A stretch of 64,000 nucleotides of DNA from Cryobacterium sp. Y29 (lineage in GTDB: Bacteria; Actinomycetota; Actinomycetes; Actinomycetales; Microbacteriaceae), in contig NZ_PJJN01000029.1 of assembly GCF_002929825.1 (NCBI RefSeq), forward strand, positions 59,847 through 123,846, written 5' to 3'. The notes below the pieces were generated by a model, which was not told the DNA's origin, made no database searches, and saw only the letters and a program-made list of their open reading frames with translations. Positions 1 through 64,000 of this stretch are shown here, in pieces (position 1 is the first letter of the stretch; each line of letters starts with the position of its first letter). The translations under genes and the position numbers were made by a program.

Positions 1-14
1 CCGCGCCTCTGTTC

Positions 15-118
15 AGGTTGGCCGGCCTGGCCGGCCGCCTCGGGCCAGCCCTCGTGGCAATGCTCACGTCGGCCCGGCCGCTACCGGCCGGCCAGGGCCG
101 CCGGCCACCTTGTTAGGC
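15..118. repeat. GC-rich imperfect inverted repeat beside fic
   Basis: Positions 15-45 and 72-107 are GGCCGG-rich segments that are imperfect reverse complements of each other. They enclose a loop of about 25 nt. The right flank carries GTTAGGC at 112-118, whose TAA (minus strand) is the fic stop codon. This could be a transcription terminator for fic, although no U-tract is visible, or part of an attC-like recombination site. A matching second core box is not seen at the left edge, so the nature is open. Confidence 0.4.
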
Positions 119-1348
119 GTTCAGCGCCATCGCGGCCTGGATGCGTCGGTCAAGATCATCCAGCTCGGCCAGCGCCTCTGACGCAGCCCACACACGGTTC
201 TTTTTGCGGCCGGTGATTTCCTGGATGTACCCGGCTCGGGTGAGCTGGTCGATGGCCCGGTAGGCCTGGGAAGCCACGGACCCGGACCGTGCCTCGATCT
301 CGGCCGCACTCATCACTGGGTGGTCATAGAACGCCTGGATCAGTGCGGCGGCCGCGGATCCGGCGCGAGGGCGCAGCTCTGCTACCCACGCATCGGGCAT
401 CGCCTTCAGGCGAGCGATGGTGCCGCGCGAGCACTCGGCGGCAGCACGGGCTGAGTGCGCGAACAAGCTAATTAGCGGCCCGGGATCGCCGCGGCGGTAG
501 GCGCCGAGCGCTGCAAAATAGTCCTCGCGGCGGGCGAGGAGACCACTGGCCAGAGGTACAACAGCGTTGCGGGTGACGCCGCGGCGACGCAGAACAGCGG
601 ATACCAGCGCACGTCCGATGCGACCGTTGCCGTCGGTGAAGGCGTGGATCGACTCGAACTGCGCGTGGCCGATCGCGGCCTGCACCATCACTGGGACGTC
701 GTCGCGGTTGAGGTACGCCACCAGGTCCGTCATTAGCTCAGCGACTCGCGCAGGCGCCGGCGGCACGTGGAGGGCGTCTCGGGGTGAGTAGTCGCTTCCG
801 CCGATCCAGTTCTGCATGTCCCGTAGACGTCCTGCGTAGCTCGCTTCGCCGGGATCGTCCAGCATTAGCGCGCGGTGCGCGCTCTCGATGTGCTCCAGCT
901 CAAAACGGCCGTGCTGCTCGACGGTGGTGATGAGTTCGTGCAGCGCAGCCGAGGCGGCGACCATGCTCATCGCCGAGGCATTGCCGCGGTTGCCTGCAAC
1001 AGCTTGGGCGTAGTCCAGCGCCGAGGCAGAGATGTGCTCGATCTTCGAGGAAGCCACAGATTCCGAACGCACCATGAAACGGCTCAGCGCCGCTGAATGG
1101 CCTTCCGCGTCGGTGTCAGCCTGCGCGACGGCGAGAAGGGCTTTCTCGGTTTCCAGTAGCACTGCCAGGGGCGGCATGTAGTCGAGCGTCTGGATCAGTG
1201 GCGGGATCGTCGCGTCGACCGAACTCAGCACCCGGTCTTCACGCGTGCCACTGCGTATCTGCTGACGCCAGGGCAGAGTCTCAACCTCGTGTGGAGGCCA
1301 GGCGGTGTTGGTGACTTTAGCGTGCATAACCACAACTTTACCGCCCAT
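113..1348 (-). CDS. Fic family protein (probable AMP-transferase)
   Basis: Fic proteins usually transfer AMP to a hydroxyl side chain of a target protein. The 411-residue product has an N-terminal Fic_N-type helical region, the catalytic Fic core with HAFTDGNGRIGR at about residues 235-246 (family motif HxFx(D/E)GNGRxxR), and a C-terminal winged-helix-like part around residues 325-385. SSKIEHI at about 100-106 sits where class II Fic proteins carry the autoinhibitory (S/T)xxxE(G/N) helix, but has H in place of G or N. No Shine-Dalgarno precedes the first ATG; the internal ATG at 1327, seven bases after a TAAAGT box, is an alternative leaderless start. No antitoxin gene is adjacent. The target is unknown. 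Confidence 0.9.
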   Translation of the reverse strand: MGGKVVVMHAKVTNTAWPPHEVETLPWRQQIRSGTREDRVLSSVDATIPPLIQTLDYMPPLAVLLETEKALLAVAQADTDAEGHSAALSRFMVRSESVASSKIEHISASALDYAQAVAGNRGNASAMSMVAASAALHELITTVEQHGRFELEHIESAHRALMLDDPGEASYAGRLRDMQNWIGGSDYSPRDALHVPPAPARVAELMTDLVAYLNRDDVPVMVQAAIGHAQFESIHAFTDGNGRIGRALVSAVLRRRGVTRNAVVPLASGLLARREDYFAALGAYRRGDPGPLISLFAHSARAAAECSRGTIARLKAMPDAWVAELRPRAGSAAAALIQAFYDHPVMSAAEIEARSGSVASQAYRAIDQLTRAGYIQEITGRKKNRVWAASEALAELDDLDRRIQAAMALNA

Positions 1349-1366
1349 AGATGGTGTTTGTCATTG

Positions 1367-1671
1367 CTAAACACGAATTAGGGCGCGAATCGTGGTGACT
1401 AGCTCGTGCCGGCGCCTAGACGTCGTCGACCAGGGCCTGCGCCGGTTGATCGGGCTGGAGAGCGCGTTGGGTTGCCAAATAAAATGTCGCCTGCCAAAGC
1501 GGCTTGCTCGGGGCGACAAGTTATTTGGACAACGACGGCGACACTTTATTTGGCAGCCCGCTCGAGCGCTGGGGTACCGGCGACACTTTGCACGGCCGTT
1601 CACAGTAGTTTGCGCTGTGCTCTCGGCATCAGCGCGTGCAGCCCGCTCGCAGATCCGGCCGGTGTCGCCGC
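1367..1671. other. non-coding stretch with IS-like end remnants
   Basis: About 300 bases lie between the fic start region and the promoter of the next gene. Short ORFs here show no recognisable protein. The only structure is the cluster of repeated GGCGACA-type sequences listed separately. Confidence 0.5.
1474..1589. repeat. repeated GGCGACAnnTTATTTGG motif, probable relic of insertion-sequence ends
   Basis: GCCAAATAAAATGTCGCC at 1474-1491 is the inverted counterpart of GGCGACACTTTATTTGGC at 1537-1554, with one mismatch in 18. A third copy, GGCGACAAGTTATTTGG, lies at 1512-1528, and a partial copy, GGCGACACTTT, at 1579-1589. Several short repeats in both orientations near a TGT/ACA terminus resemble the multiple terminal repeats of IS21-family elements, from recollection of that family. 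No transposase gene lies between them, so this would be a decayed or end-to-end remnant. Confidence 0.5.
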
Positions 1672-1677
1672 GTAGAC
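1672..1677 (+). promoter_or_regulatory. candidate -10 box (TAGACT)
   Basis: TAGACT lies 42 bases before the GTG of the DUF308-like gene and would place the transcript start near 1684. An AGAGG ribosome-binding site follows at 1703-1707. No clear -35 box is seen. Confidence 0.35.
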
Positions 1678-1713
1678 TAAGCCTGTCCAACCTTGCAACG
1701 AAAGAGGTCGTGC

Positions 1714-2340
1714 GTGGCAAACGCGCAGGTACCATCCAGCGTCGGGCCCCGCTATTGGGCCGTGCCCGTCGGGCGCGCCATGATCGCAGTCATCCCAGCC
1801 ATCATCATCACATTCAACCGGGATCACTCCGCGCAGCTGGGTCTAATCGTTTTCGGCGCATTCGCCCTGGCTAGCGGACTCCTTCTCGTGCTGGTCGGGC
1901 CTCGCTCCCTGACCGTCACCACCGACCGCAGCCTGTTTCTCATTCATGGAGTCGTGAGCATGATCGCTGGGGCGCTGGCCCTCGGTTTCCACACCGGTGG
2001 ACACGGGCTCTTTCTCTTCGTCGTGAGCGTCTGGGGAGCCGTCACTGGTCTGCTCGAAATCTATGCCGGCATCCGAGTGCGCTCACGTCCTCTGCCCGCC
2101 AAGGACTGGCTTTTCACCGGCATTGGCGCAGCGGTACTCGCCCTGCTCCTTCTGCTGCTTCCGCCCAACCCGGTTGTCTCGGTCGGGTTGTTCGGCGCCT
2201 ACCTGGTCTTTCTCGTTGTATTCCTGCCGATTGCCGGGCTGTCCCTCAAAGGGGAATCTCCGCGACAGCGTTCTGGTGCCACAGCACCAGCGGACACCGC
2301 CCCCGCGAACACCGCAACCAATGATTTGGATTCCCTGTGA
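1714..2340 (+). CDS. DUF308/HdeD-like six-helix membrane protein
   Basis: The 208-residue product has six evident hydrophobic segments separated by short loops, as in HdeD/DUF308-type integral membrane proteins. The tail after about residue 185 is Ala/Thr/Pro-rich and probably cytoplasmic. The GTG at 1714 is chosen because GAGG at 1704-1707 lies six bases upstream; an in-frame TTG at 1693 has no such site. The stop overlaps the GTG of the next small membrane protein gene, so the two are probably co-translated. Function is unknown; family assignment is from topology and general similarity only. Confidence 0.7.
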   Translation: MANAQVPSSVGPRYWAVPVGRAMIAVIPAIIITFNRDHSAQLGLIVFGAFALASGLLLVLVGPRSLTVTTDRSLFLIHGVVSMIAGALALGFHTGGHGLFLFVVSVWGAVTGLLEIYAGIRVRSRPLPAKDWLFTGIGAAVLALLLLLLPPNPVVSVGLFGAYLVFLVVFLPIAGLSLKGESPRQRSGATAPADTAPANTATNDLDSL

Positions 2341-2606
2341 CCAAAAAGACTCCTGGTACCCCCGACCCGGCGCACCAGCCGAGCCGTTCTGATCGGTTGA
2401 AGCCGGTCGAATTGCTCGCGATCTCTGCCGGGATGGCCCTGTTCGTCGGGTTGACCATTCTCGGGACCACACGCGAACTCATGCTCTCCGTGATCGGGCT
2501 CGGTGTGACGTTTATCGTGGCGCTCGTGGTGATCGCGATGCTCGTGCTCGGTATGAAACCGAACGCGTCAGAGCAAAGTGACCTTGATGAGCAAAACGGC
2601 CACTAG
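2337..2606 (+). CDS. small two-helix membrane protein
   Basis: The 89-residue product has a charged N-terminus and two hydrophobic segments at about residues 24-44 and 49-71. Its tail is acidic. The start is a GTG overlapping the previous stop (GTGA), typical of translational coupling. It probably works with the upstream DUF308-like protein. I do not recognise a family. A strong terminator follows at once. Confidence 0.65.
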   Translation: MTKKTPGTPDPAHQPSRSDRLKPVELLAISAGMALFVGLTILGTTRELMLSVIGLGVTFIVALVVIAMLVLGMKPNASEQSDLDEQNGH

Positions 2607-2615
2607 CCAACGTCC

Positions 2616-2667
2616 AATTACACAAGAGCACCGTCATCGGTTTCGATGACGGTGCTCTTGTGTAATT
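2616..2667. terminator. bidirectional terminator with perfect 24-bp arms
   Basis: Positions 2616-2639 and 2644-2667 are exact reverse complements around a GTTT loop. It lies between the small membrane protein gene (plus) and purB (minus), whose stops are 10 bases or less away. The outer A/T bases (AATTA and TAATT) give weak U-rich tails on both strands. Confidence 0.85.
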
Positions 2668-2676
2668 AGCGGCTGG

Positions 2677-4059
2677 TCAGGGCAGATAATCAACCAAGGC
2701 GTCGGAGAGACCGACGTAGCTGGCCGGGGTCAGGGCCAGGAGCCGGGCCTTGGCGGCGGCGCCGATGTCGAGGGCTGACACGAACTCGGCCAGGTCAACG
2801 TTCGTGATGCGCTTACCGCGGGTCAGCTCCTTGAGCAGCGCGTATGGGTCTTCAATCGATGAGCGCCCCGCCGAGACCTCGGCACGAATCACGGTCTGAA
2901 TCGCCTCTCCCAGAATTTCCCAGTTGGAGTCGAGGTCGCTCGCGAGAAGCGCACGGTCAATATCAATCTCGCCGAGGCCCCGCAGAATATTATCGAGCGC
3001 GAGCAACGAATGCCCAAAGCCGACACCGATATTGCGCTGGGTGGTCGAGTCGGTGAGGTCACGCTGCAGACGGCTGGTCACGAGAGTTGCCGCGAGCGAG
3101 TCCAGGATGGCGCAGGACAGTTCGAGGTTGGCCTCCGCGTTTTCGAATCGAATCGGATTGATCTTGTGCGGCATCGTGGAAGAACCGGTGGCGCCAACCT
3201 GGGGGATCTGGCGGAAGTAGCCAATGGAAATATAGGTCCAGATATCGGTGGCCAGGTTGTGCAGAATGCGGTTCGCGTGGGACGTGCGCGAATACAGCTC
3301 GGCCTGCCAGTCGTGCGATTCGATCTGGGTAGTGAGCGGGTTCCACCCAAGGCCAAGACCCTCGACGAACTGGCGCGACACCGCAGGCCAGTCGACAGAG
3401 GGCTCAGCAGTTACGTGAGCGGCGAAGGTTCCAGTAGCACCGCTGAACTTGCCCAAATACTCACCGGCATTGATCTGACGCACGATGCGCTCGAGCCGGT
3501 AAACGAACACAGCGAGTTCTTTTCCCATGGTTGTCGGCGTAGCGGGCTGTCCATGGGTGCGCGCCAGCATTGCATCCGATCGAAATTCCAGCGCGTTTCT
3601 GCGCAGCGCATCAATGACCAAGCCCAGCTTAGGTAGCCAGACGGTCTGGACGGCGTCACGAACGGTCAGGGCGTAGGAGAGGTTATTGATGTCTTCGCTG
3701 GTGGCGGCAAAATGGGTGAGTTCGCTGATATGGCCGAGGCCCAGCGTCTCCAGGCGTCGCCGAACGAGGTATTCGACGGCCTTGACGTCGTGACGGGTGG
3801 TGGCCTCAAGCGTGGCCAGTTCGTCAATCTCGGCCTGACCGAAATCGGTCACGAGGGAGCGCAGGGCGAGCTTCTGTTGGGTGTTGAGGGGCGCAGAACC
3901 AAACAAACTGCGGTCGGTGAGGGTGATCAGCCACTCCACCTCGACGCGCACACGGGCACGGTTGAGACCGGCCTCGGACAGGAACTCGCCCAGATCGGAA
4001 ACGGCGGCTCGGTAGCGGCCATCTAGTGGGCTCAGAACCTGTACGGGTAGGTGACTCAT
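2677..4059 (-). CDS. purB: adenylosuccinate lyase
   Basis: This cytoplasmic enzyme splits fumarate from SAICAR and from adenylosuccinate, acting twice in purine synthesis. The 460-residue length fits the family. The fumarase/aspartase superfamily signature GSSTMPHKINP is at about residues 292-302. The conserved HTHGQPATP-like segment (ARTHGQPATP) is near 165-174 and TSEDINN near 120-126. The ATG overlaps the stop of the upstream phosphatase gene by four bases (ATGA), so translation is probably coupled. The gene ends just before the bidirectional terminator at 2616-2667. Confidence 0.97.
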   Translation of the reverse strand: MSHLPVQVLSPLDGRYRAAVSDLGEFLSEAGLNRARVRVEVEWLITLTDRSLFGSAPLNTQQKLALRSLVTDFGQAEIDELATLEATTRHDVKAVEYLVRRRLETLGLGHISELTHFAATSEDINNLSYALTVRDAVQTVWLPKLGLVIDALRRNALEFRSDAMLARTHGQPATPTTMGKELAVFVYRLERIVRQINAGEYLGKFSGATGTFAAHVTAEPSVDWPAVSRQFVEGLGLGWNPLTTQIESHDWQAELYSRTSHANRILHNLATDIWTYISIGYFRQIPQVGATGSSTMPHKINPIRFENAEANLELSCAILDSLAATLVTSRLQRDLTDSTTQRNIGVGFGHSLLALDNILRGLGEIDIDRALLASDLDSNWEILGEAIQTVIRAEVSAGRSSIEDPYALLKELTRGKRITNVDLAEFVSALDIGAAAKARLLALTPASYVGLSDALVDYLP

Positions 4060-4592
4060 TGGACTCCCTGTCGAATTGCGGGTGCAAGTTGTTTCACAAG
4101 TGCGTGACTTGCCCTCTCAATCATGCCCAATACGGCGTCAAACAACGCATCGTCGGCATAGTACGGGTCTGGCACGTCGAACAGGGTGGCTTGCTCGGCG
4201 TCAAAGCTCAGCAGCAGGCGCACCTTGGCGCGATCGCGATCCTCCAGTGCCCAGTTACGCAGGATGCGCTCCTGGCTGCGGTCGAGGACGACGACAAGGT
4301 CGTGCTCAGCGAACCACAGCGGGTCAAACTGACGGGCCCGATGGTGACTGCCGTCATAGCCGCGCTTGGCCAGGGCCGTGATCGTGCGACCGTCGGCTTG
4401 CTCCCCCACGTGCCAGTCTCCGGTCCCAGCTGAACTGCTCGCGATGAGACGACCAAGACCAAGCTTCGTGACGAGGTCGCGAAGCACGACCTCGGCCATG
4501 GGTGATCGGCAGATGTTACCCGTGCAGACGAAAATGATTCGAAACGGCGTCGACTCATCGGGGGTGAGAGGCGCGAAGGGCATGCCGTCCAT
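4056..4592 (-). CDS. low-molecular-weight protein-tyrosine phosphatase
   Basis: The product hydrolyses phosphotyrosine or a related phosphoester by the cysteine mechanism. The P-loop CTGNICRS (C-x5-R-S) is at about residues 23-30, and the general-acid loop DVPDPYYADD follows near residue 150. Length is about 178 residues from the ATG at 4592; the frame stays open to a GTG at 4643 and an ATG at 4583 is also possible, none with a convincing ribosome-binding site. Overlap with purB (ATGA) suggests a two-gene operon. The link to purine synthesis is not obvious. Confidence 0.9.
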   Translation of the reverse strand: MDGMPFAPLTPDESTPFRIIFVCTGNICRSPMAEVVLRDLVTKLGLGRLIASSSAGTGDWHVGEQADGRTITALAKRGYDGSHHRARQFDPLWFAEHDLVVVLDRSQERILRNWALEDRDRAKVRLLLSFDAEQATLFDVPDPYYADDALFDAVLGMIERASHALVKQLAPAIRQGVQ

Positions 4593-4710
4593 TGTGGAGC
4601 AGTTTCGTCTTCTCCACACGCCCAGTTCTTGGTGTCTGTGCACAGATTGCGCGCGGGTCAGCCAGCAGAATCGCTCATTCTGCGACGATCGTCCCTGACG
4701 AGGAGGTGTC

Positions 4711-5001
4711 GTGGACGGTGTGGAGATGCTGTTGCACGGTCAGAATCGTTCTGAACGTCTGGCCATGTTGCGCACCCAGCGGAATCTTCTTTTTACGCTG
4801 CACGCAGATATAACAGCGGGCCGTCGGCACTTGAGCATGCTTGACCCGAGTGAGGTCTGGAGTTCGCGCTCGCAGCGCGAATACTCGTGCCGTGTGGCCG
4901 AAATGCTCGGAGACATCGACGTGGTTTTGCACTATCTCGATGAGGCGCTCGCCAGTGTCCGAAGTCACATTCACGAGGAGGAGCAGATGTGTCGAGCGTG
5001 A
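4711..5001 (+). CDS. small helical protein, possibly WXG100-like
   Basis: The 96-residue product is predicted by eye to be largely alpha-helical with no signal peptide or membrane segment. A W at about residue 47 lies near the middle, in VWSSRSQREY, flanked by two helical halves, recalling WXG100 proteins although the W-x-G motif itself is absent. The GTG start is preceded by GAGGAGG at 4700-4706. Its end overlaps the start of the hydrolase gene, whose ribosome-binding site lies inside it. The two probably act together. Function is unknown. Confidence 0.6.
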   Translation: MDGVEMLLHGQNRSERLAMLRTQRNLLFTLHADITAGRRHLSMLDPSEVWSSRSQREYSCRVAEMLGDIDVVLHYLDEALASVRSHIHEEEQMCRA

Positions 5002-6455
5002 GTGATGGCTTGGAAGACGGTGACCTGGTTGTCTCGGTGGGGGGCTCCGCCATCGTGGCAACGGATGCCATTCTGGCTCAGTCCCAATTCGTAGATGCAC
5101 TCCACGACGATGCCGCCGATTGGGCTGGCCGCGCCTATCGCATTCGAAATTTGGATCCGATGTGGCCGGCGAACTGGCTTGGACAGGATCCCTGGCCGGA
5201 TCTTCTGCAGGCGGCCGGCAGACTGCATCAACTCGCGACGCTGTGTTCGGAAGTCGCGAGTTATCTTCGGGCAGCAGCCCGAAATTATGGCTATGCGGAG
5301 CGGCTGGTGCAAAAACTCGCGCTACTTAGTGCCGCTGACATGGCTCATAATCTGGGCAGTCTTGTTCGTGCTTGTTTGTTGGCTCTGTACAGCACGCCGG
5401 TCGGTGTCACCCTGACTGGGATTCTCGCCCTCGAACTGATGCGCCGTTACAGAACCACGCAATCTCCGTCAGCGGTGCAGAACGGTTCAGCCGGTGGAGT
5501 GCGGATCAGTCCTCGCTTGCTCACCAACCCGGCTGTGGTGCTGCTCGTTCGGATAGCGACCTCATCAATCGACGATGCCGCCGCTGGTCTTGGAGGAATG
5601 CCGCGAATTGTTGGTCGTACATTCGGCGACGAGGGATTAGGACTGATCGGCGTTTCCCAGACCGCCCTCGGGGTTGTGGTTGCGGCGCGCGCCCTGGGTC
5701 TGCTTCAGGAAGGTCCGGTGACGGCTGCGGCCGTGGGAGCACCAACGCGAGCGACTCCACCAACAGGGGTCGGTGACCTGGCGGCGCGCATACCGAAAGC
5801 CGTCCCGGGCAAGCCGCAGGTGCGCATCGAGAAATACGGCACGCTCGAAAACCCTTCCTGGGCGGTCTACATCGGCGGAACGGTCGATTGGGACCCTGTC
5901 GCGACGACTGAACCGTGGGACCTCACGGCCAACATTGCTGCGGTTGCCCGCCAGAATGCGGGCTCCTTCTCGGCTGTCATCGACGCTATGAAAGCGGCTG
6001 GAATTGCACCGTCCGATCCGGTTGTCCTTGCCGGCCATTCTCAGGGCGGGCTGGTCGCGACCCAGGTTGCGGCGTATACCTGGTTCAATGTGCAGGCGGT
6101 CGCAACCTTTGGGGCACCCGAATCGAGAGTTCCGGTGCCACCTGGCGTGGCCACGATGACGGTAGAACACACCGATGACGTCGTGACCGCTATAGGCGGC
6201 GCCAGCTTGATCGATTCCGACGATCGACTCCTCGTTCGGCGCGAAGCGTTTGCTGTGCAGGAGCCGCTACCCGGGACTGTGCTGCCTGCTCACGATCTCG
6301 ATACTTATCAGGAGACGGCGCACATCATTGACGCCTCGCCGGAAGACAACCTCAGCGGCTTTCGGTCCACTGTGACCGGAATCATCGGGAGCGAACCGGG
6401 TGAGGCTGTGTTGTGGCGCGGTATCCGCTTGCCGGGAGGACCTGCGCAACAGTAG
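4989..6455 (+). CDS. alpha/beta-hydrolase-fold protein with helical N-terminal region
   Basis: The 488-residue product has GHSQGG at about residues 348-353, the nucleophile elbow (G-x-S-x-G) of lipases and PGAP1-like hydrolases. Around it are GTVDWDP and a possible catalytic His near AHDLDTY or AHIIDAS. The first 150 residues are helical, with a hydrophobic stretch at about 125-150 and a small-residue-rich linker from 155. The GTG at 4989 is preceded by AGGAGGAG and overlaps the upstream small gene by 13 bases. The layout resembles secreted or surface hydrolases encoded with WXG-like partners; this is inference. Substrate unknown. Confidence 0.7.
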   Translation: MSSVSDGLEDGDLVVSVGGSAIVATDAILAQSQFVDALHDDAADWAGRAYRIRNLDPMWPANWLGQDPWPDLLQAAGRLHQLATLCSEVASYLRAAARNYGYAERLVQKLALLSAADMAHNLGSLVRACLLALYSTPVGVTLTGILALELMRRYRTTQSPSAVQNGSAGGVRISPRLLTNPAVVLLVRIATSSIDDAAAGLGGMPRIVGRTFGDEGLGLIGVSQTALGVVVAARALGLLQEGPVTAAAVGAPTRATPPTGVGDLAARIPKAVPGKPQVRIEKYGTLENPSWAVYIGGTVDWDPVATTEPWDLTANIAAVARQNAGSFSAVIDAMKAAGIAPSDPVVLAGHSQGGLVATQVAAYTWFNVQAVATFGAPESRVPVPPGVATMTVEHTDDVVTAIGGASLIDSDDRLLVRREAFAVQEPLPGTVLPAHDLDTYQETAHIIDASPEDNLSGFRSTVTGIIGSEPGEAVLWRGIRLPGGPAQQ

Positions 6456-6478
6456 ATCGCGTAGCGGGTACGGCCCGA

Positions 6479-6871
6479 TCAGTTACGCGCGGTGACCGGG
6501 CGCAGAATGAGGCTGAGCAGCCAGGAAACAATGCCGAGAACCAGTGCGCCAAGCACGCCCCACCAGAAGCCGTCGACGATAAGGCCGAAGCCCAGAAACC
6601 CGGAGAGCCATGCCACCAGCAACAGGAGCAGTCCGTTGACGATGAGTGAGAACAGACCCAGCGTCAAAACGTACAGCGGAAAAGCCACGACACGCAGCAC
6701 ACCGCCGACCACCGTATTCACGAATCCAAAGATCAGCGCAAGGAGCAGATACGTGAGCACGCTGGCACCGACATCCGGCGCGTAGGGCGTGACGTGCACG
6801 CCGGTCACGAGCAGTGCGGTGAACCACAGGGCTACCGCGTTGACGATCAGTTGGATCAGAAATCTGGCCAT
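6479..6871 (-). CDS. phage holin family 4-like small membrane protein
   Basis: The 130-residue product has four hydrophobic helices: about residues 4-24, 30-58, 60-85 and 95-125. It starts MARFLIQLIVNAVALW. Despite the family name (PF04020), chromosomal members are common, are not linked to phage lysis, and have no established role. No phage gene is nearby. It is convergent with the hydrolase gene. Confidence 0.75.
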   Translation of the reverse strand: MARFLIQLIVNAVALWFTALLVTGVHVTPYAPDVGASVLTYLLLALIFGFVNTVVGGVLRVVAFPLYVLTLGLFSLIVNGLLLLLVAWLSGFLGFGLIVDGFWWGVLGALVLGIVSWLLSLILRPVTARN

Positions 6872-6947
6872 GCCCCACTATCTCACCCGCTCGCGGCGGG
6901 CGAAAGTCCGACAAACATTCATTCGTCATCGCGAATATATCCGGGCG

Positions 6948-6959
6948 TAGACTCACCAA
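6948..6959 (+). promoter_or_regulatory. leaderless promoter of the aminotransferase operon
   Basis: TAGACT at 6948-6953 is followed by six bases and then the GTG start at 6960, the spacing expected when transcription begins at the start codon. No ribosome-binding site is present. The -35 region is weak. Confidence 0.55.
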
Positions 6960-8066
6960 GTGAGCCTCTCAGACCGACCCTCCGTCCGCCTGCGCCCGGA
7001 GATTGTCGCCCTCCCGGCCTACAAGCAAGGCAAACCGGCCGATGCCAGTGCCTTCAAGCTTTCCAGCAACGAGAACCCGTTCGACCCGCTGCCCGGGGTT
7101 ATCGCTGCGGTTACGGCCGAAACGGCCTACAACCGGTACCCGGATTCCTCGGCGCTGCTTCTGCGCGAGCACCTCGCCGCCAAGTACAGCATCGGCGTCG
7201 GTCAGGTGCACATCGGTTCCGGGTCGGTGGCCCTGCTGGCTCAGCTCATTCTCGCTGCTGCTGGTCCGGATGATGAAGTGCTTTACTCCTGGCGGTCGTT
7301 TGAGGCCTATCCCTCGCTCGTAACCGTTGCCGGTGCTGTCAGTGTGCGCGTGCCCAACCGCCCCGATCACGCCCATGACCTGCCCGAAATGGCCGCCGCG
7401 ATCAGCGACAACACCCGGGTCGTAATCGTGTGCTCGCCGAACAACCCCACCGGCACGATCGTGACCAAGGATGAATTCGAGGCTTTCATGGCCGTCGTCC
7501 CGACCGACCTGCTGGTCATTCTCGATGAGGCATATATCGAGTTCGTCACCCAAGGGGATGCCGTCAGCGGCCCGCCATTGCTGGCCCGCTACCCCAACCT
7601 TGTCGTCCTTCGCACCTTTTCAAAGGCCTACGGCCTCGCCGGGCTGCGAGTCGGTTACGCGCTCGGCCCCGTGGACATTCTGAACGCCGCCCGGTCGACT
7701 GCGATCCCCCTCTCGGTTACCGCGCAGGCTGCCGCTGCCGCGATCGCCTCCCTCAAGGCCGAGAAAGAGCTGCTTGACCGGGTTCGAGTCATTGCCGCGC
7801 GTCGCGATGCGACTTGGCAGGCGCTGATCGACCAGGGCTGGAACATCCCGGTGCCCCAAGGCAACTTTCTCTGGCTGCCCACCGGCGCCGAAACAATCAG
7901 TATCGCCGAGGCGCTCAGCGAAGCTGGCCTGGTGGTGCGTCCCTTCGCGCTCGAAGGAATTCGGATCTCGATCGGTGAGGAGCAGGCTGTAGCGACACTC
8001 CTAGTAATGAGCGCGGATCTTGTCGCCGCGCTTCCCGTCGACCACCCGGCTCGGAAGATAGGTTAG
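6960..8066 (+). CDS. HisC/Pat-type PLP aminotransferase
   Basis: This class II fold-type I aminotransferase resembles histidinol-phosphate aminotransferase and the aromatic aminotransferase Pat of corynebacteria. SSNENPF near residue 37, CSPNNPTGT near 160, DEAY near 191, and the PLP-lysine region [18 protein letters not shown] near 220 are all present in 368 residues. It lies four bases before the 2-oxoacid dehydrogenase E1-alpha gene and away from other his genes, so a role in aromatic or branched-chain transamination feeding that complex is likelier than histidine synthesis. Sequence alone cannot separate HisC from Pat. Confidence 0.85.
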
Positions 8067-8070
8067 TACG

Positions 8071-9252
8071 GTGCCAGCCACCCGAAACGAAGCGATTGCA
8101 TCACGCATTGCTGCAGCGCCCACACCATTTGGTCTCGATGGGACCGAGACGTGCGTGCGCATGATTTCCCCGACCGGGGTGTTCGAACCGAACGCCGCCG
8201 CCGAAGAGTTTCTGCCCTACCTCGACCGCCTCACCGAGGCTGACTACCGACGTTTCTATCGGGACATGGTCGTGGTGCGGAAATTCGACACCGAGGCCGC
8301 CAACCTGCAGCGTCAGGGCCAGCTCGCTCTCTGGGTTCCAAGCCACGGCCAAGAGGCCGCACAGGTGGGATCCGCCTACGCCACTCGGCCGCAGGACCAT
8401 GTGTTTCCCTCTTACCGGGAGCACGTGGTCGGCATGATCCGTGGCCTTGACGTCGTGGATATTCTGCGGATGCTGCGCGGCGTCACCCTCGGCGGCTGGG
8501 TCCCCGAAGAGCACGGAAACTTTCACCTCTATACCCTCGTGCTCGCCTCGCAGACCCTGCACTCCACCGGCTACGCCATGGGCATGCAGCTCGACGGTTC
8601 GACCGCGACCGGCAACGCAGAGACCGATCAGGCCGTCATCGTCTACTACGGCGACGGAGCATCATCGCAGGGCGACGCCAACGAGGCGCTCGTTTTCGCG
8701 GCGAGCTACCAGACGCCGCAGGTGTTCTTTCTGCAGAACAACCACTGGGCTATCTCGGTGCCCGTCGCCCGGCAGTCCCGCACGCCGCTGTACCTGCGTG
8801 CCGCCGGGTTCGGCATGCCGGGCACCCAGATCGACGGCAATGACGTGCTCGCGAGCTTCGCCGTCACGGCAAAGTCGATGGACGACGCTCGCGCCGGCCA
8901 CGGCCCCTCGCTGATCGAGGCACTCACCTACCGGGTCGGCGCCCACACGACCGCCGATGATCCGACCAAATACCGTGACCCAGAGGAACTCGCCTACTGG
9001 GTGGCCCGCGACCCGATCGTGCGCTTTCGCAGTTATCTGAAGGGCTTGGGCGTCGAGCAGCAATTCCTCGACGACGTCGATGACGAAGCGGCCGATTTCG
9101 CCGCCGGCGCCCGTCGTCGTGCTCTCGAGATCACCGGTCCGGAGCAATCGGTGATCTTCGACAACGTCTACGCCGAACCGCATCCGCTCGTGGCTGAGCA
9201 AAAAGCCTGGCTGGAACGCTACGAAGCATCCTTCGACGAGGGCAAGAACTGA
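8071..9252 (+). CDS. branched-chain 2-oxoacid dehydrogenase E1 component, alpha subunit
   Basis: The alpha subunit of thiamine-diphosphate-dependent E1 decarboxylates the 2-oxoacid. The ThDP motif GDGASSQGDANEALVFAA...NN starts near residue 191 (family GDGA...N). The phosphorylation-loop-like segment YRVGAHTTADDPTKYR near 290 is typical of BCKDH or PDH E1-alpha. Length is 393 residues with a GTG start. It is followed directly by E1-beta (one-base overlap) and E2. HTTADDP and the aminotransferase neighbour favour branched-chain substrates; pyruvate is not excluded. Confidence 0.9.
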   Translation: MPATRNEAIASRIAAAPTPFGLDGTETCVRMISPTGVFEPNAAAEEFLPYLDRLTEADYRRFYRDMVVVRKFDTEAANLQRQGQLALWVPSHGQEAAQVGSAYATRPQDHVFPSYREHVVGMIRGLDVVDILRMLRGVTLGGWVPEEHGNFHLYTLVLASQTLHSTGYAMGMQLDGSTATGNAETDQAVIVYYGDGASSQGDANEALVFAASYQTPQVFFLQNNHWAISVPVARQSRTPLYLRAAGFGMPGTQIDGNDVLASFAVTAKSMDDARAGHGPSLIEALTYRVGAHTTADDPTKYRDPEELAYWVARDPIVRFRSYLKGLGVEQQFLDDVDDEAADFAAGARRRALEITGPEQSVIFDNVYAEPHPLVAEQKAWLERYEASFDEGKN

Positions 9253-10256
9253 TGACCGCTGCACTAGACACCAGCGTGGCATCCGCTTCGCTACCGATGA
9301 CCAAGGCTCTGAACGCCGGGCTGCGTCGCGCAATGCTCGACGACCCCAAAGTTCTGCTGATGGGCGAGGACATCGGCCCCCTCGGTGGAGTATTCCGGGT
9401 CACCGAGGGCCTCATCGCCGAATTCGGTGACAAGCGGGTGCTCGATACGCCGCTCGCCGAATCCGGCATCATCGGTACGGCAATCGGCCTGGCCATGCGC
9501 GGGTTTCGCCCGGTCTGCGAGATTCAGTTCGACGGATTCGTTTTTCCCGGCTTCGACCAGATCACCAGCCAGCTCGCACGCATGCGCAACCGCCACGAGG
9601 GCGGGCTCATCATGCCGGTGGTCATCCGTATTCCCTACGGCGGACACATCGGCTCGATTGAGCACCACCAGGAGAGCCCGGAAGCCTACTTCGCGCACAC
9701 TCCCGGCTTGCGTGTGGTCAGCCCCTCCAATCCGCACGATGCCTACTGGATGATGCAGGAGGCCATCGCCAGTGACGACCCGGTGATCTTCTTCGAGCCG
9801 AAGAGCCGCTACTGGCCTAAGGGTGAGGTGCGCTTTGATGAAAGCGGAACACCGCTGCACGCCAGTCGCATCGTTCGGGCCGGCACCGACGTCACCGTCG
9901 TCGGTCACGGCGCAATGGTCAGCGTGCTGCTCCAGGCGGCTGAACTCGCCACCGCGGAGGGCATCAGCCTTGAGGTCATCGACCTGCGTTCCATCTCCCC
10001 GATTGACTATCGACCGATTCTGGGTTCCGTGCAGAAAACTGGCCGCCTCGTAGTCACCCAGGAAGCCCCCGGCTTTGTGAGTGTCGGCAGTGAGATTGCC
10101 GCCACGGTCGCCGAGCGATCGTTCTACACACTCGAAGCGCCCGTGTTGCGGGTCTCTGGCTTTGACACACCGTTTCCGCCGGCCGCCGTCGAGACGCACT
10201 TTCTGCCCAGCCCCGATCGGGTGCTGGAAGCCGTCGACCGCGTTCTCGCCTACTGA
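9252..10256 (+). CDS. branched-chain 2-oxoacid dehydrogenase E1 component, beta subunit
   Basis: The 334-residue product has the transketolase pyrimidine-binding domain first ([35 protein letters not shown]) and a C-terminal transketolase domain ([23 protein letters not shown]). It forms the alpha2-beta2 E1 heterotetramer with the upstream subunit, contributing to the ThDP site. Its ATG shares one base with the upstream TGA. It ends 37 bases before the E2 start. Confidence 0.92.
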
Positions 10257-10293
10257 TCATGCTCACTTTTACCAGCAGCAGGAAAGGCACAGT

Positions 10294-11640
10294 ATGAGCG
10301 TGTCGAAGTTCACTCTCCCCGATGTTGGCGAAGGCCTGACCGAGGCTGAAATCGTTGAGTGGAAGGTCGCGCCCGGCGACGCCGTGACGATCAACCAGGT
10401 TCTGGTCGAGATCGAAACGGCCAAGTCCCTGGTCGAGCTGCCGTCGCCGTTCGTCGGCGTGGTCGCGGAGATCCTGGTTGCGGCCGGCACGACCGTCGAC
10501 GTGGGTACCCTCATCATCACGATCAATCCCGATGCCAGTTCAGCGGCAGCGGATGCCGCCGACACTGGTTCCGCTGACCGTATGACCGTGGACGCGAGCA
10601 CCAGCATCATCGACGACGCCCCGGAACCGGTGCTCGTCGGCCGCGGCGCCGCCGCTACCATGCCGACCCGTCGGCGTCGGCACACCGCCGCGAGCGTCGC
10701 CCACGAGACACTCGCGCCAGAAGCCCCGGCGCGCACGCGCGGCGAGGCGCTGGAACCGACCCGGCGCGCGCCATCCGTTGGACCGGTAATGGCCAAGCCG
10801 CCCATTCGTAAACTCGCCAAGGACCTCGGTGTCGACCTCTCCCTCGTCGAAGCGACCGGGCCGGTCGGCGACGTGACTCGCGAGGACGTGCTGCGCGGCG
10901 CGACCCAGGCCAGAGTGTTCCGCAACATCCAGACGCCGGAATGGCCGGTTGATCGCGACGAACACATTCCCGTGAAGGGTGTGCGTAAAGCCATCGCGCA
11001 GGCAATGGTGAAGAGCGCTTTCACCGCCCCGCATGTGAGCCTGTTTGTTGACGTCGATGCCACCCGCACCATGGAATTCGTCAAGCGACTCAAGGCGTCC
11101 ACGGACTTCGCCGGCATTCGCGTGTCGCCCCTGTTGATCATGGCCAAGGCCATGATCTGGGCCGTGCGCCGCAACCCCACGGTGAACTCGACCTTCACCG
11201 ATGAGGAAATCATCGTGCGGCACTACGTGAATCTCGGGATCGCGGCAGCGACCCCGCGCGGGTTGATCGTGCCGAACATCAAAGAAGCGCAGGACATGAG
11301 CCTGCTCGAGCTCGCGGCGTCCCTTGAAAAACTCACCATGACCGCGCGCGACGGTAAGACCAGCCCGGCCGAGATGAGCAATGGCACGATCACGATCACC
11401 AATATCGGCGTGTTCGGCATGGACACCGGTACTCCCATTCTCAACTCGCCGGAGGCCGGAATCGTGGCCCTCGGCACGATCAAGCAGAAGCCGTGGGTCG
11501 TCGATGGTGAGGTGCGAGTTCGGTATGTGACCACGATCGGCGCGAGCTTCGACCATCGTGTCGTCGACGGTGACGTTGCGAGTCGTTTTCTGGCCGACGT
11601 CGCGAGCATCATCGAGGAGCCGGCACTGCTGCTCGAATAG
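10294..11640 (+). CDS. dihydrolipoamide acyltransferase (E2) of a 2-oxoacid dehydrogenase
   Basis: This is the acyl-transferring core of the complex. Domains in order are: a lipoyl domain (residues 1-78, lipoyl lysine in IETAKS near 44), an Ala/Pro/Thr-rich linker with an Arg-rich patch, a peripheral-subunit-binding domain ([14 protein letters not shown]...GDVTREDVL, about 169-202), and a catalytic domain ending in [10 protein letters not shown] (active His and Asp). Length is 448 residues from the ATG at 10294, which follows GGAAAGG; upstream in-frame sequence is a reading-frame shadow of E1-beta. One lipoyl domain is present. E3 is not encoded nearby. Confidence 0.93.
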
Positions 11641-11653
11641 AGAGCTCACCCGC

Positions 11654-11678
11654 TAATGATTTTGACAATCATTATCAG
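11654..11678 (+). promoter_or_regulatory. Zur-type operator before the zinc transporter operon
   Basis: TAATGATT (11654-11661) and AATCATTA (11667-11674) are perfect inverted arms around five bases. The overlapping TGACAATCATTATCA at 11664-11678 matches the actinobacterial Zur-box style TGAnAATnATTnTCA. It covers the -35 hexamer TTGACA at 11662-11667, so bound regulator would block RNA polymerase. The zur-like gene at the end of the same cluster supports the assignment. Confidence 0.8.
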
Positions 11679-11696
11679 CAAGGCTAGTGTCGAGGA
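11662..11696 (+). promoter_or_regulatory. strong leaderless sigma-70-type promoter
   Basis: TTGACA at 11662-11667, a 17-base spacer, and TAGTGT at 11685-11690 form a near-ideal promoter. Six bases follow before the ATG at 11697, so the transcript is expected to begin at the start codon. Confidence 0.75.
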
Positions 11697-12740
11697 ATGC
11701 ACACGAGACATTTCGCCGTTCCCGCACTCCTCGCGTCAGCCGCACTCGCCCTCTCGGGATGCTCGGCAGAGACGACCGCGAACGCCGACGGCGCAGCCAG
11801 CGACCTCAAGATCGTCGCCACAACCACCCAGGTCGCCGATTTCACCCGCAACGTGGTCGGCGATGCCGGGGGCGTCGACCTGACCCAACTCATCCAGCCG
11901 AACCAGAGCGCGCACAGCTATGACCCGTCCGCGGCCGACCTGACCGCGCTCGGCGCCGCCGACGTGCTCGTGATCAACGGCGTCGGACTTGAAAAATGGC
12001 TCGATGACGCCATCGCCGCATCCGGCTTTGACGGCGTCACCATCGATGCCGATGAGGGCATCACGATCTCCGAGGTCGGGGCGGACGAGGATCAGACGAA
12101 CGACCAGCACGCCGACGAAGAAGCCGATGCCCACGCCGACGTGGCCGCGGATGAGCATGCCCACGAGGGCGGCGATCCGCACATCTGGACGAACGTGCAG
12201 AACGCGAAGACAATCGTCGCGACGATCGTCGACGGTCTCACCTCCGCCGACGCAGGCAACGCGGTGACTTTCGAATCCAATGCAACGGCGTACACGGCGC
12301 GACTTAATGACCTCGACGAATGGATCCGCACCAACGTCGACACGGTGCCGGAGAGCGAGCGGCTGCTGGTGAGCAACCACGACTCCCTCGGCTACTTCAC
12401 CGCGGCTTACCACATCGATTATGTCGGTTCGGTGATTCCAAGCTTCGACGACAACGCCGAGCCGAGCGCTGCCGAGATCGACTCCCTCGTCGCGGCCATC
12501 ACGGCGACCGGCGTCACGTCCGTCTTCTCCGAGGCATCCCTCAGCCCCAAAACCGCCGAGACGATTGCGACCGAAGCTGGTGTGACCGTCTACTCCGGCG
12601 ATGATGCGCTCTACGTCGACTCGCTTGGTCCGAACGGAAGCGCTGGCGATACCTACATCAAGGCGCAGCTGCACAATGCCACGCTCATGCTCGACTCGTG
12701 GGGAGTCACGCCCTCTGCACTGCCCGCTGACCTGCAATAG
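11697..12740 (+). CDS. zinc ABC transporter substrate-binding lipoprotein (ZnuA-like)
   Basis: This extracellular lipoprotein captures Zn2+ (or Mn2+) for the ABC importer encoded downstream. Residues 1-22 form a signal peptide ending in LSGC, the lipobox. Metal-ligand positions of cluster A-I binding proteins are visible: His in NQSAHSYDPS near 66, His in GGDPHIWTN near 162, and SNHDS near 224. A His/Asp/Glu-rich loop (about residues 130-158) is typical of zinc rather than manganese binders. Length is 347 residues. It is the first gene of an operon under a Zur-type operator. Confidence 0.9.
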   Translation: MHTRHFAVPALLASAALALSGCSAETTANADGAASDLKIVATTTQVADFTRNVVGDAGGVDLTQLIQPNQSAHSYDPSAADLTALGAADVLVINGVGLEKWLDDAIAASGFDGVTIDADEGITISEVGADEDQTNDQHADEEADAHADVAADEHAHEGGDPHIWTNVQNAKTIVATIVDGLTSADAGNAVTFESNATAYTARLNDLDEWIRTNVDTVPESERLLVSNHDSLGYFTAAYHIDYVGSVIPSFDDNAEPSAAEIDSLVAAITATGVTSVFSEASLSPKTAETIATEAGVTVYSGDDALYVDSLGPNGSAGDTYIKAQLHNATLMLDSWGVTPSALPADLQ

Positions 12741-12747
12741 TTAACAC

Positions 12748-13545
12748 GTGATCGAGAACACTTCTCAAGTAACACCCACAGCGAACGCTGCCGCCGCTCT
12801 TCGTGTGGCGATGGCGTCGTTTGCTTACGGCGCGGACCCCACGCTGACCGGCATCGACTTCACGGTGCTGCCCGGTCAGGCTGTTGCCCTGATCGGCCCG
12901 AACGGATCGGGCAAGTCCACCCTGCTCAAAGGTGTCCTCGGGCTCATCACCCGCACGTCCGGTACCATCGAGGTGCTGGGACAGTGGCCGGCGCCGGCCG
13001 GCTACATCGGCTACGTGCCCCAGACCGACCAGCTCGACCCGCACTTTCCGATCTCACTCGAGCAGGTCGTCATGATGGGCCGTTACCGCTCTCTCGGCTG
13101 GTGGCGCATGCCGACCAAGGCCGATCGCCGAGCCGTGGCCGAGGCACTGGAAACCGTGAGCCTGGGCGATCGTGCCAAGACACGCTTCGGTGAGCTCTCG
13201 GGCGGGCAGCAGCAACGTGGTCTGCTCGCGCGCGCCGTCGCATCTGCCCCGCGCTTGCTTCTGCTCGATGAGCCCTTCAATGGACTCGATCAGGTCAACC
13301 GGGATGCACTCATCGAAACCGTGAAGCGGCTCAAGAAGCAGGGCGTCGCGGTGCTCGTGTCGACCCACGACCTTGACCTCGCGCGGGCCGTCTGTGAGTG
13401 TGTGCTGCTGCTCAACGGCGCTCAGGTGGCGTTCGGACCGCGCGATGCGGTGCTGACGCTCGCCAACGTGCAGCAGGCATTCGGCTCCGTCGGTGTGGAA
13501 ATGGACGAGCACACCATTGTGGTTCCCGGTCACGGAGGTCACTGA
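12748..13545 (+). CDS. zinc ABC transporter ATP-binding protein (ZnuC-like)
   Basis: The ATPase of the metal importer. Walker A GPNGSGKST is at about residues 51-59, the signature LSGGQQQR near 150-157, Walker B LLLLDEPF near 170-177, and the switch His in STHDLD near 208. Length is 265 residues with a GTG start seven bases after the substrate-binding protein gene. It is followed at once by the permease gene. Confidence 0.9.
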   Translation: MIENTSQVTPTANAAAALRVAMASFAYGADPTLTGIDFTVLPGQAVALIGPNGSGKSTLLKGVLGLITRTSGTIEVLGQWPAPAGYIGYVPQTDQLDPHFPISLEQVVMMGRYRSLGWWRMPTKADRRAVAEALETVSLGDRAKTRFGELSGGQQQRGLLARAVASAPRLLLLDEPFNGLDQVNRDALIETVKRLKKQGVAVLVSTHDLDLARAVCECVLLLNGAQVAFGPRDAVLTLANVQQAFGSVGVEMDEHTIVVPGHGGH

Positions 13546-14436
13546 GTGGGTGTCTTCACGCCGCTGATCACCGCCTTCGACCTGCCGTTCATGGCCAGGG
13601 CGTTGCTCGTGCTCGTCGTTTTGAGCCTCGTGGCCGGACTCGTCGGTGTGCTCGTCAACCTGCGTGGGCTGGAGTTCATCAGTGACGGACTTACCCACGC
13701 GGTCTTTCCCGGTGTGGCCATCGGATTCGTTTGGGGTGGCCGCGACGGGCTATTCGTGGGAGCCATGGTGGCGGCGCTCATCGCGGCCGTCGTGCTCACC
13801 GTGATCGTCAAGCGCGCGGTCACGTCGGACGCCGCGATCGCTATCGTCTTCACGGCCATGTTCAGCGTGGGGATCATAGTAGTTTCACGGGAAACAGATT
13901 ATGTCGGTCAGTTGGACGCCCTGCTGTTCGGACGCCTGCTCACTGTCGGCCCGGCCGAGGTCAACCAAACCGTTGTGGTCTGCCTGATCGCCCTGGTCAT
14001 GGTGGGGTTCACCTTGAAAGAGCAGGTCTTTCTGGCTTTCGATCATGAAGGCGCGGCGGCGGCCGGCTACCGGCCGCTCCTGCTCGACATTGTGCTCAAT
14101 GTCGCCATTGCCCTCGTTGTGGTGGCCGCAAGCAGCGCTGTGGGCAACCTGCTCGTCCTCGCCGTGCTGATCGTGCCGGGCGCAGTCGCCCGCCTGGTGA
14201 CCAATCGACTGTGGCTGCTCTTTCCGGTAGCGTCAGGCTTTGCGGCCCTGGCCGCCTGGGTGGGGTTGACGCTCGGCTACGAAGCATCGGTCAACGGCGG
14301 CGTCGACCTGCCGAGCGGAGCCACTGTTGTGCTCGTGCTCGTCGCGGGTTACGTGCTGGCACTGGTCGTGCGGCTCGCACTGGAGCGAATCGGCGGCCCG
14401 CGTCGACCTGGCCGTACCGTACCGGTGGAGCACTGA
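13546..14436 (+). CDS. zinc ABC transporter permease, first (ZnuB-like)
   Basis: The 296-residue membrane protein belongs to the ABC-3 permease family, with about eight hydrophobic segments. Conserved features include [22 protein letters not shown] in the first cytoplasmic loop and [19 protein letters not shown] near the C-terminal helices. The GTG start follows the ATPase stop without a gap. A second permease gene follows with a one-base overlap, so the channel may be a heterodimer. Confidence 0.88.
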
Positions 14437-15284
14437 TGGGCTACTTCGAACAGGCCCTCCTGGCGGCATTGCTGATCGGGGCGCTCAGCGGCCTCGTCGG
14501 CACCCTGGTAGTGCTGCGCCAGCGCACCTTCTTCGCTCAGGCACTCACCCACGCTACCTTTCCGGGAGCGGTCGGCGCGGCGATTCTCGGAGTGAGCATT
14601 CCGCTCGGCGCCGCAGTGGCGAGCGTCTTCATCGTGGGCGTCATGACGATGATCGGGCGGGTCAAGCGCCAGGGAAAACAGGTGGCGTCTGGCATTTTGC
14701 TCACCGCCGGATTTGCACTCGGCGTTCTGCTGCAGGGGCTCAATCCGTCCCTGCCGGTCAAAGTCGACTCGTACCTGGTGGGTTCGATTCTCACGGTGAG
14801 CGGCACTGATGTGGCGCTCGTGACCATCGTGCTGGCGTGCGCCGTACTGGCCATTGTCTTTCTGGGCAAGCAGATCATGTTCTCGACCTTCGACGTGAAC
14901 GGCTTTCGCGCGGCCGGCTATCGAGAATGGCCGATCGAAGTGTTGACTCTGATACTCATCACCGCCACCGTCGTCACCGCGATGCCCGCAGTGGGGGCCA
15001 TCCTCGCCATCGCCCTGATCGCTGCCCCCGCAGCCGCCGCCCGGCTCGTCTCGCGGACGACCACTCAGATGTTCATCATCGCCCCCCTGCTCGGCGCCCT
15101 GGCCGGACTGGCCGGCGTGCTGCTTTCCCGTTCACTCGACGTGGCGGCCGGTCCGGCAATTGCCCTCACGGCAGTGGCCCTGTTCCTGCTTGCCCTGCTG
15201 TTGCGGCGGTTGGTCGGTACACGGCGACCCCGCGAAGCGGATGCGCGCCAACCACAGCGAACATCGCTACGGTTGATGTCATGA
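14436..15284 (+). CDS. zinc ABC transporter permease, second (ZnuB-like)
   Basis: The 282-residue ABC-3 family permease is similar in plan to its neighbour, with LRQRTFFAQALTHATFPGAVGA near residue 28 and VGAILAIALIAAPAAAARLV near 185. The ATG at 14436 overlaps the upstream TGA by one base; in-frame sequence before it is a shadow of the first permease. Its stop overlaps the ATG of the Zur-like gene (ATGA). Confidence 0.88.
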   Translation: MGYFEQALLAALLIGALSGLVGTLVVLRQRTFFAQALTHATFPGAVGAAILGVSIPLGAAVASVFIVGVMTMIGRVKRQGKQVASGILLTAGFALGVLLQGLNPSLPVKVDSYLVGSILTVSGTDVALVTIVLACAVLAIVFLGKQIMFSTFDVNGFRAAGYREWPIEVLTLILITATVVTAMPAVGAILAIALIAAPAAAARLVSRTTTQMFIIAPLLGALAGLAGVLLSRSLDVAAGPAIALTAVALFLLALLLRRLVGTRRPREADARQPQRTSLRLMS

Positions 15285-15685
15285 AGCGAAACACCTGGCA
15301 GCGCGAGGCCGTTCGGGGCGCCCTCGACGCGAACGACGGCTTCGTCAGCGCCCAGGCGCTGCATTCCGCCCTGCACTCGACCGGATCCCCGATCGGACTG
15401 GCGACGGTCTATCGCGCTCTGGCCGATTTGGCCGATACGGGTGATGCCGACTCGCTCCAGTCGCCCGAGGGTGAAAGCCTCTATCGCGCGTGCAGCACCA
15501 ACGACCACCACCACCACCTGATCTGCCGTAACTGCGGTCTCACGGTCGAGATCGAAGCGGATGCCGTCGAAACCTGGGCCAAGGACGTCGCCGCGAAGAA
15601 CGGTTTCACCGCTGCCGCCCACGTCGTCGACGTCTTTGGCCTGTGCGCCGATTGCACGGCGACAGCCGCAGCATCCGCTAAGTGA
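15281..15685 (+). CDS. zur: Fur-family zinc-responsive repressor (Zur-like)
   Basis: Fur-family DNA-binding repressors use metal as co-repressor. The 134-residue product has an N-terminal winged helix (WQREAVRGAL...TVYRALADLAD, residues 4-48), the metal-site motif HHHHLICRNCG near 76-86, and a second CxxC (CADC) near 122-125, giving the structural Cys4 zinc site. The ATG overlaps the permease stop by four bases. Position at the end of the zinc importer operon with a Zur-type box upstream makes autoregulated zinc control likely. Fur or Mur specificity is less likely. Confidence 0.88.
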   Translation: MKRNTWQREAVRGALDANDGFVSAQALHSALHSTGSPIGLATVYRALADLADTGDADSLQSPEGESLYRACSTNDHHHHLICRNCGLTVEIEADAVETWAKDVAAKNGFTAAAHVVDVFGLCADCTATAAASAK

Positions 15686-15768
15686 CTTGAATTGACAAGG
15701 CGGCACGCTGAAGTGCTGGCTAGCGGAAGCGCCGTGGCCGCAATTTCGACGAAGATTCGCGGAGGAAT

Positions 15769-15797
15769 TTGCACTGCGCCTGGGAAGCCCGTAACGT
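15769..15797 (+). promoter_or_regulatory. promoter of the rpmB-rpmG-rpsN operon
   Basis: TTGCAC at 15769-15774, a 17-base spacer and TAACGT at 15792-15797 fit a sigma-70-type promoter. Transcription would start near 15804, leaving a leader of about 100 bases before rpmB. No Zur-type palindrome is visible over it. Confidence 0.6.
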
Positions 15798-15827
15798 GGA
15801 GAGCTGTTGCGCCTCTGCGCGCGCATT

Positions 15828-15900
15828 GCAGGTCGTTCATTTACGAGCAGCCTGCCGACAAGGGATCTTGGGAAGGGCATTCGCCCTTCGGTAATGGAGG
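15828..15900 (+). promoter_or_regulatory. structured leader of rpmB with two hairpins
   Basis: The first hairpin pairs GCAGG (15828-15832) with CCTGC (15851-15855) and TCGT (15833-15836) with ACGA (15843-15846), with GCAG bulged. The second pairs GAAGGGC (15872-15878) with GCCCTTC (15883-15889) around ATTC. It ends five bases before the TGGAGG ribosome-binding site at 15895-15900. Such a layout could serve ribosomal-protein feedback on translation; this is inference. Confidence 0.45.
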
Positions 15901-15905
15901 AAACT

Positions 15906-16142
15906 ATGGCATCTGTTTGCCAGGTGACCGGAGCTGTTCCCGGCTTCGGACACAACATTTCGCACTCGCACCGACGCACCAAGCGTCGTTTCGACCCGAA
16001 CGTTCAGAAGAAGACGTACTACGTGCCGTCGCTTCGTCGCAAGGTCACCTTGACCTTGTCCGCAAAGGGCATCAAGGTTATTGATGCTCGTGGTATCGAG
16101 AATGTCGTCAAAGACGTTCTCGCTCGTGGGGTGAAGATCTAA
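15906..16142 (+). CDS. rpmB: 50S ribosomal protein L28, zinc-free type
   Basis: The 78-residue product matches the length and pattern of Escherichia coli L28: MASVCQVTG near the start, [12 protein letters not shown] near 21-32, and [14 protein letters not shown] near 51-64. It has one Cys (residue 5) and no pair of CxxC motifs, so it is the form that does not bind zinc. TGGAGG lies five bases before the ATG. Its stop overlaps the rpmG start (TAATG). In actinobacteria such forms often replace zinc-binding paralogs under zinc shortage; position beside zur agrees. Confidence 0.95.
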
Positions 16143-16309
16143 TGGCTAAGGCTCATGACGTACGTCCGATCATCAAACTTCGTTCCACGGCTGGAACCGG
16201 CTACACCTATGTGACCAAAAAGAACCGCCGTAACGACCCCGACCGTCTCGTGCTCAAGAAGTACGACCCGGTTATCCGCAAGCACGTTGATTTCCGTGAG
16301 GAGCGCTAA
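16142..16309 (+). CDS. rpmG: 50S ribosomal protein L33, zinc-free type
   Basis: The 55-residue product reads like E. coli L33: [20 protein letters not shown] in the centre and [12 protein letters not shown] near the end. It contains no cysteine, so the zinc ribbon of C+ L33 proteins is absent. The ATG shares an A with the rpmB stop, and rpsN begins two bases after its own stop. The three genes form one operon. Confidence 0.95.
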
Positions 16310-16311
16310 AC

Positions 16312-16617
16312 ATGGCGAAGAAGAGCATGATTGCCAAGAACAACCAGCGCAAGGTCATCGTCGAGCGGTATGCCGTCAAGCGCCTGGAGCTCAAGAAGGC
16401 CTTGGTTGACCCTGCCGGCACCGACGAGTCGCGTGAAGCCGCTCGCAAGGGCCTGCAGAAGCTGCCGCGCAACGCGAGCCCGGTGCGCCTGCGCAACCGT
16501 GACGCCGTTGACGGTCGTCCGCGCGGCCACCTCTCCAAGTTCGGCATCTCGCGTGTTCGTTTTCGCGATATGGCGCACCGCGGCGAGCTGCCCGGCATCA
16601 CCAAGTCCAGCTGGTAA
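16312..16617 (+). CDS. rpsN: 30S ribosomal protein S14, zinc-free long type
   Basis: The 101-residue length and E. coli-like sequence ([49 protein letters not shown]) mark the long C-minus S14. The short 61-residue zinc-binding S14 has two CxxC motifs, none of which occurs here. A zinc-type S14 is expected in the main ribosomal operon outside this window. A terminator follows. Confidence 0.95.
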
Positions 16618-16928
16618 CTCCTTCTGGCACCGTTGAAGCTTGTCTTCATCGGCTTCTGAAACATCCAAACGGGATGTCGACTCTGGGTCGGCATCCCGTT
16701 TAGTTTTAATCCTCGCTCTGGCGCCGTGTTTCGCGCAGAGCGAAAATCGGGCGCTCGAGCGGGTGAAAGTGCACTGAAATGATCGAAAATCGCCGTAAAT
16801 CCGGGGTTTTTGGCGGATCAATGCTAGATTTCAACTCGGTCGAACCGACCAGCGGGGCTTCTCTTCGAGGAGCATCCGTATTACGAATATCGCTGTGTAT
16901 ACAGACGAAGGTCCGAGGAGGACACTCA
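16618..16928 (+). other. intergenic region between rpsN and the HU gene
   Basis: After the rpsN terminator no further gene is visible. TATACA at 16898-16903 is a possible -10 for the HU gene, without a clear -35. GAGGAGG at 16915-16921 is the HU ribosome-binding site. TCGGT and ACCGA around 16839-16851 form a short palindrome of unknown meaning. Confidence 0.4.
16667..16707 (+). terminator. rho-independent terminator after rpsN
   Basis: AAACGGGATG at 16667-16676 pairs with CATCCCGTTT at 16692-16701, extended inward by a U-G wobble and CGAC/GTCG to about 15 base pairs. A short T-rich stretch follows. Confidence 0.85.
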
Positions 16929-17216
16929 ATGGCTGACAAGTCGCTGAACAAGACCGAGCTCGTTGCCAAGGTTGCCGCTGACTCAGGACAGAGCCAGGCC
17001 GCCGTTGACGGCGTTCTGAACGCATTCTTCGCAACCCTGGCCGAGACCGTTGCCGCTGATGGCAAGGTCACCATCCCGGGATGGCTGGGAGTCGAGCGCA
17101 CCGCTACGGCCGCCCGCACCGGCCGCAACCCGCAGACCGGCGAAGAAATCGCCATCGCAGCCGGCCACCGCGTCAAGCTGACCGCCGGAAGCAAGCTCAA
17201 GGCTGCCGCCAAGTAG
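16929..17216 (+). CDS. HU family nucleoid DNA-binding protein
   Basis: The 95-residue basic protein compacts DNA as a dimer. It has the HU/IHF helices at residues 1-45 (LNKTELVAKVAADSG), the DNA-binding beta-arm near 53-80 (ARTGRNPQTGEEIAIAAGHRVKLTAG, a variant of GRNPKTGE) and a short AAK end. There is no long Lys-rich tail as in mycobacterial HupB. GAGGAGG lies seven bases before the ATG. Confidence 0.95.
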   Translation: MADKSLNKTELVAKVAADSGQSQAAVDGVLNAFFATLAETVAADGKVTIPGWLGVERTATAARTGRNPQTGEEIAIAAGHRVKLTAGSKLKAAAK

Positions 17217-17228
17217 CTTGTAGTGAGA

Positions 17229-17262
17229 AAAGGGGCGTCGACGCGAGTCGGTGCCCCTTTCT
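17229..17262 (+). terminator. terminator after the HU gene
   Basis: AAAGGGGC at 17229-17236 pairs with GCCCCTTT at 17253-17260 around a 16-base loop with partial internal pairing. It starts 12 bases after the HU stop. Confidence 0.75.
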
Positions 17263-17307
17263 GGTTTCCCGGGCACTTTACGCGACGAATGTTCAGGGCT
17301 GGGCGAA

Positions 17308-17319
17308 TAAGCTGGGCAG
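17308..17319 (+). promoter_or_regulatory. leaderless promoter of the CopD-CtaG gene
   Basis: TAAGCT at 17308-17313, six bases, then the GTG at 17320. No ribosome-binding site is seen. Confidence 0.5.
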
Positions 17320-19308
17320 GTGCCCCGTATAGTCCGCATTCTCGGACCGGCAGTCCTGCTGCTGGTCGCTGTATTGTCTACCCTTGTCGCGTTGGCCTAC
17401 GGTGGTGGCGCTTCAGCCCAGCTCCTCGCCGACCCGGGGCCGGTGGTGCGCTGGGGCCTCCCCCTGGCCAAGCTCGTGGTCAACATCGCGGCGGCAGGCA
17501 CTATCGGTGCACTGGTGCTCACGCTGTTCGCGCTGAGCCCCAGGGAACGTGAATACAGCACAGCCCTGGACTTCGCCGCAGCGTCGTCGGCATTGTTCGC
17601 CGTCGCATCCGCTGTCACGGGCTTTCTGACCTTTCTGCAGGTTACCAATGTGCCACTCGGCATCAGCGATAAGTTCAGCGCCACGGTCGGCCAATTCTTC
17701 AGCCAGATCGAAATAGGGCAGGCCTGGCTCGCGACGACATTGATCGCCGCCGGTGTCACCGTACTGTGCTTCGCCGTGCGTAATCAGACCGCACTGGTCT
17801 TTGTGACCGTGCTGGCCCTGACCGCGCTGCTGCCCATGGCTCAGCAAGGCCACTCGGCGGGCGCGTCGGGACACAACGCCGCGATCACGGCCCTCGGGCT
17901 GCACCTCGTCTTCGCAGCGATCTGGCTGGGTGGCCTGCTCACCATTGTCGTGCTGCGTACCCAGCTGGGAGGCGAACGCATCCGCCAGGTGATCGGGCGG
18001 TATTCCTCGCTCGCGCTGGTCTCGTTCATCGTGGTCGCCGCGTCGGGCTATGCCAGCGCTGAACTGCGCATCGGCAGCTGGGATAACCTGCTCAGTCCCT
18101 ACGGCCTGCTCGTGCTCGTGAAGGTCACCGCTCTCGTCGCACTCGGCGGGTTCGGCATTGCGCAACGCCGGTTCTTCATCAAACGGATGCAGCGGAGCGG
18201 GCCGGCGAACGGTCGCTGGTTCTGGTGGCTCGTCGTGACCGAGCTCGGCTTCATGGGCCTCGCGTCCGGTGTGGCCGCCGCGCTCGCCCGCACGGCGACG
18301 CCCGTCGCCCAGGTGGTCGCAACCGAGGTTCCCCAGTCAACCCCGGCGCAGATTCTCACCGGTGAACTCTTGCCGCCGGAACTCACTTTCTCGCGCTATT
18401 TCACCGAGTGGAACCTCGACCTCGCCTGGATTCTGTTCTGTGCATTCGGCATCTTTTTCTACCTCGCCGGCGTTTGGCGGTTGCACCGCCGCGGTGATGC
18501 GTGGCCGATCTACCGCAGCGTGCTCTGGATTCTGGGAATGCTCACCCTGTTCTACATCACCAACGGTGGAGTGAATGTGTACGAGAAGTACTTGTTCTCC
18601 ACCCACATGCTCGTGCACATGGTGCTGACCATGCTCGTGCCCTTGTTGCTTGTGCCGGGCGCCCCGGTAACCCTCGCCGCGCGTTCGATCGCCAAGCGGC
18701 AAGACGGCAGTCGGGGTGCGCGCGAGTGGATCCTCACCGCGGTGCACTCGCGCTTTGCCGGCATCGTCGCCAACCCGATTGTCGCGGCCGTGCTGTTCGG
18801 TGTCTCACTGTGGGTGTTCTACTACACCTCGATCTTCAGTTGGGCCACCACCGACCACATCGGCCACCTGTGGATGATCGTGCACTTTCTCATTACCGGC
18901 TACCTGTTCGTGCAGTCCCTGATCGGCATCGACCCGGTACCGTACCGCCTGCCGCACGCCTTCCGACTGCTGTTGCTGTTGGTGACGATGGCCTTCCACG
19001 CGTTTTTCGGCCTCGCCCTGATGAGCGGCACGGGGCTGCTCCTGGCCGACTGGTACGGAGCGATGGGCCGCACCTGGGGAGTGTCCGCCATTGCCGACCA
19101 GCAGCTGGGTGGCGGCGTCGCTTGGGGAATCGGCGAACTGCCGACCTTTGTGCTGGCCGTTGTCGTCGCGATTATGTGGAGCCGCGACGACACAAAAGTG
19201 TCGAAACGGCTGGATCGCACGGCGGACCGTACCGAGGACGCTGAACTCATCGAGTACAACGCGAACCTGGCCCGTATCGCCGTGCGCGACGCGCGGACCC
19301 CCAGCTAG
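17320..19308 (+). CDS. CopD-CtaG fusion membrane protein (copper / cytochrome oxidase assembly)
   Basis: The 662-residue protein joins two families. Residues 1-330 form a CopD-type copper-resistance region with about eight helices (IWLGGLLTIVVL near 204 and YASAELRIGSWDNLLSPYGLLVLVKV near 245). Residues 355-630 form a caa3-type CtaG region, with EWNLDLAW near 364, FSTHMLVHMVLTMLVPLLLV near 427, and further His-bearing helices such as HIGHLWMIVHF. It is probably involved in delivering copper to cytochrome c oxidase at the membrane. The fused form is usual in actinobacteria. Direct evidence for metal specificity is lacking. Confidence 0.88.
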   Translation: MPRIVRILGPAVLLLVAVLSTLVALAYGGGASAQLLADPGPVVRWGLPLAKLVVNIAAAGTIGALVLTLFALSPREREYSTALDFAAASSALFAVASAVTGFLTFLQVTNVPLGISDKFSATVGQFFSQIEIGQAWLATTLIAAGVTVLCFAVRNQTALVFVTVLALTALLPMAQQGHSAGASGHNAAITALGLHLVFAAIWLGGLLTIVVLRTQLGGERIRQVIGRYSSLALVSFIVVAASGYASAELRIGSWDNLLSPYGLLVLVKVTALVALGGFGIAQRRFFIKRMQRSGPANGRWFWWLVVTELGFMGLASGVAAALARTATPVAQVVATEVPQSTPAQILTGELLPPELTFSRYFTEWNLDLAWILFCAFGIFFYLAGVWRLHRRGDAWPIYRSVLWILGMLTLFYITNGGVNVYEKYLFSTHMLVHMVLTMLVPLLLVPGAPVTLAARSIAKRQDGSRGAREWILTAVHSRFAGIVANPIVAAVLFGVSLWVFYYTSIFSWATTDHIGHLWMIVHFLITGYLFVQSLIGIDPVPYRLPHAFRLLLLLVTMAFHAFFGLALMSGTGLLLADWYGAMGRTWGVSAIADQQLGGGVAWGIGELPTFVLAVVVAIMWSRDDTKVSKRLDRTADRTEDAELIEYNANLARIAVRDARTPS

Positions 19309-19314
19309 CCGTGC

Positions 19315-20397
19315 CTAGTGCAGTTGGATGGCGAGGGCACCGCTCGGCTGCACGACTGCACTGAGCCCCATCGTGAACGGGACGTCTTCGTCGCGGGTAC
19401 TGATGTCGCCGTCGAACAGTGACTGCACCTTCACCACGATATGGGCCTGTCCGGGGGTAGCGACCATCTCAAACGCCAGTTCGCCCGCGGTGAGCGCGAC
19501 AGTGGGGTACGCGGTGATCGACCAGGCCGGAGTGCTCTCGATGCGGTCGTCGATCTGGATACCCCAGGGGCAGCTGGTCGGTTGAAGCACCGTTTGGGTG
19601 GCGCACGCGTCGAGGAACTTGTTCAGCTCCGACTGCACCTGGTCCACCATGGCCTGGTTCGGTAAGGCGTTGACCTCCACGGCGGTGGGACCGTCTTTCG
19701 TCACACGCACGGTGTTCTTCTGAGCGGTCAGCATGGCCGACTCGTGTTCGAACGTGTAACGGTTCGGGGCGAACGCAAGATACGCGGCGGACGTGGAAAA
19801 CGTTGCGGGGGCATCCGCTGCACTGTGGGCGCGCGTGTCCAGGGTGAGGCCGTTGACCGTGAACGATCGTTCGTGCATCACCGAGACCTGCAGTACGGCA
19901 AGGGGGCTGGTGCTGAACGTCCAGGCGTTGAAAGCGCCGGCGAACGAGCCCGCCCGCTCGACAGTGAACGCCATGCGCGACGCGATGCCGTTCAGATCGA
20001 AATCGAACACCACGGTCTGGGCGGTTCCATCGTCGGTGGCGGGCGTAGCGGTCGCGCTCGCGAGGTCGATATTGTCGAGGCCGCTCAGAACAGATGCCCG
20101 CAGCAGGGTCTCGGGCAGACTTTTCACGACCTCGTCGGTGAGACCCCAGGCAGCCAGGTCGGTTGTGCTGGGCATGACGCCACCGAGAGCGAGGGCGCCG
20201 ACGGTGTCGCCCCGGGCCAGGGCGTCGAGGTATTGCCCGACAAAGCCGCCGGCGCTGTAGACCGTGCGATTGAGAGCATTGATGGTGCCCGCGAGGCCGG
20301 CCGCGAGCAGTCCGGCGACCACCACGATGACGAGAACGGCCCGGAGCAAACTGCCGCGGCGCCCGCTCGCCCGATGCTGTTCGGCCGGAATGGTCAC
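19315..20397 (-). CDS. membrane-anchored extracytoplasmic protein of unknown function
   Basis: The 360-residue product has a basic N-terminus, one hydrophobic anchor at about residues 18-42, and a long beta-rich, Thr/Ala-rich extracytoplasmic region. Two cysteines lie near residues 261-270 (DACATQ...TSCPWG) and may form a disulfide. A GTG start is supported by a TACAAT box six bases upstream. I do not recognise a family. It is convergent with the CopD-CtaG gene (six bases apart). Confidence 0.65.
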   Translation of the reverse strand: MTIPAEQHRASGRRGSLLRAVLVIVVVAGLLAAGLAGTINALNRTVYSAGGFVGQYLDALARGDTVGALALGGVMPSTTDLAAWGLTDEVVKSLPETLLRASVLSGLDNIDLASATATPATDDGTAQTVVFDFDLNGIASRMAFTVERAGSFAGAFNAWTFSTSPLAVLQVSVMHERSFTVNGLTLDTRAHSAADAPATFSTSAAYLAFAPNRYTFEHESAMLTAQKNTVRVTKDGPTAVEVNALPNQAMVDQVQSELNKFLDACATQTVLQPTSCPWGIQIDDRIESTPAWSITAYPTVALTAGELAFEMVATPGQAHIVVKVQSLFDGDISTRDEDVPFTMGLSAVVQPSGALAIQLH

Positions 20398-20409
20398 TCC
20401 AATATTGTA
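20398..20409 (-). promoter_or_regulatory. leaderless promoter of the anchored-protein gene
   Basis: On the minus strand TACAAT (20409-20404) is followed by six bases and the GTG at 20397. Confidence 0.5.
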
Positions 20410-20534
20410 TGGGGAGGTGAGCTGGCAGCGCGGCCAAAGCTCCGTTCGTGCCCTGTGCGCTGCTGGAGGCTACAGTGGAATGTTGCCTGTAACGATTACC
20501 CCGTGCAGCGTTCGCCTGCCAGAGAAAGTGTGCC

Positions 20535-21887
20535 GTGTCCGAGATTCCGCTCAGTCGTGAACAGGCGCTGGTCTTCGCGGCAATCGAAGGCACCAAGCAG
20601 AACGTGTTCGTCACCGGCCGGGCCGGAACCGGTAAGTCCACCCTGCTGAACCACCTCTCATGGAACACGAGCAAGCAGATCGTGATTGCCGCGCCCACCG
20701 GTGTCGCGGCGCTGAACGTGGGCGGTCAGACCATCCACTCGCTCTTTCGGCTGCCGATCGGTGTGATTGCCGACAGCCCGATCGATCAGAACGACCAGGT
20801 GCGCAAGCTTCTCAACACCATCGACACCCTCGTCATCGACGAGGTCTCGATGGTCAATGCCGACCTCATGGACGCGATCGACCGCAGCTTGCGCCAGGCC
20901 AGGCAACGCCCGTTCGACGTATTCGGCGGAGTGCAGATCGTGCTGTTCGGTGACCCGTACCAGCTGGCCCCGGTGCCGGGCGGACCGGATGAGCGTGCCT
21001 ATTTTGCCGACCACTACCGCTCGATGTGGTTCTTCGACGCGAAGGTGTGGCGTGATGCAGAGTTGCGCATCTTCGAGCTCACCGAAATTCACCGGCAGCG
21101 TGACAACGATTTCAAGCTCATGCTCAATGCCGTTCGGCACGGCCAGGTCACTCCCGAGATCGGTGGAGCTCTCAACGGTGCGGGGGCGCGAACGCCGCCG
21201 AGCGAGGGCGTGATCACCCTCGCGACCCGCAATGACGCTGTGAACCGCATCAACGCATCCGCTTTGAAGAAGCTGTCGGGTAAATCGCTCACCGCGAAGG
21301 CCGACATCACCGGGGATTTCGGCGGCAAGCAGTTTCCGGCCGACGAGGTGCTTGAACTCAAGGTGGGCGCGCAGGTGATGTTCCTGCGCAACGATTCTCC
21401 GCTTGACGGGGGGCCGCGTTGGGTGAACGGCAGCATTGGAACGGTGACGAAGGTCACCTCGACCGTGTTCGTGGACATCGACGGCGACGTGTTCGAGGTC
21501 GAGCCGACGGTGTGGGAAAAGTACAAGTACACCTACAACGCTGCGACCAAGAAACTGAGTCGGGATGTCGTGGCGGAATTCACGCAGTTTCCGCTGCGGT
21601 TGGCCTGGGCGGTCACCATCCACAAATCGCAGGGTGCCACTTACGCGCGGGCCATTGTCGATCTTGGTGCGCGGGTATTCAGTCCCGGCCAGACTTATGT
21701 AGCCCTGAGCCGGCTGACCAGTCTGGACGGGCTCTACCTCACCCGCCCGCTGCGGCCGAGCGATATCATCGTCGATGAGAATGTCAAGCGTTTCATGAGC
21801 ATCGAGGTTGTGCCGCCGGTAGCTGACCTGGCGGGGCTGGATGCGTCGGGCCGTGATTCTTCAGGGTCGGGACACGGCGAACCCTGA
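20535..21887 (+). CDS. Pif1-like superfamily 1 DNA helicase
   Basis: The 450-residue protein has Walker A GRAGTGKST near residues 28-36, APTGVAALNVGGQTIHSLFRLP (motif Ia region typical of Pif1/RecD-like helicases) near 53-74, Walker B VIDEVSMV near 98-105, FGDPYQLAPV (motif III) near 137-146, and a C-terminal WAVTIHKSQGATY (motif V) near 357-369. It lacks an added nuclease or RNase HI domain. A GTG start is used. Role is probably replication or recombination at difficult structures; no partner lies nearby. Confidence 0.88.
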   Translation: MSEIPLSREQALVFAAIEGTKQNVFVTGRAGTGKSTLLNHLSWNTSKQIVIAAPTGVAALNVGGQTIHSLFRLPIGVIADSPIDQNDQVRKLLNTIDTLVIDEVSMVNADLMDAIDRSLRQARQRPFDVFGGVQIVLFGDPYQLAPVPGGPDERAYFADHYRSMWFFDAKVWRDAELRIFELTEIHRQRDNDFKLMLNAVRHGQVTPEIGGALNGAGARTPPSEGVITLATRNDAVNRINASALKKLSGKSLTAKADITGDFGGKQFPADEVLELKVGAQVMFLRNDSPLDGGPRWVNGSIGTVTKVTSTVFVDIDGDVFEVEPTVWEKYKYTYNAATKKLSRDVVAEFTQFPLRLAWAVTIHKSQGATYARAIVDLGARVFSPGQTYVALSRLTSLDGLYLTRPLRPSDIIVDENVKRFMSIEVVPPVADLAGLDASGRDSSGSGHGEP

Positions 21888-21965
21888 AACGAGCTATCCG
21901 TTTGCTGTTCAGGCCGGCGGAGCTCGTTTCACGCTCTGCGAAGGGCGTCAGTGCCATCCGTATGA

Positions 21966-22535
21966 TCAGTGCGATCCGTGGTCGACCGATTCCGGCATGA
22001 TGACCGCGGTCACTCCGTGCGACCCGTGGGGCGCGGCGTGGGAGCCGACCTCGGTGGCAGCGAGGGCCGGGGTAGCGAGCGCCGAAAGCAGAAAGCCGCC
22101 TCCGACGACGCCGGTGAGGAAACGCCACCCGCGTGGCGCGGCGTTTCCGTGCAGAGCGGCGCCGACGGGGGTAGGGATGCCCGGTGCGTGCCGCTGTGCG
22201 ATGGCCACCGAAGCGGCCAAGAATATGTTGAACAGTGACGCTACGGCCATCGGGTAAAGCGGAAGACCGGTCTGGGCGCTCGTGACACCGAGACCACTGC
22301 CGAGGGCAGCGGTTGCTCCCCAGACGAAAACCGGTATGAGGGCTGCTCCCACGATGATGCGGGGAACAATTATGCGGTCCCGAGCAAGGGTAGCGATTCC
22401 CCAGCCGAGTTCAGCAATGCCGAACCCGACCAGAAGAACCGACAGGGGAAACGGAGCGGTTACGCCCACAGCCAAGTGGATCAGAGCGGCGCCAAGAGCG
22501 GCGAAACCGATCCAGATACGAGTGACCGGGGACAT
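21966..22535 (-). CDS. four- to five-helix membrane protein with His-rich tail
   Basis: The 189-residue product has hydrophobic segments at about residues 8-28, 32-50, 58-78, 92-112 and 138-160. The tail (EVGSHAAPHGSHG...VDHGSH) is His-rich and could bind a metal. AAGGAG lies before the ATG. Family not recognised. It is followed on the same strand after a small DUF4383 gene and may be co-expressed with it. Confidence 0.65.
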   Translation of the reverse strand: MSPVTRIWIGFAALGAALIHLAVGVTAPFPLSVLLVGFGIAELGWGIATLARDRIIVPRIIVGAALIPVFVWGATAALGSGLGVTSAQTGLPLYPMAVASLFNIFLAASVAIAQRHAPGIPTPVGAALHGNAAPRGWRFLTGVVGGGFLLSALATPALAATEVGSHAAPHGSHGVTAVIMPESVDHGSH

Positions 22536-22591
22536 GATTCTCCTTGGGTGAATCTGCTGCGAAGGGATGGAGTGATGCTGGATGCTGGTCG

Positions 22592-23002
22592 TTACGCCGT
22601 GGCGTGGCTGCGGACCATCTTGTCGGCGGTGAGGCCAACCCCGAGGAGAACGATCGCGCTGGCCAGGTGGAGAAAGTGGTCAGCGGTGTTGAGCGCCAGA
22701 ATGTTTAGCGAGGTGCTCGCGATGAAGAATCCAACGATGCCAAGGAGCAAATACACGGCGCCGATGGTGCTGTTGGTTGCCTTGGCGGCCGTGACGTTAG
22801 AAAGGCCGGCAATGAGCAGTGCCGCACCGATCAGAAGGTGCGCAACGTTGTGCAAAGGATTGACCTCGAAGATTCCGAGAAGCAACTCGCCTTGAGTGGC
22901 GATGAAGCCGACTCCGCCGGTAACGGCGAAGCCGAGTAATCCAACGAGAACGTAGACCGCGCCGAAGACGGTGGCGATCAGACGATTAGGTGAAGTGCGC
23001 AT
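22592..23002 (-). CDS. DUF4383 family membrane protein
   Basis: The 136-residue product has four hydrophobic helices and the pattern of DUF4383: NRLIATVFGAVYVLVGLLGF at the start, NPLHNVAHLLIGAALL near 47-62, GAVYLLLGIVGF in the third helix and ADHFLHLASAIVLL in the fourth. AGGAGG lies nine bases before the ATG. Function is unknown. Confidence 0.82.
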   Translation of the reverse strand: MRTSPNRLIATVFGAVYVLVGLLGFAVTGGVGFIATQGELLLGIFEVNPLHNVAHLLIGAALLIAGLSNVTAAKATNSTIGAVYLLLGIVGFFIASTSLNILALNTADHFLHLASAIVLLGVGLTADKMVRSHATA

Positions 23003-23356
23003 TTCAGGTGCCTCCTGTTTGTTGCACGGCTAACCCGTGCTTGCTGTGAGTTCGGAGCTCCATCAACTTCGGATTGGTGCCAATTGTGCCCCTAATCTCC
23101 CCTTTTGGGTGTCGGTTCATCAACTGATCGCAAAACGCCACAGGCGTGGCACCCAGATCGGGTGCCACGCTTGTGGAAACGGTTAGAAAGCTCTGGCAGT
23201 TGTATTACGACTCGACCCTGCGGAACGAGCACATCACCGTTCGAGTGAACTTCCCCGTGTGTGCTCATCGTCAATGCTGCAGGGGTATCGATTCAAACGG
23301 ATTCACCGAACGGATGCCCTCGGCGTTCGAGAAGAAAAAAACCTGCGTAATACGAT
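23003..23356. other. intergenic region upstream of the DUF4383 gene
   Basis: No gene is supported in this 354-base gap. It holds the DUF4383 ribosome-binding site near its left end and the hairpin at 23138-23176. Confidence 0.5.
23131..23176 (-). terminator. strong hairpin, probable terminator of the 91-residue protein gene
   Basis: CCACAGGCGTGGCACCC at 23138-23154 pairs with 23160-23176 with one mismatch in 17, around a five-base loop. On the minus strand it is followed by CGTTTTG, a short U-run. Confidence 0.65.
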
Positions 23357-23632
23357 TCAATCCAGCCAGTAGTCATCATCGATGTACGAGTGGCCCAGGG
23401 GGGGAGTTGTCTCAATGGGGTCGGGAAGATCGTCGGCACAAATGGCTTCCAGCTTCACGATCGAATGTGCCGTGATCAGAAGGGAGGTCTGCGAACGCAG
23501 GGAACTGAATATGTCGACGAAGCCGCCGCCGCTGTGGACTGCTGCCGTCATCGCTGCTTTGAGAGCCGAAACGTTGTAATCGCCGGAAAGGTAGAACCAG
23601 TCGTCGTTGATCGTCAGGCGGTAGCTCTGCAT
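23357..23632 (-). CDS. small acidic hypothetical protein
   Basis: The 91-residue product starts MQSYRLTINDDWFYLSGDYN and ends with an acidic, aromatic tail (YIDDDYWLD). No signal peptide or membrane segment is present. The central IFSSLRSQTSLLITAHSIVKLEAI suggests a mixed alpha/beta fold. No good ribosome-binding site is visible. The protein-like composition and the downstream terminator favour a real gene; family unknown. Confidence 0.55.
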   Translation of the reverse strand: MQSYRLTINDDWFYLSGDYNVSALKAAMTAAVHSGGGFVDIFSSLRSQTSLLITAHSIVKLEAICADDLPDPIETTPPLGHSYIDDDYWLD

Positions 23633-23916
23633 TACATGGTCCGTTTCGTTAGTGCAGGGTGATGGCCGCGCTTGAGGCAGCTTGTCGGCGGCTCAATATC
23701 GGCCGGTCGCTAGAACCCGGCTGACCCCAAGAAGCACGCCGCACCGCGAGTGCGTTTTTCAATATACGGGAAATAATTCAAAGAACAAACTACTCACTCG
23801 TGAAGAAACTCCGAAATTGAACTACCCGCTACACTGGCAGAACAGATCGGCTGGGACGGGCCGTTTTGCGGGCCTGCAGCGCGGGCGAAACAGACAGACC
23901 AGAGGTCGGAGAACGT

Positions 23917-24390
23917 ATGAAACTCGATACCTTGAGAGGCACCGGGGATGGTCTCTCAGCATCCGCTCTTGCGTTTCTTCGGGGAATGGATCGCAACCGC
24001 AATCGGGTGGCGGCGGAAACCAACTTGACGGGGAGTGAGCTGCGAGCACTGGCGCGTGTCGCTGAAGCCGGAAGCATTACTCCTAAGCTGCTCGCGGAAT
24101 CGATGGAAATTACGACGGGTGCCGTGACCGCGATTTCAAATCGCCTGGTGGCATTGGAGCTGGTCACTCGGGTGGCCCACCCGCACGATCGACGCAGCCT
24201 GCTCTTGGTATTGACCCCCGCCGCGGAACAGATCACCCAGAAGCTCTACAGCGACTTCTCGGCATTGATCGCTCGTGCCGCGCGGGACGTCAGCCCGGAT
24301 GACCAGGTGCGTCTGGGAGAGCTCCTGACCTCGATGGCTCTCGTGGTGGATGCGGATGCGGATCTGATCCAGGCCGGGCCAACCAGGTAG
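23917..24390 (+). CDS. MarR family transcriptional regulator
   Basis: The 157-residue winged-helix regulator has NLTGSELRALARVAEAGSITPKLLAESMEITTGAVTAISNRLVALELVTRVAHPHDRRS (residues 37-95), containing the recognition helix and the basic beta-wing with the conserved DRRS. The ATG at 23917 is chosen because TCGGAGA lies just upstream; in-frame sequence before it is poor. Ligand and targets are unknown. Confidence 0.85.
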   Translation: MKLDTLRGTGDGLSASALAFLRGMDRNRNRVAAETNLTGSELRALARVAEAGSITPKLLAESMEITTGAVTAISNRLVALELVTRVAHPHDRRSLLLVLTPAAEQITQKLYSDFSALIARAARDVSPDDQVRLGELLTSMALVVDADADLIQAGPTR

Positions 24391-24394
24391 CAAC

Positions 24395-25258
24395 CTACGG
24401 GTGGAGTGTTCCGGCTCCCGCCAGGAGTGCGCGGTAGCCCTCGCGGTAGGTGGGGTAGGTGAAGGTGAAGTCGGTATCTCGCAGCAAGCGGTTGCTAAGG
24501 AGCTTGTCCCCGCCACGCTGACTTTCCCGGGTGGAGGCTGGCGCTGCTGACGGGTCCAGAGCTAATTCGGGCAGGTCGAGCTCGGCGGCTAGAAAGACCA
24601 GCACCTCGTTGCTTGGGACCGGGGCGTTGTCGACACCAAGATACAGGGGCGCCGGCTGTTCCGGGCGCAGCAACAGGTGCACGATCGCGGCTGCTGCGTC
24701 GTCCCGGTGGATGCGGTTAGTGTGGCGTGACTCGGCGGAGAGAGCGGCACCAGCTCGTACCTGCGTGATCAGTCGTTCCCGACCGGGGCCGTAGATGCCG
24801 GCCAGGCGCAACACGGTGGCTCTGGGGATGCGGGCGTGCAACATTTGCTCGGCGTCGAACACGATGGAATCGGTACCTGGTTTTGGGTTCGCGGGGGTCT
24901 GCTCGTCGACTCGGCTGCCGTCGTTGATGTCGTAGACGGCCGTTGATGAGACGAGCAGCACGCGGCGGGGCGTGACGCGGGCGTCATCGAGCGCATCGAG
25001 TAGGTTGCGCAGGCCGTCCAGGTACGCGGCTCGGTAGGCATCGACCGTTGGGCTTCCAGCGGAGATCGCCATAACGACGAACTCGGTATCGAACGGAATG
25101 ACGGGCTTCTCACGGCTCAGATCGATCGACTGACCGGCGATTTCCTTAGGGAGCACGCTCGCGTCGCGGCGCAGCCCGACCACAGCGTGCCCCAAGTCGG
25201 CGAAGCGCAAGCCGACCTCGGTGCCGAGGTCACCGCATCCGGCAATCAATATCGTCAT
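24395..25258 (-). CDS. NAD(P)-binding epimerase/reductase of the extended SDR superfamily (YeeZ-like)
   Basis: The 287-residue protein starts with a Rossmann motif, ILIAGCGDLGTEVGLRF, which has the GxGxxG spacing. LVSSTAVYDINDG near residue 103 and RLAGIYGPGRERL near 151 match NAD-dependent epimerase/dehydratase proteins such as YeeZ. AAGGAG precedes the ATG. The classical YxxxK is not clear, so catalysis is uncertain. Substrate unknown. Confidence 0.78.
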   Translation of the reverse strand: MTILIAGCGDLGTEVGLRFADLGHAVVGLRRDASVLPKEIAGQSIDLSREKPVIPFDTEFVVMAISAGSPTVDAYRAAYLDGLRNLLDALDDARVTPRRVLLVSSTAVYDINDGSRVDEQTPANPKPGTDSIVFDAEQMLHARIPRATVLRLAGIYGPGRERLITQVRAGAALSAESRHTNRIHRDDAAAAIVHLLLRPEQPAPLYLGVDNAPVPSNEVLVFLAAELDLPELALDPSAAPASTRESQRGGDKLLSNRLLRDTDFTFTYPTYREGYRALLAGAGTLHP

Positions 25259-25332
25259 CTGTCTCCTTGCTTATTTCCACGGTATCGGGCGCACGTGACA
25301 TGAGAACTGACAACCGACACCGGATAAAACTC

Positions 25333-25406
25333 TGGAGCGGATGACGGGAATCGAACCCGCGCTATCAGCTTGGGAAGCTGAAGTTCTACCATTGAACTAC
25401 ATCCGC
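25333..25406 (-). tRNA. tRNA-Gly (anticodon CCC)
   Basis: The minus strand gives a full cloverleaf. The acceptor pairs GCGGATG with CATCCGC; the anticodon arm is TCAGC-TTCCCAA-GCTGA with CCC at positions 34-36; the T arm has GGTTCGATTCC. The discriminator T is followed by encoded CCA (25335-25333). It reads GGG codons. Confidence 0.95.
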
Positions 25407-25464
25407 GTGCCCGCTGTGAGTGAACAACAACCGGAACGCTGCCAGCATATCAACCCCGCGCGGC

Positions 25465-25476
25465 TAGGCTGGCACC
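25465..25476 (+). promoter_or_regulatory. leaderless promoter of dcd
   Basis: TAGGCT at 25465-25470, six bases, then GTG at 25477. No ribosome-binding site. Confidence 0.5.
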
Positions 25477-26058
25477 GTGCTGCTCTCCGATCGTGATATC
25501 AAAGCTGAACTGAACGCTGGACGAATCGGTTTGGAGCCGCTCGACCCCGAGATGATCCAGCCGTCAAGCATTGATGTGCGTCTCGACCGCCTGTTTCGGC
25601 TGTTCGACAACCACAAGTACGCCTACATCGATCCGGCCGAGGACCAGCCCGAGCTGACCCACTTGATCGAGACCAAGCCCGACGAGCCGTTCATCCTGCA
25701 CCCGGGTGAGTTCGTGCTCGGCGCCACCTACGAGCAGGTCACCCTGCCAGACAACGTGGCTGCCAGGCTCGAAGGTAAGAGCTCCCTCGGTCGCCTCGGC
25801 CTGCTCACCCACTCGACGGCCGGGTTCATCGACCCGGGCTTCTCCGGCCACGTCACGCTCGAGCTCAGCAACGTCGCGACGCTGCCGATCAAACTCTGGC
25901 CCGGAATGAAGATCGGCCAGCTGTGTTTCTTCCAACTCAGCTCTCCGGCTGAAAAACCCTACGGCTCCAGTGAATACGGCTCCCGGTACCAGGGCCAGCG
26001 CGGCCCGACTGCCTCGCGCTCGTTTCAAAACTTTCACCGCACCGCCACCGGGCGCTGA
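25477..26058 (+). CDS. dcd: dCTP deaminase (possibly bifunctional with dUTPase)
   Basis: The enzyme deaminates dCTP for thymidylate synthesis. The 193-residue product has the trimeric dUTPase-like core: [10 protein letters not shown] near residues 28-37, [37 protein letters not shown] near 96-132 with the catalytic Glu region, and [17 protein letters not shown] at the C-terminus closing the active site. Actinobacterial versions often also hydrolyse dUTP to dUMP; this cannot be decided by eye. A GTG start follows a leaderless-type promoter. Confidence 0.95.
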
Positions 26059-26107
26059 AAGAACCGGTCGGACGCCGGCGGTAATCCGAACGTAACCTCG
26101 CGTCGGG

Positions 26108-26119
26108 TAAAATTTGGGC
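26108..26119 (+). promoter_or_regulatory. leaderless promoter
   Basis: TAAAAT at 26108-26113, six bases, then ATG at 26120. No ribosome-binding site. Confidence 0.55.
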
Positions 26120-26641
26120 ATGACCTCCATGCCGACCCGATTCGACGAGGCGCTCATCGCGCACGGCCCAACGCCGGAGTACCCTGGACGCATGCACCTC
26201 TTCGGCCAGATGGTTGGATCCTGGGCTGCTCAAGGGTCACGCCTGGACGAAACCACCAATGAATGGATCGCACGCGACTTCATCTGGATGGTCGAATTCG
26301 TCCTCGACGGCCGGGCTGTGCAAGACGTCGAGATCGTCGCAAGCACGACGCATCCGTCTGGATATGAAACCGTCGCCACCGCGCTGCGCATCTACGACCC
26401 GTTCGCCGGAGCCTGGCGCGTGAGCTACTTCGCCCCGGCGCTGGGCGAATACTGCCAACTCGTCGCCACCTCGTACCGGCACGGCGTGCGGCAGGAAGGC
26501 ACCCGCACCGACGGTCGCCCGATCCGGTGGAACTTCACTGCCATCACCCCCGACAGCTACAAATGGGAAGGATGGGTCTCCGCCGACGAGGGCGCCACCT
26601 GGCAACTCATCAGCCACAACGAGGCCACCCGCATCCGCTGA
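26120..26641 (+). CDS. conserved-looking hypothetical protein, lipocalin-like composition
   Basis: The 173-residue product is rich in Trp, Tyr and Phe and reads as successive beta-strands (RDFIWMVEFVLDGRAV; VATALRIYDPFAGAWRVSYFAP; IRWNFTAITPDSYKWEGWVS; WQLISHNEATRI), recalling the beta-barrel of DUF1579 or nitrobindin-like proteins. No signal peptide is present. The ATG at 26120 is fixed by the TAAAAT box. I do not assign a function. Confidence 0.65.
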   Translation: MTSMPTRFDEALIAHGPTPEYPGRMHLFGQMVGSWAAQGSRLDETTNEWIARDFIWMVEFVLDGRAVQDVEIVASTTHPSGYETVATALRIYDPFAGAWRVSYFAPALGEYCQLVATSYRHGVRQEGTRTDGRPIRWNFTAITPDSYKWEGWVSADEGATWQLISHNEATRIR

Positions 26642-26676
26642 GAAACGGATGCTGACGGCCTCGGTGCTCAGGCGGA

Positions 26677-27477
26677 CTACAGTGCGAACTTGAACCCGAG
26701 GTCGTCGGGGTAATCACCGAGGGCGGTCAGGTTTGTGGCGGCGGCCTGCAGCGCGGCGAGGGTCAGGCCGAGGGTGCCGGGGCCGAAGCTGACTCGGCTG
26801 ATGCCGAGCTCGGCGAGGCGTTTGAGCGGAACAAGTCCGGGCGCGCCGATCACCGAGATCTTGCCGTTGACCTGCTCGATCGCGCGGGCCACCTTGTCTT
26901 CGTCGGTCAAGCCGAGGAAGAAGATGACGTCGGCTCCGGCGCCGAGGTAGGCGTTGGCGCGGGCGACGGCTTCATCCCAGTCTCCGCCACCGGCGAGGGT
27001 GTCGACGCGGGCGTTGATCACCAGCGGAATGCCGCTCTGGTCGGCTCCGGCTCTGGCCGCGGCCACGCGGGCGGCGGCGGTTTCGATGTCGAACTGCGGG
27101 GCCTTTGCCGCGCCGACGGAGTCCTCGATGTTGATGCCGACAATGCCGGATTCCTCGATGAGGCGACGCACGTTGCGGGTCACGCCAACGGCATCCGGTG
27201 CGTACCCCTTTTCGAAGTCGGCCGAGACGGGCACGTCGACAGCGCTGGCGATGATCGTGGCTGCGATGATGGCCTCATCGAGCGAGAGGCCCTCGCCGTC
27301 TGGCAGGCCACGCACGTTCGAGATGGAGTGGCTCGCCGTGGCGAGGGCTTTGACTCCGGGGGCGTCGGCCACGATCTTCGCGGTGATGGCATCCCACACG
27401 TTGGTCACGATGAGAGGCTCGCCCGGTACGTGCAGCGAGAGCAGGAGTTCGGCTTTCTGGAGCTGGGTATGTGTCAT
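26677..27477 (-). CDS. isocitrate lyase / PEP mutase family protein
   Basis: The 266-residue TIM-barrel protein has ALATASHSISNVRGLPDGEG near residues 44-63, VPVSADFEKGY near 80-90 (the metal-binding D-x-E-x-G-Y region) and GINIEDSVG near 114-122. These fit the phosphonopyruvate hydrolase/2-methylisocitrate-lyase-like branch (PF13714). The isocitrate lyase KKCGH motif is absent. A lyase acting on a C-C or P-C bond next to a carboxylate is expected; the substrate is unknown. It shares orientation with the transporter gene upstream. Confidence 0.82.
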   Translation of the reverse strand: MTHTQLQKAELLLSLHVPGEPLIVTNVWDAITAKIVADAPGVKALATASHSISNVRGLPDGEGLSLDEAIIAATIIASAVDVPVSADFEKGYAPDAVGVTRNVRRLIEESGIVGINIEDSVGAAKAPQFDIETAAARVAAARAGADQSGIPLVINARVDTLAGGGDWDEAVARANAYLGAGADVIFFLGLTDEDKVARAIEQVNGKISVIGAPGLVPLKRLAELGISRVSFGPGTLGLTLAALQAAATNLTALGDYPDDLGFKFAL

Positions 27478-27595
27478 ACCATTCAGTCTGACCGGCCTGT
27501 GTCCACTAAGCGAGGGAACAGCCCTATTTCAGCGGATGCTCAGGGAGCGACGGCCTGGCTCCCACCGACACTGTCCAGCATGGGCGTGAGCTGGG

Positions 27596-28906
27596 CTAAC
27601 GGATCTGCTGCTGCCGTGCCGTGACCGGGATCAGCAGGAGCAGGCCGAGGAGCAGCACCATCATGATGCCCAGGATGCCCCAGTGGGTGGCGCCGAAGAT
27701 CGACACGAAGACCGCGAAGGCAGTCGGGGCTAGAAAGCTGACGGCGCGACCGGTCGTCGCGTACAGCCCGAAGACTTCGCCCTCGCGGCCGATGGGAATG
27801 AGACGTGCCAGAAAGGTGCGGCTGGCCGATTGGGCCGGGCCGACGAACAGGCAGAGGGCGAGGCCAGCGGTCCAAAAGACGATCTGGCCGCCGTCGTGCA
27901 GCAGAAACACGAGCATCCCGCTCACCAAGAGCCCAACGAGTGCGGTCACGATCACCGGTTTCGCACCGAGACGATCATCGAGCACCCCCACCGCCATGGT
28001 GGCAACGCCGGCGACCACATTGGCGGCGATGGCGAAGAGGATCACCTCGCCCGGCGAGAATCCGAAAACGGATGCCGCGAGCACCCCCCCAAAAGTGAAG
28101 ACGCCGGCCAGGCCATCACGAAAAACGGCACTCGCCAACAGAAAGCAAACGATAGGGCGGCTGGTGTTCCAGAGGCGCTTGACGTCGCGAGCGAGAACGA
28201 CATAGCTGCGAAAGAAACCGATCTTCTCGCGGCGGATGGTCGCGGGAACCCGATATTCAGGCACCCGCAGCAGCACCGGCAGCGCAAAGAGCGCGAACCA
28301 GGCGGCGGCAACGAGCATCGTGACGCGCACGGCCAGGCCGTTCTCGCTGGTCACACCGAATAAACCCACCTCGGGAGCGATGAAACCGAAGTAGACGATG
28401 AGTAGCAGCACGATCCCACCCAGGTAGCCCATGCCCCAGCCGAACCCGCTGACCTTGCCGATGCTGCGGGGAGTGGACACCTGGCTGAGCATCGCATTGT
28501 AATTGACGCCCGCGAATTCGAAGAAGACGTTGCCGGCAGCGAGCAGAACGAGTCCGAGCATCAGATAGCTGGGGCTTGCCTCGACGAAGAACATGGCCGT
28601 GGTGAGGCCGACGACCACGAAGGTATTGGCACCCAGCCAGAATTTACGCCTCCCCGAGGTATCAGATCGTTGCCCGGTGACCGGGGCGAGTACCGCCACC
28701 AGCAGTCCGGCAATGGCGAGCGCCCAACCCAACTGCGCGGAAACGACGTTTTCATCGCCGAACGACGAGCCGGTGAGGTAGACACTGAACACGAACGTCG
28801 TGACGACCGCGTTGAACGCTGCCGATCCCCAGTCCCAGAACGCCCAAGCCACCACCCGACCACGCGTTGGAGGGGCACCCGCGTCGACGGCGACAGTCTC
28901 GGTCAT
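27596..28906 (-). CDS. UMF1-type major facilitator transporter
   Basis: The protein has about twelve membrane helices in 436 residues. The N-terminal WAFWDWGSAAFNAVVTTFVF motif is diagnostic of the UMF1/ATG22-like branch (PF11700). TGQRSDTSGRRKFWL near 77 and GVLDDRLGAKPV near 312 are the MFS cytoplasmic loops. The ATG at 28906 is preferred to the GTG at 28912 because TAGATT lies exactly six bases before it. Substrate unknown. It diverges from dnaK. Confidence 0.85.
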   Translation of the reverse strand: MTETVAVDAGAPPTRGRVVAWAFWDWGSAAFNAVVTTFVFSVYLTGSSFGDENVVSAQLGWALAIAGLLVAVLAPVTGQRSDTSGRRKFWLGANTFVVVGLTTAMFFVEASPSYLMLGLVLLAAGNVFFEFAGVNYNAMLSQVSTPRSIGKVSGFGWGMGYLGGIVLLLIVYFGFIAPEVGLFGVTSENGLAVRVTMLVAAAWFALFALPVLLRVPEYRVPATIRREKIGFFRSYVVLARDVKRLWNTSRPIVCFLLASAVFRDGLAGVFTFGGVLAASVFGFSPGEVILFAIAANVVAGVATMAVGVLDDRLGAKPVIVTALVGLLVSGMLVFLLHDGGQIVFWTAGLALCLFVGPAQSASRTFLARLIPIGREGEVFGLYATTGRAVSFLAPTAFAVFVSIFGATHWGILGIMMVLLLGLLLLIPVTARQQQIR

Positions 28907-28918
28907 ATCCACAATCTA
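28907..28918 (-). promoter_or_regulatory. leaderless promoter of the UMF1 transporter
   Basis: On the minus strand TAGATT (28918-28913) is followed by six bases and ATG at 28906. Confidence 0.55.
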
Positions 28919-28968
28919 CTGCCCGGCGGTAAACATCTGGATGAGCCGCGTTAGAGCGTCTTTTTCTT

Positions 28969-28995
28969 AAAGTTGAGTCACGCACACTCAACTTT
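28969..28995. promoter_or_regulatory. HAIR-like element, distal copy
   Basis: AAAGTTGAGT, seven bases and ACTCAACTTT form perfect 10-bp arms. This matches the HspR operator HAIR (CTTGAGT-N7-ACTCAAG) except that the outer C/G pair is G/C. It lies about 115 bases before dnaK and about 60 bases from the divergent transporter start, so it could affect both. Confidence 0.7.
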
Positions 28996-29007
28996 CAGCC
29001 ACAGAAA

Positions 29008-29037
29008 TTGACAGGGACGCGACAGCGCTGGAATACT
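29008..29037 (+). promoter_or_regulatory. promoter of the dnaK operon
   Basis: TTGACA at 29008-29013, an 18-base spacer and AATACT at 29032-29037. The -10 overlaps the start of the proximal HAIR element. Confidence 0.7.
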
Positions 29038-29056
29038 TGAGTCATCGAGGCTCAAG
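29036..29056. promoter_or_regulatory. HAIR element, proximal copy (HspR operator)
   Basis: CTTGAGT (29036-29042), seven bases, GCTCAAG (29050-29056): one mismatch from the HspR consensus. It overlaps the -10 box, so HspR bound here would repress the dnaK operon. hspR is the operon's last gene. Confidence 0.85.
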
Positions 29057-29110
29057 TCTTGAGATTACTTAGTAGTTCGTTTCGCACATGATTGAAGGAG
29101 AACAACCCAC

Positions 29111-30988
<1,878 letters not shown>

Positions 30989-30997
30989 GCCGCAACC

Positions 30998-31624
30998 ATG
31001 GCTGACAAGAAAAATCCCGACAACGACGCTGCGGGGGTGCCGGATGACGGCACCGCCGCGGCGGGCGCGGGCGTCCCTGCAGAATCGATACCTGACTCGG
31101 CATCCGTAGCTGATGGCGAGGCTGCGGCCTCGGCCGACGGAATCGAAGAAGACGAGTTGACCGTTCAGGACATCCTAGACGCGGCAGAGCGCGAAGTTGC
31201 CGAGCCGACGAGTGAACACCTCGCCGACCTCAAGCGCGTGACGGCGGAGTACGCCAACTACCGTCGGCGCACAGAGGCCAACCGTGCCATTGAGAAAGAG
31301 CGTGTGACCGGGGATATCGTCAAGATACTGATTCCGGTACTCGACGATATCTACCGGGCTGAGAAGCACGGCGACCTCGTGCCCGACTCGGCCTTCGCCA
31401 CGATTGCGGCCAAGCTGCGATTGAGCGTTGAGCGTCTTGGACTCACCTCGTTCGGCGCGGTCGGCGACCCCTTCGACCCGACCATGCACGAGGCGATCTT
31501 CCAGCAGCCCAGTGCGGTCGTCGACACCGAAACCGTTGGCGACGTCGCGGAGACGGGGTATTACCTCGGTTCCACGCTGTTGCGTGCGGCCAAGGTTGTC
31601 GTTCAGGTACCGAGCGATGGCTAG
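30998..31624 (+). CDS. grpE: nucleotide exchange factor GrpE
   Basis: GrpE releases ADP from DnaK. The 208-residue protein has an Ala/Asp-rich disordered N-terminus (1-55), a long helical region (VQDILDAAEREVAEPTSEHLADLKRVTAEYANYRRRTEANR, about 53-95) and a C-terminal beta domain (FDPTMHEAIFQQPS...VGDVAETGYYLGSTLLRAAKVVV). It starts nine bases after dnaK and its end overlaps dnaJ by eight bases. Confidence 0.97.
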   Translation: MADKKNPDNDAAGVPDDGTAAAGAGVPAESIPDSASVADGEAAASADGIEEDELTVQDILDAAEREVAEPTSEHLADLKRVTAEYANYRRRTEANRAIEKERVTGDIVKILIPVLDDIYRAEKHGDLVPDSAFATIAAKLRLSVERLGLTSFGAVGDPFDPTMHEAIFQQPSAVVDTETVGDVAETGYYLGSTLLRAAKVVVQVPSDG

Positions 31625-32618
31625 CCAGGACTGGTTCGACAAAGACTTCTACAAGGTTCTCGGGGTATCGAAAGATGTCACGCCGGCCGAGTTGAAGAAG
31701 GCGTACCGAAAACTCGCTCGAAAATACCACCCGGACTCCAACCCGGGGAACCCTGCCGCTGAGGCGAAGTTCAAGGAACTGAGCGAGGCGCACTCGGTGC
31801 TGAATGATGCCGCCCAGCGCAAGGAATATGACGCCGTGCGGGCAATGGGGAGTGGGGCGCGGTTCGCCGCGCCCCGCGGCCGGGCCCAGGGTGGCGGCTT
31901 CGAGGACGCTTTCGGAGGCATGTTCGGCGGCGGAAGCCGTCAGCAGAGTTACACCTTCGAGCAGGGCGGTTTCGACGATATCCTCGGGGGTATGTTCGGA
32001 CGAGGTGGTCAAGGTGGGGGCGGTTTCGGCAACCCCACCGGTGGCTACCGCGGCTCGGGCGCACCGACGCGCGGGCGCGACGTGATCGCCTCGACGACCA
32101 TCGACTTCATCACAGCCACCCAGGGCGACCAGATCAGCCTGCAAACCCAGGACGGTCGACCGATCAAGGTCAAGGTTCCGGCCGGAGTCGCCGATGGGCA
32201 GAAGATTCGCCTGCGTGGCAAGGGGCAGCCGAGCCCAGATGGGGGAGAAACCGGCGACATCGTGCTGACGATCACCGTGCGCAAGCACCCGGTGTTTGAG
32301 CGCGACGGACTCAATCTGCGGGTAACCGTACCGGTCACTTTCGTCGAGGCCAGCCTCGGCGCGACGATCGAGGTACCCACCCTCGGCGGCAGCCCCGTCA
32401 AGTTGCGCGTTGCCCCCGGTACTCCTGGTGGCCGGGTGCTGCGGGTCAAGGGTCGCGGCGTCACCACGACCAAGGGCACGGGCGACCTGCTCGCCGTCGT
32501 GCAGGTCGCTGTGCCTTCACACCTGTCGAAGGATGCGGAAGAGAAACTTGCCGCGTTCGCCGAAGCGCTGCCCAAGGAAAACCCGCGCGATGAATTGATT
32601 GCTCGGGCCAAGGGCTGA
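31617..32618 (+). CDS. dnaJ: DnaJ-type co-chaperone without zinc finger (CbpA-like)
   Basis: DnaK co-chaperone of 333 residues. It has a J domain (residues 9-75, HPD in KYHPDSN), a Gly/Phe-rich region (about 85-150) and the two beta-barrel substrate-binding domains (DVIASTTIDFITATQGD onward; KVPAGVADGQKIRLRGKG; RVAPGTPGGRVLRVKGRG). The four CxxCxGxG zinc repeats of type I DnaJ are absent; the protein has no cysteine. It is thus a type II (CbpA-like) J-protein in the dnaK operon. The ATG at 31617 overlaps the grpE end; earlier in-frame sequence is a grpE shadow. Confidence 0.95.
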   Translation: MASQDWFDKDFYKVLGVSKDVTPAELKKAYRKLARKYHPDSNPGNPAAEAKFKELSEAHSVLNDAAQRKEYDAVRAMGSGARFAAPRGRAQGGGFEDAFGGMFGGGSRQQSYTFEQGGFDDILGGMFGRGGQGGGGFGNPTGGYRGSGAPTRGRDVIASTTIDFITATQGDQISLQTQDGRPIKVKVPAGVADGQKIRLRGKGQPSPDGGETGDIVLTITVRKHPVFERDGLNLRVTVPVTFVEASLGATIEVPTLGGSPVKLRVAPGTPGGRVLRVKGRGVTTTKGTGDLLAVVQVAVPSHLSKDAEEKLAAFAEALPKENPRDELIARAKG

Positions 32619-32620
32619 TT

Positions 32621-33034
32621 ATGGACGAGACCACCCGGGTTTTCGTGATTTCGACGGCGGCCGAGCTTGCGGGAATGCACCCGCAAACCCTGCGCCAATA
32701 CGATCGCCTGGGCCTCGTCAGCCCAGAACGTACCCCCGGCAAGAGCCGACGGTACTCCATGCTCGACGTGGCAAAGCTCCGTGAAATTGCGGAACTGGGC
32801 TCTGAAGGCGTGAGTTTGGAAGGCATCCGTCGTATCCTCGAACTCGAGGATCACGTGCGCGGGCTCGAAAATCGCCTGCGCGAGTTGGAATCGACGCTCG
32901 CCGACGAACTACTGAACCGACCGGGCCGCCGCGTTTTCGCGGCTGGCTCGGCTGGCGATGTTATTTCAATGAAGGCGGGCACCCGCACCAGGCGCAGCAA
33001 CCAGGTTGTCATCTGGCGGCAGCCCAGACCATAG
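32621..33034 (+). CDS. hspR: heat-shock repressor HspR (MerR family)
   Basis: HspR binds HAIR elements, commonly with DnaK as co-repressor. The 137-residue protein has the MerR helix-turn-helix, VISTAAELAGMHPQTLRQYDRLGLVSPERTPGKSRRYS (residues 9-46), followed by a coiled-coil (LEDHVRGLENRLRELESTL). It is the last gene of the operon, two bases after dnaJ. Matching operators occur at 28969, 29036 and 40036. Confidence 0.95.
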   Translation: MDETTRVFVISTAAELAGMHPQTLRQYDRLGLVSPERTPGKSRRYSMLDVAKLREIAELGSEGVSLEGIRRILELEDHVRGLENRLRELESTLADELLNRPGRRVFAAGSAGDVISMKAGTRTRRSNQVVIWRQPRP

Positions 33035-33112
33035 TCAGTTATCTGTAACACGCTTCACGTTTCTGCCCCACAGCACGAACTGGTTGCACCAGCACTACTC
33101 TCAGGGGGAACC

Positions 33113-34339
33113 ATGTCCAAATCGGACGCGTATGACCAGTCCGCGCTGCGGAACGCAAACACTTCGTCGAAAAGCGCCATGTCGGACGAAAATGAGGCCG
33201 TATCCAATAACAGCATGAATGGGTTCGATTTCGACCGCCTGCGTCGTCGCCCCGACATTGAGGCGGAGAACCTGTTCGCCGTCGACGCGAGTGACCGCCT
33301 CATTCTCGATGAGGCCGCGGGCGCACTCGCGGCATATCGTTCCGGTGGCGTAGTCGTGCTCGAGGATCGCTATGGCGCCCTGACCCTCGGCGCCGCTGCT
33401 CTGCACAACGCCCGCGGCATCCGTGTCTATCAGGACGCGCTCTCGGGCGAATACGCGCTCGACAGCAATGCCTCCGGCGTCAACCTGACGGATGCCTACC
33501 GCTCACTGCCGCTCGGCGAAGAGCTGCTGAAAGACGCCCACGTCGTGCTGCTGCAATTGCCGAAGAGCCTCGATGCGCTCGACGAGATCGCCGGTGCCAT
33601 CGCCAAATACGCCGCCCCCGACGTGATCGTCTTTGCCGGCGGCCGCATCAAGCACATGACCGTGAGCATGAATGAGGTGCTGCGCCGCCACTTCGGGGCC
33701 CTCAATGTGCGCCCGGCCCGCCAGAAGTCCCGCGTGCTCATCGCTTCCGCACCGTTGGCCACGTCGACGAGCGACTGGCCACGCAGCGAAAAGCACGACG
33801 ACTTCGACCTCACCGTGCGCGGCCACGGTGGCGTGTTCGCCGGAACCAGCATCGACATCGGCACCCGGGCGCTGCTCGAGGTGCTCGACCGGATGAAGCC
33901 CGACGCCGAGCGCGCCATCGACCTCGGCTGCGGCACCGGAGTGCTCGCCGCGGCCCTGGCTGCCCAGCGCCCGCTGCTGCAGGTACTCGCGACGGATCAG
34001 TCGGCTGTGGCCGTCGCATCCGCTCGCGCAACCGTCGACGCCAACGCGCTCGCCGATCGGGTCACCGTGGTGCGCGCCGATGGCCTGTCTGGCCAGCCGG
34101 ATAACTCGGGTGATCTGATTCTGCTCAACCCACCGTTTCATATCGGAGCGTCGGTGCATGCGGGCCTCGCTGAGAAACTCTTCATCGACGCGGCGCGCGT
34201 GCTCGCACCCGGCGGCGAACTGTGGACCGTGTGGAACACCCACCTCGGTTACCGTCCGATGCTCACCCGCATCGTCGGTTCGACCCGCCAGGTTGGCCGT
34301 AACACCAAGTTCACGGTGACGGTGTCGACCGGCCGCTGA
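33113..34339 (+). CDS. class I SAM methyltransferase, RsmC/RlmG-like
   Basis: The 408-residue protein is probably a 16S or 23S rRNA guanine-N2 methyltransferase. An N-terminal pseudo-methyltransferase half (about 50-215) precedes the catalytic half with AIDLGCGTGVLAAALA (SAM-binding motif I, near 265-280) and the catalytic NPPFHIG near 341-347 typical of N2-guanine enzymes. The first 35 residues are Ser/Asn/Asp-rich and probably disordered. GGGGG lies before the ATG. The exact target base is unresolved. Confidence 0.85.
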   Translation: MSKSDAYDQSALRNANTSSKSAMSDENEAVSNNSMNGFDFDRLRRRPDIEAENLFAVDASDRLILDEAAGALAAYRSGGVVVLEDRYGALTLGAAALHNARGIRVYQDALSGEYALDSNASGVNLTDAYRSLPLGEELLKDAHVVLLQLPKSLDALDEIAGAIAKYAAPDVIVFAGGRIKHMTVSMNEVLRRHFGALNVRPARQKSRVLIASAPLATSTSDWPRSEKHDDFDLTVRGHGGVFAGTSIDIGTRALLEVLDRMKPDAERAIDLGCGTGVLAAALAAQRPLLQVLATDQSAVAVASARATVDANALADRVTVVRADGLSGQPDNSGDLILLNPPFHIGASVHAGLAEKLFIDAARVLAPGGELWTVWNTHLGYRPMLTRIVGSTRQVGRNTKFTVTVSTGR

Positions 34340-34352
34340 CGTTTCGCCGTGG

Positions 34353-34946
34353 TCAGGCGCGCACGAGCAGCTCGCCGTTGAGCACCTCGAGCTGCCATTC
34401 GGTCGCGCCATCCGCGTGGTCGTAGTGGTGGTGCACGAGGTTGATCGAGGCATTGTTGATGCTGCCGATGGACTGGTCCAGGGCGTTTTCGAGGCTCAGC
34501 CGAATGAGCGTGCCATGCGCGACGACGATGATGCGCTCTCCGGGGTGATTGCGAGCGAGCTCGCACAGGGCGTCGATGCCGCGCGCGGCGACGGCTTCCT
34601 CGGTCTCGGCACCGTGGAATCCGCCCGGAAAACGCAGGGCGTCGAGCTGGGCGCCGGCGCTCAGGCCCTCGGCTGGTCCGTAATCGCGCTCGATCAGACC
34701 CGGAATACGACGGGCCGCGTCGAGGCCTAGCTCTTCGCCGATCAGGTCAGCGGTTTCGGCCGCACGAGAAAGCGGCGACGAAACAATGAAATCCCAGTCA
34801 TACCGGGAGAGTGGGGCGACGGCATCCGTTGCTTGGCCGCGCCCCACCTCGTTGAGCGGAATGTCGGTGGCGCCCTGGATGCGCGCGGCGGCGTTCCAAT
34901 CGGTCTGGCCGTGGCGGATGAGGGCAAAGGTTGTCGTCGTGGTCAC
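34353..34946 (-). CDS. histidine phosphatase family protein
   Basis: The 197-residue protein has the phosphohistidine motif LIRHGQTDWN near residues 8-17 and the second active-site His in VVAHGTLIRL near 153-162, with conserved Arg and Glu of the phosphoglycerate-mutase-like superfamily. The GTG at 34946 is chosen because it overlaps the upstream stop (GTGA) and begins just before the RHG strand; the longer frame is implausible. Substrate could be a sugar phosphate; not determined. Confidence 0.9.
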   Translation of the reverse strand: MTTTTTFALIRHGQTDWNAAARIQGATDIPLNEVGRGQATDAVAPLSRYDWDFIVSSPLSRAAETADLIGEELGLDAARRIPGLIERDYGPAEGLSAGAQLDALRFPGGFHGAETEEAVAARGIDALCELARNHPGERIIVVAHGTLIRLSLENALDQSIGSINNASINLVHHHYDHADGATEWQLEVLNGELLVRA

Positions 34947-36265
34947 TGGTCTATTCTGCCTTGGCCGACTGGGAGTGCGCGGCGGGCCACAATGCGCGCT
35001 TCTTGTTTCGGCAGAGCCCAAGCCAAACGGGCCAGGTCTGTGATCGCCCAGACCAGCAGTACGACGAGCAGCGCGTTGCGCGCCGTCAGCAGCAGGAGGG
35101 AGAACAGATCGCCGTCGATGAGCGGCAAGTAGAAAATGGGAAAGACGAGCGTCGTCAGGCCGGAGATAGCCAGCGTCAGCGTGGCAGGCACCCGCCACTC
35201 AGCCCAGCTGCGGCCGACACCGACCGCAACCACCGGCACCAGCCACAATATGTATTGCGGTGAACCGACCTTGTTGAAGACTATGAACGCGCTGACCAGG
35301 GCAAGGGCTCCGAGCAGCAGCAGTTGGCCGGCATCCGCTCGCCGATGCTGGGCAATGAGCATCAGCACGAAAATCACCGCGATGGCACCGAACATGACCG
35401 GCGTCATCAGGGAAGCGACCACGTCGGTACCGGGCCCGCTCACCTCACGGGTGGCGATGGCAAAATTCTCGTAGATGACCGTGCTGTGGTGACCGAGTGT
35501 GGCCAGCCACACCCACACAGTGGTGATGGGCGCCTCGAGTTGCAGGGCGCGGTCAGATTGTTCGGTGACGAAACTGGTGAGAAATTGCAGGCCCCCCACA
35601 AGCCAGACAAATGCCGCCACCCCCGCCGAGACGGCCGCACCGATAAGCACCACCGTGCGACGGCGCGGCGATACGGTGACCACCGCGAGGAACACGGCCG
35701 CTGGCCACACCTTGATCCAGGTGGCGAGGGTCAGCACGACCGCGGCGACGACCGGCCGACGCGCGAGCAGCACGAGTCCGACGATGACGAGCGGTGCTGT
35801 GAGTCCTTCCAGTCGCAGTAGCCCGACCGGGCTCAGCAGAAACGACGCGAACAGCCAGTACCAGGCCGATTTGAAGCCGCCGCGGCGACGTCCCCAGTCG
35901 GTGAGCGCTCCGACCGCGACGGCATTCAACGCGGTGGTCAGCAGGTACCACAGGAGTTGGTACAGGAGCGGACCGGCGATACCCGCGAACGCGATCGGCA
36001 GCATGGCGCCGATCGGGTACACCCACCCGGTATCGATACCCTGCCAGATGCCGTGCTCCAGGCCGAGTTCGGCCCAGGTTCGGTACAGCGGAAGGTCGCC
36101 GAGTACCTGGCCGGTCAGGATGGTGGGCAGCAGGGCGAACAGGAACACCGCGTGCAGACCGAGAAAACCGAGCGCGAGGGTGCGTGGGCGTTGCAGCGTG
36201 AGGCGGCGAGCCGGGGTGAGTGTACGAGCCAGGCGAGCGTCGACCCGATCAAAAATGGTGGACAT
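34943..36265 (-). CDS. polyprenol-linked glycosyltransferase-like membrane protein (GT87/GT39-like)
   Basis: The 440-residue protein has about ten to twelve hydrophobic helices. An extracytoplasmic loop with DLPLYRTWAELGLEHGIW...VYPIGAMLP near residues 57-90 follows the first helix, as in GT-C glycosyltransferases of the DUF2029/GT87 type that make mannosylated lipids in actinobacteria. GSPQYILWLVPVVAVGVG near 349-366 is typical of that family. It overlaps the phosphatase gene by four bases. Donor and acceptor are unknown. Confidence 0.75.
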   Translation of the reverse strand: MSTIFDRVDARLARTLTPARRLTLQRPRTLALGFLGLHAVFLFALLPTILTGQVLGDLPLYRTWAELGLEHGIWQGIDTGWVYPIGAMLPIAFAGIAGPLLYQLLWYLLTTALNAVAVGALTDWGRRRGGFKSAWYWLFASFLLSPVGLLRLEGLTAPLVIVGLVLLARRPVVAAVVLTLATWIKVWPAAVFLAVVTVSPRRRTVVLIGAAVSAGVAAFVWLVGGLQFLTSFVTEQSDRALQLEAPITTVWVWLATLGHHSTVIYENFAIATREVSGPGTDVVASLMTPVMFGAIAVIFVLMLIAQHRRADAGQLLLLGALALVSAFIVFNKVGSPQYILWLVPVVAVGVGRSWAEWRVPATLTLAISGLTTLVFPIFYLPLIDGDLFSLLLLTARNALLVVLLVWAITDLARLAWALPKQEARIVARRALPVGQGRIDQ

Positions 36266-36341
36266 AGGACCGTTTCTGCAGTGTGCGACGTGGTGCCGTC
36301 GCGTGCAGTCTAGGGGGGCTGAATGAACTGTTGGTGTCGCC

Positions 36342-39300
36342 TCAGGCCAGGAGTTCGCGAATGTCGGCCGCGGTCAGGGCGGTGCCCTGCGGCGCTCCGT
36401 CGGTCATGACGCTTTCGAACAGGCGCGCTTTGGTGGCTTTGAGGGCCATGACTTTTTCTTCGATGGTGTCCTTGGAAACCAGGCGATAGACCATGACATT
36501 CTTTGTTTGTCCGATGCGGTGCACGCGGTCGACGGCCTGGGCTTCCGTCGCCGGGTTCCACCACGGGTCGAGCAGAATGACGTAGTCGGCCTCGGTGAGG
36601 TTGAGGCCGAATCCGCCGGCCTTGAGGCTGATCAGAAAGACGGAGCTCGAGCCCTCTTTGAAGTCGCTGATGGCCTTGGCCCGGTTGCGGGTCTTGCCGT
36701 CGAGGTAGGAGTAGCTGATGCCGGCAGCGTCGAGCCGGTCCCGTGCCTTGCCGAGGTACTGGGTGAACTGGCTGAAGATCAGGGTTCGGTGACCCTCGGC
36801 GACGGTATCTTCCAGAAGTTCCAGCAGGGCGTCGAGCTTGGTCGAGGGAATACTGTCGTACTTCGCGTCATACAGGCTTGCGTCGAGACTGAGCTGGCGC
36901 AGCATGGTGAGAGAGCGAAAAATCTCGAACCGGTTGGCGTTCATGTCCTCGATCAGGCCGAGCACCTTCTGCCGTTCGCGGGCAAGGTGCATGTCGTAGA
37001 CCTTGCGGTGCCTCGGGTGCAGGTCGAGTTCGAGCACCTGCTCCTGCTTCTCGGGCAGGTCGCTGGCTACCTCCGCCTTGGTGCGCCGCAGCATGAAAGG
37101 ACGGATGCGGCGGCGCAGCTGCGCGAGCCGGTCGGCGTCGGCATCCGTTTCAATGGGTTTGCGGTAGTAGTCGGCGAAGCGGCTGGGGCTCGGGAACAGG
37201 CCGGGCGCCGTAATGGAGAGCAGTGACCACAGTTCCATGAGGTTGTTTTCCATCGGCGTGCCGGTGATGGCGAGCTTGAACGGGGTGCGCAGGCGGCGGG
37301 CGCAGACGTGCGCCTTGCTCTGGTGGTTCTTCACGAACTGGGCCTCGTCGAGCAGCAGCCCGGCCCAGTCGTGAGCGTTGTACTCCTCGAAGTCGAGGCG
37401 GAAGAGTGTGTAGGAGGTGATCACGACATCCGCTTCCCCCATCACGTCAGGCAGGCTGGAGCCGCGTTTGCCGGTGGTCTGGGTGATGGCTGTTGTCGTC
37501 AGGTCGGGCGCGAACCGAGCGCATTCGGTGGCCCAGTTGGAGACGACGCTTGTGGGAGCGACCACGAGAAAGGGCTTGCGAGTGGAGCCTTCCGCAGCGC
37601 GCTGGCAGTCGCGGGCGTGGGCGATGAGGGCGATGGCCTGCAACGTCTTGCCGAGTCCCATGTCGTCGGCGAGCACGCCACCAAGCTGGTGGTCGTAGAG
37701 AAAGCTGAGCCAGTCGAATCCGGTCTGTTGGTAGGCACGCAGGGTGGCGTGCACGGCCGGCGGGAGCGGGCGTTCGGCGATGGGTGCGGCCTCAGCCGAG
37801 CCGTGCAGGGCGGCGAGACCCTCGACGGCGCTGCGCCAGGACGCGGCCTGCTCGGCGACGACACCGAGCAATTGCAGTTCGTCCCACAGGTCGGCCTGAA
37901 AACGGCTGAGACCAAGCGTGCCTGCGTTGCTCTCCTGCAGGCCGCGCGCTTCTTCGATCAGCCGCCGCAGCTGCTGCAGTTCGGGCCGGTCGAGACTGAA
38001 GTACGTGCCGCTGTCGAGGATCATCAGGTCTTGATCGGTGGCCAGCGCCCGAAACAAGTCGTCGAAGGGGATATTTTCGCCCTCGATCGTCACGGTGACG
38101 GCGAGATCGAACCAGTCTCGGGTGTCCGTGCTTTCGGTGGTGGCGAGGCTGATCACCGGCGCTTCGTCGGCTTCACGGTAGCTCGGGGCGTCGGCCGAGA
38201 CCTGCACGGCGATGCCGGCGGCCTCGAGTTTCGGCACGGCCTCGCCGAGAAACGTGATCATGATGGCGCTGCGCAGTTCCGACTGCTCAAGGAGTCGGGC
38301 CGGGCTGATCGGTGTGGCAGGTTGCCAGAGCCCCGTGAACGAGGCGATTTCGCGGCTGACCGCTTGCAGCGTGTCGTGTTCGCGGGTGAGGTCGCGAAAG
38401 CGGGTGTCGCCGGGTGTCGGGCGCAGGGGGTGGCGGTATAGCACGGGGGCCGGTTCGACCGCGTCTGTCCCGATTGACTCCGGGACCGATTCGGTGGGCG
38501 CGACGTAGTGCCATTCCCACGCGATGGTGATGCGGGCATCCGTTTGGTGGGTGATCGTCAGCGCCAGCTGGGGGCGGGCCGTTCTGGGCAGCTCGAATGA
38601 GGCGTCATGACTGGTCAGGGTCAATTTTTGCTGCAGAAACGGGTAGTAATCAGCCAGGAATGAGGGTTCGTCGTCGGCGGGAATGTCAAAGCCCCCGGTG
38701 ACAGCGAGCGCGCGGATCTCTGAGCTGACCTGCACATTCAGTGGTGCGAGAACGAGCTGCCTGCCGGTTGCAAGCGGGTCAGCGGGGCTCGTGAATGTGT
38801 AGGCGCCGTGCGCCGGGTCGCCAATGAATCCGAATTCGGCGCCGCGGTGCAGCTGTTCGCCCAGCATGAGCAACGGGGTCAATTGCAGGCCCTCGTCATC
38901 GCGGCGAATGTTCAACTCGAGCGCGGCCGGCGTGGGCGAGAGCAGAACGGGATTCTGGGCATCCGTTGCGCAGACCATCGGCAGCCCACTCAACTGTGCT
39001 TCGTGAAGCAGGTCCCAGAGGGCCTTGTTCTCGAAGTTGTCGAGGTAGAGCCAGTGGTCGGTATAGCTGTAATAGCGCTGGCCGGTGGCCGAGAGGGCGT
39101 AGAGGGCGTTCAGTATTTTGCGGTGGCCGCGGTTATAGGTGCCGGGGGTCCAGGACAGGTTGTCCCAGGTGAGGGAGCCTCGAATCCATTTGCCCTTCTT
39201 GCCCATGACCATGGGGCGTGCGCCGAGACGGCGGGGGGCCGGGCGTCTGTTCGGGCTGTAGGCCGGGTCGAGCAGATCGAATTGCAGCGCGAGGGCCGTG

Positions 39301-39797
39301 CTTGTGACGGTGTCGCCGGCCGTCGGCTTGGCGATCGGCGCCAGGGCGGCGCGCCAGGCGGGCACTGGCGGGCGAATGGGAATGACCGGTGCCGGGGTGG
39401 TCGGCTGGTGTGCGCCGGGCATGAAGGTCGATTCGAACACCGGCGTGCGACGGTCGCCGATGGCGCGCACGTTCGAGGCGGCGCGCTCAGCGTTCAGTTC
39501 CGCGGGCGTGCTGCGGCTGGCCAGGAGCAGGGCGGCGACGTGCTTGCAGTTGCTGCCCATGGGGCAGGTGCAGGTTCCGCTGGCCCGCACAGCCTGGCCG
39601 GCAGCATTGAGCGTGAACGAAACGAGCACGGTGTACGGCTGCGGGCTGGTGCCACTCACTCGACCGGTGAGGTGTGTTCCCGACGAGGCCCAGGACTGCT
39701 CGGTGACGTGCCCGTTGCGGGCGTACCGTTCACCGCGCGAGAACGACTGGCTGCCAACGATGCGGGCGATCTCGTGGGTGCTGAGGGAATGAGCCAT
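36342..39797 (-). CDS. SNF2-family DNA-dependent ATPase with SWIM zinc finger
   Basis: The 1151-residue protein has an N-terminal SWIM finger (CTCPMGSNCKHVAALL, about residues 72-87), a long middle region, and a C-terminal SNF2 motor: DDMGLGKT (motif I), VAPTSVVSNW (Ia), LLDEAQF (II, DEAQ), ITGTPMENN (III), LIFSQFTQYL (IV), SLKAGGFGLNLTEADYVILLDPWWNPATEAQAVDRVHRIGQ (V-VI). Such HepA-like proteins are common in actinobacteria with undefined roles. The ATG at 39797 is preferred on protein grounds; the frame stays open to 39890. It diverges from clpB. Confidence 0.9.
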   Translation of the reverse strand: MAHSLSTHEIARIVGSQSFSRGERYARNGHVTEQSWASSGTHLTGRVSGTSPQPYTVLVSFTLNAAGQAVRASGTCTCPMGSNCKHVAALLLASRSTPAELNAERAASNVRAIGDRRTPVFESTFMPGAHQPTTPAPVIPIRPPVPAWRAALAPIAKPTAGDTVTSTALALQFDLLDPAYSPNRRPAPRRLGARPMVMGKKGKWIRGSLTWDNLSWTPGTYNRGHRKILNALYALSATGQRYYSYTDHWLYLDNFENKALWDLLHEAQLSGLPMVCATDAQNPVLLSPTPAALELNIRRDDEGLQLTPLLMLGEQLHRGAEFGFIGDPAHGAYTFTSPADPLATGRQLVLAPLNVQVSSEIRALAVTGGFDIPADDEPSFLADYYPFLQQKLTLTSHDASFELPRTARPQLALTITHQTDARITIAWEWHYVAPTESVPESIGTDAVEPAPVLYRHPLRPTPGDTRFRDLTREHDTLQAVSREIASFTGLWQPATPISPARLLEQSELRSAIMITFLGEAVPKLEAAGIAVQVSADAPSYREADEAPVISLATTESTDTRDWFDLAVTVTIEGENIPFDDLFRALATDQDLMILDSGTYFSLDRPELQQLRRLIEEARGLQESNAGTLGLSRFQADLWDELQLLGVVAEQAASWRSAVEGLAALHGSAEAAPIAERPLPPAVHATLRAYQQTGFDWLSFLYDHQLGGVLADDMGLGKTLQAIALIAHARDCQRAAEGSTRKPFLVVAPTSVVSNWATECARFAPDLTTTAITQTTGKRGSSLPDVMGEADVVITSYTLFRLDFEEYNAHDWAGLLLDEAQFVKNHQSKAHVCARRLRTPFKLAITGTPMENNLMELWSLLSITAPGLFPSPSRFADYYRKPIETDADADRLAQLRRRIRPFMLRRTKAEVASDLPEKQEQVLELDLHPRHRKVYDMHLARERQKVLGLIEDMNANRFEIFRSLTMLRQLSLDASLYDAKYDSIPSTKLDALLELLEDTVAEGHRTLIFSQFTQYLGKARDRLDAAGISYSYLDGKTRNRAKAISDFKEGSSSVFLISLKAGGFGLNLTEADYVILLDPWWNPATEAQAVDRVHRIGQTKNVMVYRLVSKDTIEEKVMALKATKARLFESVMTDGAPQGTALTAADIRELLA

Positions 39798-40035
39798 AGG
39801 TGGGGGAGCTCCGTAAGAAAATGGGACCAACCTGTATTGTCTCACGGGAGGCTGCCCGGCCTCGCGCTGATTCCGCCGCTTTCGCGGCACTTGTCGGTGG
39901 CGGTGGCACTCCTAACTCGGGGTGCCCGGAACTCTGACGAGTGCCGCGACACCGGCGGATGACTGGTGTCAGACGCATGTGAGAGATGAGATGTTCAGCC
40001 CTCGAATATTCGACGCCGGGGAGATGGTCGGGGTA

Positions 40036-40066
40036 CTAAACTTGAGCCAGCAAGGCTCAAGTTTAG
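40036..40066. promoter_or_regulatory. perfect HAIR element before clpB
   Basis: CTAAACTTGAGC and GCTCAAGTTTAG are perfect 12-bp arms around seven bases, containing the HspR core CTTGAG(C)-N7-(G)CTCAAG. A TAAACT -10-like box (40037-40042) lies inside the left arm. HspR control of clpB is therefore likely. Confidence 0.85.
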
Positions 40067-40077
40067 AGGAGACAGCG

Positions 40078-42240
40078 ATGCAAGCCGGTCAGCGACCACC
40101 GCAGCAAGACGCCAAGACGGCCCTCGAGTTGTATGGGGTGAACCTCACCGACATCGCCCGCAGTGGCAAGCTTGACCCGGTGATCGGGCGTGACGCCGAA
40201 ATTCGCCGGATCAGCCAGGTGCTCACCCGGCGCACCAAGAACAACCCCGTGCTGATCGGAGAACCCGGCGTCGGCAAGACGGCCGTGGTCGAGGGGCTGG
40301 CCCAGCGCATCGTGGCCGGAGACGTCGCCGACTCACTCAAAGACAAGCAACTGGTCTCCCTCGACCTCGCGGCCCTCGTAGCCGGCGCCAAATATCGCGG
40401 TGAGTTCGAGGAACGGCTGAAGGCCGTCCTCAAGCAGATCAACGACGCCGACGGGCAGATCATCACCTTCGTCGACGAACTGCACACTCTGATGGGTGCT
40501 GGTGGCGGCGAAGGCTCCGTTGCGGCCAGCAACATGCTCAAGCCAATGCTCGCCCGCGGCGAACTTCGCCTGATCGGCGCCACGACCCTCAATGAGTATC
40601 GCGAATTCATCGAAAAGGATGCCGCGCTCGAGCGCCGCTTCCAGCCGGTACTCGTCGACGAACCGTCGGTTGAGGACACCGTGGCCATCCTCCGCGGGCT
40701 CAAGGAACGCTATGAAGCCCACCACAAGGTGACCATCGCCGATTCTGCCCTCGTGGCCGCGGCATCCCTCTCCAATCGCTATATCACCGCCCGTCAGCTG
40801 CCCGACAAGGCCATCGACCTCATCGACGAGGCGGCGAGCCGGCTGCGCATGGAGATCGATTCCTCGCCGGTAGAGATCGACGAACTGCGGCGCAGCGTCG
40901 ATCGGCTCAAGCTCGAAGAGCTCGCTCTCAAGAAGGAGAAGGACGATGCCTCGAAGGCACGTCTGGTAAAGCTGCGTAGCGATCTGGTGGAGCGCCAGGC
41001 CAACCTCAAAGAGTTGCAGGCGCGCTGGGACAACGAGCGGGCCTCGCTGAACCGGGTCGGCGAGCTGCGTGAGCGGCTCGACGCCGCCCGCATTGAATCC
41101 GACCGGGCGCAGCGTGAGGGAGACCTCGAGAAGGCGTCCCGGCTGCTTTACGGTGACATTCCGGTGATGGAGCGCGCGCTCGCCGACGCCGAACAGGAAG
41201 AATCCGTCGGCCCGCGCATGGTGAACGACCAGGTCGCGAGTGAGGATATCGCTGCCGTGGTCGCCGCGTGGACGGGCATTCCGGTCGGCCGGCTACTGCA
41301 GGGTGAAACCGACAAACTGCTCAACCTCGAAAACGAGCTCGGCCACCGCTTGATCGGACAGAAGCGCGCCGTGAGCGCGGTCGCCGACGCCGTGCGGCGT
41401 TCGCGTGCCGGCATCTCCGACCCCGACCGGCCGACCGGATCCTTTCTCTTCCTCGGCCCCACCGGCGTCGGCAAGACCGAGCTGGCCAAAGCGCTCGCCG
41501 AGTTTCTGTTCGACGATGAAAAAGCCATGGTGCGCATCGACATGAGTGAGTACGGTGAGAAGTTCTCGGTGTCCCGCCTGGTCGGAGCGCCTCCGGGCTA
41601 TGTCGGCTACGAGCAGGGCGGCCAGCTCACCGAGGCCGTGCGGCGTCGCCCATACTCGGTGATTCTGTTCGATGAGGTCGAGAAAGCGCACCCCGAGGTG
41701 TTCGACGTGCTGTTGCAGGTGCTCGACGACGGCCGCCTCACCGACGGTCAGGGGCGCACGGTGGATTTTCGCAACACCATTCTCGTGCTCACCTCGAACC
41801 TCGGTTCGCAGTTTCTGACCGACCCGACCCTGTCGGTGGAACAGAAAGAGGCGGCAGTGCAGGGCCTCGTGCGACAGGCTTTCAAGCCGGAGTTCGTCAA
41901 CCGGCTCGACGACATCGTGGTTTTCTCCTCGCTGACAACCGACGAGCTCGGCGAAATCGTCGAACTCGACGTCGACCGATTGCAGAAGCGCCTCGCCGAA
42001 CGCCGGCTGGACCTCGCCGTAACACCGGATGCCCGCCGGTGGCTAGCCGAACGTGGTTACGACCCGATCTACGGTGCGCGCCCGTTGCGGCGTCTCATGC
42101 AGCGCGAGATCGACGACCGCCTGGCGCGGGCGCTGCTGGCCGGCGATATTCGTGACGGCGACACGGTGCTGGTGGCGCTGGCGACCGACGGTGACGCGCT
42201 CACCGTGGCATCCGCTCCGTCGCTCGCAGCGACAATGTGA
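40078..42240 (+). CDS. clpB: ClpB disaggregase lacking the N-terminal domain
   Basis: AAA+ chaperone that works with DnaK to solubilise aggregates. The 720-residue protein begins near the first ATPase domain ([17 protein letters not shown]). Walker A motifs are GEPGVGKT near 60 and GPTGVGKT near 461, and the middle coiled-coil (about 270-390) characteristic of ClpB is present. The Clp-N repeats (about 150 residues) of full-length ClpB are missing. The ATG at 40078 follows AGGAG at 40066-40070; the 52 in-frame codons upstream cross the HAIR element and do not encode a Clp-N domain. Confidence 0.95.
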
Positions 42241-42273
42241 CCCGAAAGGGGGGTATATCCGGGTTGGGCGGGT

Positions 42274-42285
42274 TAGGGTTTATCA
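42274..42285 (+). promoter_or_regulatory. leaderless promoter
   Basis: TAGGGT at 42274-42279, six bases, then ATG at 42286. No ribosome-binding site. Confidence 0.5.
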
Positions 42286-43335
42286 ATGAAAGCAACTGTG
42301 ATTTATGGTGAACGAGATATTCGCCTCGAAGAAGTTCCTGACCCTGTACTTTCGACAGGTGGCGACGCCATCGTTCGGGTGGTCGCGGCCTGCGTCTGTG
42401 GGTCTGACCTGTGGCCCTATCGCGGCGTGACCGCCACCAAAGAGCCACACCGCATTGGCCACGAGTTTGTGGGCATCGTCGAGGAAATCGGCCCAGACGT
42501 TTCCACCGTCAAGGTCGGAGACTTCGTCATTGCGCCCTTCTACGACTGCGACAACACCTGCGTCAACTGCCGCAATGGCGTCAGTTTTTCCTGCCTCCAC
42601 CTTGTTCCGTGGGGCGAGAAAGACGACATGGGCGGCTTCGCCGACGGCGCCCAGGGCGAGCGGGTACGCGTTCCCCATGCTGATGGAACGCTCGTGGCAA
42701 CCGCCGAGGTGCCGGACGACGCTCTGATTCCAGGACTGTTGACCCTCTCGGACGTCTTAGGCACCGGACACCACGCGGCCGTGTCTGCCGGCGTGACCGC
42801 CGGCAGTACCGTTGTCGTCGTCGGTGACGGAGCCGTCGGGCTCTGCGCCGTACTCGCGAGCAAGCGACTCGGCGCGAGCCGCATCGTCGCCATGTCTCGT
42901 CACGCTGATCGCCAGGCCGTGGCCCGAGAATTCGGTGCGACGGACATCATCGAGGAACGGGGTGATGAGGGTGTTGCCGCGGTGCAGGCACTGTTCGATG
43001 GAATCGGCGCCGATTGCGTGCTGGAGTGCGTCGGCACCAAGGAATCCATGGATCAGGCCATCCGGTCTACCCGGCCCGGTGGGATGGTCGGCTACGTCGG
43101 CGTGCCCAACGGCGGCGCCGAGCTGCCCATCCGCTCGCTCTTTGGACGCAACGTGGGCGTGAACGGCGGCGTGGCATCCGTTCGTGGCTATATCGAGGAA
43201 TTACTGCCCGAGGTTCTTTCGGGCCAAATCAACCCCGGTCGGGTCTTCGACCTGGAGCTTCCCTTGTCCGAGGTGGCCGAAGCCTACGCCGCGATGGATG
43301 AACGCCGAGCCATCAAGGTGCTGCTGCGACCATAA
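42286..43335 (+). CDS. zinc-dependent alcohol dehydrogenase family protein
   Basis: The 349-residue medium-chain dehydrogenase has catalytic-zinc ligands Cys (CVCGSDLW near residue 38) and His-Glu (IGHEFVG near 58-64), four structural-zinc Cys in CDNTCVNCRNGVSFSC near 87-104, and the NAD(P) motif VVVGDGAVGLCAV near 169-181. AMSRHADR after the second strand suggests NADP preference (no acidic residue), by inference. Substrate unknown. It stands alone after clpB. Confidence 0.9.
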   Translation: MKATVIYGERDIRLEEVPDPVLSTGGDAIVRVVAACVCGSDLWPYRGVTATKEPHRIGHEFVGIVEEIGPDVSTVKVGDFVIAPFYDCDNTCVNCRNGVSFSCLHLVPWGEKDDMGGFADGAQGERVRVPHADGTLVATAEVPDDALIPGLLTLSDVLGTGHHAAVSAGVTAGSTVVVVGDGAVGLCAVLASKRLGASRIVAMSRHADRQAVAREFGATDIIEERGDEGVAAVQALFDGIGADCVLECVGTKESMDQAIRSTRPGGMVGYVGVPNGGAELPIRSLFGRNVGVNGGVASVRGYIEELLPEVLSGQINPGRVFDLELPLSEVAEAYAAMDERRAIKVLLRP

Positions 43336-43354
43336 CCCGCCCGCGCTAGTGAAA

Positions 43355-43387
43355 AAATGCCCGTTTGGCTGAGGCCAACGGGCATTT
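43355..43387. terminator. bidirectional terminator
   Basis: AAATGCCCGTTTGGC at 43355-43369 pairs with 43374-43387, with one bulged T, around a short loop. Runs of A before and T after the stem give U-tails in both directions. It lies between the dehydrogenase gene and the convergent acyl-CoA ligase gene. Confidence 0.85.
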
Positions 43388-43458
43388 CGCTTGCGCCGGA
43401 GCAATCTAATTCGGCGCGCGTACTATTCCACCTAAGGTTTCACGGTCGATCGCGCAGC

Positions 43459-45144
43459 CTACTTGCCTTGCAGGCGGTTACGCACCTCGCGGCGCAGCAC
43501 TTTGCCGAGCAGACTGCGCGGCAGGTCGTCGACCTCGACGATGCGCCGCGGTACCTTGTAGGACGACAGCCGGGTGCGGCAGTACTCACGCACCGCAGTC
43601 ACATCGAGGTCGACGCCGGGCCGCAGCACCACGACCGCCACGACGTCTTCGCCGCCGGTCGGGCTCGGCAGCCCGACCGCGGCCGCGTCGTCGATGTCGG
43701 GGTGCGACAACAGCGTCTCTTCAACCTCGGACGGCGACACGTTGAAACCGCCGGTGATGATGAGTTCCTTCAGGCGGTCGACGATGGTGATGAACCCGTC
43801 GGCCGAGACTCGCACGATGTCGCCGGTGCGCAGCCAGCCGCCGGGGAGCAGCACTTCGGCGCTCTCGCTCGGGCGGTCCCAATAGCCGGAGAACACCTGC
43901 GGGCCGGCTACGAGCAGCTCGCCCTCCTCGTCGAAGCCGCGCTCGATCGTGGGGTCTTCCGGGTCGACCACACGAATGTCGGTGCTCGGAAACGGCACAC
44001 CGACCGTTCCGGGGCGACGGCTCGGGCCGATCGGGTTGCCGGCGACGATCGGTGACGCCTCGGTCATGCCGTAACCCTCGACCAATAGCCCGCCGGTGGC
44101 GTTCTCCCAGCGTTCCACGATGGACACCGGCAGGTTCATCGCGCCCGAAATAGCAAAGCGGACGCCCGCAAGGCTCACCTTTTTCTTCGCTGCGGCCGTG
44201 ACTAAGCGGTCGTAGATCGGCGGTACCGCCGGCAAAAAAGTGGGCGGTGCGTGCTTGGCCGCGTCGAGCACGAGCTTCTCGTCGAACTTGGGAAACAGTA
44301 CGAGACGGGCGCCGATGCTCATCGCGAAGGTGAGGCAGAGGGTGAGGCCGTAAGCATGGAACATCGGAAGAACGCCGTAGACGGTCTCGTCGCCGGGGCG
44401 GAGGCCTGCTACCCAAGCGGAACCCTGCGCGGCGTTGGCGCGCAGGTTGTAATGGCTCAGGATGGCGCCCTTCGGGGTGCCGGTCGTGCCGCTCGTGTAC
44501 TGCAGCACGGCCGTATCCGTGAGCAAGGGCCGCTGGTGTGACGGGTGCAGTTTGCGGGCGCCCACGATCGACTCCCAGCTGATCGCGCCCTTTCCGGGCC
44601 CGGCGGTCAGAGAAGCACGAGCGTCCTGCGCTTTTTTGATCGGCAGTTTGAGGGCCAGCCGTTTCGAGAACGGCATCGCACGCGTGAGGTCGACGGTGAC
44701 GATATCCGCTACGCCCATGTCTTTAGGGAACATGCGCACCGACTCGTAGACCTTGTCCCAGACGATCGCGACGCGCGCGCCATGATCTTCGAACTGATGG
44801 CGCAGCTCTCGGTCGGTGTAGAGCGGATTGTGCTCGACCGCGATGGCGCCGAGGCGCAGTACAGCATAAAAAGCGACGACGTGCTGCGGACAGTTCGGCA
44901 GCACGAGGGCAACGCGGTCGCCCGGGCTCACGCCGAGTTTGCGCAGGCCGTTCGCGGCCCGGGAGATCTGTTCTCCGAGCTCGGCGTAGGTGGTGCTGGA
45001 GCCGAAGAAGTCCAGTGCGATCGCCGGCGCAAACCGTTCAGCCGAGGTCTCCATCATGTCGGTGAGGGTTTCGGTGGTCTCGGCGATCGTGCCGGGAACG
45101 CCGGGCGCGTACGAGGCGAGCCAAGGCTGATCCTTGAAGGTCAC
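43459..45144 (-). CDS. long-chain fatty acid--CoA ligase (AMP-dependent synthetase)
   Basis: The enzyme activates a fatty acid through an acyl-adenylate. The 561-residue protein has the P-loop motif LQYTSGTTGTPKGA near residues 194-207, GYGMTEASP near 342, GWLRTGDIV near 430 and the C-terminal catalytic Lys region near RSLLGKVLRR. The GTG at 45144 overlaps the threonine aldolase stop (GTGA) and begins VTFKDQPWLASY, a plausible N-terminus; the longer open frame is a shadow of the aldolase gene. Chain length is not determined. Confidence 0.92.
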   Translation of the reverse strand: MTFKDQPWLASYAPGVPGTIAETTETLTDMMETSAERFAPAIALDFFGSSTTYAELGEQISRAANGLRKLGVSPGDRVALVLPNCPQHVVAFYAVLRLGAIAVEHNPLYTDRELRHQFEDHGARVAIVWDKVYESVRMFPKDMGVADIVTVDLTRAMPFSKRLALKLPIKKAQDARASLTAGPGKGAISWESIVGARKLHPSHQRPLLTDTAVLQYTSGTTGTPKGAILSHYNLRANAAQGSAWVAGLRPGDETVYGVLPMFHAYGLTLCLTFAMSIGARLVLFPKFDEKLVLDAAKHAPPTFLPAVPPIYDRLVTAAAKKKVSLAGVRFAISGAMNLPVSIVERWENATGGLLVEGYGMTEASPIVAGNPIGPSRRPGTVGVPFPSTDIRVVDPEDPTIERGFDEEGELLVAGPQVFSGYWDRPSESAEVLLPGGWLRTGDIVRVSADGFITIVDRLKELIITGGFNVSPSEVEETLLSHPDIDDAAAVGLPSPTGGEDVVAVVVLRPGVDLDVTAVREYCRTRLSSYKVPRRIVEVDDLPRSLLGKVLRREVRNRLQGK

Positions 45145-46205
45145 GACAGCTCCCGGGTGATCGCGGCCACGAACTGATCGATGTCGTCTTCGGTGGTGTC
45201 GAAGCCGCACATCCAGCGCACCTCGTTTTTGGTGGCGTCCCAGTCGTAGAAGCGAAAATGTTCGCGCAGCCGGTCGGCGACGCCGGCGGGCAGGGTGGCG
45301 AAAATGGCATTGGCCTGCGTGGTCTGGCTGAAGGCCAGCCCGGTGATGGTGCCCTGGGCGATTGCGCTTTCGAGCGCGTCGCGCAGACGGGTGGCCATCG
45401 CATTGGAGTGGGAGGCGTTGTGTAACCACAGGTCCCCGTCGAGCAGCGCGATGAGCTGCGCCGAGATGAAACGCATCTTGCTGGAGAGCTGCATGTTCGA
45501 CTTGCGCAAGAACTTCAAACCAGTGGATGCAGCCGGGTTCAATACCACGATGCACTCACCGAGCATCATGCCGTTCTTGGTGCCGCCGAAGCTGAGCACG
45601 TCGACCCCGGCATCGCGGGTGAAGGCACGCAACGGAACGCCGAGGCTGGCGGCTGCGTTGGAAATGCGAGCACCGTCCATGTGCAGCGTCATTCCCTTGG
45701 AGTGGGCGTGATCGGCGATCGCGCGCACCTCGTCGACCGTGTACGCGGTGCCGAGCTCGGTGGTCTGCGTGATGGCCACGACGAGCGGCTGCGCGCGGTG
45801 CTCATCGCCCCAGCCCCACGCCTCCTGGTCGATGAGTTCGGGGGTGAGTTTGCCGTCGGGGGTGACTACCGGCAGCAGCTTGAAGCCGCCGACGTGCTCG
45901 GGAGCACCGCCCTCGTCGTTGTGAATGTGCGCGGTGGCTGTACAGATCACAGCGCCCCAGCGCGGCAGCATGGACTGGAGGCCGGTGACGTTGGCGCCGG
46001 TGCCGTTGAACACCGGAAAAGCTTCGACGCCCTCGCCGAACTGTCGGGCGAAGACCTCCTGCAGCCGGGTCGTGTAGACGTCTTCGCCGTAGGCGATCTG
46101 GTGGGCACCGTTGGCCTCTACAATCGCCTCCAGAATTTTCGGATGGATTCCGGAGTAGTTGTCGGAGGCGAAACTGCGGGAAGACAGATCATGGAGTTGG
46201 GTCAC
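45141..46205 (-). CDS. low-specificity L-threonine aldolase
   Basis: This PLP enzyme splits threonine or related 3-hydroxy amino acids into glycine and an aldehyde. The 354-residue protein has FNGTGANVTGLQ near residues 65-76, the region HMDGARISNAAA near 162-173 and the PLP lysine in SFGGTKNGMMLGE near 196-208. The GTG at 46205 is chosen because GGGAGG lies eight bases upstream. The stop overlaps the acyl-CoA ligase gene; a metabolic link is not evident. Confidence 0.9.
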   Translation of the reverse strand: MTQLHDLSSRSFASDNYSGIHPKILEAIVEANGAHQIAYGEDVYTTRLQEVFARQFGEGVEAFPVFNGTGANVTGLQSMLPRWGAVICTATAHIHNDEGGAPEHVGGFKLLPVVTPDGKLTPELIDQEAWGWGDEHRAQPLVVAITQTTELGTAYTVDEVRAIADHAHSKGMTLHMDGARISNAAASLGVPLRAFTRDAGVDVLSFGGTKNGMMLGECIVVLNPAASTGLKFLRKSNMQLSSKMRFISAQLIALLDGDLWLHNASHSNAMATRLRDALESAIAQGTITGLAFSQTTQANAIFATLPAGVADRLREHFRFYDWDATKNEVRWMCGFDTTEDDIDQFVAAITRELS

Positions 46206-46247
46206 TCTTCCATCCTCCCGCATTCGGCTGGCCGTCCGCCCACGGTC

Positions 46248-47360
46248 TTACTTGTGCAGGGCGTCGCGCAGCGACACGCGGGCGCCCATGCGCAGCAGCG
46301 CGTTGGAGTAGATGCGCGACCCGATCAAAATCACCACCATTGTCGACAGTGCCAGCACGACCAAGGAGAGCACGGGTTCCCACCATTCGGCCTGGCCGAG
46401 GAAGATGCGCACCGGCATCCCGACCGGCGCCGAGAACGGCACATACGACATGATTGCCAGCACGAGCGGGTTGTCGTTGAAGAAGACCACCATGAAATAA
46501 GGAATCATGACGAGGAACAGCACGGGCGAGGTCGCTGAGCCCACGTCTTCCTGCCGGGACACCATCGACGCCGTTGCCGCGTAGAGCGCGGCGAGCAACA
46601 CGAATCCGAAGGCGAAGAACACGGCGAACCAGATGATGGCCGGGCCGACGTCAGCCAGGAGCAGCCGTTGCCCGGTCACCGCCAGGCCGATTGACACTAG
46701 CAGGCCGATGGATACGATCTGTCCGAACGCCATCAAGCTGTTGCCGAGCACTTTGCCGGCCAGCAGCGCCCGCACCGAGATGGTCGACATGAGGATCTCG
46801 ACGATGCGGGTCTGCTTCTCTTCGACCACACTCTGGGCGATGGTGGCGCCAAAGGTGGTCGCCGACATGAGAAAGATGATGCCAAAGCCGATGGCAACGA
46901 GGTAGGCGAGAAAACCGTTTTGCGAGGCCGGCTGGAGAATTTTCACATCGGGGCTCACGCTGAGCGTGCCGAGAACATCGAGCGGCGCCGAATCCAGGGC
47001 GATCACCGTGATGCCGAGCAGCGAATCGGCGCTGTCCGAGGGCACTACGGCCGCGTCGACGGTGCCGTCGCGCACGAGCGCTTCGGCGCCTGTGACAGTG
47101 TCGGATTCGACGATATCGAAGGCGTTGGTTTGTTCGACGACGCTGGTGGCCGTGCCGACCACGGCCACCTTGGCGAGGCTTTCATTCTGGCTGGCCAGAC
47201 TGCCGACGATGACCGATGCCACGGAGATGAGCAGCAGAATGCCGGTCGCGATGAGAAAGGATTTGCTGCGGAGGCGTGCCGTGATCTCGCGGTTGGAAAC
47301 CAGCCAGACGCTCTGGGCGAAGGTGGGCGCGGTGTGCAGCGGACGTGTCACGTTGCTCAT
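46248..47360 (-). CDS. ABC-2 type exporter permease
   Basis: The 370-residue membrane protein has an N-terminal helix after REITARLRSKSFLIATG, a large extracytoplasmic domain (about 60-160) and six further helices, as in NatB/ABC-2 family 3 permeases. GATIAQSVVEEKQTRIVEILMSTISVRALLAGKVLGNSL near residues 168-206 is the family's coupling segment. Its ATG overlaps the ATPase stop by four bases. Probably exports Na+, an antibiotic or a lipid; unknown. Confidence 0.85.
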   Translation of the reverse strand: MSNVTRPLHTAPTFAQSVWLVSNREITARLRSKSFLIATGILLLISVASVIVGSLASQNESLAKVAVVGTATSVVEQTNAFDIVESDTVTGAEALVRDGTVDAAVVPSDSADSLLGITVIALDSAPLDVLGTLSVSPDVKILQPASQNGFLAYLVAIGFGIIFLMSATTFGATIAQSVVEEKQTRIVEILMSTISVRALLAGKVLGNSLMAFGQIVSIGLLVSIGLAVTGQRLLLADVGPAIIWFAVFFAFGFVLLAALYAATASMVSRQEDVGSATSPVLFLVMIPYFMVVFFNDNPLVLAIMSYVPFSAPVGMPVRIFLGQAEWWEPVLSLVVLALSTMVVILIGSRIYSNALLRMGARVSLRDALHK

Positions 47361-48241
47361 GCGATGACTTCCTTGAAGATGGTGGCGAGCGAAGGTCGCT
47401 GCTGGCTGAAGGTGTGTACCGCTCCGAGCGCGATCGCACGGTGCAGAACGGCTTGGCTGGCGGCATCCGTTTCGCTTTCGAAGACGGCGAAGTCGCCGTC
47501 GCAGTCGATGACGGTGATGCCGGGTTGCGAGCGGATCCAGCCGGTGTTGCCCGCGGTGCGAATCTCGAAGCGAGGGCTGCTGTGCTGCTCGCGCAGGGCC
47601 TCGCGGGAGCCGTTCGCGCGAATCTCGCCGTCGGCGATGATGACGAGGTCGTCGCAGAGCCTCTCGACGATATCGAGCTGGTGTGAGGAGAACAGCACGG
47701 GCGCGCCCTGCGCGGCGTAGCCGGTGAGCACGCTCATCACCACTTCCACCGCGAGGGGGTCGAGGCCGGAGAACGGTTCGTCGAGTACGAGAAACTCGGG
47801 GTCGTGCACGAGAGCAGCGGCGATCTGGGCGCGCTGCTGGTTGCCGAGTGAGAGTGATTCGACGGTGTCGCCGGCGCGTTCGGTGAGGTCGAGGCGCTCC
47901 AGCAGATCGTCGGTATTGCGCCGGGCGGATGCTGGTGCCAGCCCGTGCAAGCGCGCCAGGTACACCAGCTGTTCGGCGACCTTCATCTTCGGGTAGAGGC
48001 CGCGCTCTTCGGGCATGTACCCGAACCGGCGGCGGTCGCTCGCCGTCACCGGCACTCCGTCGATGAGTACGGTGCCCGAGTCCGGCGACAGCACGCCGAG
48101 AATGATGCGCATAGTGGTGGTCTTACCGGCGCCGTTCGCGCCGACAAAGCCGGTCATGCGGCCGTCCCCGACCGTGAAACTCACGTCGGTGAGCACCGCT
48201 CTTGTGCCATAGCGCTTGGTGACTCCCCTGATGTCGAGCAT
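47357..48241 (-). CDS. ABC exporter ATP-binding protein
   Basis: The 294-residue ATPase has Walker A GANGAGKTT near residues 35-43, signature LSLGNQQR near 129-136, Walker B FLVLDEPF near 149-156 and the switch His in SSHQLD. The C-terminal extension (after 210) is typical of NatA-like ATPases. The ATG at 48241 (MLDIRGVTKRYG) is the natural start. It forms an exporter with the following permease. Confidence 0.9.
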   Translation of the reverse strand: MLDIRGVTKRYGTRAVLTDVSFTVGDGRMTGFVGANGAGKTTTMRIILGVLSPDSGTVLIDGVPVTASDRRRFGYMPEERGLYPKMKVAEQLVYLARLHGLAPASARRNTDDLLERLDLTERAGDTVESLSLGNQQRAQIAAALVHDPEFLVLDEPFSGLDPLAVEVVMSVLTGYAAQGAPVLFSSHQLDIVERLCDDLVIIADGEIRANGSREALREQHSSPRFEIRTAGNTGWIRSQPGITVIDCDGDFAVFESETDAASQAVLHRAIALGAVHTFSQQRPSLATIFKEVIA

Positions 48242-48352
48242 TCGCGCCCTTTCGTTGTGCGTGTCTTCACGGTAGCGCGGACCGGAGGGAGCCGGGCTCT
48301 GCCGACGAGGGGCGAGCCGCAAGGTGCGACGGTGCCGGCGGGCGAGTATGTA

Positions 48353-49021
48353 TCAGGTTGCGGGAACCTTTCGAGCCAGCACAACCCGGCTGGCATTGAC
48401 GGATGCCGCCGCCTCATTCCACAGACTCGTCACGCCGGTAGCCAGCTCTATTTCCAGGCCGTCCAGGGAACGTACGATGAAAATCACTGCCGCGGCGGTG
48501 TCGCCGGCTTTCTCGAATCCCGCCGCGACCGCGCGCACCCACGTTTCGGCCGCGGACTTCGCCGCCGCATAATTCGCGCCGCCGGTGGAGGGCTGGTCGA
48601 CCGACACGCTCGACACGATCGCGAGCCGCCCGGCCGAAGAGGCCAGCAGATCGGCGTTGAACGCCCGGGTGGTGTTTCGCAGCGTGGTGACCACGTGCGA
48701 GTGCAGAAAAGCCCAGTCTTCGTCGCTCTGGCCGGCCAGGCCGCCGCCGCCGCGCCAGCCGCCGACCAGGTGGATGAGCCCGTCAATGGGCGAGAGCTGA
48801 GCCGCCAAAGCGGTCACAGCGGCAAAATCCGTCAGGTCGCATTCGTAGAGCGCCGCCTCCGGTGCCACGGCCAGCACCGACTGGAGGCGTTTGAGATTAG
48901 AGCCGACGGCGACGACGCGCGCGCCCGCCTCCGCTAGTGAAGCGGCGACGGCCAGACCGGCCGTGCTGGTCGCCCCGGCGATCAGCACGGTGCGGCCAGT
49001 GACGGCCGGACGGGCACCCAT
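48353..49021 (-). CDS. short-chain dehydrogenase/reductase
   Basis: The 222-residue Rossmann protein has the cofactor motif LIAGATSTAGLAVAASL near residues 13-29 (a variant of TGxxxGxG), CDLTDFAAVT near 60, and the active-site YAAAK near 150, with SSVS before it. Its ATG shares one base with the TAA of the DUF6421 gene (TAATG), so the two are probably translated together. Substrate unknown. Confidence 0.85.
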   Translation of the reverse strand: MGARPAVTGRTVLIAGATSTAGLAVAASLAEAGARVVAVGSNLKRLQSVLAVAPEAALYECDLTDFAAVTALAAQLSPIDGLIHLVGGWRGGGGLAGQSDEDWAFLHSHVVTTLRNTTRAFNADLLASSAGRLAIVSSVSVDQPSTGGANYAAAKSAAETWVRAVAAGFEKAGDTAAAVIFIVRSLDGLEIELATGVTSLWNEAAASVNASRVVLARKVPAT

Positions 49022-50427
49022 TAGTCGACCGCGCTGCCGGTGATACCGGCCGTGGACTCGATGACCGTGCGCATCTTCTTCTCGAGCGCCTCGAAGAACA
49101 TCGACAGCGGAAATTCGTCGTCAAGAACCTGGTCGGTGTAGCCCTTGGGCGCCCCGGCGAGCACCTCGAGCGGCAGCCCGCGGGCCCAGGTCGAGGCCGG
49201 ATTCGGCGTGAGGGTCTTCGAGATCATCTCGTAGGCCGCGAGCCAGTGCGCCTTCTTCGGCCGGTCGATCGACGCCCAGTACAGCTCGTCAATCTGCGCT
49301 CCGAGCGCGATGACCACGTCGGGCACGGCCTCCCAGTCGAAGGTGAGCCGGGTGTCGGTCCAGTGCAGCACGCCGTGCTGGTGCATCCAGGCGAACAACA
49401 GCTGACCGCTGAGGCCGTCATAGTTACGCACCCGGTTGCCGGTGATTGCGAACCGAAAGATGCGGTCGAAGATGACCGCGTACTGCACCAGTTTCGCGTG
49501 CCGACGAGCCTCGGGGCTCGCCAGCTCACTGCGCTCGATCGTGACCGATTCGCGAAAAGCGGTCAGGTCGCAGCGTAATTCCTCGAGCGAGTAGAGAAAG
49601 AACGGCATGCGTTGCTTGATCATGAACGGGTCGAACGGCAGATCCCCGCGCATGTGCGTGCGGTCGTGGATGAGGTCCCACATCACGAAGGTTTCTTCAG
49701 TGAGATGCTGGTCGCCCAGTAGTAGGGCCGCATCGGCGGGCAGCTCGAGCCGCGTGATCTCGGCGGCCGCGCGCACGACCCGGCGAAAACGGGCGGCTTC
49801 GCGGTCGGCGAAGATCGCCCCCCAGGTGAACGTGGGAATCTCGCGCATCGCGACCGTCTCGGGAAACAACACGGCCGAGTTGGTGTCGTAGCCAGGGGTG
49901 AAATCGAGAAAACGAATCGGCACGAACAGCTTGTTCGTGTAGCCGGCTTCGAGCTCGCCGATGAATTCCGGCCAGATGACCTCGATCAGCACGGCTTCGA
50001 CCAGGCGATTGGCGCTGCCGTTTTGCGTGTACATCGGGAACACCACGAGGTGACGCAGTCCGTTTACGCGGTGTTGCTGCGGCTGGAAGGCCAGCAGGGA
50101 GTCGTAGAAGTCGGGTACACCGAACCCGTCTGACGTCCAGCGATCGAAGTCCACAACCAGAGCGGCCAGATACGCGGCGTCGTGCGCAAAGTGCGGGGCG
50201 AGGTCGGTGACGGCCATGGTGATGCGCGCAACGGATGCCGCGGCATCCGCGTGCCGGCCCGCGTCGGTAATCGACCCGTCTTGCGACTGCACAGCCTGCA
50301 GCGAGGTCGCCGCTGCCTTGAGGCTGAGCCAGGAGGGGTGTTGCGCGAGGTTGCCGCCGTCTTCGAGAACCTCGGGCTCTCCGACCAGAGCGTTAGCTAC
50401 GTGTGTTTTTTCAACAGATATCGACAT
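49021..50427 (-). CDS. DUF6421 family protein
   Basis: The 468-residue soluble protein contains HLTEETFVMWDLIHDRTHMRGDLPFDPF near residues 224-252, with closely spaced His, Asp and Glu suggestive of a metal site, and FAWMHQHGVLHWTD near 347. From memory, proteins of this length and pattern in Microbacteriaceae are classed as DUF6421. The ATG at 50427 follows GGAGG; earlier in-frame sequence is not protein-like. The one-base overlap with the SDR gene suggests a joint role. Function is unknown. Confidence 0.78.
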   Translation of the reverse strand: MSISVEKTHVANALVGEPEVLEDGGNLAQHPSWLSLKAAATSLQAVQSQDGSITDAGRHADAAASVARITMAVTDLAPHFAHDAAYLAALVVDFDRWTSDGFGVPDFYDSLLAFQPQQHRVNGLRHLVVFPMYTQNGSANRLVEAVLIEVIWPEFIGELEAGYTNKLFVPIRFLDFTPGYDTNSAVLFPETVAMREIPTFTWGAIFADREAARFRRVVRAAAEITRLELPADAALLLGDQHLTEETFVMWDLIHDRTHMRGDLPFDPFMIKQRMPFFLYSLEELRCDLTAFRESVTIERSELASPEARRHAKLVQYAVIFDRIFRFAITGNRVRNYDGLSGQLLFAWMHQHGVLHWTDTRLTFDWEAVPDVVIALGAQIDELYWASIDRPKKAHWLAAYEMISKTLTPNPASTWARGLPLEVLAGAPKGYTDQVLDDEFPLSMFFEALEKKMRTVIESTAGITGSAVD

Positions 50428-50742
50428 GGGAACCTCCGATTCGAATGAGTGTCGCGGTTGCAACGGGCGTGCCACTTCAGAATATCGGGCGATGCCCGGC
50501 GTTTTCTTGCGATTTCTCGCAACGAATCGTCGCTTGAGGGGCGCAGTGGCGCTCGAATTGATCGCGGCCCATCGAATGGCGAGCCGAGACACGACGACGC
50601 TATTCGATTGTGACCAGCTATCAGGGCAACGGGTCAGTTTCCGAGCGTGCTCACCAGCACATTTGAGCGGGCAAGGTTTTTACAAGGCCGCCACTTCATT
50701 CTTATCTGCGACCTCACATCGATGCACCGCTCTGGAGTGATC
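50428..50742. other. intergenic region between DUF6421 and multicopper oxidase genes
   Basis: This 315-base divergent gap holds no supported gene. TTGCGA-TTTC-TCGCAA at 50507-50522 is a perfect six-base palindrome, and CGGGC-GAT-GCCCG lies just before it. Either could be an operator. No CsoR- or CueR-type site is recognised. Confidence 0.4.
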
Positions 50743-52419
50743 ATGACTACACGTAGGGAAGTACTGCAGTTGGGCGCAGTGGGCGCCGTCGGTGCGATGA
50801 GCGCCGTCGGCATGGCGAAGATGGCAGACCCGGTCCCTGGCGTGCTGGCGCCAGCAAATACTCCGGTCCCGTATCGGGGTGTATTCCGTCGCCCGCCCGA
50901 GCTGGTGCCGTACGCCACGGGCTTCGATGAGGGTGACCCGGCTCGGCCATTCGCCAAATTCGCCCTCACTGAGAAGGTAGGACAGGCCCAGATCCTTCCG
51001 GGGCTCTCCACCACCTTGGCAGGGTACAACGGAGTTTTTCCCGGCCCGACCATTCGAGTGCGGCAGGGAACCCGATCCGAGATACGCATCCGCAACGCTT
51101 TGCCGGCTACGGGGCTCCTACACCCGGCGGCGTTCAACACCGTCACCCACCTGCACGGCTCAGCGTCGTTGCCCCAGTACGACGGCTATGCCAACGACTT
51201 CACTGCTCCGGGCAAAGTCAAGAACTACCAGTACCCCAACTGGCAGTCCGCGCGCACGCTCTGGTACCACGACCACGACCACCTGGTCACGAGCCAGAAC
51301 GTGTATTCCGGGCTCGCGGGTTTCTACCCGATGTCGGACCAGTACGAGCAGGCGCAGCTGCCTCAGGGCGAGTTCGACGTGCCGCTGATGATTTCGGACG
51401 CAACGTTCAATGCCGACGGCTCTTTAGGATTCAACGACAATGGCCACGCGGGTTTGTGGGGTGACGTGATCATGGTCAATGGGGTGCCGTGGCCGACAAT
51501 GAAGGTCAAGCCGCGCATCTATCGCTTCCGCGTGCTCGTGGCCTCGATCACACGCTCCTATCGACCCACACTGTCCACCGGTGACCCGTTCTACATCGTC
51601 GGCACAGACGGCGGCATGACGCCCAAGGTGGAAACGGTGCGGTCCTGGCGGCAGGGCACGGCGGAGCGCTACGAGATCCTGATCGACTTTCGCAAGTACA
51701 AGGTCGGCCAGATGATCGAGATGCGCAATCTGAGTAACAAGAACAACGTCAACTTCGCCAACACGGACAAGATCATGCGGTTCCAGGTGGTGGCCGACTC
51801 AGGTTCCACGGCCGGATCGATCTCCGCCATCCCGACCACTCTCGACGACGGCGGCTCGCCAAACCCCGAGCTCGGCGGCCTTGACGTGATGAAGCTGACC
51901 CCGGACATGGCGGTGGCGAAGCGGATACTTCGGGTGAAGCGCCAGAACGGAGAGTGGACAGTCAACGATGAGACCTGGGAGGACGTGGAGGCCTCCGGGT
52001 TCTCCCGGTGCTTTGCCAGCACTCAGCCATACTCCGTTGAGCAGTGGACCATCACTAACGAGTCTGGAGGTTGGTTTCACCCACTACACATTCACCTGAT
52101 CGACGGCAAGATCATTGCCCGAAACACCAACGGCGGCAAGCCGTTCCCTTGGGAAGGTGGGCCGAAAGACGTCTTCTACGCGGGAGAGAACGAATCCGTA
52201 ACCGTGCTGATGCAGTTCAACACCGGTGCGCACACTGGCGGGCGGTACATGGTGCACTGCCACAACCTGGTGCACGAAGATCACGACATGATGGTGCAGT
52301 TCTCGGTGGGCGACTGGCGAAACAACGACCCGGTCAGCTCGGACTATCCGGTCGTGGACACCACCCCCATGACTTCGTATCCGCCGGTGTACCGGCCGGG
52401 GTTTGCAGCGGGAACCTGA
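50743..52419 (+). CDS. Tat-exported multicopper oxidase (CotA/bilirubin-oxidase-like)
   Basis: The enzyme oxidises phenols, bilirubin-like compounds or metal ions using O2. The 558-residue protein starts with a twin-arginine signal (TTRREVLQLGAVGAVGAMSAVG). Copper ligands are HLHG near residue 134, WYHDHDH near 175, HPLHIHL near 446 and HCHNLVHEDHDMM near 504-516, including the type 1 Cys and likely axial Met. The ATG at 50743 has GGAG seven bases upstream and places the RR motif correctly. It is followed one base later by a lipoprotein gene. Confidence 0.92.
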   Translation: MTTRREVLQLGAVGAVGAMSAVGMAKMADPVPGVLAPANTPVPYRGVFRRPPELVPYATGFDEGDPARPFAKFALTEKVGQAQILPGLSTTLAGYNGVFPGPTIRVRQGTRSEIRIRNALPATGLLHPAAFNTVTHLHGSASLPQYDGYANDFTAPGKVKNYQYPNWQSARTLWYHDHDHLVTSQNVYSGLAGFYPMSDQYEQAQLPQGEFDVPLMISDATFNADGSLGFNDNGHAGLWGDVIMVNGVPWPTMKVKPRIYRFRVLVASITRSYRPTLSTGDPFYIVGTDGGMTPKVETVRSWRQGTAERYEILIDFRKYKVGQMIEMRNLSNKNNVNFANTDKIMRFQVVADSGSTAGSISAIPTTLDDGGSPNPELGGLDVMKLTPDMAVAKRILRVKRQNGEWTVNDETWEDVEASGFSRCFASTQPYSVEQWTITNESGGWFHPLHIHLIDGKIIARNTNGGKPFPWEGGPKDVFYAGENESVTVLMQFNTGAHTGGRYMVHCHNLVHEDHDMMVQFSVGDWRNNDPVSSDYPVVDTTPMTSYPPVYRPGFAAGT

Positions 52420-52420
52420 G

Positions 52421-53290
52421 ATGAACAGCGCCACCAGAATGGTCACGGCGGTACTCATCGCGTTCGCACTGAGCGGATGCACCGCCGTGGCTACGCCCCT
52501 GGCCGGCACTCCCGTCTCGACCGGATTGGTCGGCTCCGCTGAGAGGGGTACCGATGCGGGCAACGACCGACCTATCGTGACCTACGACGGGCTGATGGTT
52601 CGACGTCGGGTAGTGATCGCAATCCACTCGACTCCCGACGCCGATGTGACCGCGCTCCGCGCGGTGCTGGACAAAGCGGCGGACCAGAGCCAGGCGAACC
52701 TGTCGGATATCTCCCCGGACGTGCTCGACCCCGCCTCGCTCGAGCACTTCGTGCCGGAGTTGATCGTGGTTCTGCCGGCGGGGGGTACCGTTGCCGAAGC
52801 TGGGGAACTGGTCGATCGTGCCTACTTCCAAGACCCAGCGGTTTCCGGGGTGGACCACTACCACGTCGCCGAGGTCCTGGTGCACGATCTTCGGTTCGCG
52901 GTTCGAACGACCAGCCCTGCCGCACTGGAGGAGGCCATTGCCAGGGAGGGCATCTTGTCGGACGCGCTCGGCAATTACTCAACCACCCTGCGCACCGGTG
53001 AGTTCGACGTTACCTACACCGGCCCGCTGCTGAGCGATGAACTGATAAATTCGGTGCAAAACGGCATGGCACGCGCGGCGCACACCAAGCCGGAAGCAGT
53101 CACCGTTTCCTCCCGCTCGACTGCCGGGGTTGGCGTGGACATGGCAAACGAGCCGGCACCTTCGCCCGGAGCCACCGAAGGTCCTTCGGATCATAGCCAC
53201 GACGCCGCGGATGATGACGTGCACGATGACGTGCACGACCCCGCGCACGACATCAACGACGCTCCGGATGACAGCGACGGAGGACGGTAG
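52421..53290 (+). CDS. lipoprotein with His/Asp-rich C-terminal tail
   Basis: The 289-residue product has a lipoprotein signal ending in LSGC (Cys at about residue 19). Its mature part is mixed alpha/beta with no family I recognise. The last 40 residues are rich in His and Asp (SDHSHDAADDDVHDDVHDP), a likely metal-binding tail. It starts one base after the multicopper oxidase stop, so the two are probably an operon acting outside the membrane. A copper- or manganese-supplying role is inference. Confidence 0.75.
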   Translation: MNSATRMVTAVLIAFALSGCTAVATPLAGTPVSTGLVGSAERGTDAGNDRPIVTYDGLMVRRRVVIAIHSTPDADVTALRAVLDKAADQSQANLSDISPDVLDPASLEHFVPELIVVLPAGGTVAEAGELVDRAYFQDPAVSGVDHYHVAEVLVHDLRFAVRTTSPAALEEAIAREGILSDALGNYSTTLRTGEFDVTYTGPLLSDELINSVQNGMARAAHTKPEAVTVSSRSTAGVGVDMANEPAPSPGATEGPSDHSHDAADDDVHDDVHDPAHDINDAPDDSDGGR

Positions 53291-53525
53291 TGGCGGCTCT
53301 GGCAACGGAAGCGGACGCAACGTCGCCTAGTGTCGGTTAACGCCGAAATGCACCAGAGCGGGCTATCGACTCAGACGAGGCGGTAGCTCGTTCTGCGTTC
53401 CGGCTTGGGGCGCGCTGTCCCGCGCGGGGTTTACAGAACTCCCACATAGACAATCGCCTTCCCGACTGGACAGACCATTGTGAATGCCCACGCTCGGATG
53501 GCCGCTCGGATGGCCGCTTGGACGT

Positions 53526-53966
53526 TCAGGAACCGGAGAGCACGACGCCGCTGGTGACGTGCACTGGAATCTTTTCCAATGGCGAGGGCGCGGGGCCATC
53601 GAGTACTTCGCCGGTGGCCGTGTTGAAGCGTGACTGATGGCACGGGCAATCGAATTCGCCCTTCCCGGGTTTGACGACACAGCCCTGGTGCGTGCAGATG
53701 GCGCTAAAGGCAATGACGCTGCCCTCTTTCGGCTGGGAAACCAGGATCGGTTTCCCATCCAGGGTGGCTGAAATGGAGCCGCCGACCGGGATATCGGCAA
53801 GTTTGGCGACCTCTTGGGGCGCACTCCCGCCCGCGGGCGTCGCCGTCGGGCTGCCAGCATCCACTCCGGCGGAGGCGTCGGTCGAGCAACCGGCAAGCGC
53901 AGCAGCGGTACCCGCGCTTCCGATCAAAATAACGGCGCGGCGGGAGAGATCGGTGGCCGGTGTCAT
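53526..53966 (-). CDS. Rieske [2Fe-2S] lipoprotein
   Basis: The 146-residue protein carries the Rieske motifs CTHQGC near residues 90-95 and CPCHQSRF near 107-114 (C-x-H and C-x2-H cluster ligands). The N-terminus SRRAVILIGSAGTAAALAGC combines a twin-arginine with a lipobox Cys near 26, so the folded cluster protein is probably exported by Tat and lipid-anchored. GAGGA lies before the ATG at 53966. The Ser/Thr/Pro-rich stretch after the Cys is a linker. It is convergent with the oxidase-lipoprotein pair; electron-transfer partner unknown. Confidence 0.9.
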   Translation of the reverse strand: MTPATDLSRRAVILIGSAGTAAALAGCSTDASAGVDAGSPTATPAGGSAPQEVAKLADIPVGGSISATLDGKPILVSQPKEGSVIAFSAICTHQGCVVKPGKGEFDCPCHQSRFNTATGEVLDGPAPSPLEKIPVHVTSGVVLSGS

Positions 53967-54219
53967 GGTCGTCCTCGAATTCGGCATAGTGATGAGATGA
54001 AGAATGCTCGATAAAGCAACAAGGTGGATCATATAGCCGGTACCGGCAGTATTACCCGGAGTTGCCCAAACATGGCTTGCTTCTGCTCCACGGCTTGCTT
54101 CTGCTTGGCGGTGGAGCAGCCGGAGCAAACCGTATCCTTCGCTCCGCGTCGCGCGCCGGTCTGGTCGCCCCCGCGTTGGCGACCGCAGTGACCGGGGGCT
54201 GACCGAGGTGCGCGGCGGC

Positions 54220-55113
54220 CTACTCGCCGATCAGCCGTAGTCCGTTGTACCAGCAGACGGCGCGCAGCCAGTCGTCGTCGAGTCGCGGCTCCCGGTCGCG
54301 CAGGCGTTCGAGCGACTCCAGCTGGTGCGCATACGGGTATGGGATGTTGGGAAAATCGCTGCCGAGCACCACGCGGTCGGGCAGGTCCGCCAGTCGCGAC
54401 AGCAAGGCGGGGTCGAACGGTGCGAGCCGCTCGAAGAACTCGGTGAACGCCATTGTGGTGTCGAGGTGCACCCAGGGATACTGTTCGGCGAGATCGAGAA
54501 ACTCCCCGTATTCCGGGGCGCCCAAATGGGCGACGACGGCCGTCAACAGCGGATGCCGCGCCAAGACCCCCGCAAGCTTGTCCGGACCGGTGATCCCCGG
54601 CCGCGACACCGGCCCGCTGCCGACATGGATCACGACCGGAATCCCGGCGTCTGCGAGCAACCCCCAGACCGGATCGAGCAGGGGTTCGCGCAGGTCGAAC
54701 GCGCCGATCTGCGCGTGAATCTTAAACACCCGCGCGCCTCGGTCGAGGGCGGATTGAACCTGCTCGAGCACGCCCTCTTCCGGGTAAAAAGTGGCACTTG
54801 GCACGCAATCGGCGTTTTCGGCGGCCAGACCGAGCGAGAAATCGGTCAGGGAAGCCGCCATGCCCGGTCGATGCGCATAGGACAGCGCGGTGAATCGGCG
54901 CACGCCCAGCCGGCGCATCGTCACCAGCCGCGACTGTTGATCGTCTCGGTACTGGATCGGCCACTCGTGACCGATCAATGGTTCGATCTCGTCGAAGTGG
55001 GCCCACACGCGCCGCAGCATCCGTTCGGGTAAAAAGTGGGTGTGCAGGTCGATTAGTCCGGGCAGGCCGAGGCGACGCCACCAGGCTGGGACATCTTGGT
55101 CGGTGAGCATCAT
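54220..55113 (-). CDS. amidohydrolase family protein
   Basis: The 297-residue TIM-barrel protein has the metal ligands HTHF near residue 24, a central His in VVIHVGSG near 163, VVAHLG near 194 and the Asp in VLGSDFPN near 250, as in the amidohydrolase 2 family (PF04909). An ATG pair at 55113/55110 starts the protein; the open frame continues to 55206 without protein-like sequence. Decarboxylase or hydrolase activity cannot be chosen. Confidence 0.85.
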   Translation of the reverse strand: MMLTDQDVPAWWRRLGLPGLIDLHTHFLPERMLRRVWAHFDEIEPLIGHEWPIQYRDDQQSRLVTMRRLGVRRFTALSYAHRPGMAASLTDFSLGLAAENADCVPSATFYPEEGVLEQVQSALDRGARVFKIHAQIGAFDLREPLLDPVWGLLADAGIPVVIHVGSGPVSRPGITGPDKLAGVLARHPLLTAVVAHLGAPEYGEFLDLAEQYPWVHLDTTMAFTEFFERLAPFDPALLSRLADLPDRVVLGSDFPNIPYPYAHQLESLERLRDREPRLDDDWLRAVCWYNGLRLIGE

Positions 55114-55249
55114 TTCATCCAGTCTGTCAGAACGCCTCATGACGAGCGGATGCCCGCGGCTATCTTCCCGCGCCACTCGATCTTTTTGGGCCTGGGGCAG
55201 AGGCATGCGACCGGCTCGATGCGGGACTCGCCCAACTCCTGGTGACCCG

Positions 55250-56242
55250 CTAGCTCAGGGCGGGCATGACCTCCCGCTCGAACAATTCAATCCCCGACCG
55301 GTCGTAGGCGGCCTCCGGAAAGTAGTGGATCGCGTAACCGAGGCCACGCTTCTTCATCGCGGTCAGGCGCTCTACGATCTGTTCCGGGGTGCCAACACCC
55401 TGTGCGTCACCGTCACGATACTCGGCCATGAACGCGGCGGCCCCCTCAGCCCCGAGATAAGGGGTCACCCGGGCCTCAATGGCGTCGAGCCGCTCGGCAA
55501 CCTCGGCCTCGGTCGAACCGATCACCGTGTTGTAGTTCGCCGAGCGCACAATGCGACCGAAGTCGGTGCCCTGGGCCGAGCAGTGCTCGGCCAACAGCGC
55601 ACTCTTGTGCGAGAAGCCCTCGGGTGAGCCGTCAAAGTTGGTGTAGTCGGCGTATTGCGCGGCAATGCGCAGGGTGACCTTTTCGCCGCCGCCGGCGATC
55701 CAGATGGGAATGCCACCCTCTTGCAATGGGAGCGGCTGAAAGATGGCGCCGTCCATCTGGTAGTGCGCACCGTCGAGGGTAGCTGTGCCCGTGGTCCAGG
55801 CCTGTTTCATGATTTGCACGCCCTCGTCGAGGCGGGCCAGGCGCTCGCCGGCACGGGGATAACCATAGCCATAGGCGCGCCACTCGTGCTCGTACCAACC
55901 GGCGCCGATGCCCATCTCGATGCGCCCGCCCGAGATGATGTCGGCGGTTGTGGCGACCTTCGCCAGATATCCCGGGTTGCGGTAGCTCATACAGGTGCAC
56001 ATCTGTCCGAGGCGCACCCGTTTCGTCGTCGCCGCGAAAGCGGACATGAGCGACCAGGCCTCGTGGGTGGCCTGCTCGCTCGGCACCGGAACGGTGTGAA
56101 AGTGGTCGTAGACCCAGATCGATTCCCACGCACCGGCATCAGCGTGGGCGGCCAGGCCACTCATTGTCGCCCACTGCGCGGCCGGTTCGATTCCGACCAG
56201 ATCGTGTCGCCAGCCCTGAGGTACAAAAAGTCCAAATCGCAT
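55250..56242 (-). CDS. LLM class flavin-dependent oxidoreductase (F420-type)
   Basis: The 330-residue luciferase-like monooxygenase-family barrel begins MRFGLFVPQGW. It has WVYDHFH near residues 43-49, RIEMGIGAGWYEHEW near 106-120, and IWIAGGGEKVTLRIAA near 180. Proteins of this type in actinobacteria usually use coenzyme F420. The ATG is fixed by a TAGGCT box six bases upstream. Substrate unknown. Confidence 0.87.
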   Translation of the reverse strand: MRFGLFVPQGWRHDLVGIEPAAQWATMSGLAAHADAGAWESIWVYDHFHTVPVPSEQATHEAWSLMSAFAATTKRVRLGQMCTCMSYRNPGYLAKVATTADIISGGRIEMGIGAGWYEHEWRAYGYGYPRAGERLARLDEGVQIMKQAWTTGTATLDGAHYQMDGAIFQPLPLQEGGIPIWIAGGGEKVTLRIAAQYADYTNFDGSPEGFSHKSALLAEHCSAQGTDFGRIVRSANYNTVIGSTEAEVAERLDAIEARVTPYLGAEGAAAFMAEYRDGDAQGVGTPEQIVERLTAMKKRGLGYAIHYFPEAAYDRSGIELFEREVMPALS

Positions 56243-56254
56243 GGATTCAGCCTA
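56243..56254 (-). promoter_or_regulatory. leaderless promoter of the LLM oxidoreductase
   Basis: On the minus strand TAGGCT (56254-56249) is followed by six bases and ATG at 56242. Confidence 0.55.
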
Positions 56255-56336
56255 GAGGCCCGCCGGTGCGAAGCTAAACGATACGCTTTAGCCATCGGGG
56301 TAAGCGCCGCGAGCAGACGATAGACAACGGACGGCG

Positions 56337-56783
56337 GTGGCAGTGCACGCTCTCGACTTCGCCGGTATTATGAGCGAGATTCTCACTTTCGTCGGCCTCA
56401 TCATCGGAGCGCTCCTTTATATGGTCGGCCTGTCCGTGCGCGGCATCAGTGGCCGCTGGACTCGCTCGACCGCCGTGATTGCCGCGTCGAGAACGGCCGC
56501 ATCGAGTACGGCCGCATCGAGTATGGCCGCATCGGGGCCCGCCACGGTCATCCGCTGGTTTGATAGCGACGGCGATGTGCACGAGTGCCCGGCCGACACC
56601 CACGAGACGCAGCATCTGGTGGCGGGCGATGACGTGCGCGTCTGGTTTCGCAATCGCCGGCCGGAGAAGTGCCGCACGCACGACCCCGACCTCGATGGCA
56701 AGGGACTGCGCCTGATCGGCCTGGTACTGCTGGGCATTGGCGTTCTCGCCGGTGTGGCCGGCATCGTGCTCATGTTTCTCTAG
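56337..56783 (+). CDS. small membrane protein with an in-frame 15-bp repeat
   Basis: The 148-residue product has a first helix at about residues 12-34 and a last helix at about 127-147, enclosing a loop. The loop starts with AASRTAASSTAASSMAAS, coded by four 15-bp units at 56481-56540, and continues with IRWFDSDGDVHECPADTHETQHLVAGDDVRVWFR, a small beta domain reminiscent of DUF3592-type proteins. The GTG at 56337 or the ATG at 56370 may be the start. Its end overlaps the convergent antiporter gene by four bases. Confidence 0.6.
   Translation: MAVHALDFAGIMSEILTFVGLIIGALLYMVGLSVRGISGRWTRSTAVIAASRTAASSTAASSMAASGPATVIRWFDSDGDVHECPADTHETQHLVAGDDVRVWFRNRRPEKCRTHDPDLDGKGLRLIGLVLLGIGVLAGVAGIVLMFL
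56481..56540 (+). repeat. four 15-bp tandem repeats inside a coding region
   Basis: Units at 56481, 56496, 56511 and 56526 follow the pattern GCCGCATCGAGTACG with a few differences. They encode an Ala-Ser-rich linker. The unit length keeps the frame. Confidence 0.8.
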
Positions 56784-57931
56784 CCGCCCGTCGGCCCAGA
56801 AACGGATGCCACGCGCGGCTTGGCCCATCCGCTCGCCACCGCGGTCACCGCGATGGTCACGAGCGCTCCGAGGAGCAGGGCCGCTGCCTCCCCGGGGGCG
56901 AGCACCTGCAGCTTGGTGCCGATGGTCGCGGCCGCTATCGGAATGCCAAGCTGGGCGGCGGAGAGCATTCCCAACGACAGCGGGAGGCCCAGCACGCGCG
57001 TGGTCGCGTGGGTGAGCAGGGTGGCGACGCCGAGCACGAGGCCGAGGCTGATCATCTGCGGGTGGTCGGCGAGGTCGCCCAGGGCAAGGGAGGCGCCCAA
57101 CCAGACGAAGAAAAGGGGTCCGAAGAATCCGTCGGCGAGGGCGAAGAGCTGCCGGGCGAGGCGGCGCGGTTCGCCGACGGCCGCGACGGCGAGGCCGAAA
57201 GCGAACCCGGCGAGCATGACCGAAACGCGGCTGAACACGGCGACCGCTGACAGGGCGAACAGAATGGCCAGCTGGATGCGCAGCTCGAGCGCGAATTTGC
57301 GGTTCGCCGACAACTTGTGCAGCCGCAGGCGGTAGCCGTTTCGTTCCAACCAGGCCAGCACAACGTAGAGCGCCACGGCCAGCAGCGCGACGAGCGCGGC
57401 CCCGAGCGCGGCGCGGCCGGCATTCGGCGGGTCAATGGCCAGCGGCAGCGCCACGATCGCAGCAATATCGGCGATCGCGACCTGCGCGGTGAGCTCGAGC
57501 ATCGATCGGCCACGCAAGCCCAGCGAATGAATAAGAGGCAGCACGAGCGCGGCCGACGAGGAGGCGAGCAAGACCATATATAGGAGTGCATGATTTGTGC
57601 CAAAGATCAACGCGATGGCCACGCCGAGGGCGATCGCCGAGAGGGTCACCAGAATTGCCCGCACCAGGCCGGTCGCCAGTGCTGCGCGAATTGCGCCGGA
57701 GCGAACAGGCACGTGCGTGCCGGCCACGAACATGATCAACGCGAAGCCGATATCCGCTAGAAGGGTCAGTGTGGGGTCGCTTGCGTCGACAAAGCCGAAA
57801 CCGGTGCGGCCGACGATCACGCCGGCGCCGAGCTGACCGATCACGACGGGAATGTTCCACCGGCGCGGTGTCGCCAGCAGCGGCCCGAGCAGTGCGATCA
57901 CGGAGATGATCGCGAGGGTCTGAAAGTCCAT
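56780..57931 (-). CDS. cation:proton antiporter (Kef/CPA2 type)
   Basis: The 383-residue protein has about twelve hydrophobic helices. GQLGAGVIVGRTGFGFV near residue 35-51 and LLADIGFALIMFVAGTHV near 61-78 match the start of Na+/H+ exchanger domains (PF00999). The paired acidic residue in QVAIADIAAIVAL near 151-163 is the likely ion site. A regulatory TrkA-N domain is absent. The ATG at 57931 follows GAGG. Confidence 0.85.
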   Translation of the reverse strand: MDFQTLAIISVIALLGPLLATPRRWNIPVVIGQLGAGVIVGRTGFGFVDASDPTLTLLADIGFALIMFVAGTHVPVRSGAIRAALATGLVRAILVTLSAIALGVAIALIFGTNHALLYMVLLASSSAALVLPLIHSLGLRGRSMLELTAQVAIADIAAIVALPLAIDPPNAGRAALGAALVALLAVALYVVLAWLERNGYRLRLHKLSANRKFALELRIQLAILFALSAVAVFSRVSVMLAGFAFGLAVAAVGEPRRLARQLFALADGFFGPLFFVWLGASLALGDLADHPQMISLGLVLGVATLLTHATTRVLGLPLSLGMLSAAQLGIPIAAATIGTKLQVLAPGEAAALLLGALVTIAVTAVASGWAKPRVASVSGPTGG

Positions 57932-58004
57932 AGGCACCTCACCGATTCTGCTGCTAGCCCGAGCGTAGTCCCGCAAGAGAAGGCGCAGGCGGCATGATGG
58001 AGGT

Positions 58005-58841
58005 ATGAGTCGAACCGTAGCCGGAGCCCGCGTGCTGATTACCGGAGCCGCCAGGGGAATGGGCCGCTTGTATGCCGAACGCTGCGTCGCCGAGGGGGCG
58101 AAAACCGTCATCTTGTGGGACCGCGACGGTTCCGCGCTCGCCGCGACCGCCGCCATCCTGACTGAACGTTCCCACGGACGCACGCGGGTCGCCCCCTACG
58201 TCGTCGATATCGCCGACCTCGGCGCCATCGCGCAGACCGCGCAGCGGGTGCGTACGGAGATCGGCGATCCCGACGTGGTCATCAACAACGCCGGCATCGT
58301 GCGTGGCAAGTATTTCTGGGAGCACGACAACGGTGCAGACACCCGCCCGACCATGCAGATCAATGCGCTTGCGCCTATGTACATCGCGCGCGAGTTTCTG
58401 CCGGCGATGATTGCGAGCGGATGGCGCGAGTCACGTATCGTGAACATCGCGTCGGCCGCCGGCACCCTCAGCACCCCGCGTATGAGCGTCTATGCCGCCT
58501 CGAAAGCGGCCATGATCGGCTGGAGCGATTCGCTGCGGCTCGAACTGGTGCAGCAGGGACACGGCTATGTCAAGGTGACCACGGTGTGCCCGAGCTACAT
58601 CGACACCGGCATGTTCACGGGGGCCAGCGGGCCGCTGCTCACCCCGCTGATGACGCCGGAATACGTCGTTGATCGGGTCTGGCGGGCGATGCTCGCCGGC
58701 AAGCCGCAACTGCTGTTGCCGTGGACGGTGAACCTGTCGAAGGTGCTTCGCGGCGTACTGCCGTTGGCCGCCTGGGACGCCGTGGCGGCCCGCGTTTTCG
58801 GTGTCTACCGGTCAATGGACCGCTGGGTCGGTCGCGGGTAG
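58005..58841 (+). CDS. short-chain dehydrogenase/reductase
   Basis: The 278-residue classical SDR has LITGAARGMGR near residues 11-21, NNAG near 91-94, NIASAAGTLSTPRMSVYAASKAA with catalytic Ser, Tyr and Lys near 147-169, and VCPSYIDTGMF near 192. A C-terminal extension resembles retinol-dehydrogenase/DHRS-like SDRs. GGAGG lies close before the ATG. Substrate unknown. Confidence 0.9.
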   Translation: MSRTVAGARVLITGAARGMGRLYAERCVAEGAKTVILWDRDGSALAATAAILTERSHGRTRVAPYVVDIADLGAIAQTAQRVRTEIGDPDVVINNAGIVRGKYFWEHDNGADTRPTMQINALAPMYIAREFLPAMIASGWRESRIVNIASAAGTLSTPRMSVYAASKAAMIGWSDSLRLELVQQGHGYVKVTTVCPSYIDTGMFTGASGPLLTPLMTPEYVVDRVWRAMLAGKPQLLLPWTVNLSKVLRGVLPLAAWDAVAARVFGVYRSMDRWVGRG

Positions 58842-59184
58842 CTGCCGAGTTTCGGTGAGGGTGACAGGCTCCAGGTGGACCAGCACCGGTGCCGAACCGA
58901 TTTGTTCGTCGCCGACGCATCGTCCGGCGTCGCTTCAGCGTTGACGCAAGCCGAAACAAATGGGGACTTTGAGTTGACCGCCGTCGGCCTGCGCCAGTCG
59001 GCCCGCTCGAGTCGGCCTGCTCGAGTCTGCGGTTGCCGCCGTCGGTCGAGTCTGTCGAGGCACCGTCAACGAAGGCGAAACGGTCTCAAAACGCGAATGA
59101 TGTCCCGAATATAACTTCGCACTGAAATCTAAAGAATACTGAGACTTCCTCGACTTACAGCCTTGATTTTGGTAGAATTCAAGC
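58842..59184 (+). other. intergenic region before the DUF222-HNH gene
   Basis: No gene is supported in these 343 bases. GTCGGCC(T/C)GCTCGAGTC-like repeats occur near 58995-59035, and the last 80 bases are AT-rich compared with the rest of the window. Confidence 0.45.
59173..59184 (+). promoter_or_regulatory. leaderless promoter of the DUF222-HNH gene
   Basis: TAGAAT at 59173-59178, six bases, then ATG at 59185. AT-rich sequence lies upstream. No ribosome-binding site. Confidence 0.55.
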
Positions 59185-61014
59185 ATGAGCCAGAGCGGCG
59201 AGACCCCCCAAGCGGGCTCAGTCGATTCCGATTCCAACTTCGACGGCGTGTCCGAGGGAGAATTCGCCGAGTGGTCGTTCTCGGCTGAAGACCGCGCATT
59301 CTTCGACGCGTTTCGGCTGCAGTGCCGGTCCGAATGGCAGGCCGAAGACGAAGTCGAGGCACAAGCCGGCGCGACAGTTGCGGTAAAGATCCGGCAGGAC
59401 TTGCAGCTCGCCGATGGTCCGACCATCCCAGCCGACCTCGACCTGGCTGAAGTGTTCGCCGCCGTCCCGCCCGAGCAGCTGTTCGACGAGAACCTCCGCG
59501 AGGAGTTTCTTTACGCCGAGTACACCGCTCACCAGCTTTGCGCTGACCCGCCCGCGCAGGACTTCTCCGCGCAGGACTTGCCCGCGCAGGACTTGCCAGA
59601 GCAGGACTTGCCAGAGCAGGACTTACCCACGCAGGACTTGCCCAGTGACGTGAACCCGTTCCAGCGCCGGCAGGCGAAGTTCGTCGACCGGGTGCTCTAT
59701 CTCGAGAGGGTCATCGCCTGGGCGCAAGCAAGCAAGGCAGAGGTTCTTACCGAGGCGTGGGATTACACCACCAATAGCGCCGAGACCGGCCGACCGCAGC
59801 CTGGGCTGCAACACGAGCACGACTGGGACGCCACCTTCGCCGCCCAGCAGGGCTTGGTCGCGGAGATGGCGTGTGCGCTGCGCATCCCGGCCGGCACAGC
59901 GTCCGGTCTTTTGCACGAGAGCCGGGTGTTGGTCGAATCGCGTCCGCAGACCCTTGACGCGCTCCGCGCGGGGAAAATCTCCCTGCGCCATGCGCGGCGG
60001 GTGCTCGACCAACTCGACTCCGTGCCACAGCCCGCCCGGACCGAACTGGAGGCGGTGTTACTGCCGCACGCCTGCACGCTCACTCCGGCACAGTTCGACG
60101 GTAAGGCCCGAAAACTGCGTGAACGGTTTCACCCCGACAGCATCACCGTTCGCCGGACCAAGTGCCTGGCCGACCGCAAAGTCATGTTCTTTCCGGACAA
60201 AGACGGCATGGCCACGCTCTGGCTGCGCGCCGCCGGTGAAGACCTCCACGGCATCTACACCCGCGTCACCGACGCCGCCATCAGCTTGCAGGGCCCCGAC
60301 GAGCCCCGCACGCTCAGCCAACTCCGCGCCGATGTCGCCGTCGACCTGCTCACCCAAGGGGTCACCAGCACCGGCCTCGGCGCCGGCCTGACGGCCAACG
60401 TCAACATCACCGTACCGGTCCTCACACTGATGGGAAAGAGCGAAGAGCCGGGCGAACTCGAAGGGTACGGGCCGATCGAACCGGAGACCGCCCGCCGGCT
60501 GGCGGGAACCGCGACAAGCTTTCTGCGCATCCTCACGCATCCGCACACCGGCATCGTGCTCGACGTCAGCGCAGAACCGTTCCGAGTGCCAGCCAGCCTG
60601 AAGAAATACCTGCGCCTGCGTGATGGAACGTGCCGGTTTCCCGGCTGCAACCGCTCCGCCGCGCATAGCGACCTCGACCACACCCGCGACAAACAATTCG
60701 GCGGCCCCACCACCGCCACCAACCTGCACTTCCTCTCTCCCGCCCACCACAACCTCAAGCACTACTCCGCGTGGACCGTCATCGCCGACCCCGACGGCAC
60801 CCTGAATTGGACCAGTCCGGCTGGCAAGCACTACGCCACCGATCCCGCCACCCGCATCAGTCCACCGCGACAACAGACCGACACATCACCACCGCGACCC
60901 GGGCCCACCACACCCGGCCCGAACGCACACGGCCCGACCCCGCCCGAGTCGACCCCGCCCAATTCGACAGCCTCTGCTTGGGACATAGTCGACCCCGACC
61001 CGCAGCCGTTCTAG
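59185..61014 (+). CDS. DUF222 / HNH endonuclease domain protein
   Basis: The 609-residue protein has an acidic N-terminus, a PAQDL repeat segment (about residues 123-153), a helical DUF222 region (about 170-400) and a C-terminal HNH motif, CRFPGCNRSAAHSDLDHTRDKQFGGPTTATNLHFLSPAHHNLKH (about 486-530), with the zinc-type Cys pair and catalytic His residues. The tail is Pro/Thr-rich. Such proteins are multi-copy in actinobacterial genomes, related to 13E12 repeat proteins of Mycobacterium. Role unknown; nuclease activity is likely. Confidence 0.88.
   Translation: MSQSGETPQAGSVDSDSNFDGVSEGEFAEWSFSAEDRAFFDAFRLQCRSEWQAEDEVEAQAGATVAVKIRQDLQLADGPTIPADLDLAEVFAAVPPEQLFDENLREEFLYAEYTAHQLCADPPAQDFSAQDLPAQDLPEQDLPEQDLPTQDLPSDVNPFQRRQAKFVDRVLYLERVIAWAQASKAEVLTEAWDYTTNSAETGRPQPGLQHEHDWDATFAAQQGLVAEMACALRIPAGTASGLLHESRVLVESRPQTLDALRAGKISLRHARRVLDQLDSVPQPARTELEAVLLPHACTLTPAQFDGKARKLRERFHPDSITVRRTKCLADRKVMFFPDKDGMATLWLRAAGEDLHGIYTRVTDAAISLQGPDEPRTLSQLRADVAVDLLTQGVTSTGLGAGLTANVNITVPVLTLMGKSEEPGELEGYGPIEPETARRLAGTATSFLRILTHPHTGIVLDVSAEPFRVPASLKKYLRLRDGTCRFPGCNRSAAHSDLDHTRDKQFGGPTTATNLHFLSPAHHNLKHYSAWTVIADPDGTLNWTSPAGKHYATDPATRISPPRQQTDTSPPRPGPTTPGPNAHGPTPPESTPPNSTASAWDIVDPDPQPF
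59551..59640 (+). repeat. six 15-bp in-frame tandem repeats
   Basis: Units at 59551, 59566, 59581, 59596, 59611 and 59626 share the core GCAGGACTT and encode (P/S)(A/E/T)QD(L/F). Unit differences lie in the first five bases and the last base. Confidence 0.9.
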
Positions 61015-61224
61015 GCGCGGGGTTCGTGGCCCCCGCCCGTTTGGAAGACCGGTCCGATCGTGAACCACGTGCTGGGCGCAATCGCTCGGCACCATGCGGC
61101 ATCACTCCGCACCGAAGGTGCACGGTCCGACAGGGCGCTGCGCAGCACAACAGCACAACAGCACAGCACGGCACTGCCCGGCACAGTACCGCCCGGCACA
61201 GCATTGCGCTGCGCATCCGCCCGG
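61015..61224. other. intergenic region with GCACA-type low-complexity sequence
   Basis: The stretch 61141-61210 is built of irregular GCACA, ACAGC and CCCGGCACAG units. No ORF of interest and no clear terminator lie here, although two genes converge on it. Confidence 0.5.
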
Positions 61225-64000
61225 CTACCGCAGCGCACTGATGCGCAGGGCAACCGACTTGAGGTTCGCGATGCGCTGTTCGTAGCGTGCAGCGAGCACG
61301 ATGAGCAGAATACCGCCACCACCGAGCCAGAGGAACCACGGAATCACACTGTAGGCGAGGGCGATCCACGGCCAGAGCTGGGCGACACCGTGGATGAGCA
61401 GCACGACAGTACCGATCACGAACGGCGCTTGCAGTTTTCGCGTGCTACCGATCACAAGCACAATGATCGCTGCAATTCCGAGGCTGACGATTCGCCACAG
61501 GTCGTTGTACGTGAGATCGAGCAGCAGCGACGGCACCAGTAGCAACGACAGTCCCGGACCAAACCAGGGCCAACTGCGCGCTCGTGGATCGCCGTGCAGG
61601 CGCAGCCAGCCCGACCCGATCAGCGCCAACGCTACCGGTACAGTGACGAGTTCAAACGGGTCGACCTTGCCAGAGCTGGCCACCGTGATAGCGGTCAAGC
61701 CGGCCAGCCCGAGTAAGCTCCAGGCGGTGATTGCCCCCAACGGCGCTCGCGGCTGCGCGAGGGCAATCACATGCACCGCAGAGAGAGCGAGCACGAGCAG
61801 AACGGCCCGGGGCGTTGACAGCCCGGCATCGGCGGGGGCGCTGACAACGGTGAGTTCGACCCAGGTCAGAACGGATGCCCACACCAGCACAAGCGCGATG
61901 CCCGTGCCGCGTCGAAGCGCCGTGGTGTCAGCATCCGTTTGGCGCACCAGTAAAACCGCGGTCATGCTCGCCGCCATGGTGGGAAGTACCAGCCAGAGCT
62001 CGAGTCGCCCATCGGGGGCGCCGGGCGCCCCGACCAGACGCTGCGTCTGTGCGAAGGCTGTGACGACGAGGGATATCGCGCCGGCCAGACCGGCCGCAGC
62101 CAGATAGGTTGACGACGGCGGAGCCCATCGCACCAGTGCGGCGCCGATCATGAGGGTCACAGACACGAGGGCCAGCACGATGGGGCGCACCAGCGACCCC
62201 GACTCGGACGACACGGCGAGCGGTACCAGGGCAATGAGCAGCCCGGCGAAAGTCAGCACGCCGGCTACCGGACTTGCTTCGCTCGAGCGATCGGTTGTGC
62301 CATAGCGGCGAATCAGTGCGGCCGTGGTGAGCACGATACCGGCGACCGGCAGCACATACGGTTCGAGTGCCACGATACCTGCATGATCGAGGCCGAGCCA
62401 GAGGCCAACCGTGCCAAGCAACAGGGCAAGCCAGCCAAAGTGGCGGCGATTCGACCGGGAGCCGAACAGCCCGTCGGCCGCGATCGCCATGATGAGCGCC
62501 ACGATGCCGGCGAACACGATCACGAGCCAGCCGAGAGAGCGGAGCGTGCCTGCGGTGCCTAACGTGCCTGCCGTGCCTACCGCGGCGAACACGCCAGGCA
62601 CGAGCACAATCGCAGCGCCGATTTCGAGGGCAATCCGGTCGCGGCGGGCCGTCGAATCCACATCCAGGGAGCCGGTTGCACCGCTGGCCGCGGCGCTGGC
62701 CGTGACGCGGCCAGCGCCGCCGTTACGGTTTGTACCGCGCAACAGCGCGAGTGAGCAGACTACGAGGGCGACAGCCGGTGCGGCGAGTGTGAAAACGGAT
62801 GTGACGGCAGCCGTTATGAATAGAACCTCGCGTAGCAGTAAATACACCGCCGGGGCCAAGGCGATGGCAGCGATTGCACGTTCCAAGTGCAGCCCGCCAT
62901 GGTTGGCGCGCAGAAAGACCCACGAAGCGCACGCGGCGACCAGAATACTGGCGCGCAGGATGGATCCGAGAGGTTCGGGCTGTAGCAGGGATTCGCCGGC
63001 GGCAAGCGACCACGTTCGCATCGGAAGGACGAAGACAACCACGCTCGGAACGAGGAGAGTGAAGAATGCCCAGCGCCGATCGAGAAGAGAGAGCACCGTT
63101 GGCCGAAGTGCTGCCGCAGCGACGAGCAGGTGCAGGAGGGCCGTTGCGAGGGCGATGGCTGCCGTGACGTTGGCCAGATTGATCGCGTCAAACCACTGCT
63201 GTTCCGGCGCGAGGGCCAGAGGAACGTGACCAACCCCGACCAAGGTGATCACGATCGCCGCGGCCAACAGTGCTTCGCGGGTGTGAGCGTGGGAGGCGCC
63301 CGCGAGTGCTGGGCTGGTGAGCGCGGGGCTTGCAGCCCTGTGCGTGACCAATAGGCGGGCAAACCAGAGCGCGAGTACGAGCGATACCGTGCCGAACCAC
63401 CAAGTTGTGGGGTGTGCCCAACTGATGACATAGCCCAACGTCTCGCCGGCGATCAGGAACACGATGGTGGCCGGTGCCAGAAAGCCGAGCGAGAACCGAC
63501 CGGCGTCATTCACTGTGGGCGGCACCGAAGTTGGCTCAGGCGATCGAGCGAGGAGCAGGCTGATGAGTGCGCCGGCGCCCAGCAGCAGGTAGAGCGCGAC
63601 GATAACCCCGATGGAGGGGGAGAGCGGCACAGCGAGAATGACGACGGCCAGTGCGAGCGCAGTCACGATCTGGCGCCGGGCGCGCAGCAAACCGCCCAAG
63701 GCCCAGCCGATGAGCAGTATTGCGCCGACTCCGGCCAGCGCGAGTAATGCCCAGACGTTGTCGGCGTTGGCAAGGTCACGGACGACCTCATGGCCGCGTA
63801 GTCCGCTTGTTATGGCTTGGATGAGTGGCCAGGCCGCATACCCGGCAGTGAGGAGCAGCGGAATGGCCGCGACGGTGGTGGCCGAAAGGGCTGCCACCAA
63901 CCCGGCCGTGCGTGCGGCTGAGGACGCAGCAAGGTGACGTGCGAACAGTTCGAGTGCCACGGCCAAAGCGGTGGCGACGAGCAGGGGCACGGTGAGTGAA
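61225..64000 (-). CDS. very large polytopic membrane protein, 5' end outside the window
   Basis: At least 924 residues are coded, with the frame open to the right window edge, so the N-terminus is missing. Two dozen or more hydrophobic helices alternate with very short loops. Composition is rich in Ala, Leu, Val and Thr with no catalytic motif. This resembles the actinobacterial SCO7613 C-terminal-type membrane proteins, which have no known function. The stop at 61225 follows a short basic tail (AARYEQRIANLKSVALRISALR). Confidence 0.75.
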   Translation of the reverse strand, partial: SLTVPLLVATALAVALELFARHLAASSAARTAGLVAALSATTVAAIPLLLTAGYAAWPLIQAITSGLRGHEVVRDLANADNVWALLALAGVGAILLIGWALGGLLRARRQIVTALALAVVILAVPLSPSIGVIVALYLLLGAGALISLLLARSPEPTSVPPTVNDAGRFSLGFLAPATIVFLIAGETLGYVISWAHPTTWWFGTVSLVLALWFARLLVTHRAASPALTSPALAGASHAHTREALLAAAIVITLVGVGHVPLALAPEQQWFDAINLANVTAAIALATALLHLLVAAAALRPTVLSLLDRRWAFFTLLVPSVVVFVLPMRTWSLAAGESLLQPEPLGSILRASILVAACASWVFLRANHGGLHLERAIAAIALAPAVYLLLREVLFITAAVTSVFTLAAPAVALVVCSLALLRGTNRNGGAGRVTASAAASGATGSLDVDSTARRDRIALEIGAAIVLVPGVFAAVGTAGTLGTAGTLRSLGWLVIVFAGIVALIMAIAADGLFGSRSNRRHFGWLALLLGTVGLWLGLDHAGIVALEPYVLPVAGIVLTTAALIRRYGTTDRSSEASPVAGVLTFAGLLIALVPLAVSSESGSLVRPIVLALVSVTLMIGAALVRWAPPSSTYLAAAGLAGAISLVVTAFAQTQRLVGAPGAPDGRLELWLVLPTMAASMTAVLLVRQTDADTTALRRGTGIALVLVWASVLTWVELTVVSAPADAGLSTPRAVLLVLALSAVHVIALAQPRAPLGAITAWSLLGLAGLTAITVASSGKVDPFELVTVPVALALIGSGWLRLHGDPRARSWPWFGPGLSLLLVPSLLLDLTYNDLWRIVSLGIAAIIVLVIGSTRKLQAPFVIGTVVLLIHGVAQLWPWIALAYSVIPWFLWLGGGGILLIVLAARYEQRIANLKSVALRISALR

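What the first reader, a model, noticed from the sequence alone, without database searches (positions are those of the whole stretch)
50743..53966. Exported oxidase, metal-tailed lipoprotein and Rieske lipoprotein side by side
A Tat-exported multicopper oxidase is followed one base later by a lipoprotein ending in a His/Asp-rich tail. A Tat-type Rieske lipoprotein converges on them. Together they could form an extracellular redox unit for copper or manganese, with the lipoprotein as metal store.
Basis: inference. Interest (0 to 1): 0.5.

Follow-up and report, generated by a model that had tools for sequence, protein, structure and literature searches.

The report
Copper oxidase with obligate lipoprotein partner
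In glacier and soil bacteria an exported copper enzyme is inherited together with a new kind of membrane-anchored partner protein and with a large secreted heme peroxidase, a set that looks like an unrecognised machine for oxidising manganese (or phenols) outside the cell; the iron-sulfur protein next door is mostly a bystander.

Summary
In detail: an intact Tat-type multicopper oxidase (MCO, bilirubin-oxidase/CotA kind), one base later a lipoprotein (LIPO) with an Asp/His tail, then a convergent Tat-type Rieske lipoprotein. MCO and LIPO are a real unit: LIPO, which matches no Pfam or NCBIfam family, directly follows such an MCO in 21 of 22 Cryobacterium copies, 12 of 12 named Arthrobacter/Pseudarthrobacter loci and once in a third family. 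The Rieske gene accompanies them in only 5 of 21 Cryobacterium genomes (broken in a sixth). The long tail is variable; what recurs is a short His motif (HxH in 24 of 33). The better third partner lies elsewhere in this genome: an RTX heme peroxidase of MopA-like architecture, present in 21 of 21 Cryobacterium and 35 of 35 Arthrobacter-type genomes with LIPO; in 12 of the 21 it is MCO-LIPO's neighbour, beside a two-component system. MCOs and MopA-type peroxidases are the two known classes of bacterial Mn(II) oxidase, so I propose extracellular Mn(II) oxidation, with LIPO as membrane-anchored accessory subunit. Linkage and co-inheritance are shown; activity and LIPO's role are inferred. Phenol oxidation is a strong rival.

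The parts
50743..52419 (+). Tat-type multicopper oxidase (bilirubin oxidase/CotA kind), 558 aa; copper ligands H136, H138, H176, H178, H446, H449, H451, H505, C506, H507, H511, M516
52421..53290 (+). Lipoprotein LIPO, 289 aa; lipobox C20; predicted core of two ferredoxin-like halves (about residues 56-231)
53156..53287 (+). Asp/His-rich tail of LIPO (residues 246-289), variable among homologues
53192..53200 (+). HxH motif (H258-S-H260) at the start of the tail; HxH somewhere in the tail in 24 of 33 homologues, at least one His in 33 of 33
53526..53966 (-). Rieske Tat-lipoprotein, convergent neighbour; judged not part of the unit

Best explanation
MCO and LIPO are one functional unit, an exported laccase/bilirubin-oxidase-type multicopper oxidase and its dedicated lipid-anchored accessory protein, and they belong to a larger extracellular oxidation system whose other enzyme is a secreted RTX heme peroxidase of MopA-like architecture (in this genome at G000:C32, with a histidine kinase, a LuxR-type response regulator and a BTAD regulator). 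Most likely the system oxidises Mn(II) to Mn(III/IV) at the cell surface: the MCO takes electrons from Mn(II) and passes them to O2, the peroxidase works on Mn(II) in parallel or on the Mn(III) or radical intermediates, and LIPO holds the MCO at the membrane and presents or loads metal (Cu for the enzyme, or Mn as substrate) through its conserved core and C-terminal His motif. Shown here: the pair, its conservation, the co-inheritance with the peroxidase, intact copper and heme motifs. Inferred: joint function, Mn(II) as substrate, LIPO's role.
For: LIPO follows the MCO at +1 or -1 nt in most loci; MCO neighbour in 21 of 22 Cryobacterium copies, 12 of 12 named Arthrobacter/Pseudarthrobacter loci, 30 of 30 Arthrobacter-type loci examined out of 37 full copies, and a distant pair overlapping by 4 nt in G367 of a third family. 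In 198 Arthrobacter-type genomes the set with LIPO (35) equals the set with an MCO of at least 69% identity over most of its length (35). MCO and LIPO distances correlate, r 0.81 over 34 pairs; 0.77 in Cryobacterium after removing species distance. Peroxidase: 22 of 57 Cryobacterium genomes, namely all 21 with LIPO plus G317, which holds a decayed MCO at that locus; 35 of 35 LIPO genomes against 61 of 198 overall; 12 of 12 named genomes incl. Arthrobacter globiformis NBRC 12137; G367 too. On a five-protein tree of 57 genomes LIPO presence changes at least 6 times and in 7 independent pairs differing in peroxidase LIPO goes the same way 6 times, never the opposite way, p 0.031. In 7 of 21 genomes LIPO lies away from the peroxidase (other contig or over 100 kb), including this one. 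Own peroxidase: An_peroxidase 224.5 bits plus RTX, fn3, Big_5, 1836 aa. MCOs and MopA-type animal heme peroxidases are the two enzyme classes for direct bacterial Mn(II) oxidation (PMC6247904, passages); Pseudomonas putida GB-1 has both classes under a two-component system (PMC11409713, passages); BoxA of Arthrobacter sp. QXT-31 is tabulated among characterised Mn oxidases (PMC12896264, passages); A. globiformis is named as Mn oxidiser (PMC10252929, passage).
Against: No activity data; CotA-type MCOs and RTX peroxidases oxidise many substrates. Co-loss of peroxidase and LIPO is partly explained by physical linkage where they are neighbours. In the genus of G354 26 of 61 peroxidase genomes lack LIPO and 9 lack any MCO at E <= 1e-60, so the peroxidase does not need the pair; two MCO genomes (G662, G761) lack the peroxidase. 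The MCO is interrupted in two near relatives: G329 (frameshift; its only pair) and G330 (in-frame TAG; a second, intact pair exists), draft assemblies. Five genomes keep an MCO without intact LIPO at the peroxidase locus, though each has MCO-LIPO elsewhere. The Fisher tests are not corrected for relatedness.
Confidence: 0.45

Rival explanations
1. The same MCO-LIPO plus peroxidase set oxidises phenolic compounds (lignin or humic fragments, pigments) or cross-links tyrosines/phenols in the cell's own matrix; LIPO anchors the laccase at the surface.
For: Closest solved relatives are bilirubin oxidase and CotA laccase; the peroxidase is of the animal-peroxidase superfamily, closest by sequence to lactoperoxidase-type chains and peroxinectin, and carries fn3, Big_5 and RTX modules; NCBIfam scores for o-aminophenol oxidase PhsA are above background (172 bits) though far below its cut-off of 950.
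Against: No biosynthetic or aromatic-degradation genes recur with the pair in the fetched neighbourhoods (judged from family labels, no full annotation); the pairing of exactly the two Mn(II)-oxidase classes is left as coincidence.
Confidence: 0.3
2. Copper defence: the MCO is a cuprous oxidase and LIPO's His/Asp tail is a copper sink.
For: The MCO scores 197.5 bits to the CueO model; HxH motifs suit copper; on an Arthrobacter plasmid a 52%-identical MCO of the other class lies near a heavy-metal P-type ATPase.
Against: CueO cut-off is 525, not met; no copper transport or CopZ/CsoR-type gene recognised near the pair (by family labels); the tail is not conserved; the presence pattern follows a heme peroxidase, not copper genes.
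Confidence: 0.12
3. A three-gene redox unit with the Rieske lipoprotein as electron carrier.
For: All three are exported, and the Rieske gene is beside the pair in G000, G329, G330, G303, G346.
Against: Not beside LIPO in 15 of 21 genomes and broken in one more; the Rieske gene belongs to a widespread genus family (other copies 50-68% identical) that also occurs in genomes without MCO-LIPO at a locus with unrelated neighbours; it is convergent, so not co-transcribed.
Confidence: 0.04

Closest known systems
Bilirubin oxidase / CotA-type laccases (MCO)
   Same: Fold family, copper-ligand pattern, best sequence matches
   Different: Tat-exported actinobacterial enzyme, always with LIPO in this clade; substrate unknown
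BoxA of Arthrobacter sp. QXT-31 (ANG58850.1), listed as characterised Mn oxidase (PMC12896264, passages)
   Same: Same broad host group; recalled, not from a call, to be bilirubin-oxidase-like
   Different: Sequence not held, so identity, neighbours and the presence of a LIPO partner are unknown
MopA-type long peroxicins (Erythrobacter, Aurantimonas, Roseobacter, P. putida GB-1)
   Same: Peroxidase domain plus RTX calcium-binding repeats, 1836 aa in this genome (PMC6247904 and PMC4420034, passages)
   Different: Actinobacterial, with fn3 and Big_5 modules; phylogenetic place not tested; no activity known
Mnx complex MnxEFG of Bacillus (PMC5622069, passages)
   Same: An MCO that needs small co-encoded accessory proteins that bind copper
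   Different: MnxE/MnxF are about 12 kDa; LIPO is a 30-kDa-class lipoprotein; no sequence comparison was made
P. putida GB-1 MnxG/McoA/MopA with MnxS1/S2/MnxR (PMC11409713, passages)
   Same: Both enzyme classes plus a two-component system in one organism
   Different: Here 12 of 21 Cryobacterium genomes have peroxidase, MCO and LIPO as direct neighbours with kinase and regulator beside them

Membership tests
Multicopper oxidase, bilirubin oxidase/CotA kind | Complete set of copper ligands (HxH, HxH, HxxHxH, HCH...H....M) | tested here: met
   12 of 12 in the window protein; 67 of 71 aligned MCO rows, the other 4 being the interrupted genes of G329 and G330, each present twice
Multicopper oxidase, bilirubin oxidase/CotA kind | Best sequence match to bilirubin oxidase/CotA structures | tested here: met
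CueO (copper efflux oxidase) | NCBIfam PRK10965 equivalog cut-off 525 bits | tested here: not met
   197.5 bits
Mn(II)-oxidising MCO (BoxA, CotA, MnxG) | Mn(II) oxidase activity | not testable with these tools
   needs the protein
Mn(II)-oxidising MCO (BoxA) | Orthology with BoxA ANG58850.1 | not tested
   sequence and the 2017 paper not held
MopA-type long peroxicin (peroxidase in G000:C32) | Animal heme peroxidase domain plus hemolysin-type calcium-binding repeats in a long ORF | tested here: met
   An_peroxidase 224.5 bits, HemolysinCabind 58.2 bits, 1836 aa
MopA-type long peroxicin (peroxidase in G000:C32) | Mn(II) oxidation; phylogenetic placement with MopA | not tested
   no MopA sequence compared
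Known lipoprotein or domain families (LIPO) | Match to a Pfam or NCBIfam family over its cut-off | tested here: not met
   no Pfam family at E 0.1; best NCBIfam 12.6 bits against a cut-off of 50
ACT-like / ferredoxin-like folds (LIPO) | Convincing structural match over the whole model | tested here: inconclusive
   model pLDDT 86.8, pTM 0.80; Foldseek best E 5.9e-5 but TMq 0.28; VIA-align best Z 6.8, range where chance arrangements are common
Rieske [2Fe-2S] protein | Pfam Rieske over cut-off and CxH/CxxH ligands | tested here: met
   59 bits; motif

The most novel reading that the evidence does not exclude
An actinobacterial Mn(II)-oxidation system that unites both known classes of bacterial Mn oxidase (a CotA-like multicopper oxidase and a MopA-like RTX heme peroxidase) in one co-inherited, in many genomes contiguous, locus with its own two-component system, and whose copper oxidase depends on a previously undescribed family of lipid-anchored accessory proteins, the membrane counterpart in function of MnxE/MnxF.
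Probability: 0.33. Interest if true: 0.75.

Novelty: new variant of a known kind. Interest (0 to 1): 0.5.

Why it matters
Why bacteria oxidise Mn(II), and with which proteins outside Bacillus, Pseudomonas and a few alphaproteobacteria, is unsettled. A strictly nested triad (MCO, its lipoprotein, heme peroxidase) in cultivable Cryobacterium and Arthrobacter gives named genes to delete and a marker for predicting such oxidation from genomes. It also defines an accessory-protein family for a laccase-type enzyme that otherwise works alone in most described cases, which matters for producing such enzymes.

Tried and rejected
Rieske as third member: rejected by linkage; the widespread copies sit at another locus (7 of the 25 fetched loci L041-L065 looked at; neighbours named by eye).

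Tail as conserved metal store: rejected; four or more tail His only in the window, L098, L100, L105, L108 and L162 of 33 homologues. A2 holds 33 of the 34 LIPO sequences then at hand (L103 of G346 was left out).

Weak LIPO hits: E 2.7e-4 in G323 and G150, 7.4e-4 in G114, 2.9e-4 in G540, ten Arthrobacter-type hits near E 5e-4 to 1e-3 and a fragment in G906 were not counted as LIPO; G323, G150, G114 and G540 also lack the peroxidase. A 72% MCO fragment in G893 was not counted in the set of 35.

Fold search gave no functional lead; absence of a better match is not evidence of a new fold. Solved-structure search with LIPO: none up to E 10. LIPO on plasmids: no match in 72,556 records. PHROGs and PADLOC were not searched.

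Motif counting: a first, too strict pattern for copper ligands matched 3 of 34 and was replaced by an alignment-based count (rows under 300 aa dropped, genomes present twice through two collections, and the 55% MCO class included). The count of the proximal heme motif (38 of 38 ORFs) is on ORFs picked by the distal motif, so only the proximal one is a result.

Gene calls in neighbours come from my own simple codon-bias caller; start codons are approximate (it put the window MCO start at 50779 and L154's LIPO start too far in).

Literature (7 searches with results): no listed title or abstract start describes this lipoprotein or the triad; no paper in the library holds both 'Cryobacterium' and 'manganese oxid'. 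That is absence from this open-licence library only. All papers were seen as listings or passages, none in full. PMC4861733 (passages) looked for mnxG and cumA in three isolates including an Arthrobacter, and reports a negative Mn culture screen; whether that Arthrobacter has the triad is unknown.
Full report
What is there. The first product is an intact multicopper oxidase of the bilirubin oxidase/CotA kind with a twin-arginine start. The second, 289 aa with a lipobox, has no Pfam, NCBIfam or solved-structure match. The third is a Rieske Tat-lipoprotein on the other strand. Titles of matching records show that the genus is Cryobacterium.

MCO and LIPO are a unit. In the 57 held genomes of the genus, 22 have a LIPO match; 21 are real (G323 is a 40-residue weak hit) and hold 22 full copies, since G330 has two. 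In 21 of these 22 the MCO is the gene directly upstream, with +1 or -1 nt between stop and start where both genes are intact and the start is well called; the exception is the metagenome-assembled G338, where LIPO lies beside the peroxidase and an MCO is on another contig. A scan of one genome per species found 33 loci, 12 of them in Arthrobacter or Pseudarthrobacter, all 12 with the MCO upstream. In 198 Arthrobacter-type genomes (genus of G354) 35 have LIPO at E below 1e-80 (37 copies); in the 30 copies examined the MCO stop lies 1-16 nt before the first matched base; and the same 35 genomes are those with an MCO of 69% identity or more over most of its length. A distant pair in G367, of a third family, overlaps by 4 nt and ends in HGH. 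MCO and LIPO distances correlate (r 0.81, 34 pairs, 0 of 2000 permutations as high); in Cryobacterium r is 0.79 against 0.33 and 0.31 with species distance, which fits transfer as a unit.

The pair has moved. In the window's type of locus it lies between DUF6421/SDR genes and an amidohydrolase (window, L098, L100, L101, L103, L105, L108); in G141 it is elsewhere (L110), and in G311 it sits beside the peroxidase (L107). In the other type of locus the order is peroxidase, MCO, LIPO, then convergent histidine kinase and response regulator, often a BTAD regulator: 12 of 21 genomes have peroxidase and MCO-LIPO as neighbours, kinase and regulator being within the fetched stretch in all 12. In the window's genome and in G329 that locus still exists with peroxidase, kinase, regulators, but about 320 nt instead of MCO and LIPO. 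G303, G346, G324, G322 and G141 keep an MCO there without intact LIPO and carry MCO-LIPO elsewhere.

The peroxidase is the co-inherited partner. PF03098 is found in 22 of 57 Cryobacterium genomes: the 21 with LIPO and G317, which has MCO remnants at that locus. On a quick tree of five proteins of the qcr region (labels recalled) LIPO needs at least 6 changes and the peroxidase 7; of 7 independent pairs that differ in the peroxidase, 6 differ in LIPO the same way, none the other way, p 0.031 (G338 has a long branch). Linkage contributes to this, but in 7 of the 21 genomes the two are on other contigs or over 100 kb apart. In the Arthrobacter-type sample 61 of 198 have the peroxidase, including 35 of 35 with LIPO; of 54 with any MCO of this family at E 1e-60 or better, 52 have it, 2 do not, and 9 peroxidase genomes have no such MCO (Fisher 1.3e-22 and 1.0e-35, not corrected for relatedness). 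All 12 named Arthrobacter/Pseudarthrobacter genomes have it (these may be the same genomes as some unnamed ones), as does G367. The window genome's own peroxidase has an animal heme peroxidase domain, RTX repeats, fn3 and Big_5 domains, the architecture described for MopA-type long peroxicins (PMC6247904, PMC4420034, passages).

The Rieske gene. An intact close homologue (84-94%) is next to LIPO in G329, G330, G303, G346 besides G000; in G311 it is in two pieces; in the other 15 LIPO genomes it is not there. Other Rieske lipoproteins of the same family, 50-68% identical, are spread through the genus, with or without LIPO, at a locus with unrelated neighbours.

The tail. Among 33 homologues the last segment after the conserved E-P contains at least one His in 33 and HxH in 24. 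The long Asp-rich extension is found in the window's relatives and again in Arthrobacter sp. SW1 (L162); several Cryobacterium copies have a predicted membrane-spanning segment instead (read by eye). A short His motif near the membrane, rather than a store, is what evolution keeps.

LIPO structure. AlphaFold2 on 33 sequences gives pLDDT 86.8 and pTM 0.80 with two alpha/beta halves; matches are to designed ferredoxin folds and ACT-type regulatory domains with low overall TM and Z up to 6.8: a common fold, no functional hint.

Function. Multicopper oxidases and MopA-type peroxidases are the two enzyme classes for direct bacterial Mn(II) oxidation (PMC6247904, passages). Pseudomonas putida GB-1 has both, under a two-component system (PMC11409713, PMC11930936, passages). 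An Arthrobacter MCO, BoxA, is tabulated among characterised Mn oxidases (PMC12896264, passages); Arthrobacter strains are reported as Mn oxidisers (PMC10252929, PMC8533519, passages), and A. globiformis NBRC 12137 has the full set (strain-level Mn oxidation not checked). The Mnx complex shows that an MCO may need copper-binding accessory proteins (PMC5622069, passages). Together this makes Mn(II) oxidation the best single guess, not a demonstrated one. Against it: no activity data, the broad substrate range of both enzyme classes, BoxA not compared, and interrupted MCO genes in G329 and G330.

Verdict. The pair with its peroxidase partner is a new variant of known oxidase systems with an undescribed accessory protein family.

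Noticed in passing
L096 (G000:C16), L127, L129, L132, L133: Other MCOs (about 55% identical to the window's) are followed, with about 20 nt overlap, by a signal peptidase I (Peptidase_S26) gene; in the window's genome two such MCO-peptidase pairs lie a few kb apart. A dedicated signal peptidase for a copper oxidase would be unusual.
   Followed up: partly
L107, L102, L104, L096, L149-L151: An exported protein with fn3 and Big_5 domains recurs near these MCOs in both Cryobacterium and Arthrobacter; its function is unknown.
   Followed up: partly
L100 (G329), L098 (G330): The MCO of the window's type is frameshifted in G329 and has an in-frame TAG in G330, both draft assemblies; decay or sequencing error.
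   Followed up: partly
L169 (G000:C32) 12191-12512: The peroxidase locus of the window's own genome has lost MCO and LIPO between peroxidase and kinase; G329 shows the same.
   Followed up: yes
L276 (Arthrobacter sp. FW305-BF8 plasmid): A 52%-identical MCO with two further multicopper-oxidase genes near a heavy-metal P-type ATPase and an ArsR-family regulator on a plasmid from Oak Ridge groundwater.
   Followed up: no
window 49021-50427: DUF6421 protein (804 bits) beside the pair in the window's type of locus; function unknown.
   Followed up: no
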